Origin: Clavelina lepadiformis
Taxonomy: Eukaryota; Chordata; Ascidiacea; Aplousobranchia; Clavelinidae
NCBI RefSeq assembly: GCF_947623445.1
Contig: NC_135242.1
Coordinates: forward strand, 124,001-188,000
Direction of reading: 5' to 3'
Length of the DNA: 64,000 bases
Part shown: positions 1 through 64,000 of the stretch, in pieces
How positions within the stretch are numbered: position 1 is the stretch's first letter
Layout: every line of letters begins with the position of its first letter
Notes under the pieces: model-generated
The model's database searches: none
Told to the model about the DNA's origin: nothing
What the model saw: only the letters and a program-made list of their open reading frames with translations
Position numbers and translations under genes: made by a program

Positions 1-724
1 CCGCTCCTGGGATCCCAAATCAGTCCAAACTCAAACTGTGCCATGGACCGATTACGTCATGGGTATAAATTCTTAATTATGTTGTTAATTGCAGTTTTAA
101 TTAAATTAGCCAAGCTACTGACCAACTTCCTTCTCGAGAAATTAAGAATCTTTGCAGGCATCGAAATATTTTTGCGAGTTATTCTGGTATAAAGCTCATT
201 GATGGAAATTGTGTCATAATTGAACGGTGCATAGTGATGTTGGTGGGAACGATTCTTTTTAAATATTTTTATTTTTCATCATTTCAGGAACAACTTACAA
301 ACACGTGGGGGCGCCATCATCTATCATTGATTATGACGTAGCAAAAATGCAAAAACAAGGCACACAACAAGAATACAAAGTGTTTTATTTGTCTCCCTCT
401 CATGTTTGACCAATTTCTCAAAAATTTTTGTATCGTCATGCATTTGAAATTTATTCTGTAGAGTTCGCTTAAAGCAAAACTTTTGATGCTGATTAAGTTT
501 CAAAAATAAAACTTCAAAGCTTCATAATTAACGAAATTTCAGCAAAAATTCAAAGCGATATACGATTACGTCGCCGCGGAAGATGACGAAATAAAATAAC
601 TTTTAATGATGGTGACGTCATAATCAACGCTCAGTCAATCGACGACGGATGGATGTTCGGGACGTGTCTTCGCACGGGGGAGACGGGAATGCTGCCTGTC
701 AATTACGTTGAGATGCTCCCTTAA
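1..724 (+). CDS. LASP/nebulin-family actin-binding SH3 protein, 3' end (partial, frame break)
   Basis: Three exons join with matching phase: 1-62 (5' part outside the window), 288-379 and 543-724, with acceptors TTTCAG before 288 and 543 and donors at 63 and 380. The last exon encodes an SH3 domain starting [13 protein letters not shown] and ending [15 protein letters not shown]...[12 protein letters not shown] then TAA at 722-724. The IDDGWM..T..RTG.TGMLP.NYVE pattern is the signature of the C-terminal SH3 of LASP1, nebulette and nebulin, which bind actin and focal-adhesion or Z-disc partners. The two SH3 halves lie in different frames: after GATGACGAA (582-590) there is an apparent 5-nt tandem insertion (ATAAA within ATAAAATAA), giving TAA at 597-599 in the upstream frame. 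This is either a sequence error, a real truncating allele or a pseudogene. The family call is confident; LASP rather than nebulin is not resolved because the LIM and nebulin repeats are outside the window. Confidence 0.75.
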
Positions 725-2221
725 AAGAGCGTTGATGGACTGTATATAGCACAAATACCTATCCTTAGCGTTTCTGCTCTTTTAGCCTATCTTAGCGTTT
801 CCTTAGATGTACAAGATGTTGGCCTTGCTCGTACTGGAACTGAAATTGTATCATTTCAATTCCATTTCGAATATCAACTACTTGTGTCAACGATTGAATT
901 TAACCTTTTGTTGTTCTTGTGTAGCCTATACTGCTTGTATGTTATTGCATGGGCTGTTTCAAAGTATATAGAACATTGTAGTTATATTCACTGCACATTT
1001 CTTCCGTCTCTGCCACATTGCATCGAATTGAACCTTACACACGAAATATGAGTCATGGAAGTTGTGTATAAATGAACCATCCACTACTGAAGATTGATAG
1101 GAATCGGGTGAAAATTTGCTACAAAGGATGTTGTTATATTTGAGTTGCTGAAGCATTTGTTCTGTAACAGGGGTGGGCAAACTTGTTCAATGAAAACTAC
1201 AAACACCAGCAAGCCGCAAAGTCAATAGTTTCAATACAAATACGGTAAACAATGCATGGATAATGGATATTACTATTCAGCTAGAGCCACTAAAAACATG
1301 TCGACGAGCCGCATTTTTTCACCTTTGTTCTATAACAATGAAAATGCTGCAATATAAATGATGTGACGTGGCAAAAATATGCCGAGTTGATAGTTTGTGT
1401 TTCATGGATTCGGCGAGGCCTCTGGAGTGTAGACTAGCTAACTCAGACGTGCAACGGATAGGCAAGTGTGCACCTATTCAGTCTTTCTCCACTCCACATG
1501 CCTAGACTTACACTTGTGACTGTAGATTTATATAACGGAAAAATAAGACGCCAGTCTCCTTTTACTAGAGCGGCCGTGCCCTGTTAGAGATCGAGAAAAA
1601 AGTGTTACGCCACGGTTAAGACCCTGGGCTAGAAAGCAATAAATTTACCAATGAAGTTCATTCCATCCATCCATTATGATTAACAATTCTATATCCTATT
1701 TAGGTAGAACTTTGAAAAGTGACCTCGACCATAAAAAGATTTAGAACTCCTGATCTAGAACGCCATGTACCAGTAACCATGTAACCAGCATCAATAACGC
1801 CATGTACATAACGTAAGTAGCGCCATTTACGCTGATACAGTATACCTGGTGTATTCGCAATATAAGTTATAGCATATATATTGGAAAACATGCGTATACC
1901 GTATACTTTATTACACTGCAACCTATATGAAGTGCATAGAGCACCGAACAACGTGCGTTTGATCAGAAACATAAAAAAATGAATGCAACCCAAGTCAAAG
2001 TAAAATATGATTAAATAAATAAATATGATTTGATGATTATTGCGTCATATAACGGCCAACTAATAGCAAAACATAGCACTTTTAATTCGTTCATGTATCG
2101 TTGGTGATGTTATTTGCAACGATAAAATTAGTAAATCCACTTGAGTAGAATGAGTGGAACTTACAGGAGGTTGTAGCCAGTGATAATATTGTCCCAGAAA
2201 ATTCCTGTTATAATATCACTG
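725..2221. other. Intergenic stretch downstream of the LASP-like gene
   Basis: Apart from the small hAT relic at 1168-1327 I see no supported gene. An AATAAA at about 1639-1644 could be a distal poly(A) signal, but it lies 900 bp past the LASP-like stop. The minus-strand open frame at 1700-1993 has no recognisable domain. Confidence 0.4.
1168..1327. mobile_element. Short hAT-like MITE relic
   Basis: The left end reads CAGGGGTGGGCAAACT. The right end, reverse-complemented, reads CAAAGGTGAAAAAAT, similar with mostly G-to-A differences. The flanks are TTCTGTAA (1160-1167) and TTCTATAA (1328-1335), an 8-bp target duplication with one mismatch, as expected for hAT elements. It is only 160 bp and has no coding capacity. 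It is old, so the pairing of ends is moderately supported. Confidence 0.45.
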
Positions 2222-2379
2222 TAAATCACCTACCGATTTACCACCGGTCCGATAGGCTCATACGTTAAAGCGTAAGCAAGGAAGTTGTAGTTGAGGTAAC
2301 GGCTCGATTCCCATTGAAGTCGGCCTTGTCGAATGAAGTTTGTTGATAACTTATTATTTTCTGATGATGGCAAGTGCTA
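2222..2379 (+). repeat. tRNA-derived SINE, copy 1
   Basis: The segment shares an ordered series of blocks with 4588-4745: ACC.CCGGTCC, GG(C/G)(G/T)CATACGTTAAAGCG, a (G)GCTCGATTCCC or GGTTCGATTCTC box-B-like motif, then (T)GATGATGGCAA in the tail. This fits a tRNA-derived SINE with a degenerate A box and a good B box. The CACTG transposon at 2383 inserted exactly at its tail. Confidence 0.5.
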
Positions 2380-2382
2380 TAA

Positions 2383-4445
2383 CACTGGTCTACACAAAAT
2401 TTCAGGTTTGGGTTTTGACAACTCATTTTAGCTAATTTTGGGGCGCTGAATCCGAAAATGAACTCAGATTTTTTCTATCACATCACGTTTTTGAGATATG
2501 AAATATCCCTAATTTTTGAAAAAAATCAATTTTTGCCCCCCCTCTGTTGTCAAAACAAGGAATTCTGATGCAATAAACACTGTTTTACCTGCAATAATCT
2601 AGCTTTAATTAGCAAACAAGCATTCTATATTATATTCACACAAATTTGCGTTGTCTCTATTAAAATTTCATGTTTTGGAATAAAAAATAGGCATACAAAA
2701 GAGCAACCATAATAACATCAAACGCTACATTATGCTGACGAACCTGTCGATAGGACAGTGACAAGGTATTATCTGAATTATAGCCTACAGTTCACACAAT
2801 ATGCACATAGACAACGGAGTGCAGAAATTCTGAAGACACACACAGAAATAGCAAAGTGCCAAAATAAAGATTGACTCAAAGGGACTTGGGCAGGGCGAGT
2901 TCAGAAACAGTCAACAAAAAAGCTTTCATAAAATATGAACTCTTCACTTATAAGCTTAAAAATGCTCTTTTGAGGGACTTTCTTTTATGAGCAGCATCTG
3001 GAATTTCTCTTTTCAAACTCCAGCAATAGTCGGCCATCATATGACAATCCCACCGACCTTGATAACGTTCCTCCATAATTTTAATATCCTGGTGGAAACG
3101 TTCACCTTGTTCTTCACTAACTTTCCCAAGGTTTTCTGGAAACTCATCCGCATGGCTCTTCAAGTAGTGAACTTTGATGCTCATCCTGCATCCCAAATCT
3201 TCAAAACTAAGCAGTAGCTCCCTTAAGAGATCTTTATAATTTTCTGCTTTTCTGTTTCCCAAAAAATTTCTCACAACAGCACCGAAAGCATTCCAAGCTC
3301 TAGCCTCGAATGGCAACATTGATTTTACAAAATTTTCATCCTTTAACAATTGCCTGATTTGTGGTCCATTGAAAATCCCAGCTCTTTTTTTCTCTTCACT
3401 GAGACCAGGAAAAGCATAACATATATACTTAAAACACTCTCCTTCATGATCCAAAGCTTTTACATATTGTTTCATGAGACCAAGTTTGATGTGAAGAGGA
3501 GGCAAGAGGATCTTTTTGATATCAACTAACTGATCACGTATGATATTTTTGTCTCCAGGTGTCAAGGTAAGCCTTGGAGGCCACTCTTCTTTCTTCCAGT
3601 GCTGATCCTTGGCCCTGCTGTCCCAGTAGCATAGGAAACATGGGTATTTGGTGTAGCCACTTTGTTGCCCCAGCAAAAAGTTCACCATTTTTAAATCTAC
3701 ACAGATGAGCCAACTATGCTCATGGTACTTGAACTTTTCAAGAACGGTTTTGATGTTCTGATACTCTTCTTTCATTGTCACCGAATGTCCTATAGGAATA
3801 GAACCGTACACGTTACCATTGTGAAGTAGAACACACTTCAAACTTCGGTTGGAGCTATCACTGAAAAGTCTCCATTCGTCTGCATCATACTGTGGTAATC
3901 CCATTTCTAGAAGAAGCCTTTCTATATTGTTGCAATAAACGAAATCATTGTGGGAAGCAAAATATGGAAGCAGTTCTTCTTCTCGTTTGCGAAAAAATGT
4001 CACGCTTGTACCAGCTTTGAGAAGTTTCCTTTCCTGTAGCCTTGATGCCAATAACTCCGCCGATTGCTTAGGCAAATACAAATCTCTCACTAAATCATTT
4101 AATTCCATCTGATTAAACTGGGAAGGCTTGTCTGACAGATCCTCGGGTGCTGGTTGAAAAATTTCACTTTCTCCTTCACTAAACGATGCTTCTGAAGAAG
4201 AAATAGCCTCTTCGTGTAGTTCTGGAAGTGATATAAATACTGGCAGTGGCTTTTCATCACTGTGACATTTTACTGTAAAAAGGGTAAAATTGGTCAATTT
4301 CATAAAATAATGACACCGATAGAAAGAAAACTTGATGTGATAGAGAAAATCTGAGTTCATTTTCGGATTCAGCGCCCCAAAATTAGCTACAATCAGTTGT
4401 CAAAACCCAAACCTGAAAAAAAAAGTTGAAATTTGTAGACCAGTG
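2383..4445 (-). mobile_element. DNA transposon with CACTG termini and ~110-bp inverted repeats (copy 1)
   Basis: The ends begin CACTGGTCTACA on both sides (2383 and, reverse-complemented, 4445). They remain similar for roughly 110 bp, including TTTGGGGCGCTGAATCCG and ATGAACTCAGATTTT. Flanking TAA at 2380-2382 and 4446-4448 is a 3-bp target duplication. CACT(A/G) termini with 3-bp duplications are typical of the CACTA/EnSpm (CMC) group, while TWA duplications also suit PIF/Harbinger. The encoded protein looks like neither canonical transposase to me, so the superfamily is open. The element carries one long minus-strand ORF whose upstream ATG lies in the right repeat. A decayed second copy is at 13112-14932. 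Confidence 0.75.
2948..4360 (-). CDS. Putative transposase of the CACTG element (widespread animal 'uncharacterized' family)
   Basis: 470 codons are open on the minus strand without a stop. From about residue 90 the protein matches what I recall of a repetitive hypothetical-protein family in arthropod, cnidarian and fish genomes. Conserved blocks visible are ICVDLKMVNFLLGQQSGYTK, then YPCFLCYWDSRAKDQHW (a CxxC), LPPLHIKLGLMKQYVKAL, GIFNGPQIRQL, a KVHYLKSHADEFPENLG stretch, and SEEQGERFHQDIK followed by RYQGRW. The D, H and E/H placed in these blocks would suit an RNase H-fold nuclease; that is inference. The first ~30 codons come from the terminal repeat and a TTTTTACAG acceptor lies near codon 29, so the true start may be spliced or further downstream. 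The intact frame suggests recent activity. The second copy in this window keeps the same blocks but with stops. Confidence 0.7.
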   Translation of the reverse strand: MNSDFLYHIKFSFYRCHYFMKLTNFTLFTVKCHSDEKPLPVFISLPELHEEAISSSEASFSEGESEIFQPAPEDLSDKPSQFNQMELNDLVRDLYLPKQSAELLASRLQERKLLKAGTSVTFFRKREEELLPYFASHNDFVYCNNIERLLLEMGLPQYDADEWRLFSDSSNRSLKCVLLHNGNVYGSIPIGHSVTMKEEYQNIKTVLEKFKYHEHSWLICVDLKMVNFLLGQQSGYTKYPCFLCYWDSRAKDQHWKKEEWPPRLTLTPGDKNIIRDQLVDIKKILLPPLHIKLGLMKQYVKALDHEGECFKYICYAFPGLSEEKKRAGIFNGPQIRQLLKDENFVKSMLPFEARAWNAFGAVVRNFLGNRKAENYKDLLRELLLSFEDLGCRMSIKVHYLKSHADEFPENLGKVSEEQGERFHQDIKIMEERYQGRWDCHMMADYCWSLKREIPDAAHKRKSLKRAFLSL

Positions 4446-4587
4446 TAATTTATTAATTGATTGTGATAAATTATCATTTATGCTGATTTATAATTTATCT
4501 GTACGGATGCAATGCCCATAGTTGATTGAAGCACTTAACTGATAAATTTTTCCCAGGTTAAGAATTGCTTTTATATTATGACTCTAA

Positions 4588-4745
4588 ATTACCTACTCAA
4601 TTACCTCCGGTCCATGAGGCGCATACGTTAAAGCGGATGCTCGTTGTTGTTGAAGTTGTGGGTTCGATTCTCACTCGAGTCATGACGAATGACGGGTTGG
4701 ACTTAATATTTGCTGATGATGGCAACATTGGCAAGTAACTATAAA
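4588..4745 (+). repeat. tRNA-derived SINE, copy 2
   Basis: Same family as 2222-2379. It shows CCTCCGGTCC, GCATACGTTAAAGCGG, a clear B box GGTTCGATTCTC near 4671-4682, and the GATGATGGCAA tail. Two copies bracket the CACTG transposon at 2383-4445, but they are diverged and independently placed, so they are not part of it. Confidence 0.55.
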
Positions 4746-5109
4746 AGAATTTATCTGTACGCTTGCTAGTTGGAGCTTTTCTAACCGTACTTGTACATAT
4801 GACAGATAAAGGTCATCGCCAATCCTCAAATTAAGCGCTTCCTCCCGCCCAGAACAAGAAGATTGTGACTAAACGAGTTACATGACACTACAAACATGTA
4901 GATCTTAAAAATATATACAGTAATATAAATATACCAAAAAAGACTTAGTAGGGTTTATTCTAAAAATGTATACAATGATAAAAATATACAAAAAAAGACT
5001 TAGTATATTCTTTGCCAACTTCTATCTACTTTTTTCAAGCAAAAGGTAATTTACTCGGTACTCCGTGCTTCGTTCTTCGTGCCTTCGTGCCTCTAGGACT
5101 GGCCCTGAG

Positions 5110-5205
5110 TGGTGGAGATCGTCTTGGCATCTCGCTGGTCTGAACCAGCAACCTATCGTTTGTCAATCGCTGTCATTTCCACTAAGCCAGGGCACACTCC
5201 CACCC
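5110..5205 (-). repeat. tRNA-like SINE head
   Basis: Read on the minus strand, the segment gives TGGCTTAGTGG, a good A-box match, and about 40 nt later GGTTCAGACC, a B-box-like match. It continues without a full cloverleaf 3' end. This spacing is that of a pol III tRNA promoter, so I call it a tRNA-derived SINE head rather than a functional tRNA. It is a different family from the SINE at 2222 and 4588. Confidence 0.4.
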
Positions 5206-8200
5206 ACCCCGTTTGTTTATCTTACATGAATCGAGCAAAGACTTAAGTTATTTGGTTTTAAATTTGTTGAGCTTTTGCTCTTTTGAGGTCTTGCTTTGTC
5301 CGTCGTGAACCAATTACTGGCTGGAGAGCCCATTTGAGTGACGTCTGGTCTACACCGGTGGTTTAACTAAGCAAGTTGCAATTAGAAAGACGTGGTATGA
5401 GAAGTGATTGGGATTTTAAATTTCATCTTCGCGCACAAGATGAGGCCACCTGAGCACGACGATTGCTCCAGTTAAAACTTTAGGCTGCCTGATGACAGAT
5501 GTCACAGATGATCCGATTCGATTCGATATTATTCAGACTCAATCGCCCAATTGCAAGCAGCGGGTTTCGAATCCAGAACCTATAGGTTATATAATTGCTT
5601 CCTTGCCAGTACACCAAGCTGCTTAGGTTTTGAACAGTCAGATAATTGATGAAACACTTCCAAGAGTCGCAAATTGTTGTTGGCACAATACAAGCACCAC
5701 CTATACACTTTTAATCCAACTTTTCATTTTACCACGACTTGAATTTTTTCTATCCTGCAAAATTCCTGAAACGCGTGCATTTATAATTAGCCTACATCTT
5801 CCTGCACCTAAAACAGTTACCCCACATCTCCTTCTGAGAAATGGCACCACTTAGAATTATTGAATGTTATGAAAATACATCAGTTTTAAGACATTTATTG
5901 AAAGTAAAACAAGCATTATTTCATTACATAATACATAAACACTTAATATTAAAAGTTTGCAATATGTTTGTTGAAGATGATATTCTCATACTGCAAATTT
6001 CTGAATGTTTCTGTAGAAAGTATCCAGTTGATTAAAGAAAACAAAAACGTAGAAAAGCTAACAATGCAATGAATATAACTTTAGCAACCACATACACGTA
6101 ACCAACTCCATCCAGTCACAATGCACAAGAATTCGTATACTGTGACACCAGACTGATGGAACATCCGCCATCTAATTACAGACTTTAATTTGCAGAATCG
6201 TTGTGTTCTGTTCGTTTATGAAGCCGCTATGTTATTTGATCTCGTGTATAATTATGTAATTCCGACGTTAGAATAATTGCAACAACATATTTCAATACTG
6301 CGCGCTTGCTTACTTAGTTATCCATCAGCAGTTTAATAAAATGAAACCTTTCTTTATGTTAACAACTGACTTCAAACCAAGAGAAGGAAACTATTCTAGT
6401 TATATCGTAAATCGTTACTTTGTTTCGTCAGATTTGGCGCTATAGCTTGGTTTTAATTGTTTGGTCGCGCTTGTAGTTAATAATATCATGTTGCCCCTAC
6501 AATATATCATTTATATATGATTTGTTTCTTACAGAAGCACCGTAGAAATTTTTTTGTGATAATACTGAATTAAGGAATATGTTACACTTGTATTGGATTT
6601 GTATGCTGTTATCGGATAACATTTCGGTGAGGTTTCTGGGTATATTTTGTGATGATTATAACTTTTTTTGGGCATTTGTTAAGTTCTTAATGGTGAATAT
6701 TCACTCCACACGTTTTCATTTTCACATTTGTGTATAGGCTACGTAGCTACTCCGATGAACGTTGGTCATTGTTCTAATTAAGTCGTACCTTATCCGTAAA
6801 ACGTTCGGTAAGCGAATGTGATGCTTATTCGGTACATGAAATACCTGCTGTTTTTGTTATGTTTTGCAGTGCCTTTTCATACGTGCATTGACATTCAAAT
6901 ATGCAACGACTGTCGGCATTGTCGCCACACAGTCAGTTGCAGATACAATAAATGTTGGTGCATGTTGGCAAACCGTTGCTGGTAAACACAAGAACGTATT
7001 CTGTGGAAACGTTAAAAAGCAACACATCATTAATTCAACAATAATGGAAGTAAGTTATTTAATGATCTAAGTAGTTAGCAGTGTTACTGTAACGAGGAGA
7101 GGAAACTGTGTGCTGGTGCAATTATTTGGTCATTGAGCGCAATTTCATCAATACAATTACAAATGATTAAAATGGCGGTGACCCCGTACACCATCATACA
7201 GCTGAGCTGAACTTGTCAAAACTTTGAAAATCACTGGGCTACAGGACTACCACGGAGTGTAAATGGAACCGTCCGTGATGCATATCGTGTCTACATTCCA
7301 TCTTCCAGCTCCATTACAGGAAACGTTAGGGTTAAGGATGATCTGTGTCATGTCATAAACAGTTTTTTGAAACGGATTGTCCTTTGGACGAGGAGAGTGG
7401 ACAGTAGTGCTGATGCAGAACGTATGGTGTGGATGAACAACAAGCAAATCTGTAATATTGGATATTATGAACTACAGTTGGTAATTTTTAACCCAGTGAC
7501 TAATTATATAACTTGGCGCTTGAATCAGTTGTCAACGATTGTCAACGATCATCTTTCGGGTTTACACTTCAGTTGAGCTGTTCTAATGCGACCTGCCTTG
7601 TCTGACCTGGAATAGTAAAAAAGACTACTTCAAGAATCGTAATATAGGAAAGAATTTTGGAGATATTACCAACAAACTAGGCTTTGAACAGCACAGGTTT
7701 TCGATGCAGAAGTATTAGAGCAGATACTGCATCAAAGTTGAAATGTTCATCATAAAATAATATCATCATCCTTCTCATTGGTGATTGGTATATATATAAG
7801 TACTATAGGATCAACACAAATTAACTTCCATATATATAAATTTGATAATATTTGAGCAAATTAATTGCCAAGGTTCCATCAATAAATATGACTACTTGCT
7901 ACTTACTATTGGTTTTTAGTTCATTATTTAAATTAATAAGGCCGCTATTTTTTACCTTTCTGCACCAGCTGAGATCAGAGCATCTGCGTACAATGAAAAA
8001 GTCATCTTGAATAAACCAAAAAGTCCTTTCCGGGCGTCTTGATCCTGGATTGCCGATGCTGAAACATTATTTTACCAACCGACACGACAAAGAGTCCTAG
8101 ACACTCAACAAGTTTTCCTGGAAATTTGTTACAACTTGTGTAGTTCAACACTTTAATGTTTCGTCAGGGTATAAATCTTCTGAAACTTTAGCTGGAAGCT

Positions 8201-8496
8201 GACAGCATCGTACAAAAGAGTAAATGATTTAAATTATTGCAAAAAATTACTCCTAAATGCACCTGTAATTTATCAAATATTTGTTAAACAAGCAGTTTAT
8301 CAGATTGATGAGCAATAAATGTCAAAATAATTTCACAAAGATGTTGTTGGACAATATTAAAATTTTAGAAGTAAGAATTGAAGTTGACTAAAATAAACTA
8401 TGTCACAAGCATACTGTTGTCCCCTTCCCAAGGTCAAAATATCGAGCCAGGAAACAGAAAGAGGCTTAAAGGTTACACTGAATATTTTATATCTTA
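5206..8496. other. Gene-free AT-rich intergenic region
   Basis: I see no coding exon with recognisable homology, no RNA gene and no clear transposon ends here. Short open frames on both strands (for example 5630-5854 and 6864-7070) show no domain and look random for this composition. Confidence 0.5.
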
Positions 8497-8940
8497 TTAA
8501 CCAAAATACCTGCCATATAACGTCATTTCATGTGCAACAAAATCCTGTTTAAAGTTACAACAAGTCCACAACTGTACGTCTGTGGATAAGGTTAAGAAAA
8601 TCTTGAACATTAGTTTAAGATCAAAATTTTTTTCATGGATATAATGATGTAACTCATTTTGATCATGCTCTGATATTTCAGAATCATAAATTTTAAGAAC
8701 TTTTAAACTGTTTGCTGATTCGAGCCACGCCCAAATTATATTTGGAGTAATACCAGCTGATACAAAACAGAGATATTTCAGATTATTTAGCTTGCCACAC
8801 TGAAAGCATTCTGTCAAAACCTGTAAACCACCACTAATTACAGTAATTGTCAGACTTTGTAGAGATCTGTAAGAATTTTCAATGATTCTTCTCAATACTG
8901 ACGATGATGCATCGTCCCAGGAATTTAAGTCTCTTGTCAT
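8497..8940 (-). CDS. Leucine-rich-repeat-like ORF (fragment)
   Basis: A 147-codon open frame. Residues ~25-100 show spaced Leu/Ile patterns resembling LRR units: SLQSLTITVISGGLQVL, then LNNLKYLCFVSAGIT and SLKVLKIYDSEIS, each about 25-28 residues apart. Ribonuclease-inhibitor-type LRRs with this spacing occur in NLR and similar receptors, which are numerous in invertebrate deuterostomes. The C-terminal third is not LRR-like. No flanking exons with NACHT or other domains were found, so it is either one exon of an unfinished gene model or a decayed fragment. It lies 214 bp beyond the end of the recombinase-like gene, on the same strand. Confidence 0.35.
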   Translation of the reverse strand: MTRDLNSWDDASSSVLRRIIENSYRSLQSLTITVISGGLQVLTECFQCGKLNNLKYLCFVSAGITPNIIWAWLESANSLKVLKIYDSEISEHDQNELHHYIHEKNFDLKLMFKIFLTLSTDVQLWTCCNFKQDFVAHEMTLYGRYFG

Positions 8941-9153
8941 AAAAAGATTGGATTCATGTCACAAAATGCGTAACCACGGAATCAATAATTACGACGTAAG
9001 CAACGAGCTTGTTATGAATGAAAGTATAAAAACAATGAATAATCCCGAGATGAAAATCGATTACGTCGTTACTTCAATCGAAAATGGAAAAATAATACTA
9101 AATAAACGAAAAGGAAACGAAGAAAAACACAATGCAACAACAAAACGAAATTC

Positions 9154-12100
9154 CTATTCAAAACACTTTTCCCGCCTCTCTGCCGATTTTATAAATGCAG
9201 CCACCCGGTCCTGAATTTGTTTTGCAGTTTTATTTGCGCAGAGAGACAGGGCGCCGTGCTCTAATGCGGCCCTTGCCTCCGCGATGAATATTCTTTGTTT
9301 GTTCCTAATTCTTTCGGCAAAGTTACTCTTCACTTCGGAATTCTCTTCCTTTGTGAATTGCCTTCTACTTTTCTGAAGCACCCAATAGTAACATTAGTTA
9401 ATACCAGTTTTTTACTTACTTAAATAACATGCAAAGCTCCAGTTTCTTTGTAACTTACATATTTTATCACATCGGCTGTGAGAACCACAGTTTCTAAATT
9501 TGCTGTCTTGTCCCGTGTTTTAGTGGCGCTTTCTTCTGCATGAGACGCTTCTTCGGAGTTGTGGGATTCATCGCTATGAATACTTCTGGCACTGTCTTCT
9601 GGACGAAAACAGCCAGAACTTTCCGCTTCTTCATGGATGGTATCACGACCCTAAAACACAATGATTGACAGTAGTTCCAGTTCAACGTTTATGCGAAATA
9701 CAAAGCATTTATTTCGCTAAACTGCAATCTTACATAAAGGGATTGAATAGCATCAAAGGCGATGATGGACTCGTCGCTTTGCAGCGGATTGATGTAATGC
9801 GTTTCCTGTGTAGAAGGCAGTTGCGCCATAAGGCCTGCCACCATTTCCCGTTGTTACGGGTTTTTTGCGCGGATCTGCAAAATAATATGTGCATCGTCAT
9901 ACTGCAAACAACCAGCAGGATATAAAGAATAGTTGCACATATTACAGTACATGAGGAAAGCAAACCTGGGTCGCTGTGCATTTCCGAACCATGGTGGCTG
10001 TGAGTTTGCGGCCCTTTGGCACTGCAGCTGCGCAGACATGCTGCAGGGCTTTGGCGACGTGGGAACTTGTCAATTGCTCCCCGCGCCACTCAAAGACATA
10101 TTTTTGACCTTCCGCTACTCGCACGAACGAAGAAAGGGCTTCCATCACTGGCGGTCTTACTACGATTTGAGCCGGCCCGCACGTAAGCCCGGTCTTATGA
10201 TGCAACACCTGTCAAAACTTTAAGTAATTATCAATCACTTACAAACTTGACAGCCAACAACATGACCAGCAATACGTACTCGTATGACATAATATCCTTT
10301 TTTGGCCTTTTCTGCCTCCTTCGCTTCTTCCACCAGCATTCCCCTCACCGCGCTCGGTCTTTGCGCATTTTCAAATGTTAATACGGTGAAAAGAACTTCA
10401 CCATATCCGCGCATCCGGTCAGGTCCGGGATGCTCAACCATGCCTGTAGATAATGGAAAATACTTTACTGTAAACGGCAAACCTCATACGTTTTTGCTTC
10501 ACACCACTTACGTCGCATGTCTCGAATGCATATTGATATATAGCGTGAACGAAGAACTTTGTTCACGTCTTCAGTTTGCACGGCATTCCGTCTATCCCGC
10601 CCTTTTATTTCGTAGCGTCTACAAATATTTTTTGGCAACATCAAAGTTTGAACAAAACTTTAAACAAACTAATAACATACCGCTCCTGGAGGCGTCTCCT
10701 GTAAAATTCATTCCACTGTTTGACCCTTATCATTGTTGCCTGATACTCGAAGTTGCACGCTGCCGCATACTTCATTCTCATAACTTGATGAATGCAACTA
10801 TTGCGGCATTGTGCGCAATGAATGTTGAAGGCTTGCAGCTGCTTTCCTCAAGCAACTGCCAATGTAGTCTGTAGTAAACGCAACAAACCACAAATAAAGC
10901 AAGTTCTACGTAGGTACTTACTTTAACGTGCTTCGCTTGGTGGGCGTCCAAGCTGAAAGCGTTTAAATCGGAAGAGTTGCAGTGAGCAACTACTCGTTGC
11001 AAAATTGACTTCTGCTTTTCGGCCTCATCTGCTCTTTTGCCTCCTCCGTCAACAGTTTGCAGATAGGCGGAGAAATTTCGGAGGCAGGCAGTCCACGTAA
11101 AAGCTGGGCTAGTTGGTTCAGGCGACTGATCAGACAATAATCGTTATAATAATACACATACAACTAAAAGCGCAGCATGTTCTGACTTCTGAAGCATTTA
11201 TTCTCTCTAAATATTGCTACATAATTATGTACACAAGCAATTACCTTCGCCGTGTTCTCACGTCGCCGACCATCGAGCGACCTCACCAGTTCCTGCACTC
11301 GTTCGCCATCCAACACGTGCTTGGCACCTTTCAGGTGCTTTTTCAGGAATTTGACGAACTGGCCGCATAAGGGGCACTTTTGCTTTCCTTTACTGGTCAG
11401 CTGGTTGTAGGTGATTTGGTGAATGTTGCGGCAATGCCGGCCAACGTTAATTACCATTTTCATGCAGATCCTTAAAAACATAAAAATCACAAAAAAATAG
11501 GAAATATTGTTTTCAGGACAGCTTAAAGACCATACCTGCAGTATTTCGCTTTCTTTTTGAGATAACTTTTTTCCCCATGAACGTCCTCCGCCCCACTCTT
11601 GTCCGCTTCACCTACCATCTCGTCTGATTCCCTTTCATCAACCACCATCTCGTCTTCTTCTCTCTCCAACACTTTTTCTTCCCTTGCTGCCTCTTCCATC
11701 TCTTCTTCAGTTTCCTTTTTGATAGTTATATTTTCGCTTCCATCATAAAACAAAGCAGTTTAAGCCATCAAAGTTTACATAGAGCATGGTAATTTTTGAA
11801 ATCCGGCATAATTTTAAGCCATGTTACTCACAGAATACTGTCAATGTGTTGTAGCATTTCTGATGCTACAGTTTCCCGGGCAGCCACGAATTCGACCGTT
11901 GAGTCGCTGAGGTTCCTAAAACAGCAGACATGGAACAACTTCTGAATTAATGTAAACATTATCAAATAAAATAAGAATTTAACTCAAATCCGGGCGCTAT
12001 ACGAAAAACAAACAATCTAAACGCTAACGTTAAAGAGCTTACTTATAGGCAAGATCTAGTTCCTGGCCAACCTCGCCCATACTTTCCATTGTGTTTTGGC

Positions 12101-12168
12101 CGAAACTAGATCTCTGTTGGTCTTCGATTTTAATGAAATAACTACGGCCTTCTTCAACTGAGCTGCAA
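9154..12168 (-). pseudogene. Crypton-like tyrosine recombinase gene, multi-exon, one nonsense codon
   Basis: Exon-like open segments run from about 12168 down to a stop at 9154. In order they carry an acidic region (11523-11753), a cysteine/histidine zinc-knuckle exon (about 11240-11470: VGRHCRNIH then CPLCGQFVKFLKKH), a helical N-terminal recombinase-like region (10690-11130), and a catalytic domain. In the catalytic domain, 10250-10480 has the first Arg in ENAQRPSAVRGML; 9966-10208 has HHKTGLTCGPA (Lys) and LTATMVRKCTAT (the HxxR-equivalent Arg); about 9730-9874 has ETHYINP (the catalytic Tyr). A C-terminal SANT/Myb-like exon (9154-9381, RRQFTKEENSEVK) follows. The order R-K-R-Y is that of tyrosine recombinases, and YR genes with these zinc and SANT-like modules are Crypton-related in other animals as far as I recall. 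TAA at 9854-9856 interrupts the frame between the second Arg and the Tyr, and the 10.7-10.9 kb segment may hold a frameshift. Probably a dead or dying copy. Confidence 0.6.
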
Positions 12169-13111
12169 AAGAAACATTTTTACGTTTTTCTTCTACTACC
12201 CAGGACAGAGTTTGAAGAAAACATCCGTTTTACGAAATCTGTCAAGTACAGAGTAAAAGAAAAAGTGAAAACTCTCACCCGAAACCTTGGACTAGAGATT
12301 TCATTGACTTTTTTCGAGTTTCGAAATACCCAGTCTCTGCAAAATTGAAATGTTTCAGAGTTTTTTTTTCTTTTAAAGAGCTGCAAAATAAAATAATCAA
12401 CTAAGCGAAAAAAAAATTTTTCGGCAAGGAGAAGCCATTTCAACTTTATTATCTCACATTAAAGTCTGTAAAATACGGCAAGGACTTTACAAAGCCTCAA
12501 GAGCACTTTTAAAATGTTAATCTCTCTGACCACGTCGAGGACAAAACACGCGAAATACCGTTCAAGAAAACGTCCTAGCCCCGGAAACGAACAAACTTCT
12601 GCTTTCACGGCAATGCATAGAAAACAAAATAAGAAGCATTTTGTTAAACACCGCGGAGGAAAAATACTTAACCTCAGCAAGGAGGAAAAATGCGATATGC
12701 AGTAACTTGAAAATTCCTAACCCCAACGAAGAGAAACCCAAAATGCCAGTAACTAAAAATTTTTAAACCCTACGTTACTAACCAAGTTGTCCCAACTCCA
12801 GCAAAGAAAACTAAAACTATAAGTGCTGGGGTTAGGACTTTTGCGGATACCTAATCTTGACAAATGCTTCTCCTTCATAGTACCTCTAAACTTTCTTTCC
12901 CCGATTATAGGAGATGCGATTTGAAGTTATGGAGAGCGAAAACGTAAACACCTAGATTTCCTCAGCAATTAACTTAAATCAGTTAATCTAATTTGAACAT
13001 TCTACATTAAAACGATTTTATATTGCGGGCTATGAACCAAATTTTCTTATAATTCGCTTGCCTTCACTCGATTTTTAAAAATTGACTTGGTTACTGTGCA
13101 GTCAATCATTA

Positions 13112-14932
13112 CATTGGTCTACAAAAACAAAAAAATCTTTGTTGCATGAACTTTGATGATTGATTTAGGCTAAGTTTTGGTTGCTGAATCCAATTCTGAG
13201 CTCAGAATTGCTCTATCACGTCAGGTTTTTTCGCTGCGCATTTTCCCCAATTTCATAAATTGATCAAATTTTGACTTTCATTAGCGACGGTACGGTGAGC
13301 GTATAACAGCAACAAATCAAATATTGTTATTGAAATCACCTATGATGAAACCTCGGCTGGAAGTTTTGTTGTAGCACAGAATGACAGAGTTTTCAGTAAA
13401 CTTTAATCTAGTGGTTATCAATCTTTCTTCAATCACGGACCTCTTTTCGAATTTCGAAAATATATGTGGACGCATTCATTTTTTTCTTTCGTTTCTCTTT
13501 ACTTAGTTACCATCTTTATACATCGCGCTTGGTTTATACATCACGTTTGCTAGCTCATTACTGAGTTACCGTCTTTATCTGTATACATCTGCCCTGGAGA
13601 CTTAAAAGGTAGACTTAAATGCTTTTTGTGACAGCACCCTGCTCTTTAGTAAAACGTAAACATTGTCAACAATAAACATAACATTGTTCGTATAATGTAA
13701 AAGAAAATTGACAGCTCAAAACGAAGCCTGAAGTGCGTGTTACTTCACAATGGAAATAAATATACATCGATTCCAGTAGGACATTCTGTGACACTCAAAG
13801 AAACGTATGAAAACATTAAGGATGTGCTGGAAACACTGAAGTACAGTGATTATGGCTGGGGATTATGTGTAGACGTAAAAATGATGAACTTTCTGTTAGG
13901 ACAGCAAGGTGGTTACACCAAATACCCTTGTTTTCTCAGCTACTGGGATAGCAGAGCCAAAGATGAGCATTGGATAAAAGATAAGTAGCCAGAAAGGAGC
14001 AGTTTAACACCTGGAGAGAAACATATCATTCATAACCCGTTAGTAGATACCAAGAAGATCATCCTGCTGCTACTTCTAATCAAACTTGGGGCAATGAAAT
14101 GATATGCTAAGGCTCTTGATCACAATGGAGATTGCTTTAAGTACATCTGCTAAGCTTTCCCAAGTCTCAGTGAAGAAAAGAAAGAAAAAGGCTGGAATTT
14201 TTAGTGGCCCACAAATAAGGCAGCTGTTCAGAGATCCAAACTTTGCAGCATCAATGAACACAGTTGAAGCAAGGGCTTGGAATGATTTTCTTTAGTTGTT
14301 AGTAACTCCTTTGGCAACAGAAAAGCAGAGAACTATCGAGACCTCTTAAAAGAAATGTTATCCAGTATGCAAGAGAAGATATGCAATACGAGCATAAAGC
14401 TACATTTTCTGAAAAATCATTTAGATTACTTTTCTGAAAACCTTGGGGACTTCAGTGAAGAATAAGGTGAGCGCTTTCACTAAGACATTAGAGTTATATG
14501 AAAGAGCGCTAACAAGGCCGATGGGACTGCCACATGATGGCACATTACTGCTGGAACTTGAAGAGAGAAAATTACACCACTACCCATAAACGAAAGCCAT
14601 TAAAACGAAAATTTTCGAGCTCTTAAAGATTGTGGCATTTCTGTATCATTACATTGATTGTTCAACGGCTAGTTTCTAGTGATATTTTTTAAATGATTTC
14701 GAGGCTTTGTGTTCGTGTTTTGCATGATTAAGCGTTCCAGCAGTTTTGATTAAAACAACCTCTACATTTCGAGGCGGTTTCTGATTTGCGATATTATTTA
14801 TAATGAACATATATATTATTTCAAAAACGTGATGTGATAGAAAAAAAATAATGCCAGATTCGGATTCAGCGCCCCAAAATTAGGTAAAAAAGACCCCAAC
14901 ACAGTCTGCCGCAAAAATCGTGCTGACCAGTG
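13112..14932 (+). mobile_element. CACTG-terminus DNA transposon, copy 2 (decayed)
   Basis: The left end CATTGGTCTACA and right end (reverse-complemented) CACTGGTCAGCA match the element at 2383-4445. Internal terminal-repeat blocks such as TTGGGGCGCTGAATCCG are kept at the right. TTA flanks both sides (13109-13111 and 14933-14935) as the 3-bp target duplication. Orientation is opposite to copy 1. It landed within the repeat family seen in tandem at 15.4-16.8 kb, since blocks of that family occur on both sides (about 12.8-13.0 and 15.2 kb). Confidence 0.65.
13715..14630 (+). pseudogene. Decayed transposase of CACTG element copy 2
   Basis: Open pieces reproduce the copy-1 protein in order: LLHNGNKYTSIPVGHSVTLK, VDVKMMNFLLGQQGGYTKYP with the CFLSYWDSRAKDEHW block (13737-13988), GIFSGPQIRQLFRDP (14190-14245) and the KLHFLKNH...ENLGDFSEE block near 14400-14465. 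Several stop codons and shifts separate them, including TAG at 13986-13988. The CxxC of copy 1 (CFLC) is CFLS here. Non-functional. Confidence 0.7.
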
Positions 14933-15364
14933 TTATTAATGGCTAAGATAAGAACTCGCCGGCGGAGGCGTTAAGATAAGCGGTGAGATCAAATAAGCGG
15001 TAAGATCAGATATAAGCGGTGATAAGAACTCGCGGGCGGCGTAACAAAGTAATTGCAGTTGCGGTTTGACAAGTTTAACAATATAAATTTGCAGCATAAC
15101 AAATCGATCGGCTTTGGAAAATGCGTCGGAATGAACTAATGTATTTAGTTGTTACAAAGAGCACGAGCGACGCTCGCTAAGACATGGAGGGCGAAAACAT
15201 TAACACGTAGATTGCTAGATATGATTTGAATATTCTACATGAAAGCGCTTTTAAATTGTTGGCTTCAAAAAAATCTGTCTGTCAGATGTGCTGTCTCCAA
15301 TGACTGTTCTAACATCTCGCGAGAAAAACAAGCGTGGCGGGAGCATAGACATCTAATAATAAAA

Positions 15365-16781
15365 AAGTAATTTTACATACACGGCTCACCCAAACTTCCT
15401 AAACCCAGTCTTGGGGTTAGGACTTTTGCGGTTTTGAAAACTGGAAAAATGTTTCTCCTAGTTCGCTCTGTAATTTGTGTCTCAGGTTAAACGAGTTAAG
15501 ATTCAAAATGGTGGAAATGATTCACTAACACGCACAAGCCGTGACATTCCTTACCACCTTGTAAATTTCGGCGATTATAAATTACGGTCTGCGAAACGAA
15601 TCTTGCGATATATGCTTTCCAAACAGTGGTGCGCAAGCCTATCTAACTCCTACTACATTTTCTCTGGCTTTCTTATAACTTTGTTCCACGCGTCATACTT
15701 AAACGCTTCCACATCTACGAATGACTGCCTTAAATGACTGCGCATACATCTCGTGCGAACAACTCGAGGGAAAAAAGCATGTTTGGCGGGGCGGCATAGA
15801 CATCTAACATTAAAGAAGCAATTTGACATATACGGCTCACCAAAAAATCCTAAACCCTGTCTTGGGGTTAGGACTTTTGCGATTTTGAAAACTGGAAAAA
15901 TGTTTCTCCTTGTTCGCTCTGTAATTTGTGTCTCAGGTTAAACGAGTTAAGATTCAAAATGGTGGAAATGATTCACTAACACGCACAAGCCGTGACATGG
16001 CTTACCACTTTGTAAAATTCGGCGATTATAAATTACGGCCTGCAAAACAAATCTTGCGATATATGCTTTGCAAACAGTGATAAGCAAGCCTATTTACCTC
16101 CTACTACATTTTCTCTGGCTTTCTTATAACTTTGTTCCACGCGTCAAACTTAAACCGCTTCCACATCTACAACTGACTGCCTTAAATGACTGCGCATACA
16201 TCTCGTGCGAACAACTCGAGGAAAAAAGTGCACGTTTGGCGGCGCGGCATAGACATCTAACATTAAAGAAGCAATTTGACATACACGGCTCACCCAAACT
16301 TCCTAAACCCAGTCTTGACTCTTGGGGTTAAGACTTTTGCGATTTCGAAAACTGGAAAAATGTTTCTCCTTGTTCGCTCTGTAATTTGTGCCTCAGGTTA
16401 AACGAGTTAAGATTCAAAATGGTGGAAATGATTCACTAACACGCACAAGCCGTGACATTTCTTACCACCTTGTAAATTACGGCGATTATAAATTGCGGTC
16501 TGCGAAACCAATCTTGCGATATATGCTTTGCAAACAGTGATGCGCAAGCCTATCTACCTCCTACTACATTTTCTCTGGCTTTCTTATAACTTTGTTCCAC
16601 GCGTCAAACTTAAACCGCTTCCACATCTACAACTGACTGCCTTAAATGACTGCGCATACATCTCGTGCGAACAACTCGAGGAAAAAAGTGCACGTTTGGC
16701 GGGGCGGCATAGACATCTAACATTAAAGGAGCAATTTGACATATACGGCTCACCAAAATTTCCTAAACCCTGTCTTGGGGT
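15365..16781. repeat. ~455-bp tandem repeat, about three units
   Basis: The phrase TTGGGGTTAGGACTTTTGCG recurs at about 15411, 15862, 16322 and (start only) 16775, giving periods of 451, 460 and 453 bp. Other fixed phrases such as AAACGAGTTAAGATTCAAAA and ACGCACAAGCCGTGACAT keep the same spacing. Unit-to-unit identity looks above 90%. The last unit ends at the hAT terminus at 16782. Part of the same family lies at 12.8-13.0 and 15.2 kb. Plus-strand open frames here (15753-15941, 16068-16331, 16528-16905) are repeat-borne and not convincing genes. Confidence 0.8.
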
Positions 16782-18906
16782 CAGTGGCGTAGCAGCCACC
16801 TGGCGGTTCTGGCTCTGCGCCAGGGGCGGCAGGCTGCAAGGGGGCGGAAAAATGAGGCTGCACATTGCACACAGCACGAGAATTTTAAAAAAAATGGAGC
16901 GGTAAACAAGCTATTTTGTTACAATTTGGTCCCGCTGACCAAGAAAACTGTGGAAGGTGAACCAGTCCTGGGCATTTAAACGTTTAATTGTAAACTTTTA
17001 AGTTGTTGTTGATTGTAAACGTTTAAATGACAGGTTGTGGTTAAATTTATACAAGTGTTAATTTAGACTCGAAAATGAAACGTGTCAAAGAGAGTGGAGC
17101 TTTTTTTAAAAAGAAGAAAAAAGCAAGAGAAGCAGAATTAAAAAAGCACAAGGGAGCTATGCTAAAATTTGCAACCTCTTCTGGTTCAAATGTTTTTTTA
17201 ACATTACCAGAGAACGATTCAAATGAAAACCCAGACAATAACGCTGAGCTCCAGAGAGATACTGAAAATATCAGCTTATCAGCAGAAACGCAAGAAACAG
17301 GGTCTATCAAAAGTAATACCAATGAAATCAATTATGCATTGCCATTTATAGATGGAGACGAAGGTGAAAATAACGACGAAGCAGTTGCAGTAGTCAACAA
17401 TTTGCCTAATGATGTGGCCTCTTGGCCTGAAGCTATAGATCACCATTTGTATGAATGAAGAGCGAAAAAGTGGAAAGCAATTTTAGAAAGCGTTGTTGAT
17501 GTCATATTATTTCTAAGTAAGCAAAACCTTCCTTTTCGAGGACATCGTGAAGCTTTTGAATCCAGCAACCAAGGGAATTTTTTAGAGACCGTGAAGCTTC
17601 TGGATAAAATATAGTCCCGTAATCATCAAATACCTTTCTGATATTCGTATTTCTACGAAGATGACAACTACTTATCTTTCTCCCACTATTCAAAATGAGC
17701 TTATTTTGCTTCTCAGTAAAAAAGTCAAAAACATCGTTCTTGAAGAGGTGCGGGAAACTAAATATTTTGCGATTATGTGCGACAGTACTCCGGACGTATC
17801 ACATACTGATCAAATGACTCTTATAGTCAGATATGTAACAATCAAAAACAGTATTGCCCAACTGAAGGAATTGTTTTTGAATATCTTTCCGTTGAGCGGA
17901 AAAACGGCAGCTGAAGTTTCTCAATCTATTCTAGATGAACTTGAACTAAACAACTTAGATGTGATGATGTGTAGGGGACAAGGCTACGACAACGCATCTA
18001 CTATGTCGGGAATTCATACTGGAGTTCAGCAAAAAATCAAAAACATAAATCCAAAAGCACTACTCGTACCGTGTGGAAATCACACACTGAATCTTGCAGG
18101 TGTTCATGCCGTCGGATCGCCGCATTTAAGCGACAGATTTTCGCTGTTTTACAAAGTATGTTTTTTTTGCTGCCTCTACTCATAGGTGGGATGTCCTTCT
18201 AAACTCTAAAGCATGCGCCAATCGCGCTGAAGCGAGTGATTGATACGCGATGGAGCGCACATCACGCTGCTGTAAAGGCTCTTCACGCATGCAGGTTTTG
18301 ATGAGTTTATGGATGCTCTAGAGTCTAGAGGAACTATGTAATCCAAACGAAAATCTTAATACACGAGGTGACGCTCATAGTATTCTAGAAGCGATTCAGA
18401 ATTTTTCTTTCTGTTTCTTCTTATGTTTTTGGAAAGTAATCCTGCGAGAATCTCATGATACTCAAACTTACTTGCAGCAAAAAGGATTGCTGTTAGCGCA
18501 ATGCTCTAACAAGATGAAAGCGTTTGTCAACTTTTTAGTGGAAGAACGAGATAATCTGGTTAAAGGTTCTGTGGATGCAGCGATCAAAAAATGCACAGAG
18601 CTAGAGATTCCAGTTGAAGATCGGAGAGTTCGCAGAAAAAAGAGAATGCCTGGCGAACACGCAGAAGATGTTGGCCTTAGTGTTGTTGGAGAAGTAAGAC
18701 GATGCATGTTTCAAGCATTGGACAGATTTAAACTTGAAGCTGAAACTAGGTTTACCGGCATACACCACTTGAATGATATGTTTGGATTTTTGAATCCTCA
18801 CGCACTGCTGCAAAGCGAAAGTCACAATGGATTCACCAACGCTTTTAGAAGCACTTATGACGACGAGGTGGACTTTTTGGAGCTAGCTGTGGAAATTGAG
18901 ATTTAA
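16782..18906 (+). mobile_element. hAT transposon (ZMYM1/DUF4371 type), decayed
   Basis: The left end CAGTGGCGTAGCAGCC is a typical hAT terminal repeat. Coding pieces follow on the plus strand: 17075-17458 (basic and acidic N-terminus), a segment with FLSKQNLPFRGHREAFESSN and GNFLETVKLL (17460-17613), 17661-18185 with YLSPTIQNELI, then KYFAIMCDSTPDVSHTDQM and CGNHTLNLAGVHA, and 18472-18906. These are hallmarks of the hAT subgroup that gave rise to vertebrate ZMYM1-like proteins. Stops at 17456-17458, 17612-17614 and 18183-18185 and frame changes break the protein. The C-terminal dimerisation domain and right terminal repeat are missing. No copy of the expected target duplication (CTTGGGGT, 16774-16781) is seen at the right. 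Confidence 0.75.
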
Positions 18907-19237
18907 GAGGCCGGTGCGAAGCAGTGAAACCACGTTTGACACTAAGTTCTCGAATTTCCAGCTCTGCACGATCAACAAATATATTTTTTATTTCGCACAC
19001 CTTAACCCGTTACTGTTTTTGTTGTTTTAACTTCACAAATTTTCAACAGACATTCGTGTTGAAGTTAATTTAACAAAATGCTTCCAAACCTTCCCTTTAA
19101 CTACGACCGTCGTCGTGAATTCATTTACATAACGGTTTAACTCTTCATATTTAACATTTCAGACAATAGAAAGCATTGTGACATCACATTGTCACAAACA
19201 TAAAACAAGCAGCGAACTTAATGTACAAAACAGGTGG

Positions 19238-19902
19238 TTAAGTCAATTGCTTGGCTTTCTGGTACAGACTGTCGACGACCAAGGACATGCTGGAGATTAC
19301 TTCAAGCGCGGTCTCATACGTTTTATCAACCACCTGCTCATCAAATAATATCAGGACTTCTTCACCTTGTGAATCAAAGTTACCTGAACTTTAGAGAAGG
19401 GTTCGATAACTCGCAGAAGGTTCTGTTCCAGCAGGTTGTCATAAAGCTTGTCGAGGTGGGCGGGTATGATTCGATCGGCTTCTAACTCTTTTCCATACAA
19501 AGTTAAAACACTTTAAGCTCCGATATTGAACGATTGCGACTTGCCTTTGCCACGCACTTCATTGCTTCGATCTATGAACAAGCGCACAACACCATCTTAC
19601 AAGGAGCCAACTACTTCAACATTCACACCTCCACAGCTAAATTTGTTAGTCAATGTTTGGAAATAAGAAAAACTGGCCACACCTAAGCACAACTCTGTAC
19701 GAATAATAACATGTTTGGAGTACTGTAATACGGAGTCTTTATTATTTATATTACATTGGAAAAGAGGTTATCTTAGGCCCAGCTGAGTTCAAACAGGAAC
19801 TCTTTGGTGATGAGGACAGCACACAGTATCCGTATTACCTAATTGCCCGAGTATTTCAACGCAAGCTTCCCTCCTAGCAGAGCCTGGACATCATCAGGTG
19901 CA

Positions 19903-19934
<32 letters not shown>

Positions 19935-20087
19935 CAACGACGACACAGCTTTGTTGCTCTCTATCGAGTCGTAGCCCTCAAATGCTTCATAGAAATATGA
20001 GTACGCCGTCTTCCAATCTTTCTCCTCAGCTGCATTTAAGATCCCAGACTGTCTGTCAGGCGCGGCTTGCATTTTGGGACTGTCTGT
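19238..20087 (-). pseudogene. 26S proteasome subunit PSMD11/Rpn6 pseudogene fragment
   Basis: Minus-strand segments match the C-terminal half of PSMD11, a lid subunit of the 26S proteasome. 19839-20087 carries HAAEEKDW-type sequence ([20 protein letters not shown], then [20 protein letters not shown] and KLALKYSG); about 19510-19571 carries IEAMKCVAKASRNRS; about 19395-19500 carries [20 protein letters not shown] then VIEPFSKVQ; and 19238-19370 carries [13 protein letters not shown] to AKQLT-stop. Damage is clear: an in-frame TAG right after the first segment, a frameshift near 19500-19520, an AAPDRQSG stretch where the family usually has Leu and Met, and loss of about 35 residues of the PCI winged-helix between VQ and the last segment. 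The segments are separated by splice-like junctions, so this looks like a copied genomic fragment rather than a retrocopy. An intact gene should exist elsewhere. Confidence 0.75.
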
Positions 20088-20162
20088 CTGAAAAAATAAA
20101 AATTTAAAGTAATGAGTGAAAGAAGTTTTAATGACCAGCAAGTAGAGAAAAATGCGAAACAT

Positions 20163-21539
20163 TCACAACCAAAAACAATTTAATTTTCAACAGCGAGGAA
20201 AATGTGAGATAGCGATTACCAAAAATGTTGTAATCACTAATCATCATCATATTGGAAAATGCGAAATATAAATAACTAAACATGTTTTAATTTCCAGCAA
20301 TTGGGAAATTGCGAAATATCCATAACAAAGAAGTTTAAATGCCTAGTCATTATTGTTGCTAGCCATTGTTTTATTATTGTATATTCCGAAAATAAAACAG
20401 CACAAGTAAAGGAACGTATGGAAAGGAACAAGTAAACATCAAAGTACATACTAGTAGTGATAGGTGATAAGCCAGTAACAGTCCACAAACAACTTCCACG
20501 GTTTTTACAATGTCTTTAGTTGCCATCTTTTCTACATCCACAGCCAATATTGTGTCAGTGCTGGTGATGGAGTCGCTGCTACTGTTTGCTAATAATGACC
20601 AATCCACCGTTGATGCGTCGCAAGTCAAGCAAACTCTTCCAAAGGCGTCGCAACGAAAAAAATCTTTAGAATCACCGGGCTACAGTAAGAAACTGTTTGA
20701 AGTTTGGCTACAATTGGTGAAAGAACTGTCAAATACGGTTGTCGATGGGCTGCAGTAAGAAACTAAATGTTGTTTGGCTACAAGTAGTGTAACGAAGTGT
20801 CAAACAGATATCGTCGTTTGGCTACAGTTAGAAACTAATTGACGGTTGCTACTTAAGTTGTGCAACAAACTGCAAATATATTTGTCGGTTGGATCTTGTT
20901 CCTTTTGTTTTGTAAAATTGTCCAAATTCGTGCCACTAGATAAAAAATATCAAAATATCTGCTTTGCATCGTGTTGCGTTATTCCGTAAACGTCACATGA
21001 CTGTTACCGACATGTTGGGCTTAATTGGTTTGATTTAACAAGATCTCATTCTGCCATCCAAGTAGTAACTTCATTGTGTGATATTTTATTACACGTCTGG
21101 TTAGGAATGGGAATATTGATTACATACACATAGCGGGTAATAATACTGCAGCAACGCTTGAAAGTGCAACAAAACATTTTGAAGCAAGATTAGACCTAAA
21201 ATATCTTCTGTCCACTCTGGGTTGATAAAACATGAAAGACTTAACGTGCTGCAACTGCATGCAAAGGTTCCCCAGCAAAGTAGTTGCAGTTATCAACTAA
21301 ACGCGGAACAAGTTAGGTTCATCCGTTGAACTGCAGTATAACAGGCATATTTAGGACCGTTGTTAATCTGGCTACATCGACACAACTTCAAGATATAATG
21401 GTTACGTTAAAACAAAATAAATTGTACGGCCCACAATCAATCATGTTGCCGTCAACCTATAAGCGCAAATGATGCGTTACAACTAAGTGGCTTGTTAAGT
21501 ATAGAGACTATGTACAGGACAAGTATCGGGCATTTTTGC
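20163..21539. other. Intergenic, 3' of Duox
   Basis: No gene is identified. A minus-strand open frame at 20374-20628 has no recognised domain; it might be an upstream piece of the PSMD11 fragment but does not match its N-terminal half. Poly(A) signals for Duox are not obvious immediately after its stop. Confidence 0.35.
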
Positions 21540-24500
21540 TTAAAAGTTTTCGAAGTGATGTAGGAAGGAGGGTCCTTCATATTTGTTTAGCTCAGAGCAA
21601 GTCTTATCAACGCCATTCGTCATCGGAGGCGGTCCACAGCTAAACACGCCGAATTTTGTCACCTGTAAAAGAGAAGCAGAATTAAGACAAATATTTCCGA
21701 GTGCGTTGATGGAGCAACAAAGCAAACCTCAGGATGTTCTTCGGGCAAAGAAGCAAAAAAGGACTTAAATTCGGGACGACCAAAGTGTGTGACAGCCCGC
21801 AAGCCAGTAAAAAGAGACTTTCCAGCAACCTTCTGGAAATGTCTCTCGCAGATGTACTGTGACGTAACAAAGATGTGTTTTAAGCAAATTGAGTGTAATA
21901 AAGAAGCAACTGAAATTGAAAGCTCACCAGCATTGTGGTTCGCAAGTCGAACTTTTGCGGGAACTGAGTGATGAAGATGTGAGTGTCAAGAACCCCGTTT
22001 GTGTCTTTACCTTCCACTTCTTGTATGATGTCGGTCAACCACTCGTACTGGTTCTGGTCTCTCGTGATCCACATAAAGTACACCTAACCACGTCTCTCTT
22101 GTAAAATGCTATCCATTGTCCATAACATGGCAAGACAAAAAAGCAACTTACCTTCTTGCAGGCGATTTTCACTCCTGATTGTGCAGTTGCGATAAGATCC
22201 TTCAAAATGGAAGCGAATGGTGTGACACCGATGCCGCCGCCCACAAGAACAGAAACATCAAATTTGTACCAGTCCTGGTGCCCTTCACCGAATGGGCCGT
22301 CGAGGTAAAGCTGCAGGGAAGTTTTTGTTGCAGAAATCAGGCTTTGATTTTAACGACCGCTAAGAAATCTTAGGAGACAACAAATTTAGACCAGCTGCTA
22401 CTTTTCTGCTGTGCTGTGCTGGGACAGCCCTGGTATAACTTTACTTATCGCTGGAGACCGGTTGCCGAAAACACCTTAAAACAATAATTTGACTTTAACA
22501 ACATTAATTGCACCTTTGGATAAGGAGAATCCCTCAATACTTCAGGATTGTAAATGTTTCGGAGGTTGATTGTCCACGGCCCCACCGCTCTTATGTGAAG
22601 CTTCAAGGTGTCCTCAGATGGAGCTGACGTCAGTGTAAATGGATGGTATTCGCTCGGAGATTGAGAAAGACACGCGATTCGAACCTGAAAAGAAAAACAC
22701 AGATCACGTTTGTTTGTGCTGACGAAATTCTCTCATGAAAAAGGAACATGACCTACCCATTGGCCTGCTTTGTAGTCAAAGGTAGAAGGGCGCTTAAATT
22801 CAAGATAGGTCACTTCAGATGGAAGAAGTTCAGCTTTAACGACTGCTATTTCTGTCTTGCTTCTGCTGACGCTGTACAGTTTGTCGAGGGTGTAGAGTAT
22901 GCCAGGTCCGAGGAAGAAGTAGTAAAAGAAAGGATCCTAAAATGGACAAATTTAGGAAATCTAGTTCACCAAAAATATGAGCCGACCAGTAGATACAAGA
23001 ACGAGAATCAAATACAAAATTTACCTGAACCAAAAACCCGCTGCCATGAAAAACCATGAAGAAATAAACTCCAAAGTAACCGAAGTTGTGCGTCCACCAA
23101 AACCATTTAAAAACCCTTTGTCGGGAATAGTCGGAGGCAAAGATGTACCTGGAGGAATGACAAAAGGCAGGAAAGATAAAAAGTGACAGGAGTCTATTGA
23201 AACCCATCTGTTGTATTTGTACTCACATAACAATGATAATAAGCGTGAGAAGAACTCCGGTGATGCCTGTCAAAGTCTGCCAGCACCAGTAGTGGAACTT
23301 GGGCAACTCGTCACTAGGGCGCCAATAGTCTCGGAACAGGCAGGTCAGGTCACCGGCAGGTTGGGTGGAGATTGCATAAATGTTCAGAGAGTGACCAATG
23401 ATGTGCATGACTGCAAACAACCCATTCATAACGACGTATTTAATCATGGGAAATTTTCGAGTCAGCAGTTAGAAAGAGTTTTGAGTCACTGTGACCTCAC
23501 CTGTGAATACCAATGCGAGCCAGGCAATAATCTTATGCATTGTGACGGCAGAATCAAACGGTATATAGCGATGAAGGAATGTTTCCCGAAGTGCAGTAAT
23601 CGTGTTACGGCACATGGTGACTAGTATGCTGCAGTACGTAAACATCATTGCCGAGGCGGCGCCACGTGTGATGGAGACGCCATAGCCAGCAATACGACGA
23701 AGTCCTGCAAATTCTCGCTCCACGGAGTAATCTGCATCATATTGTATAAAAACATTAGATTTAAAAAAACGTTTTTCATAAAGTCAGACTAATGTGGAAA
23801 GTGCTCACAATAAGCTCGTTCGATGAAGATCCCGGCTAACACCAGAAGATACAGCGAAAGCCAAAATATTTCCAGTCTGTAGTTTTGAATGTACTTTTGC
23901 ACACTCTGCCACCATTGGATAACTTCATTCTTCTCAAACTTTGCTTCTGTAACTTTGACTTGAACACGTGATTTTCTATCAGCACGTTGTCGAATTCCTG
24001 CGTCGCCATGACGTCTACACATGAGACAATGGACGTAACAAATAATAACCAAAACTACTACAAAATAAAAACAAGGTACAAGTTGGCACTCTGAAGTTTA
24101 AATTTAAATATTATGGCACAGACAACTTGGAATAATACCAAGATTTGGGATGCACAAAGTTGGTTATGAAAGTCGAGGCATGTGAGAGAATGCCTGCATG
24201 GAAATATTCTGTGTCGGATTTAAAACACCAGACGAAGCCACAGCCAACTACAGCCACATGTTACATCCAACTTACATTAATTTGTTTGCTTACAACGTCC
24301 TAAGCAAGACCACAAACACGAAACAGTGCGTCCTTAGCATGACATAATACGCTTTACTGTACATGTTTGCTCTAAACGAATTGGTTACAAAGCGTGAAAG
24401 GGAACACAAAAGCCGCCATGTTTTTGTCGTGGTTCACTGCAATATTTTATTTACAGTTCCTAAAACCAGAAAACCAGGCTTACTTTTCGGCGTATGCTCT

Positions 24501-27500
24501 CACAGTCCGCCTTGCTCTGAGGGCACGATTCTCGCGAGCTGGTGCTGCGTGCATGACAGTCTGTTGCCGTTGTTTGTCGATGCCTTTGTTCAGTTTAAGA
24601 CAAACAAATGAAAATCACAGACCATTGTAAAGTTAACTGCTTTCATAACAAACAGAAGTTCTTTAAAATAAAAATAAAATTTCAGAAAACATAAAGGAGT
24701 TGAGTTGACGAATGAAATTAAAAATAAGATGTGCTTGTGCAAATTATTTTCGATGTGGTGACAACTGAAAGCATGCTATCTTATAATGGGATGCAAAATC
24801 TGCAGTGAACTTAATAAACTTTAAATGATGGCGATACCTCTGTCAAAACCATCTTGGTCTCCATTCCCAACTTTAAACATTAACAGATTAAGTTAGTGTC
24901 GGATGAAATAGGTTATTAGCCGCTGCTGACAAGTTCAAATACATTCACGTTACCTGGGACGTGAAGGGACGCGTCGCTCAGCTCCGTAGAATACTTCGAC
25001 ATGATCTTGTTAAAATCGTTCAAAGTTAAAGAGGTCTTGTTCCCGAAGCCATGGCTGGTCATCATTGTGTTGACAAGATCGTCGAGTTGTTCGCTTTCGA
25101 CTGACGTGCTCACCATTTCCATCATCGACCTGCAAGAAACTGCCGAGTTGTAAAACATGCAAACGACGATGTGTGATAGAAACACAGACATCTTACTTGA
25201 GCATGACTCTGAATTCATCAACTGACAGTTCTCCACTTTTGTCCAAGTCGTACATGTTAAACATGAGTTTGGCCTTGTCGTCAGGAGAGCCTTAAAATTA
25301 TAAGCGAACGTGAAGAAACGAAGCCCGCATTAGAACAGAACGTGACGGGTCACCTTTAGTAAAGAGGACCATGATGTCAAGAAACTCCCGGAAGGAGATG
25401 GCACCGCTTTGGTCGGTGTCCGCTGTGCTGAACATTTGCTCCACGAACAAGCTGTCGGGTTTCAGCTTCAGGTATTCAGCAAACTCTCTCTTGCTTAACT
25501 CGACGTGGATAAACTTTCGCGCCTCTTTCGAGTTAACAAGATCTCGTAAGCTTTCGCCTTCGTCAGTTTCCAGTTTAACAGACTAAACAGAAAGTAAATT
25601 AGAAATGTGTTCTCATTTGAGAGTTTCAATGTTCAAAGCAGTCTTACAGCAGCTAGCGCAGTTTTGAAAAATCTCTGTAACAATTTATCCCTCATCTCCT
25701 TGGTGCTGGCTTGCCCCATCAGTTGACTTGAGCTGACTTCAGTGTCGTTGTACCGGATGTTGTTCTCTTGGAGGAAAGTTTTCGCTCTTACCACGAAACT
25801 GTCTCGTTCTTCGCTGTCATTGAAATTGAGAACCTGAATATATTTCAACAAATAAAAGACTTTGCTTGTAATTATCTACGGAGTTGGTTAAACAAAACCC
25901 GATGCAAAAACTCACCAAGTCGTGGGTATCGTCGGAAACTCGTAAAAACATTTCCGTCCTTTCTTTGCTGTATGAACGACAGATGAGGACTTCGTCTGAC
26001 TTGGAAAGGTCAATCGTGCGAAGTTTTCGTCCACTAACAGTTTTTATTTGAATCAGTTTTCCTGGACCCAATTTAATCTAAAACAGGGTTTATTTAGAAG
26101 TTTGAAACAATCAGTGACATTCGATATTTCCGCTTTAACTCACGGTTATTTCACGGGACTTCTTGCCCAGAATTTCCGTAGCAATGTCGTAATCATCGCC
26201 ACTTTGTTGAGTACTTTGCTTCTTGGTGAGCGCGGCAGCTCGCTTCTTCATCACTTTCCTCTTGGACTCATTTTGTTTGCCGAGGATGATCAAGAACAAC
26301 AGAGTCGCTGAAAATGAAAGAATTAAAGCGCTTGACTGTTTTCTTGGACAATTTCAAACAAAGCGTTCGAGTGATCTCCTCCTATGTAGGTTCACTCTTG
26401 TTCAAGCAACGCACCGATTATGAAAAGTCCGAACGAAGTGAAGGTAAGAGCGTAAGAGACCTCGCTGCCACTGAAGTAGTCAAAATACTCAGGGTCTGTG
26501 CAGTTCTCCATATCAAGTTCGCTCAACTGGTCCGGTTGAGGGCAGTTTAGGTTTGAGTCGCCTAAAGATGAAAAAATGCAAAGAGCATCTCCAATATAAC
26601 GACGTTGTCGCCATGGTGAGGTCAGTTCCTACCTGTCCTCCATTGGAAGGGGTTACCCTGGATGTCCGATTCTTTCATGGAAGGGTTCGTGCGAAGTATC
26701 ACATCACGTATGGTCGTGTTCCAAATGAATGAAAGTTGACTTGATGAGAACAACCTGAAAGAGCAGAGGCATGGAGACGATTGCTGATGATTGTTTATTC
26801 GCAAAACATCTCTTCTCACCCGTTTCTTGTGTTCTCGAACCAAAATCTGTCTCCGTCACGAATCCTGAGAAACTGGTCGCGAATGATCGCCCGGAACAAC
26901 TCCCCCGGCCCACCTTGCTGCGTTTCAAGCAGCCCTCCGGTCCAAACGTCAACTTTGCTCAGCGTGTTGTTGTGAACTTGTTTGAGTCTTTCAAGAACCT
27001 AAACATTTATAATAGTTTTACGAAGTTTCATAAATTCGTGTATTCCAATAATTAATCTACAGAGAAAGCAGAATTAATCTTGTCCAATACTTGCTACAAA
27101 ATAAATTTACTGACTCCTGTCCCGTTTGCCCGCTCAGTCTTTCCACTTTGAGTGTTGAAAAGTGTGGGATTGATTTCCTCAAAAGTCTGCTTTTCCTGCA
27201 AACCGAACGCCCTTCTTGCAGTGTTGTAATCTGGCAACCCGTGGTCGCGCCCTCTCTGACAAAAACACGCGTCCAATCATTAGCATTTAACGACTGATAT
27301 AGAAGATAAATTGGTGTTTTATCACCTGAATGTTAAGAGCCATGAGATCACGTCGTGAAAACTCCAAAGGTCCAAACACGTTTCCCCTGAGATCTGGAGT
27401 GATGATGTTGTCCTCCCGCTCCGATATTTGGCTCGCCATCCCCATCAGCATCGTGTCAATGTCGGTCTCTTGGATCGCCTCCTGCAAATACTTCAGTCAA

Positions 27501-30500
27501 TCAAAGAGCTCGACGAAAACTCACATCGTTGCTTACCAGAGAGTTCCAGTAAGTGTTGCACGTCCTCAGGCCAGGTTTGTTTTCGTGCACAGCGACAAAG
27601 TCGTGCCTGTCACCGGCGGTGAAGCGCGTTGTTTTCAAAAATTCGCAAGTTCCGCTTGTGACAAAAATATTTCAATTTCTGACATTCTAACCTCTTAAGA
27701 GACAGGTCATGTGACTGACAGGTCATGCTTACTCGTTATAACCGGTTCGTCTGTAAACGCCAGGTGGCACCAGTGTGTGACCCCATCTCATGGCGGCAGA
27801 TTGAAAAACGTGGGTAACCCCCGGATGAATTGCCGATTTGTACCCTGTAGATTAAAATCGGAGTAGCTTTTACGAATGATCAAAACAGAATTGTGATGTA
27901 ATAAAGAAACCAACCGTCATATTCAGTGACGTTCAAACATATTTCTCCACCATCTGTTCTTCCCTCACAGCTTCCAAGTAGCAAAGGCAACCAATCGTAA
28001 AGCACAATTTTCTGCAAAGACAAGAAAGAATATTTTATCAAAATGGAAGGGAAACACTGCTGATCGCTGCTATGCTTAAAGCATTTTACCTGATGGATCG
28101 CGATGTTCATGGCGCGAGCTTCATTGTATACCTTCTCGTCCGACCAATCAGAATTGTGTTTACGAAACTCACGTGCCAACCAATTATGATGTCGAAACCA
28201 CAAAATACCAAACGTAAGAAGAAAAGGGTTTTCGTTACCACGGGGGTTCCCCAGTCCTGAAACACATCGACCGCTTGCACTGAACAAACCGAACATCGCG
28301 AACAAACAGAGTTGTCACTTACGGAAGAATCTCGTCGCCGACTTCAACTGATGGTCACGGGGAGGCGGCGGGTTAGCCAGGGGCAGACCAAGTGAGTTTT
28401 CGACCGGGAATCTCCCGTCCCCTTTATAAGAGGCCAGCTCACCCCGACAATCTTGCGGGTCGTCCTGGAATGCAAAAAGCTCGCTCAGTTAAACCCACAC
28501 AGCAATGCGGTTATATCGAGGTAATGAGTGAATGATGGACCTGTGACGCGAATAAGTTGTTGCTGGCGCTCCTTTCCGAACAATTCGACTTCAACAGACG
28601 CAGAGCATCCGCCCAGGCCTTGCTCACCCCATAGGTGAGGCCTCCATCAATGAACGGGGTGATTTCGTTCAACTAGAATTTTTACAAATGAAAGTTTGTT
28701 GGGAAACGAGTCGGTGAAGAAGGCGACCTACCCACCTGCTGTCGGGGCTGGTTGGGGTTGTAGCCGGTGATTGACATGTCATATCTTGATCGCAGGAACG
28801 GGAGAACAACGTCCCCTCGCCCCTCCTTGTCATACAGGGGATCCCCCTTCGGGATGGGGATATTGAAGTACTCGGGCGGGCATCCGGGTCTCTGCGCGTC
28901 CAAGATCTCCTCGACCACTTGTTGACCTTATAAGGTATAATGAATGACGTTACTATAAGAGCTGATGTCGGGAGCTTAATGACGTCATACCGAAGAAAAC
29001 GAGCAGTGCGGTTCTGTTGACGTAAGATCCCTCCCCAGTGAGGCCGCTCATCGTTTCCTCGCTGACAGATCGAGGGTTGGGACGATCGCCGCCAGAGGGC
29101 GCGTACGTGCCATCAGCGTAGTGAGATTCCACCCGTCGGGTCAGAGGTCCCTCTGCGAAGGTATTCGTCGAATATGATAAGTTGTGAAATTAAGTGTTAA
29201 GTCCAATGAATGGGAAGCAATTTGCTTGCCTCAGCTTGCTGGGCTAAAATAAACCCGATAACTCTGAGTAAACTTTTTTACTTCGCCGCTATTATTAGTC
29301 GGTTATAATGGAAGATTTCAAAGCGTCGTCGTACATCGAGTTAACTTTTTCCCTGTTTAACCTTTTATCTTATGACGCGAGAAATCTGTTCTGTAAAAAA
29401 ATAATTTCTTTCTATTTTCGAAAAACCCCAGTCACGCGTCATTTATAGATGTGACGTCATAACTGGAGCGGGTGACAAATTTATTTTCGGCCGAAACAAA
29501 ATATACGTTTCTATTTTGAGGCTGTTTCACTCGAAACTTCCCTTTTTAGCGCAAGTCACTAAACAGAATTTAAAACAAATTTGAATACGTCACAACTCAC
29601 AAAGGTCTTTGTTTTGTAACATAAAGAGTCTTTGGTAAAAATAGCTCCTTGAAAACACATCACAAAGGTTATGATTATATATAGTGACGTAGACGGCGGT
29701 TTACTTTGTAATAAAAGTGCTGTGTGATGCACTGCCAGATCGTCATCAAAAGAAATAAGAAGTCGCGAAACTTATTACTAGGGCAACCAAAAGTCAATAT
29801 GGTCAATTTTTTTTAACCTGCCCAGAATGTTATCAAACAAGCACAAAACAAATTTCAGCTTTGTACGACGTGTGGTATAGAAGTTATTAGGTCAAATAAA
29901 GTCAAAATGTTACGTTAGGTCAAAATACGGTCGAATTGTTTCTTTAGGTCTTCTTTTTAGGTCAAAATCTATTAAACTTGTAATTTTGTAACCATTTTGT
30001 AATATTATTCTTCCGTTTTTCTCTTTTCTTGTACCGCAAACAATTCCAGTCCCGCAAATTTTACTTAGAACCAAAGCCACAAAGAGAGGGAAGGCTTTTC
30101 AGCGCGTTTTGTGACGTCACGATGTGACGGCATTGCATTTGAAACTGCAAGTTGTCAATCTTAATACGCAGAAACGAAAAAAGTCAACACTAGAAAAGCG
30201 TTTTGTCAATTTTAAATGCAGTTTTAGATTAGAAAGTTGCTGTAGACAGTGTAGAGACTATTAGTATAGCGTTTTTCAAAATAAGGTCAAAATTCAAACT
30301 TTTTAGGTCAAAAAACTGGTTGCCCTACTTATTACGTCACAATCTACCAACCTACAACCCCCCACTCTGGATGAGCTCTGTTGTTGAACCAGCCATCGTA
30401 GGGATGATATTCCTTCTCTTCGTATCCGCCACCGCCGAATACTGACTCCTGGCCAGTTACCGCCGCCACAACTGCAAAGTAAATATTGCCATAAGTTTCA

Positions 30501-31192
30501 ACAATCTCAGTCTTTGTCCGTCGACTTTCACTTTGGCTGGGAACAATTGATTGGTTTATGAGCGAACAAGGGGAACAAATCTAGCTCAGTCAACAAAGCG
30601 GCGAACACATTCCAAGCTTTGACATTTCGCCTAAAAACAGTTTCGTTTTGCTTTCGACAAAGCATCAATATTTCTGCTTTCCGAACTGAAGAACTGTTTC
30701 AAGAAAACATAAATCGACGTGTGATTTATCGTGAACCTGATTTATGTAAGTGCGACGCAGCTTCGACACAAAGCGTTACGGTGTTTATAAGACAAAGGCC
30801 CGCGATTAACAGCAGAGTATCTACAAAGTGTTGGACATTGATAGGGTTAACTCACACAACCAAATATTTTTATCCATATTAAAAAGAATCGCTTCGATTC
30901 AGTAGCGATCGGGAAAGGTTCTCGAAGCAACGCGGAACCAATTTAACGGAAATCGCGTTCGATGAAACACAGCAGGAAATTAGATCATCGTTGGTTTCAT
31001 CGCGCACTGCTTTGTGAGAACATAATTATCGGGCATCAGCGGTTTTCAAAGATTTATAATTTAAAGTGCAACCAACATAACAGCATCGAATAAAACAAAT
31101 AATTCATGAAACACGTTACATACGTCATACTACATTACGTCATACTCACGTGTAAAGATTGCGACGAGGCAGGTTGGTTGGATTCCGAACAT
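21540..31192 (-). CDS. Duox: Dual oxidase (NADPH oxidase with peroxidase homology domain)
   Basis: Makes H2O2 at the cell surface using cytosolic NADPH. 31 exons join with GT-AG borders and continuous phase (4686 nt, 1561 aa): 31150-31192, 30352-30471, 28991-29152, 28736-28926, 28541-28672, 28323-28464, 28090-28256, 27915-28011, 27733-27844, 27537-27654, 27326-27481, 27115-27255, 26820-26998, 26633-26754, 26415-26561, 26144-26307, 25916-26077, 25648-25833, 25354-25582, 25197-25290, 24954-25129, 23809-23997, 23501-23731, 23227-23410, 23025-23148, 22757-22936, 22514-22684, 22152-22310, 21928-22083, 21728-21856, 21540-21662. Residues 1-20 are signal-like ([14 protein letters not shown]). The peroxidase homology domain (~30-590) has [34 protein letters not shown] and [10 protein letters not shown]1 is near 655-680. 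EF-hands are [13 protein letters not shown] (~905) and [13 protein letters not shown] (~940). The oxidase core (~1050-1561) has haem His in MHKIIAW, VMHIIGH, WWTHNFG and VFHGSG; FAD site HPFT; NADPH sites [16 protein letters not shown] and CGPPPM; and C-terminus HHFENF. The start is the only ATG giving a signal peptide in phase. Length is as usual for the family. Confidence 0.95.
29779..30327. mobile_element. hAT MITE in Duox intron 2
   Basis: The ends are TAGGGCAACCA and, at the right, TGGTTGCCCTA, a perfect 11-bp inverted repeat. A perfect 8-bp target duplication CTTATTAC lies at 29771-29778 and 30328-30335. The element is 549 bp, AT-rich and non-coding, with several TAGGTCAAAA-type repeats inside. 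Its duplication ends 16 bp from the Duox exon 2 donor (30350-30351). It must be spliced out with the intron for Duox to work, which the phase-perfect exons suggest it is. Confidence 0.85.
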
Positions 31193-33556
31193 CGCTAGAG
31201 AGCCGAAATCGGTACAGTTTTGTCGAATACAACTTAATAGAGTAACAAGCTACTTGTACCAACAAGCTGCAAGCAGAATAACAGGTTAACGCGATACATT
31301 GGCAAGTGCGAGCTTCAAATTGCAGGCGCTCAGGCTATGACGCCCATGAGCGGTCATGCAGATGCACACGGGTCCACTAATAACAGTGAGACGCCTCAAA
31401 TGAGAAGTGCGAGTTAAAAATAAAGCCTGCCCCAATATATCGCTTCAATGAGCCGTGTAACGGGGAATTACTACGTTAAAAATCAAAGTCACAAAATCTA
31501 CCATTGAAGCGAGATGCTAACATCGACCTTCTTTCTGGGGATCTCTATGACGTCATATATGATTGAATAAAGCAGACAACTTATGACAAAGCAAATTCAA
31601 CTAACAAATTATTTCAAACTTAAAGAAATAAAATTGTAACCTAAGCGACTACTTTGTCAGCTGATTGTCTTCACTGAAGCTATCCGTCTTCATGCCATGC
31701 CCAGCTATTTGAGAACGCGAAATTCGATCCTGGTTGCCTTTAAGTAAAAACTTCCTTCTATGTAGTCGCCCAAAATAAGGACAAAAGTTAACGAGAACTA
31801 GCTCTGATGTCACGACAGTATAAATGAAAACTGGTATCGTGTCATAATGATCTTTGTTTATAAATCTGTTTTGCAAAAATCCGTTTCCGTTTCACGTTTG
31901 AGAAAGTTTCCGAGAAATGCCAGAATAATGAAACGCAAACATCTGTTCGTTTCGTGCCCTGCCAGCAAATGCTGCTTCCTTGTGATAAGAAATTCGCAAA
32001 CTTGCCATTTTATCTCTAAAATGCTTCTCTTTGCGCAGCTCTGTTGTGGAGGCAACGCTCAGACGAGCCTGACATTAAATCGTTGTTTCTCTGACGCTGA
32101 ATCGCGTTTCCGCGTTTCTGTTATTGCGTCAATTGTCTCTCGTTTTTCTGTGGCGCGATTTAGGCTTCGATTCGCATCAGTTGTTATAGAATATAGACTA
32201 TCTCTTTTTACAATGCAAATTTTGAGACCATTGCTACAATAGCTTCTATTTCTATTGTGACGTAACTTCGCTATTGTAATCACGTGAGCGTTTAAAATTT
32301 CCAAATTGCGGAACTGAAATAAAATCTGGTGGAAAACACCGATCGGAATTGCCAATTGTGACGTAACAACACTAGAGTGCTCGCCAAGAATTTCGTTTAT
32401 CGCGTGCGTATGCAAACGAGCCAGGTAAGTGCAGCGATTTACTTTGTCACGTCATTCTACCCCCGCAACCGGCTGAATGTAATCACGAGTTTGGTAAAAA
32501 TAACGCGAAAAAGCTTCGAAAAATTTAATGGCACTTATGCAGGGTTCATAGAAAATGCCTCCCACTGCAGAACAATTCTGCTTAACAGTGATGTCACAAT
32601 CAACAAGCGTGAAATTTTCGCGGAGAATTGGAGTTGTTAAATTTATTGAGCATCAAATTTAAATCTAAGCTTCAAAGAGGAAACATATCATGACGTCTTA
32701 TCATATTATTACGTCACAACTAAGTCGCTCGTAAAAGGGAGCAAACGTCATAAAAGCAAGTTCAAAGTTGCAACAGCGTGCAAATAGAAAAAAAAATCAA
32801 TATGGTTGATATTTAAGTCTTTGGAAATTTAGCAATTTGTCATCCCGTCGTCTTCGCAAAACTCCAACCGCACTTACACGACTCACAGCTGACCAGGCAT
32901 GCTGCAATGCTGCCAATATTAACAACGCACGCGTTGAGCACTTGAAAATAAAGGAATAGAAAATCTGGCGCCGATAGAGATCAGTTTTCAGTTTAAGGGG
33001 TCTCTATCTACTTTTTCTTAAATTGAAGGGAAATTGCAGCCTTAAACTAGTAGCAACTATTTTACATAACCACCCGCTTGTATGCCATTCTCTCTGAACT
33101 CTTCTGAAACTGAGACCCTGCTGTAATTGTCGTTGGCACTTTAGTGGTGGGGTTACTTTGCTTTGTACAAAAGTTAGCGCAAAAGCAAGAAGTATTTAGC
33201 ACAATCAGCTTTGTTTCGTTAAAGTCTGCTTATTGACGTTGGTAAGTTGACATGATCCACCAAGCAAAAACCAATTTGTTTCTGCGTTCGACCTACACCT
33301 GAAAACGTTCAGGTACAGCTTTGGGTGTGCGTATGCTGTACACTTCTTGCAAAATACAACTTTGCAACGCTTGTTAACAATTTCCTTTGAGCTGCAGGTG
33401 CAATTAAAGGAAAAGTAGGCTACAAACTTTCATACTGAGACTTTATGACCTTTTACGAGACTTTTTGGTGTCTGCGTGCCCATATATACCGTACCTACAC
33501 TGACCTTAGCATTGACACGGCCGGTGGCGGTTACAATTGTTAAATATTTCCTTTGC
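31193..33556. other. Upstream region of Duox, no gene identified
   Basis: This should hold the Duox promoter and 5' UTR, but I cannot point to a TATA box or a defined transcription start. The plus-strand open frame at 31847-32242 (131 codons) has no domain and lies antisense to another open frame, so I do not call it a gene. Confidence 0.4.
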
Positions 33557-33967
33557 CTCCTAAGTAGGCTTACCATAATGTTGTGGCTTCAAAGCGGGAC
33601 GCTTTCGACATATGACGTCACAATAAAATTTTTATCGAATACAATGAAATAAATAACAAACAAGAACACGAATTCTTCTTCAAATAATAATATAGAAAAA
33701 TAGGAAGGAATTGACGTTAACGATACAAAGAGGGCTGCCTCTATTTCACTGGAATAATCGTGCGTTCAAAGCGACATTTTACCGGTTCTTTTTAACCTAA
33801 CTTGAATGTTACAATGTAGTAAACTAATTACCTAAATCTACCTTTTAATGCAAATTTAACTTCAATTAAATCCTAAATAGCTAAAATCAAGTTTTTGCGT
33901 GTCTATTCTCCTAACCTAACGGCCTATCATTAACAAAAGGTTAGGGAGTTTTTTTCCGGTGAAGTAG

Positions 33968-34249
33968 TCACTCTGTAGAACTTACACCTTTTCGATACAG
34001 CAAAAGGAAGAAATATCGAATTGAACATAGTTTCCAAGTCGACATGCTACTCCTAGAAGATTTGTCTTTTTTGGTTTCCGAGTGTTTGTCAATATCTGAT
34101 CGTCCGCCATGACTAATTGAAAAAACAGACCCACAATAATTGCAGAGCGCTTTACCATCAACGCTTTCTTTCAAATATGGGTATTCTCTTTTTATCTCGT
34201 TTGTAAATGTACATTTTCTTTTGGGCATTGTAACTTTTAAATTTAGCAC
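33968..34249 (-). CDS. BED-type zinc finger ORF, N-terminus of a hAT-like transposase (truncated)
   Basis: The likely start is the internal Met of MPKRKCTFTNEIKREYPYLK. Next comes ALCNYCGSVFSISHGGRSDI with DKHSETKKDK, giving C-x2-C followed by an H about 18 residues later. In hAT transposases and their domesticated relatives this short BED-like finger is followed by a second His (KH), which here reads KD. It binds DNA near element ends. Only about 400 bp remain between this ORF and the left terminus at 33565, too little for a transposase core, so the catalytic part is missing or elsewhere. Confidence 0.5.
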   Translation of the reverse strand: MLNLKVTMPKRKCTFTNEIKREYPYLKESVDGKALCNYCGSVFSISHGGRSDIDKHSETKKDKSSRSSMSTWKLCSIRYFFLLLYRKGVSSTE

Positions 34250-34470
34250 TGCTATTTTTAGTCAAGTTACAGGTCTAAATCTAAATAAACAAGCAGGTAT
34301 AAGGTAAAGAAATATCACTTACCGGTACTATTATTTTCAGTGTAGGCCTAATTCAATGAAAATGGCTTCCGCAGAAAAGAAATGCAAACAGTTAAGGAAT
34401 AAGTCTATTCAATAACCTAGCGACTCAAGCCTACAGCCCTGCAAGCCTAATCTACTAAAAGAACACCCGC

Positions 34471-34601
34471 TTCGTCAAGGATTAGCCCATAGGAAAGGGA
34501 AAAAGGAATGCACGGATTACCCATTCGTATGGGCTAAAAAGAATATTTCCATCTTTCAAAGTAATTGTTGTAAGGCTAATCGTGTTGGAATGAGTAATCC
34601 A
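34471..34601 (+). repeat. Subterminal inverted repeat, left copy
   Basis: 131 bp starting TTCGTCAAGGATTAGCCCAT. The reverse complement is present at 49777-49907 with two substitutions. Looser similarity continues inward for about 100 bp (GGCTGGTCAT, TACGGT, GAGATCTATA). The low divergence means the two copies are young or have been kept alike by gene conversion. Confidence 0.85.
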
Positions 34602-36840
34602 TTTTATGGGAAACTATGGCTGGTCATTGTACGGTGAAGGCTACTGCTGTACATTATTGAGATCTATAGGCTGTTGTGTTGATACGAACTACAGCATAGT
34701 ACAGTGTGATTACTCGTTAGTTTAGCATATAGCATAGGTTTATCTGTGCAAATGGCATTGGTAATGCAGTTACAACCGTTGGAGTGACTTCAGTGCATCT
34801 ATAATAAATAGTGTTATCTCGCATAAGGTAGGGCGCTGACGCACTTCGGAATTGACAGCTTTAGGTGCATTTTCGCACTTAATAATGGGGACAGAAGCTG
34901 CCAACTCAATTATTGGGTCTAACAGTGAACAACCAAAGGACGAACACAAGATCTTGCTAGAAACGACTACAATTAGCAGTCCGGGACGTTGACAATCACT
35001 ACATGGCAATCATCATAGACGCAATATTTAACATTGTGACCCTTCTAGGCCTAGCCTAGTTGCAAACCTTCTAATATGTCGGTGCAGCACTGGACTACTG
35101 GTAAGTCTGTACTAAATGTCAGCACTAGATTATACCTATCTGTATACTTCTATGCCAAACTCTTCTATGGTTTGGGCAACTATCTCACCGGCTGCTAGCT
35201 ATCCATTGTGGAATGCGTGGCGACTACATCCTCAAGATTTTTGAAGACTGTGCTTGCTACACCCGAACGTTTCACATGTAGACATTACCTCTTGAAAACG
35301 GAGCCCACAGTTTCTGCATTTTGCCTACCAGACGGCAAAGTGCACCCAAATTTATTCATTCTGCACCCGGCCTTTCCATTACTGGCCATCTTGCAACCTT
35401 AATATCTTGTCGAAAAGTGCCATGATTTCCAGTCTGGCCTGATTCTGAATTCAGAAAAAGCTACTACAGTACATGCCCAGCCTGTTACGCTATTGGTATT
35501 TTTCTAGCCCACTTCGTTAGCCTGTGGCTGTTGAAGAAAACACTTCAAATGTAAATATGGTAAACGACAATTAGGCTAGTCTGTCAATAGAAAGGTATGT
35601 TTACTCAGTGTTTAACGATTACAGTTGAGTAGTTGTGAAGATAACCTTGCTCTGCTGTCTACTTGTCGGGTCGTCTTGACTTTAACAAACACAAATAATT
35701 GATATTCATTCCTCTTGATTGTATTATTTCTTAATCGGTTAAACATGTTGTTATATTACATCAACATTAGGTAGCATAATTTATCTTAAATTAGACTGAG
35801 TTTTTAGTAGAAATAAATAATGAAATAAACAAAAGGCTGTCACTAATTTGCCGGAAAACATCATGCGTTTGAAGCTATTTTTTACAGTTCCTTGTGAACC
35901 TAGCTTAAACATCATTCCATAATATACTGGTACGTGTTACTAACCTAAATCTTCCTTCCAGCAGGTTTAATGTAGCTTCAGTTAAACCTTAAATAACTAA
36001 AATCAACTTTTTTATAACCTTTCTTTTAATCTAGCCGCCTTTTTTAAACAACAGGCTGCATGATGTACTTATAGTGATATTGACTCTTTAAACAAAACGG
36101 TGATACAGCAAGAGTGGCATAAATATAAATGGTCAGTTGTTTTCTATTGTTTGTGAAATTGTCATTGTCTGTGGTAGCGGGACGAAAAAAACAATGCTAG
36201 TCAGTGTAGTGTTATAAAATAAAATAAATTTCCACCAGCAAACAATGAGAGGGAAATGGCAGCAAAGCCCAAGGGCTTAAAATGTGCAAGGATATTGCAA
36301 CCAAACAAAAAAGATGAATAAATGGTTAGTCTGGTCACTAATACCAGTAATACAGTATAAATAAACGCAATTATTAAAGTTTCATAAAATTCTTTTATGT
36401 TGGTTTCACTGCTGCTTTGGATTTTGCTATACCTCTACATCTCAGAGCTGCATTTTACTTCTTTAACATACTGGTTACAGCGGTAGAGAGAATAAACAAC
36501 TTCTATGGTACGGAATCACAACCTTTATCTTAGGATTGAGAAAAATCTTTGCACAGCTTGACTTGAGTCTTGATACTGACCTTGTCTTAGTCCAAGTTTC
36601 AACTTTTTTAATTGATTGTTTTATATTGTATTTCTCGAATTTGAAACTGTAGAATGAATTTGGAACAGCTAACTAGGATGGTAGCAAGCCGAGCCAGGTG
36701 ATTTAACTGCTACACCTTTGAGTTGGTATTTTGTGCATATTACAGCTAGTTTATAAGTAGCTGTTTGAAGATTAAGGTTTTCCTCACATCATACAGACTT
36801 TTATTACAGGCACAGGATTTTAAAGACTAGATTAGACATC

Positions 36841-39800
36841 ATGTATCAGCAGCCCCAGCGCCTGTGAGTTTTGTATAGTTCATACTCCAGTCCCTGTGTT
36901 CTCAATTGTAATGACATGAACTTTGTAAATATTTGCTGTTTATCGTAGTAGCAACTTAACTTAAATTGCTTAAATTTAACATAAAATGTCAGTATTCTAT
37001 CTAACTTCTTTATAGGCAGATTAAATTTTACCCTTTTTTATAATAGTTGTTGTAAATCAGCGGTTCTTTGGGATATTACCAATCTATGCAATTCTTTCAT
37101 GAACAGAAATTATATGCGCGAAAACGTTTTGTTGTTTATGAATATATTTTGTGGGCCACTTGCTAACCAGACCCAAAAAAATGTGTATAACTCCCACCTA
37201 ACTCGGCGATAGGAGCTTTCGAGTATTAAATATATTGTTGAGCTGTGTATACTTTGTGTTTGTGATATATTTCATATCAAATTGTCGTGGCAAGCAAGTC
37301 ACTGCAACGGTATCCAGGTAAAAAATAGACAGTATGGGATGCACCCCCAGCTTGCTTGTGCGAATCACTCGTAAATATGGGTAACTTATGTATACTTGAC
37401 CAAACGTTAATATAATCTTCAATGCTGTATTGTAAGTCATAAGTCACGGCACCTGTATCATAAATTTTTTGACATAGACAGATATTGAGACTGGGTATTC
37501 TCAACTTTTGTGCAATCGTATACAGTATATTTATATGTGCATTAGAAAGTATTCATGTTAGTTTGACTTCAGATATGGGTTTCACAGCTAATAGAAATTA
37601 CACAACAATATCTAAATGACTTGGTAGTGTGTCAATTTCAAATGACTATGTGCATGCTTTTACTTAACTCCTCACTACTTGCAGGTTTGAATTTATTGTT
37701 GTTATTATTAGACTAAAATATTTATAGCACAAGAATTTGCCTGTATGTTTACTGCAAATAGAAACTTGACCTACATGTCAAGGAATGGGAAAATTAAAAG
37801 GAGCAAGTACGTCTACTGTAAGATGTGGAAAGATGTACTTGGTTTCAAGTAGCCTACATCTTTTGGTTTGCTACTTACGTAGCATTGGTGATGACAAATG
37901 AAGTTAAGAACGGAACATATTGCATGTGTTTTGTCATTACTTACTGACATATTGCATATATTTTGTTGTGTTTCACCAGGCAATTATCAAAGTATCGTGA
38001 AGTAAATGAGAAGAAAATACCAAGGTTTGGAGAAACACTTATTTGTTTTTTACACTTTTTTTATGCAAAGTCTGTTTAAAAAGGATAGCTAATAAGATAG
38101 CAATAAATTAGTTGTCATACCAGTTTCAAGCCTTAATACCAATAATTCGCTAATCTTAATCAGGGTAGTCCTGTTATTTTTGCTACATGGGCCAGCAATA
38201 ATAGTGGTTACAATTTATTAATGATATATTTTGCATTGCATAGGCAACAACAAAAGCTAATTTTCGATATTGGATAAAAGGACCCAAAAAAGAACATGAC
38301 TGGTTTGCCTCTTTTGCAAAACATTTGGTCCATTGTTGAATGCCAATACAAACAGTCACAGAATTACATGAGGTTCTGTGGGAGTTAATATAACTGCTAC
38401 AAATCCTGAAATACCAAGCACTAGTAATGTTAACAGTTCTTGTGGAGGTGAATGAAAGTAATTACTAATTAGTAAAGAGATTTCCAATATATTTGACATT
38501 TCTATTCAATTTTTTTTACTGGAAATATTCACTTAACATTCACTTTGAATAATGAATATTGGTTTTCATTTTATCACAGGGTTGCAAGAAAACTTGAGTT
38601 ACGAAATCAGAGAATCGGTTTTCAGATTGGCGATCACTTAAAGAAAAGTTGTTTAAGTTTTCCATAACCCTTTAATCGCCTGAGCGACACCCTTGCTGTG
38701 TCTGCTTTAAAGAAGTTGTCAACATAATGTGTGGTGGAGATTGTGGGCCAAAAGTATGTTACTGTTGTCAGTGCAAGGATAACTGTCATTCTTTTGTTTG
38801 GTATCATTTGCCAGACATATGGATGGTAATTAGAAACAATTACATTTTTTTACTTCCACTAAAACTAGTATTACACTATTTACTGTATAGAAATATTAAA
38901 AATAGGTAGTCAATCTTAACAAACTGCGAATTTAACTAAACTTTCACAAATATTTGTATAATTATGTTCCTTGTTATTTATTTTCAGAAATGAGAGTGTA
39001 GCATTACACTTTAAACCTTGCAGGAAAATTAATACAACATCCGTTAAAAGCAATAGGTTTGCAACCAGAGTCGTGTTCTTCTGCTGAAATGGCATCCTTT
39101 TCTTGGGTAGAAGAATACTCACTAAAACTACAAGAATACTATTGGTTGAAGTGAGTTGACTAAATGTTTTCTGAATGTTTACATTTCTCAATACAAAGTT
39201 TTTGTTTATAAAATTTATGCTAGTTCCTGTTTGTAGATTGTATTGGCAAAACTGAAAGTTGCGAAACTGTTGAACGTACAAATTTAAGTACTAATGCCTT
39301 TAGGAATAGAAGTATAGAATTAGAATTATGTATAATTGTATATGTATATATAATATTGTTAATTTGTAGAGAAGAAGTTGAAGGTCTGAGAGAGGACACA
39401 GCGTCTGACATACTTTCTGGAAAAGTTGACCAAATTGCTAAGTGAGTTGAAGGACATATCAGTGTTAAATTAAATTACTACAATAGCTCTCCATGCCAAA
39501 ACCTAAACAAATATTGTAACGTCCCACTACTGCAATATGAGAAACCATTAAGAAAAGTTCCTGTGGTAAAGTTTAACTCACACATTGATGTTGGAAAGTA
39601 ACAAATGATACAATGCTTACATATTTATCAAGTGCCATGACGAAAAAAAGAACAGAAATTTTGGAGAATATTTATTAATTAAATATTGAAAATTTTTTTT
39701 TGTCTACTTTCATTCAAAAATACCCAGGTAGTTTGTGCATGCACTATGCATAGAGGTACGTTATACAGGTAGATAAAGCTACTGTTCTATTGTTTCTAAC

Positions 39801-40252
39801 TTAGAACATGATGATTTTTCAGCTGGTTAAACAATTGTTCAACGGTTAGTGCGAAGCATCAAGAAGATTAACAAAAACATTCATCATTGGATAACTGTGT
39901 ATAAAAAGTACCAGAATGTTCCACAAAGTGATATGAAAAGCATAACTTTTTAAATGGTTGTCGGGTCTGGGCCAGTTTAAAATCAATGCCTGTCAATAGT
40001 AAATAGACATAGTACCTATTCTTGCAGAAGGCTGTGAGGTTGTGAAACCATATGCGGTTACCCATCAGTTGCAAGCAGAGGTCGAACTTCTTTGTTTCAT
40101 AAAGGGCCCAGCACCCTTTCAAGCAAATGGACCTAACGAAGACTGAAGATGGTGGACGTGAATAACCAATACATTTCTCTGAGCTTCAAGAAATTTTAAC
40201 TGGATTTGGCTCGGAAAGCGAATGTTCAGATAACGAAGATGAAGATTAAACT
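36841..40252 (+). CDS. Candidate multi-exon gene inside the 16.7-kb segment (unrecognised)
   Basis: Exon-like blocks with GT-AG borders and some phase agreement: 36841-36863 (MYQQPQR), 37980-38024 (joining to LQLSKYREVNEKKIP), from 38580 (VARKLELRNQR), a Cys-rich block near 38727-38755 (MCGGDCGPK before a GTATGT donor), 39024-39150 (KLIQHPLKAIGLQPESCSS, then FSWVEEYSLKLQEYYWL) and 39370-39441 (EEVEGLREDTASDILSGKVD). 36841 to 37980 to 38580 and 39024 to 39370 join in phase. The joins across 38.6-39.0 kb and after 39441 do not resolve. An acidic open tail (GSESECSDNEDED then TAA at 40250) ends the region. I recognise no domain. It could be cargo or an accessory gene of the large element, or a host gene it interrupts. 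Confidence 0.3.
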
Positions 40253-41099
40253 AAGTAGTTTTAACCCATGCCAGTGAGCGAGTTACGCCACAAAATCACG
40301 TTTAAGTAGCTTGTTTCCATTTTTATACGCATTTTGGGTATTACACGTTCATCACATATACACTTGCCATATGTTTGTTTTGCCTCAGTAGCTTTTCTCA
40401 GGCAGTGATAGCTCCTATGAAATATTTCAAAGAAAGAGTATGATGATTGCAAAAATCGGCAATGCCCGTTGACCTAAAACGAGCAAAGACTTGAACCCTT
40501 TGTTTTGCTATAACGACGGCTACCCAACGCAGAAAGCGTTAACGGTAATACTGAACCAAATAATATTTATGCCGGAAAACATTTTTGAAAACTTAAAGAA
40601 CATGGTTATTGCACTTGCAGGAGTTGTTGATACGCACATGGATGGTTAAAATAAAACTCCGCTAAAAGAAACAGCATCCCAACGATTAAAACCCTTCTTC
40701 TGTGGCCATAACACGACGTCAGGCCTTTAGTTGCACAAAAAAACATGCCAATAAACAAAATTTTTTAAAAGATTGAACCTGTATTTAGGTTACTACTGCT
40801 TATGATCAACAAACTTCTCATTACTATACGTTTACTGGCCAAGGCAACAACGTTAAAAGTTTTTTAATTAAGTACAGGCTATAAGTTAAGGTTTACAATA
40901 AATCCCGTAGCTTTTCTTTAATGAATGACCAATGCACGATTCGGCTTAAAACAGTCCGCTCAAGAATGCAACTTGCAACATTGTTACGAGTCAATACTTA
41001 AACGATGTTGTACTCCCTTACAGCTACAACGATGGAAAATTTTTATTTCTGTGGCAAAATCTTCACCTAGTAAGTAACTAAAAAACTGTATTCGTCGTT

Positions 41100-42900
41100 G
41101 TGTGACCCAGCTGTTACTCAGCCCACCAAGCTAGATGTTGGGAAACGTGTGGAGTAACTACAGCGTTGTGTGGTGTCACTCAAACCCCGCAGATCATACC
41201 GAGTTTAGCGGATATGCCAAACACCGGTTAGCTAGGAGTTAAGTCGTACCCAGGCCATCCTGAGCAACAAAATCCGATTGTTTTGGACTGCGCGTCGGTA
41301 CTGAATTTGCCAAGTCTGGGCAGGGTTTTCCTGCCACTCCATGTTTTATTTATGGTTGGTCCAAGAAGCCGCTTTGGATTTTCGGCTTGTTCTCGTAACT
41401 GAATTTTGGTCGGTACCAACAGCTGTTTTGCTTTTAGTCGTCGGTATTGTATGTCTGCAAAGACAGAAAGCTTCGGGTGAAGCTGACGGGTTGGCTTTGT
41501 CGCCAGAAGAGCAAAGGAAAGAATGGCTTTATCGCGGTGAAACCCAGGAGGTTGGATGCCCGTAGCTTGTTAAACTGGCCGAACTGAACTGAACTGGCCG
41601 CAAGGAAGAGAATGTTCTCCAGTGGTGTGGGACCCAGAAATCCAGTACAATACGTTAAACGTCGTAGTGTGCAAAACACCGTTTATGACAATATGTATTT
41701 GGTGATTGTGCGATGTAATCCCTTACACATGCGCAGGAAGCTACTCAGCGATGGGGTATAGTAGAACCACAGCTGTTGTACGAAGAGTAACAGCCAAGTG
41801 ACCATGCATGAGGTCATCATTTCTCTTTTCAGGGGGACCCGGGATGTACGTTTCTTGCGTAGTGACTCAAGTTATCGGCAAAACGTGAGCGAACTGTTCG
41901 AGATTATTCCAAGATATTTGGGGTCTGGGCAGAAGAGCGCATAGATGTTTAAGGAGGACAAGGCTGCGGTGCCACATTGTATCATGGGCAGCTGTAAGTT
42001 GTAAAAGTACATCACCGGCCTTTTTCTTAGTCTTGAAGCTTTTCTCGATACCCTGGGTCATAAGAGTGATCTGTACTTCAGCCAGGGGGGAAGGAAGTCG
42101 ATTACGAGTAAAAAACGACTAAAAAAGACAATTTGTAGGCATAAAAATACTTACAATATTTCATATTAAAAGTTTAACAAACTTCTGTTTGCAGTTCATG
42201 TTTTTTTTGTCTTGGAAGTATCACTCGACTCAGCGTAGATCAAACGTTTGAGGACTTTCCAGAAAACTCGCAAAAGAGTTATGGGCGATAACTCTTTGGG
42301 TCCCCAAACGGTGCTTGAAGACTTGGGTCGCGACGACAAAAGCTCTTCTTCACATTTTTAAATTTTATGGTGCCGCAAGTAGATAGCCGAAAGCTACTTA
42401 ACCAATACTTCAAGGCAGGACCGGCATGGAACTCTGGGCAGATGTATTTTAGACCCGGAACATTGATTGGCTTTGTTTGATGGAGGACGGCAGGGAACTC
42501 ATTTGGGGAGAAATGACCAGAGATGTTTTCGCCATCAGATGTTTCTAACCTCCAAAGGTCAAACACTTCTTTTCCCACAAGTCTGGTCCTTCTTTTCCTG
42601 TATTCCGCATTTAGTCAGTTGTGTGGCGATCGTGTTGGATGAGAGAAGGGATGGACGAGGCAAGCGAACTGACCGGCCAGCGAGATTGTTTAAGACACTC
42701 CATTCCTTTCGGCTGCTGAACTGCGAGCAGTAGATAGTATTGAATTCGTAAAACCCTTCACTGCGCTAGCTTTTTTGTATTGAGTCTTTCCAAGAGCGAA
42801 GGGCTGCATTAGCGGTGTCTAGAGAGTCGTCAGGTAAGACGAAATTTGGTAAAGGGATGGGATGTGACTCATAACGAGGTTGATTGGTAATAATTGTTGA
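41100..42900. other. Compositionally distinct unassigned stretch
   Basis: This part of the large segment is visibly richer in G+C than its surroundings. It has open frames on both strands at 41228-41679 and 42279-42733, none with a domain I recognise. I found no matched terminal repeats around it. It may be a separate insertion. Confidence 0.3.
42121..42225 (+). repeat. ~104-bp direct repeat, copy 1 (partner at 44940-45043)
   Basis: AAAAAAGACAATTTGTAGGC through CTTGGAAGTATCAC recurs at 44940-45043 with only about three to four differences. On the minus strand the block contains a GTAAGT donor-like site after a short open stretch, so it may be a copied exon-intron border of the minus-strand candidate gene. 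Confidence 0.8.
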
Positions 42901-44401
42901 AGCGATACAATAAATAATTACAATAGGTTGTAAGTCCTGCCAAGGTTTCCCTTCTGATACACCGTTTTATAAAAGAAACCATTTATTTTCAGGAAATTTT
43001 CTTTTGATCAATCTTATCTACAATAATTGGCAAACCCAGAAACAAGGTCTTAAAATGTGTTTTATTGATTTTGTTTTACCATGTAAACCTGAAAGAGGGC
43101 CAAAATGTTATACAATAAAAAGGCTATACTATTGTAAACGCATGTTGAACGTTAGTAAACAGTATTTTAAGTTCCGACGTGATATTGTTGGAGACATTTA
43201 CGTAAAACTGGAAATTTATGGCCTTGTAGCGATTGAGCTCACCTACCACTTCGCTAATATCACCCGAAAAGATGTCGTCCACCCATATGATAAGAGCTTT
43301 GGATTATATTGCATAGAACTTGCGTTGGTGGTTCCTTTTTAAAGTGGTGCCGGCAAGCGAGTCGTTTAAGCTTTACACTTCAAAAATCCGAAGCAGATGT
43401 TAATAATAGAGCGGAAACTTGCACGCGGACGATAACAAACAAGGTAAGGGTACAGCAAATTAACAGCTATGCCATCCGGCAACAACAAATTTATACTTTT
43501 ACAGCAATTTCTTATACAAGGGGGTACACAGTTGTCGATGTTTAGACCAGATAAGACAGTTGATGATCCGAAAACAAATTTCTTTCTGATTTAAACTTAA
43601 CAATTTTCTTACTATTTCGTGGTTGTCATGCGGTGGGTATGCTAAAAAGGGGCGAGTAAAATTTTGAAGTTAACATCACGATTTTCTGTTATTAATGTGG
43701 TGACATCAAATTTGGCATGCGACCAACTTAACAAAGAAACCGTTTATCTTGTTTCGTCCATTTGTATTCGTATCGCAAAAGTGCGGCCTACATATCAAAG
43801 TTTTGCAGATATTGTAACTGCTTTTTAGTGTAAGTGTCAACCAACCAATTTAAAAAGGAATAATTTCACCAAGAAAATATGCCTTAATAGAAAATTACCT
43901 TACCAATTTAAAGCAGTGAGTCATTATCACTAAAAATGCTTTGATTCAGCAGAGTATATTCCACGAAAGCACCGTCAAAAAGTGTAAAGCAAAAGAACGA
44001 AAATACTGAAGACGATAAAATAAAAAAACAACAAACAATTACATATGCATCCAATATAGCTACAATTAATCAATGTTAACTTCTTAAAATTACGAAAATG
44101 CGGACATGAATGAAGGATGAAATCTTAAAATGGAATGATTGCAGCTTAAGTTAACAACAAAATACTGTAAAAGGCGCACAGAACAAATGAAACCGTAGAA
44201 ATATGGAAAAACAACGACCAGTAACTTTTCGCTCACCAATGCGTGTGTGATAATTGCATACCGTACAGTAGATTACCACAATAGATTGGCTTGATGAAAT
44301 CATTGCACCGTCGTATGATAACGTAAAAATAACAAACATTACAAAAATAAGGCTGGTAAATGATGTAATGTTTGATTAAAACACTGAATCATTTACAGAT
44401 T

Positions 44402-47400
44402 TCCAATCTACTGATCAATGTGTTGGTCTATCACCTCAGGAAAGTTCAAATTTTCTTCATTTTCACAATCATCAGTTATCATCAAAAGAACTAGATCTTT
44501 ATCTGCCAGTTCTAAATTGCTATAAAGAGTATAACAGAAAAAGCACAGTGTAAAAATTGTAAATTGTAATCTCTTTATCAATGCAAAGATTACAGAAATC
44601 ACATCACTTACCCCCTTTTCAGAATCATAGTATTTTTTTGCTCATCAATACTTTTCTGGCAATCAACTGGACCACAGCTGCAGAGATTTTGAAATGGTAT
44701 TCCACAAGGCATTCCAGTGATATTGAACTTGTTAATTTTAGCATATGTCAATGGGATTTGTGCATTGTCTCACCTGAAAAGCACCAGATCAAAAATACCA
44801 AGGTATGCACAAAAACAACTTAATGTAATTAAGATGAAACAATTTCCATCAATTCTATTTTATTTACCACATACATTCCATTGCTTGCAACAATAGGCAA
44901 CACTAACAAAAACATTTCTCATTTTACACCGTTACGCTAAAAAAAGACAATCTGTAGGCATAAAAATACTTACAATATTTCATATTAAAAGTTTAACAAA
45001 CTTCTGTTTGCAGTTCATGGTTTTTTTGTCTTGGAAGCATCACCAGCTGAATACAAATATACAGAAAACATTACTTCTAACAAGAAATTTTTCATACTTC
45101 ATGATTAACATGCTTAATTACAAAAGTTTACAAGAAAAGTACTACGAAAGTTCATTATAATATATGCTTGCAGTATAGGTTAGTTAATCATGTTCTAGCA
45201 AATGTTTAGAAATGACACAGTTAATTACATAAAATTACCTTTTCAGCACTGTAAAACCTCTATAAAGCCACTTAGATCAGTTTGCTCCAAGAAATATGCC
45301 CTTACATCCCTGTTTCAAAATGCATGGAATGTACCATTAACAAATGCCATTCCACTAACGGCCGCACCAGTTTCTTCAAGTTCATCACACTAAAACAAAA
45401 ACAAGTTTCCTATGTTTGGTGTACACTGTACAGCACGGGTACAACATAGTATGGTATACACAGCAACCTACAGCTTGAGTTATCGGAGCAATGGCATTCT
45501 TTCGAATTTTGTTTTTCATGTTTTCATCCAATTTACTTAGTGGCATACAACTTTCAGCATTAAAGATATTTGCTTTGTTATTTCCATAGTTGTTTTCTTT
45601 GGTTTGGAAGTTCTTTCCACTTGCAGGCAGAGTTTGAAATCTTGAAATACAACAATCAAACATTACTACACAACATTTGAAAGCTTAATAAAAAAACTAA
45701 ACATAAATTGAAACTGAGAAACACCGACAACTAGCAAGACATTACTTTATACAAAGCACCTGGATAACTTGTCTAAATAGTACTTTCACTGTTCAGCTGT
45801 GAACATAGTGAAACCTTCATTTATGTATATTAGCAAATTGCAAAGTAATTTAAGCCTCTCAAGCTTTAACAGTGTCAATCAGTATCTTTGGCTTTGTAAC
45901 AAACAATGAACATAACAGTAAAACACAGTTTTGGAAATTTATTACACACATATCATGTGAAGTCACAAACAGCATTCACTTCAAGTCATGTATACTAATC
46001 CAACTTACACTGTGACATAAATTTCACAATCAAACCTAGAAAATAAAATTTCGACATGCAAGTTTAGTAATGAGCACAGTTAGCATGAAATCAATGCATG
46101 CAACTTACCAGGTGAAAAATGATGTGAAGTTATATTGAGTGAGAACTTCGATTGTGTCTTTGACGGCATAATGCCAATGATTCATTGAAGCAAGCAATCA
46201 ATTAAGCAAAACAGCCAGAATATCAGACCTTGTACATATCTTACATGAAATACAAGTGATGTTGTGTACAAACTTCTTCCTTGAAAATTTTTGAAAAAAT
46301 CATGCAACTGCATAAAAACTACCAATTTTCAGTTCCTGAATAGAAGAAAAAAATAAATTGTAGCCTGCGAGTGTTCTTTTTCGAAAAGGATTAACGCTTT
46401 GGATCTTTGGTTATATTTCTGCATTGTAATTGTAAATCCAACGTTAAAACACAATGGTTGTCAAAACGCTAGTAAACAAATAGCAATAGTTATAACTAGT
46501 GGCATTTAACACTCCCTCAAACAAGAAATCTAAAAAAGGACAAATTTTAATAATTTTGTAAGATCATGTAATAAACATGCAATTACAAAATACTTAAAGT
46601 TGGAGAGTTGTCCTGGACAACAAATGGTGCCTTCCTGTCCTTTGTAAAGTCAGTAATTCAAAGTTAGCATTTAAAAAACGGACTAAAATTGACGAGGTAG
46701 TTGGATATTCCAAAATAATTCGAAGAATATGCAAAACAGATAACCAGAAAGTCAAGACAGGCTTCAGAATTTCATGCTCCCAACTAGGGTAAAATTGGCA
46801 CAAGAAAGCTTAGTAAAAGTAACATGTGAAAAAATGTTTTCAAGTTAAACAACTTCATGCATTATAAATTTACTTCCAACATTCGGCGATAGCGAACTTT
46901 CACAAGGTGCATCTGATGGAAGAATTCAGCAGGCAAACAATGCTTGGTGGTAGATAATGTTGATTTCCAAATAATTTTGATTTAAGAACTTACAATACGA
47001 AATCAAATCAAAATACATTGAAAATTCTTCTTTACCCCTAGAAAATAATTACTACCATCAAAAAAAAACTCTTTGCAGAAACCAATAAAACTTTCTTTTG
47101 TCTTAACACATTCAATAGAAGTAAATTTTGCTGAGAGCAGCATCTTAAATTGATCAGCACTACAATTCTCGTATGGCAATTTCTGCCACAGCGTGTGCCT
47201 ACTTATTCTGACTGCCGGTTGGTCACAATGTTTCGTTTTCTCTCTTTGAATTATTTTCTCCTTGTCCCGCTTGATGCTACTACTAACAACATGATCTGCA
47301 AATCAACAAGAACGTTCCAGCTATAAGAACTACACAGTATCGCTTAGTGGCTTGCTTACCATAAAAGGTCTACAAGTATATCGCCATTCTTCCTGTGACT

Positions 47401-48420
47401 TCCTGAGTAGGCGCAAACAATGTAAGCACAGCAAGATATATATGTTAAGCGAGTCTGGTTTCCCCAGCACAGACCTTGCGTCAGTGTCAAATACATGCCC
47501 AAGATACTTGACTGTGGCAATGACAGCAGCTTTGCCAATACACTTGTTGTTCTTAACGACAAGAGGTAAATTGCCCATCACAGTTGAGCCAAGTGGTCAG
47601 TGAACTCAAGTGATGACGATCGACTAAACACATAAAGTAGTCTAAATACTACTATGCGGTGTACAACCTAGCGGTCGTGTACTCGGCCAAAAATTGGGAA
47701 ACATTGAGCTGGCCCTTGGTCAAGACATGATCACTTAGCCATGGTGTATTTCCAAAATTGGACAATAAAGCTCAACAATGAGTGTTAGCATCCATTTACC
47801 CTAACACCAAGGTAGCAAAAAGTGAGCTTAAAGCTAACATCAACAGCTCACCTTGCAGGAAATTTACATCTTTGGTCACCTCAAGTGAAAAAATGACTAA
47901 TGGGCATGGGGCACCAAATCGACACTGTTATAGTAAACAGCATCCTGTGACTGGATGTAGAGCTATAGGACCCCACAGCATGACAATTTTTCTGTTTTTG
48001 TGAGCATTGAACCTGCTGGGCTTCAGTGCGATAGAGTCACTCCTTACCTTGCACATTATTCAGCGGAGCCACTCTGATTGCTCCTCCCGAAACTATTTGC
48101 CTCAGCAAAAAAGCAAGCCGGATAAATAAAATCAAGATACCCATTGCTCACTGGCTCTACACTGCTAAGGATGGCGTGGGTGCAACTTAATTGCCTGCTG
48201 TCTGAAGATGGTTGTTTCTGCTCAACCCTGTAAAAATAGGGAATGGCAAACATTGTAACTTGTGAACGTAGCGCAAAGGAGATTGCAAAATAAAGATTAC
48301 AATATATCCAGCTATTGTATCCCCACGTTCCCCATGGAATACATAGTCATCAATTTTTGGATTGCAGCAAGACCCAGTTGTTACTTGACTCAAGCTCAAA
48401 CATCTAGCTTGTGTTGCCAA
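44402..48420 (-). CDS. Candidate minus-strand multi-exon gene inside the 16.7-kb segment (unrecognised)
   Basis: The best exon is 47036-47295: about 86 open codons between a TTTGCAG acceptor and a GTAAAG donor, including SRHTLWQKLPYENCSADQFK and FIGFCKEFFFDGSNYFLG. Others are 47360-47590 (open, ends before GTAAGC), 45424-45655 (GKNFQTKENNYGNNKANIFN and KLDENMKNKIRKNAIAPITQ), 45335-45400 (CDELEETGAAVSGMAFVNG) and a last one ending in NLNFPEVIDQHIDQ with TAG near 44410. Phases are not all consistent, so the model is incomplete. I recognise no domain. Codon patterns look protein-like, and the gene faces the plus-strand candidate convergently. Confidence 0.3.
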
Positions 48421-49776
48421 ATAACATCTTGCTCACAGGAAGCAGGCTGATGGTAAAACAGGGATATTTTGACACAGGACGTTGATTTTCTAGAGGCCGT
48501 TTATTATCATTTTTAATTTGTAATAATCTGCAAACTCATGAATGCATATAATCGACAAATAGCACTCTTTGAGAACGATTGAAACCTTCGTTTGTCGAAA
48601 GTCAAGACAAATTAAATGATTGCCTTTTGCTTATGATCTGCATATCAGATGGATTTCCTTTTTGGAATACTAGAATGTTAAGTTGCTCTTTCACTCCACT
48701 CAGGATTTCGAAGTTCTCTGACAATCATACAAGATCACTGTACTCTGCAAGCTCGTTATGTAAGAAAGCAGCAATGTTGAGTAGTAGCCGAATGGTTAGA
48801 GCTGGCAATTAGGCAGTGTTCACTACCCAGTAGCACTACCATTGTTACGCCCTTGGGGTATTACCAATGCTTGCTCCAGTTCAGTGCTTCTGATAAACAT
48901 ACCTAAATCATTCAGAACTTGCTTAAAAGCTAGCCAGATAAGTGGGGCTGGAGCAATTAAAGATTACCACAAAGGTTAATGGAAGCGAACTAAATTGACA
49001 TATGAAGTTCTAGATACTTCTATCCTATAGCCGCCAAATAAAGAAAATCATGTCGATTGCTGTGAAACACTTCGACCTTATGCCACACTGGGACTCTGGA
49101 TAAATACAGTGGGTGAGTTAGAACTGCACGGACAAAGACCTTCCATAACATGTTCAGCAGTGTATGCCGCGTGTATATAATTGATGCAATCACTCCAGCT
49201 TGAAGGCAAAACTATTTCAACCTGATGCTGAACAAAAGCACCATGCAATTACCACAATTCAATTTAATACAGTGCATGAGCACTGCAAACACGAAAAAGT
49301 GACTTTTGGCTACTAGAGTACCGGTCTATCGTTGGCTGGATTGCCAGTTCAAACACCATTGTGCATTGCACTATGTGCAACAATTAAGCAGTCTTTAGAA
49401 CTTGCTTGGATTCTACATTCAGTAAGTAAGCATACAGCTATTCCAGTGCCTAGAAGCCCGAGGTAGATAACCTATATCTTGTCTACGAAACAGGACCAAT
49501 TAAGCAGCGTTAATGCCAGACACACCAAACGCATGAAAGAACTGAAATCGAAAACTAGGCTATTTTGTTCATTTCAGCCTTTTCAGATTTTTAGTGAGAT
49601 CCGTTTATAGTTTGTGCAAGGCATTCCAACGTTCATCAATCACTATACAAACCTTATCCATACATACCGGTATAGATCTCAGTAGTCTACACCAGTAGCC
49701 TAAGCCATCCAATCGTACCGTACGATGACCAGCCACAGCAGTTCGACTGGATTACTTATTCAACCCACCGCTCGGT

Positions 49777-49907
49777 TGGATTACTCATTCCAACACGATT
49801 AGCCTTACAACAATTACTTTAAAAGATGGAAATATTCTTTTCAGCCCATACGAATGGGTAATCCGTGCATTCCTTTTTCCCTTTCCTATGGGCTAATCCT
49901 TGACGAA
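49777..49907 (-). repeat. Subterminal inverted repeat, right copy
   Basis: Reverse complement of 34471-34601 with two differences in 131 bp. It lies about 375 bp inside the right end of the large segment, against about 900 bp for the left copy, so the two termini are not simple mirror images. Confidence 0.85.
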
Positions 49908-50329
49908 TGGGGTGAAAAGAACACCGTATATTTCTACAAGCTACCACAGCATTAGCTGAACTAGCTAACAATGAAACCATTAGCCAAAGTAACAAGCTGT
50001 ACCAATTATCGGCTAACAATGACGTCACAATAACATTTTTATTGCATACAATGAAATAAATAACAAACAAGATCACGAATTCTTCTTCAAGAAGAAACGG
50101 TACGCTACACAGCAAAAACAATAATAAAAACATGCTAATGTTCGTGTATGGCTTCTATGCGGTATGCCTATGCTGGCTGACTGAGTGCCAAATCGGGACG
50201 TTTGGCTAATAAATCGGGACGCCGGGACAAGACGTTAAAAAGGTGGACTGTCCCGGCTAAAGCGGGACGTATGGTAAGCCTACTCCTAAGTGCAATCAGC
50301 AAGATGTTGTTGTTAGCTATAGACTAGAG

Positions 50330-50841
50330 CAGACATGTGCAACCAGCGACCCGCGGGCCACACTGCGGCCCGCCAGGTTGTTCCGTGCGGCCCGCATGGT
50401 GCTCTGCAGAATGTTAGAAGTGTATGCTAACCATCACTCTTTGATGCGGTTTACATCAAAGCAAATGAAATTTTCGCGCGCTGTGTACAGTAATATTGCG
50501 CTCAAGCTTTATGATGTAAGAATGCTGCGTAAGAATGTAGTTCTGTAAAAGCAAATATTCCAAAAGTTTGCAAAGATCTGCAACAGCAAAAATCACAATA
50601 ATTTGTGATTAAATACGCTTGACTGAATTTAGTTTCCTCATCTTCCATCAACAATTATTCACAGTTTTTCAATAAACTGTCGCACACACGTGTGTCGTGG
50701 ACTGCATGAAATCTGTTTCTTGACTACATAAACTACTTTCATAGGAAAACGATACTAATTTTTTTTTTAAATTCATGTGGCCCGCGATGTCATTCAAAAT
50801 TTTGTATTTGGCCCTCCAGTGAAAAAGGTTGCACATGCCTG
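50330..50841. mobile_element. Non-autonomous hAT element (Charlie-like MITE), 512 bp
   Basis: The left end CAGACATGTGCAACC and the right end, reverse-complemented, CAGGCATGTGCAACC differ at one of 15 positions. A perfect 8-bp target duplication GACTAGAG lies at 50322-50329 and 50842-50849. The subterminal GCGGCCCGC and GGCCCGCGATG blocks are typical of hAT-Charlie-like MITEs. No ORF. It lies only 40 bp from the right duplication of the large segment. Confidence 0.9.
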
Positions 50842-51264
50842 GACTAGAGTATAGAGTCTATAGACCCTTTCCGAATTATAGTCTTGGTGGCAAAATGTTT
50901 TCGATCGCCCACACTTAACAATGGAAATTGTCGATGCACTTTAATTCTTTTTTAAAAGGAAAGCGTCCTGGCCATTGGATTGTGAAGATTTCGCTCAGGT
51001 AAGTTGCAAATGAATTCCTTTTTGTCACAAAAAAAATTTGTTGCCTAGTTCTTAATTTACAGTGCTACAAACTCACTAACTCTGTTCAAAGTTTGCTCTC
51101 AGTATCTCAAAACTCGTCTATTACAGATTTTTGAAAAAAGAAAATTGATGCCGTCATTTTCCCTTATCCTCGTTTCCTGTGCTATCTTTTTATCGCACCG
51201 TTTGGAACTTTGTGCCTTTTGGTGAAAGAGTGGATTATTGCACTGTATGTAGGTCAGGCACTCA

Positions 51265-51495
51265 GACAGCCTGTTGTCCTGTTGTTAAAGATAGGCGGTT
51301 AGGTTAGGAGAATTGGTAATATCAATTTGGTATGCAAAAAGTTGATTTTAGTTATTTTAGGTTTTATTGGCGTTAAATTAAGATTAAAAGGTAGATTTAG
51401 GTTAAGTTTAGGTTACTCGGCCTATGTTATAACATTTAAGTTAGGATAACAAGAAACTGAAAAATAGCTTCAAACGCACGATTTTCTCCAACAGT
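51265..51495 (-). repeat. Dispersed repeat family R1 (four copies)
   Basis: On the minus strand the segment contains CGTTTGAAGCTATTTTTCAG, AACCTAAATCTACCTTTTAA, then AAATAACTAAAATCAACTTT and CTCCTAACCTAACCGCC. The same blocks in the same order occur on the plus strand at about 33740-33945, 35830-36062 and, more diverged, 55510-55680. Length is about 200-230 bp. It is non-coding. Ends and target duplications are not clear, so the class is unknown. Confidence 0.6.
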
Positions 51496-52316
51496 GGCGG
51501 CCTTTTGATAATTTTTGGAAAAGATATTTCGCCAATGCAATGATGAATTGTCGGCTCGGTGGTACAATATAATTAGCGGTTAGGTCATGGAATTCAATTT
51601 TTTGGTAGCCTAATATCGGGTATAGTAAGTGCAGTTGAGTCCAAAAAATCCAAAATTCTTGCGTAGTGCAAAGCAGCGACCCGCACCTTCGATGCACACG
51701 TGGGTAGAGGTCAAGAGAGCAACTTTACGCCGTGTCGTATTATAGAATATTCTGGCCTGTGTTGAGCGTGATTGAGAATTATGAAAGCTAATAAGTTACG
51801 AAATCGTTGTTTAATATTTAAACTTTTGTTTAAACTTGTTCACTGTGCATTACAAGCTTTTAATTACTTGTTTATTTGTTATTATTCTCAATTAATAATT
51901 GTGGTCTTAAACTGGTAATTTTAATAGCATTCAACACATGAACCAACCAATTAGAATTTAGTAGATAATGTTTTTCCATCTCTGCAAAGTTAGGTATTCG
52001 TTAGCCAGTAACAAAACGTCTAAATGAGCTTAAACCACTTTGCGTAATTGTATAGTATACCACATATCTAGAGAATTGGTGTATGATAAATTTTGCCGAT
52101 AGTGTGAAATTGTTTAAACAAAAAGGGTTTTGTCGTGAGATATTTTTGCTTACAAGTTTTGTTTTTTTGTTGTACAAATATTCGTCCACGTTCTAGCCCT
52201 AGTCAACATTACTGATCGTCTTTTTCTGATTGTGATTAGTTACGTTTGATTTTTTGTATTTTCTGCTTTGTGAATAGAATGTATGTAAGTATTTATAATA
52301 ACTAACATGAAAGTTC

Positions 52317-52355
52317 AATATAAGACCATATAACATGGTTATATGGTCTTATATT
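52317..52355. repeat. Perfect 18-bp hairpin
   Basis: AATATAAGACCATATAAC is followed by ATG and then its exact reverse complement. The arms match perfectly over 18 bp with a 3-nt loop. It lies in otherwise gene-free DNA between the large segment and the pogo-type element. Confidence 0.9.
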
Positions 52356-52650
52356 CCATCTTTATTAACTGAAATAGCACGTGCTGAGCGAAGTGCGTCG
52401 GCCAAGTCATAATTAAGAGCGTTTCACACTGCGCCATTTCTTCCCTCGGTTGCGCTTTTGTTGATAGTTTTCTTAAAAGAAATCGCCGCACAGCACTTTT
52501 TTAATTGCAGAGTAGGCTAGTTAGTGGTTGCTTTTCAAAAAACTATAGATAAGTAAAGTTAGGCATAAGATATCATACAAGTATAGCTAATGGCCAGTAG
52601 GTATAAAGGCAAGCGTGTAATTGAAAAGTTTCCAGAAATTGCGCCTAATA

Positions 52651-53573
52651 CAGTGAGACCTCGTTAATCCGGACCACTTCGTTTCATCAAAAAATGTCGG
52701 TTTAGCGGGGTATCCGGATTATCGGAAAGTAAAAAATCAATCAATCTTGCAAATGCAGCACCGTGTACAAAACGCAGTATGCACCTTACTCCAATTCTAA
52801 GTACCGACTTTCTGGCTGGACAGCAACTAAAATAAAATTATATTTTTTGTATGATCCGACCCAGTGTCGAACCCCAGAACCACCGTATTAAAGGCGAATG
52901 CTCTCCAAGTGACGAACATTCGGCTGCAAATCGGTTTGACAACCGCTCTTGCATGGCGAAGCATTCCGGCGGGACCAGCAGTCTTGAATTTTCTTTGACC
53001 TGTTTCCAATCTTTGCGCAATGCGATATCAAAAGCTGATAGCACGATTGAGTTGCAGTAGTATGTCTTCAATAGATTGCCGCACTCAACCGATGTAATGT
53101 ACGTATTTTTTTGCGACCTCGGAAGCGTTGTATGTTACTGTTGATGAACAATTAATTTTTTCGTTTCTAAAATACTGTACTGTATTTCATAGTATGACTA
53201 AAAAGCTGTGCGGCTAAAAATTTTTACAAAGCGCAATGCTGTACAGTACTGTACTTTTGAATCAATAAAGACCGCAACGTTATTATGCGTAGATAATCAG
53301 CTATTGTTTCGTCAACTAACTACCCAGTGTAGGCCTACATAGTGTATTAGGACAATCGTGAATCAAATTCGCTTAACTGTTAATAATCCGGTTTATCGGA
53401 TTTTATTGCTATTTATTTAGCACATTTGTTCCAAAACTTTTGTGTCGGAGTCGGACAGCGGGGTTTCCGGATTAAAGGGGTAAAACGCATAGGAAGAAAT
53501 CCGTTCCCGGCAGTTTTGTGTCGGATAGCGGGGATTCCGGTTGTTCGGGGTCCGGATTAACGAGGTCCCCCTG
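52651..53573. mobile_element. pogo/Tigger-type element, non-autonomous, 923 bp
   Basis: The left end CAGTGAGACCTCGTTAATCC and the right end, reverse-complemented, CAGGGGGACCTCGTTAATCC match apart from three positions, and both continue GGACC. TA flanks both ends (52649-52650 and 53574-53575), the Tc1/mariner-pogo target. Internal GTTTATCGG and CCGGATT repeats echo the ends. There is no transposase. About 52850-52925 on the minus strand looks tRNA-like (GGAGAGCATTCGCC, then GGGGTTCGACACTGGGTCGG), as if a SINE or tRNA piece were captured. Confidence 0.85.
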
Positions 53574-54239
53574 TATACCCGACTTAACTACGTATGTCGA
53601 GTTTATAACTTTGACGGTTGAATCAATAAAACAACTGGAAAAAAGGTATGCATCCATCTCGCTTAGCTACGGGAATGACAGATGCCATCGACGGCCTAAT
53701 GTGAGATCGACGGGTGTTGCTGTGATACATCCAGTATCCTTATTCATTGCAGTCTTATACTGTTTAATAACACAGCTTTTGCTAAAAATTGGTTTGAAGA
53801 AAAAAAATTTTGTTGAGAATGTAGATACACCTCGTGCATATTGGTGCCACACTTTCCACTATGGGATGTAGTGGAACCATAATCCGCACGGTATTTCATA
53901 TTTTGCATTCATAAGCAAATTATATGTTGAGTGTTTCTATGTCTTTATCGAGTGAACATGAATAGCGTTATGCCCACCAGTTTTTGTTTGGCTCCTCTGC
54001 ACTTACGTCCAGCTGGGACATTACAAAGACACTATTGCAGTCGAGTTGTCATAAACTCATAAGATGAAGTCAGTGTCAAAATAGCAAGTTAACATCATTG
54101 TATGGTGAGGTTGGTGGAATTCAAAGTAAGAGAAATTTTTAAGGCTAATTTCAGAGATATGGTTGTATTGCGTGATATGAAAAAATATAAAATTGAGTTA
54201 TGAGATGTTTATACTCTTAGAGATTAAATTTAAGTTAAA

Positions 54240-62891
<8,652 letters not shown>

Positions 62892-63031
62892 AACTGAGTC
62901 TCATAACTTCCTTGTAGTAATATCGTGTTGTCAAGACATCGCCGGCACTCTTTAGCACTTGATTTTAATATTTCTATTTTTCTAAGTTGTTGCAAGCTAT
63001 TATGACGTTTTATCGTGCCCCGCGATTGATA

Positions 63032-63037
63032 AATAAA
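63032..63037 (+). terminator. Poly(A) signal AATAAA of the Src-family gene
   Basis: AATAAA lies 141 bp after the TGA stop, followed by T-rich sequence (TATTTTTAATTC). Position and context are normal for a metazoan cleavage site. Confidence 0.6.
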
Positions 63038-63153
63038 TGATCTCTTGCACATATTTTTAATTCATGTCGTAATTTTTATGCAACTGACTCACGTCTTATT
63101 TCCTTTTCGTGCAATTTTATCTCCTAAGTTTATCGAGTTTTGTGTATTTTGTA

Positions 63154-63232
63154 ATGTCATTTCAACTAAGTTCATATTGCTGATGGTGCTTTGATGTCAT
63201 TTCAACTTAGTTCATATTGCTCATGGTGCTTT
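63154..63232 (+). repeat. 40-bp tandem duplication
   Basis: ATGTCATTTCAACTAAGTTC... is repeated immediately with two substitutions (CTAAG to CTTAG, GCTGATG to GCTCATG). It lies between the two Src-family genes. Confidence 0.85.
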
Positions 63233-63543
63233 AAACAAGTTTTGTTTTGCTCAAACCGCAATTTTATCTGGATTGGTTATTAATTAATTATCTATGCAAT
63301 CACTGGTTTACTAAGTAATTCATCGTCAGCATATTTTGTCGGTTGTTGCAACTCGCGTTTCTTTCCTGCTGTGCTTGGTTCAAATAAAAGACTACGCCGC
63401 TTTATGGTCAGCTGTTTGCCAAATCATTGTGTCTGTGCATTTAAGAATCCGAGCAAATATTTGCTCCAAGCAATCATTTACAGCCTATTCAGTGCAACTC
63501 AGAACTGTTTAAGTCAATCGGTGAATTGCTGAGTGAGGTCGAC

Positions 63544-63828
63544 ATGAACAGGATTTATTCTTCCTTGATCCAATGCTGCGGCAGAAGGGAGGAAGGGGGT
63601 AAGGAGAGCCCACCGCCAAGGAGGAGAAACCCCTACACGCCCCATCACCCACAATTTACAGAGATAGGTGAGAATTTTGCTGAAATATTGAGCGAAACCA
63701 ACATTCTTGTTAAATAAGAGCAGTTGATGGACAGAGAGAAGATTCGTCGGGGAGCATAACCAGTGGCGATTATGTGGCGTTGTACGATTATGCAGCTCGC
63801 ACTCATGAAGAACTCTCATTCTCTAAAG
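63544..63828 (+). CDS. Second Src-family-like kinase gene, first two exons (partial)
   Basis: Exon 1 is 63544-63667 (MNRIYSSLIQCCGRREE..., ending FTEI plus one nucleotide). Exon 2 is 63739-63828 (EDSSGSITSGDYVALYDYAA then RTHEELSFSK). The SH3 start ALYDYAARTHEELSF is split from the rest of the domain at exactly the same place and phase as in the upstream gene (ALYDYNARTTDDLSFKK), and exon 1 has a similar length and ends in the same phase. This marks a tandem duplicate. No Gly at position 2, so no N-myristoylation by this start, but Cys11-Cys12 could be palmitoylated. The acceptor at 63738 (AGAGAG) was chosen because it keeps the SH3 frame; the nearer CAG at 63734 does not. The kinase part is beyond the window. 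Confidence 0.75.
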
Positions 63829-64000
63829 GTAATTCAGCATGTATGGTAGGCTTCGTAAATTTACAACCTCTGATGCATTGTCAGTCAATTTCCATCGTGA
63901 ATCAGCCACTTGTTACTCATCCTCAGTTAATGATGACTGGGAGGGATGTAGACGTATCGTGCTATAAAAGGTTTAAAGTTTTATGTAAGGGATAGGGCTT

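What the first reader, a model, noticed from the sequence alone, without database searches (positions are those of the whole stretch)
33557..50290. Two hAT-type ends with one shared 8-bp target duplication, 16.7 kb apart
CTCCTAAG directly abuts TAGGCTTACCATA on the left and its reverse complement on the right. An 8-bp match at exactly the right place is unlikely by chance (about 1 in 65,000 for a fixed position). hAT elements rarely exceed about 6 kb, yet this span holds two candidate spliced genes, near-identical subterminal inverted repeats and a BED-finger ORF. It could be a giant cargo-carrying hAT, a composite of two related elements that moved as a unit, or a normal element swollen by later insertions.
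Basis: partly seen in the sequence, partly recalled or inferred. Interest (0 to 1): 0.82.

Follow-up and report, generated by a model that had tools for sequence, protein, structure and literature searches.

The report
Giant transposon nested in small hAT
The 16.7-kb span in this sea-squirt genome is not a giant hAT transposon but an ordinary 1.26-kb hAT relic into which a 15.45-kb transposon of another superfamily (KDZ) jumped recently.

Summary
In detail: CTCCTAAG + TAGGCTTACCATA at 33557-33577, and the inverted end + CTCCTAAG at 50270-50290. It is not a giant hAT. The "subterminal inverted repeats" (34464-34601, 49777-49914) are the 138-bp terminal repeats of a second transposon, X, 34464-49914 (15,451 bp), flanked by its own 7-bp duplication, AAAAGAA. 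Three other hAT copies carry that insertion site unbroken; one is a complete 1,219-bp element with its own 8-bp duplication. Three more 15.4-kb copies of X sit at other sites and are 99.7-100% identical where compared. Nine of eleven 20-22.5 kb elements with the same ends carry a KDZ (Kyakuja-Dileera-Zisupton) transposase core; X has lost it by internal deletion. Of 16 family members with both ends read, 15 have a perfect 7-bp duplication. The genome is Clavelina lepadiformis. Giant KDZ elements are already reported from algae. This is a new chordate member, whose 20-kb relatives also carry an opposite-strand gene with a GTF2I-like repeat.

The parts
33557..33564 (.). left 8-bp target duplication of the hAT (CTCCTAAG)
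33565..34463 (+). left 899 bp of the hAT element, starting with terminal repeat TAGGCTTACCATA
   Evidence: 98% to the C2 hAT copy over query 9-907
33968..34261 (-). BED-finger-like ORF, probable N-terminal remnant of a hAT transposase (97 aa)
   Evidence: PF02892 E 0.0098, 16.3 bits, below the cut-off of 20.6; a longer paralogue (L076, C5) carries PF05699 Dimer_Tnp_hAT, E 3.1e-8
33612..33683 (+). first copy of a 72-bp direct repeat inside the hAT
   Evidence: both copies also present in L076 and L077
34457..34463 (.). left 7-bp target duplication of element X (AAAAGAA), within the hAT
34464..49914 (+). element X: 15,451-bp non-autonomous KDZ-type DNA transposon nested in the hAT
34464..34601 (+). 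left 138-bp terminal inverted repeat of X (CACCCGCTTCGTCAAGG...)
   Evidence: 134 of 138 positions match the right repeat
38243..38825 (+). remnant of the N-terminal part of the KDZ transposase gene
   Evidence: tblastn of annotated protein P0002, residues 3-70 and 81-154, 59-70% identity
38833..38950 (+). place where the 20-kb relative holds about 3.8 kb instead (L045 6932-3151), including the part of the KDZ core found by Pfam
   Evidence: alignment; KDZ match C8:4652874-4653011 lies in that stretch
39020..40243 (+). remnant of the C-terminal part of the KDZ transposase gene
   Evidence: tblastn of P0001, residues 417-460, 502-600, 634-687 and 700-739, 62-84% identity
44414..45660 (-). decayed second gene of X (GTF2I-like-repeat accessory gene in the 20-kb relatives); the aligned stretches contain in-frame stops
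   Evidence: tblastn of P0035-P0039; PF02946 in P0037 and P0038 above cut-off
49777..49914 (-). right 138-bp terminal inverted repeat of X
49915..49921 (.). right 7-bp target duplication of X (AAAAGAA)
49922..50282 (+). right 361 bp of the hAT, ending with TATGGTAAGCCTA
50019..50090 (+). second copy of the hAT's 72-bp direct repeat
50283..50290 (.). right 8-bp target duplication of the hAT (CTCCTAAG)

Best explanation
Two successive, ordinary cut-and-paste insertions. First, a small internally deleted (non-autonomous) hAT element of about 1.26 kb inserted at CTCCTAAG and made the 8-bp duplication. Later, a 15.45-kb element X inserted at AAAAGAA inside that hAT and made a 7-bp duplication. X is a non-autonomous derivative of a KDZ-superfamily transposon. 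It keeps 138-bp terminal repeats nearly identical to those of 20-22.5 kb relatives, most of which encode a KDZ transposase core, but it has lost that core and its second gene is broken. X was most likely moved in trans by a KDZ transposase made by such a relative. The nesting, both duplications, the missing core and the recent spread of X are shown here; mobilisation in trans and the order of events are inferred.
For: (1) X has its own termini and a perfect 7-bp duplication, as do 15 of the 16 family members with both ends read. (2) The 16-base insertion site occurs four times in the genome: at the window's occupied copy and, unbroken, in hAT copies at C2:16040704, C3:2681080 and C5:10153671 (the reversed control pattern gave 1 match). 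The C2 and C5 copies were aligned across the site; for C3 only the right hAT part was matched, and the site abuts it. The C2 copy is a complete 1,219-bp hAT with its own duplication TATTGAAC. (3) The other three 15.4-kb copies (C8:13626732, C8:13924202, C1:28109657) have different flanking sequence; identity to X is 99.94% over the full length of the first, 100% over 3,979 bp of the second and 99.7% over 3,985 bp of the third. (4) Nine of eleven 20-22.5 kb elements with the same ends hold a PF18758 match and 0 of 4 15.4-kb copies do (ends paired by hand). (5) An exon-joined peptide from 20-kb elements hits KDZ at 2.9e-35, CxC2 at 6.1e-9 and CxC1 at 2e-6. (6) P0001, whose KDZ domain is residues 166-373, matches the window only from residue 417 on.
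Against: One of the four 15.4-kb copies (C8:13626732) shows no 7-bp duplication; a run of N (assembly gap or withheld) ends 28 bp outside its left end, so its flank may be unreliable. Two of eleven 20-22.5 kb elements (C3:9226027, C3:15130929) gave no KDZ match. X is only 71-87% identical to the sequenced 20-kb copy over most of its interior, so its direct autonomous parent may be another subfamily not identified here. A single locus cannot by itself exclude that the hAT moved once after X had entered it.
Confidence: 0.96

Rival explanations
1. A giant hAT: the hAT transposase mobilised the whole 16.7 kb, X included, as one unit with 8-bp duplications.
For: The outer ends and 8-bp duplication are intact, so in principle the unit could be mobile.
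Against: No second hAT-X junction was found: of four genome matches to the 16-base site, one is the window and three are hAT copies without X. The three other 15.4-kb copies have different flanks, two of the three with their own perfect 7-bp duplications. Paired hAT ends seen here are about 0.3-1.6 kb apart (a part of the family).
Confidence: 0.03
2. A composite of two separate hAT elements flanking trapped DNA that moved together.
For: Two hAT ends with a 72-bp direct repeat near each end.
Against: The two parts join into a single 1,260-bp element that aligns end to end with a 1,219-bp copy (94% with gaps). The direct repeat occurs twice in the single copies L076 and L077 too, so it is part of the hAT itself.
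Confidence: 0.01
3. X is not a KDZ element but an element of another superfamily with 7-bp duplications (such as P or Dada) that happens to hold KDZ fragments.
For: The window copy itself has no KDZ core; 6-7 bp duplications are given for Dada (PMC3706591, passages).
Against: Elements with the same ends carry the KDZ core in a gene collinear with its remnant in X; no other transposase was found in the parts scanned, which were not every frame of the element.
Confidence: 0.03

Closest known systems
KDZ (Kyakuja-Dileera-Zisupton) DNA transposons: giant members in Ectocarpus (up to 30.3 kb) and Chlamydomonas (31.7 kb), KDZ1-3 of Cryptococcus neoformans (about 9.2-11 kb), Zisupton of fish and of the nematode Pristionchus
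   Same: PF18758 core with CxC1/CxC2 cysteine clusters in the 20-kb relatives, a gene of many short exons, large size, long terminal repeats. Giant size, nested insertions inside giant elements and additional genes are reported for Ectocarpus (PMC12477816, passages); terminal repeats of 139-241 bp for Cryptococcus (PMC12810828, passages); many-exon animal members for Pristionchus (PMC9297572, passages).
   Different: A tunicate host; 7-bp duplications, where 8 bp is given for Zisupton and KDZ1 and 4-8 bp for KDZ2/3; X itself lacks the core; an opposite-strand gene with a GTF2I-like repeat in the 20-kb relatives, for which two full-text searches (GTF2I with Zisupton, GTF2I with transposon and KDZ) listed no paper.
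Kyakuja of Laccaria bicolor (Kyakuja-1_LB, -2_LB)
   Same: 7-bp duplications and 5'-CA..TG-3' termini (PMC12730594, section 3.2.1).
   Different: Kyakuja-1/2_LB are described as having no terminal inverted repeats; X has 138 bp. A TET/JBP gene was not searched for here.
hAT superfamily, small non-autonomous elements
   Same: Short terminal repeat, 8-bp duplication, a weak BED-like N-terminus and, in a paralogue, the hAT dimerisation domain.
   Different: Nothing unusual except the nested insertion.

Membership tests
hAT (outer element) | 8-bp target duplication | tested here: met
   window, and 16 of 16 complete copies examined, a part of the family
hAT (outer element) | short terminal inverted repeats | tested here: met
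   TAGGCTTACCATA at both ends
hAT (outer element) | hAT transposase with dimerisation domain in the family | tested here: met
   PF05699, E 3.1e-8, 33.7 bits against cut-off 21.4, in paralogue L076; the window copy has only a sub-threshold BED match
KDZ superfamily (element X and relatives) | KDZ transposase domain in the larger members | tested here: met
   9 of 11 paired 20-22.5 kb elements; exon-joined peptide E 2.9e-35
KDZ superfamily (element X and relatives) | KDZ transposase domain in the window copy itself | tested here: not met
   no match in C3:158464-173914; P0001 residues 1-416, which include the KDZ domain 166-373, have no match in the window. X is therefore described as a non-autonomous derivative
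KDZ superfamily (element X and relatives) | CxC cysteine cluster upstream of the core | tested here: met
   CxC2 6.1e-9 and CxC1 2e-6, both above cut-off, in the 20-kb peptide
KDZ superfamily (element X and relatives) | defined termini and a fixed-length target duplication | tested here: met
   15 of 16 members with both ends read have a perfect 7-bp duplication
Kyakuja branch | 7-bp duplication and CA..TG termini | tested here: met
   the feature from PMC12730594
Kyakuja branch | no terminal inverted repeats, as described for Kyakuja-1/2_LB | tested here: not met
   138-bp terminal repeats
Kyakuja branch | transposase groups with Kyakuja in a tree | not tested

The most novel reading that the evidence does not exclude
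Clavelina lepadiformis hosts a currently mobile family of giant (20-22.5 kb) KDZ transposons that carry, besides the transposase, an opposite-strand gene for a GTF2I-like-repeat DNA-binding helper, and that also move unusually large (15.4 kb) non-autonomous derivatives in trans: a live giant cut-and-paste system in a chordate.
Probability: 0.5. Interest if true: 0.45.

Novelty: new member of a known kind. Interest (0 to 1): 0.27.

Why it matters
It removes a supposed giant hAT and replaces it with a well-bounded example of a giant KDZ element in a tunicate. Copies identical over 3.9 kb on three chromosomes suggest that the family moved very recently, so it could serve as a chordate system for studying KDZ transposition; the papers whose passages were seen here deal with fungi, algae and a nematode.

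Tried and rejected
Giant hAT and two-hAT composite: rejected. Maverick/Polinton: considered from the size and terminal repeats (recalled); set aside because the duplications are 7 bp and the larger relatives carry a KDZ transposase; no search for Polinton genes was made. The 72-bp direct repeat as evidence for two elements: rejected because single copies have it. A codon-position scan of X against the 20-kb copy, read by eye, gave no clear reading-frame signal. A protein search with the C-terminal 209-aa ORF found nothing at E <= 0.001 among 55 candidates. Pfam scans of some of X's own longer ORFs gave only sub-threshold matches. A reverse-transcriptase-like fragment at 41231-42614 (-) is a resemblance recalled from memory; Pfam gave no match for the pieces tried.

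Full report
Observation. The window holds CTCCTAAG-TAGGCTTACCATA at 33557-33577 and TATGGTAAGCCTA-CTCCTAAG at 50270-50290. The 13-mer is a real family end: 366 genome matches against 1 for the reversed control. In one search I took 16 complete hAT copies with both exact ends from the loci fetched, a part of the 366 end matches. All 16 have a perfect 8-bp duplication. 14 of them share one sequence or its reverse complement, so they show only three distinct duplication sequences.

What lies inside. The repeat finder showed 138-nt inverted arms at 34464-34601 and 49777-49914. A genome search with the whole span found part of the right-hand third (within 46694-49915) in 20 other places, with only the best candidates scored. 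In the nine of these fetched, the match ends at CACCC with different flanking DNA each time. A search with a 24-base end pattern, up to one mismatch, gave 91 ends. I paired inward-facing ends by hand. One class is 15.4 kb (four copies including the window's). Another is 20.1-22.5 kb (eleven elements; one end of the longest was taken). Several are short, from about 240 bp to 2.4 kb. Other ends had no partner within the pattern's limits.

Target duplications. I read both ends of 16 family members. Fifteen have a perfect 7-bp duplication, including the window copy (AAAAGAA). The exception, C8:13626732, has a run of N ending 28 bp outside its left end. A seventeenth element was read at one end only and could not be tested.

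Empty sites. If X is a later insertion, the hAT without X should carry the site once. The 16-base site CTACTAAAAGAACACC occurs four times in the genome: at the window's left junction, and at C2:16040704, C3:2681080 and C5:10153671 (the reversed control pattern occurs once). hAT matches lie there in both and for C5, for C2, and only (right part, 87%) for C3. The C2 and C5 copies align across the joined flanks; the script's join was one base off on each side, which explains the 2-base gap in those alignments. The C2 copy is a complete 1,219-bp hAT with duplication TATTGAAC. The window hAT without X is 899 + 361 = 1,260 bp.

hAT identity. The window copy keeps only a weak BED-finger-like ORF. A longer paralogue on C5 has the hAT dimerisation domain PF05699 at 3.1e-8, so the family is hAT and the window copy is a deletion derivative.

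X is recent. Identity to the window X is 99.94% over the full C8:13626732 copy, 100% over the first 3,979 bp of C8:13924202 and 99.7% over the first 3,985 bp of C1:28109657; only those parts of the last two were fetched. Nine copies of the right-hand part (seven of them in paired 20-21 kb elements, two without a partner end found) were compared over up to 3.9 kb. Four (L006-L009, on C4, C4, C2 and C1) are 100% identical; the lowest pairwise identity is 97.3%.

X is KDZ-related. A search of the genome with Pfam KDZ (PF18758) gave 31 matches. Nine of the eleven paired 20-22.5 kb elements contain one; C3:9226027 and C3:15130929 gave none; none of the four 15.4-kb copies contains one. An exon-joined peptide from 20-kb elements scores 2.9e-35 for KDZ and passes the cut-offs for CxC2 and CxC1. 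A protein search with it returned 34 proteins: annotated ones of Clavelina lepadiformis and relatives in lancelets, molluscs, cnidarians, a ribbon worm and fish, and one without a name. Against the window, P0002 matches at residues 3-154 and again from 454, and P0001 only from residue 417; the KDZ domain of P0001 is at residues 166-373. The 20-kb copy has about 3.8 kb at that point where the window has about 0.1 kb. X is therefore an internally deleted, non-autonomous KDZ element. It is not simply a deletion of the sequenced 20-kb copy: most of its interior is 71-87% identical to it, while the terminal 0.8 kb is 98% identical, so X appears to belong to a sister subfamily.

Second gene. On the strand opposite the transposase, the 20-kb copy encodes stretches of annotated proteins P0035-P0039. 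Two of the five (P0037, P0038) pass the Pfam cut-off for a GTF2I-like repeat, two are below it and one has none. In X the aligned stretches of this gene contain in-frame stops. Two full-text searches joining GTF2I with Zisupton, and with transposon and KDZ, listed no paper in the held library. What the protein does is unknown; DNA binding is an inference from the repeat's name.

Host. Contig lengths 25,070,715 and 19,509,797 equal the N50 and N90 printed for the Clavelina lepadiformis assembly (PMC10884593, passages), and the closest annotated proteins are from that species. The held copy differs slightly from the printed one (209.06 Mb in 95 contigs against 210.09 Mb in 102 scaffolds; longest 28,783,666 against 28,789,166), as another version would.

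Mechanism. Shown: the two nested duplications, the unbroken paralogous sites, the lost transposase core and the near-identical dispersed copies. Inferred: the hAT entered first, X entered later, and X was mobilised by a transposase supplied by a relative that shares its ends.

Relation to known systems. Giant KDZ transposons are known: up to 30.3 kb in Ectocarpus, with an active 31.7-kb element cited for Chlamydomonas (PMC12477816, passages); elements of about 9.2-11 kb with 139-241-bp terminal repeats in Cryptococcus (PMC12810828, passages); Zisupton in fish and in Pristionchus, where terminal repeats but no target duplications were detected (PMC9297572, passages). Kyakuja of Laccaria makes 7-bp duplications and has CA..TG ends but no terminal repeats, while Zisupton is given 8 bp (PMC12730594, passages and section 3.2.1). 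X shares the 7 bp and CA..TG but has 138-bp repeats, so I file it as KDZ without naming a branch. A search for Zisupton with ascidian listed no paper. A search for Clavelina lepadiformis with genome terms held 10 papers, 8 listed; I saw passages of one, PMC10884593, which does not contain words beginning with 'transpos'.

Verdict. The finding is explained by nested insertion. It is ordinary as a hAT and moderately interesting as a fresh giant KDZ element in a chordate.

Noticed in passing
G000 C1:1453456-3656236 (L012-L040): 14 hAT copies on C1 (12 of them 741 bp) share one 8-bp duplication or its reverse complement, and several lie about 27.2 kb apart (for example 3225109, 3252289; 3308818, 3335991; 3338179, 3365404, 3392668), which points to a duplicated segment of about 27 kb.
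   Followed up: partly
20-kb element, L044 4818-7541 (+): Opposite-strand accessory gene with a GTF2I-like repeat (PF02946) in a giant KDZ element of Clavelina.
   Followed up: partly
window 41231-42614 (-): Fragment that resembles a non-LTR retrotransposon reverse transcriptase (from memory; no Pfam match); similar frames are seen in the 20-kb copy, so perhaps an old insertion inherited by both subfamilies.
   Followed up: partly
window 35823-36055 and 51278-51514: A 68% similar stretch inside X and, inverted, outside it; part of the X stretch also resembles the hAT left end (67% over 180 bp), so X may carry an older hAT fragment.
   Followed up: partly
window 42121-42224 and 44940-45043: 104-bp direct repeat (97%) inside X, 2.8 kb apart.
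   Followed up: no
G000 C3:1048640-1053108 (L002 and nearby): Rearranged fragment 95% identical to parts of window 39331-42000, with an inverted piece of about 550 bp at 87%; a broken relative of X about 0.9 Mb from the window locus.
   Followed up: no
G000 C5:1886834-1887391 and similar places: Short elements of about 560 bp with the X ends (the one read has a 7-bp duplication, AATATTT), probably miniature derivatives of the KDZ family.
   Followed up: partly
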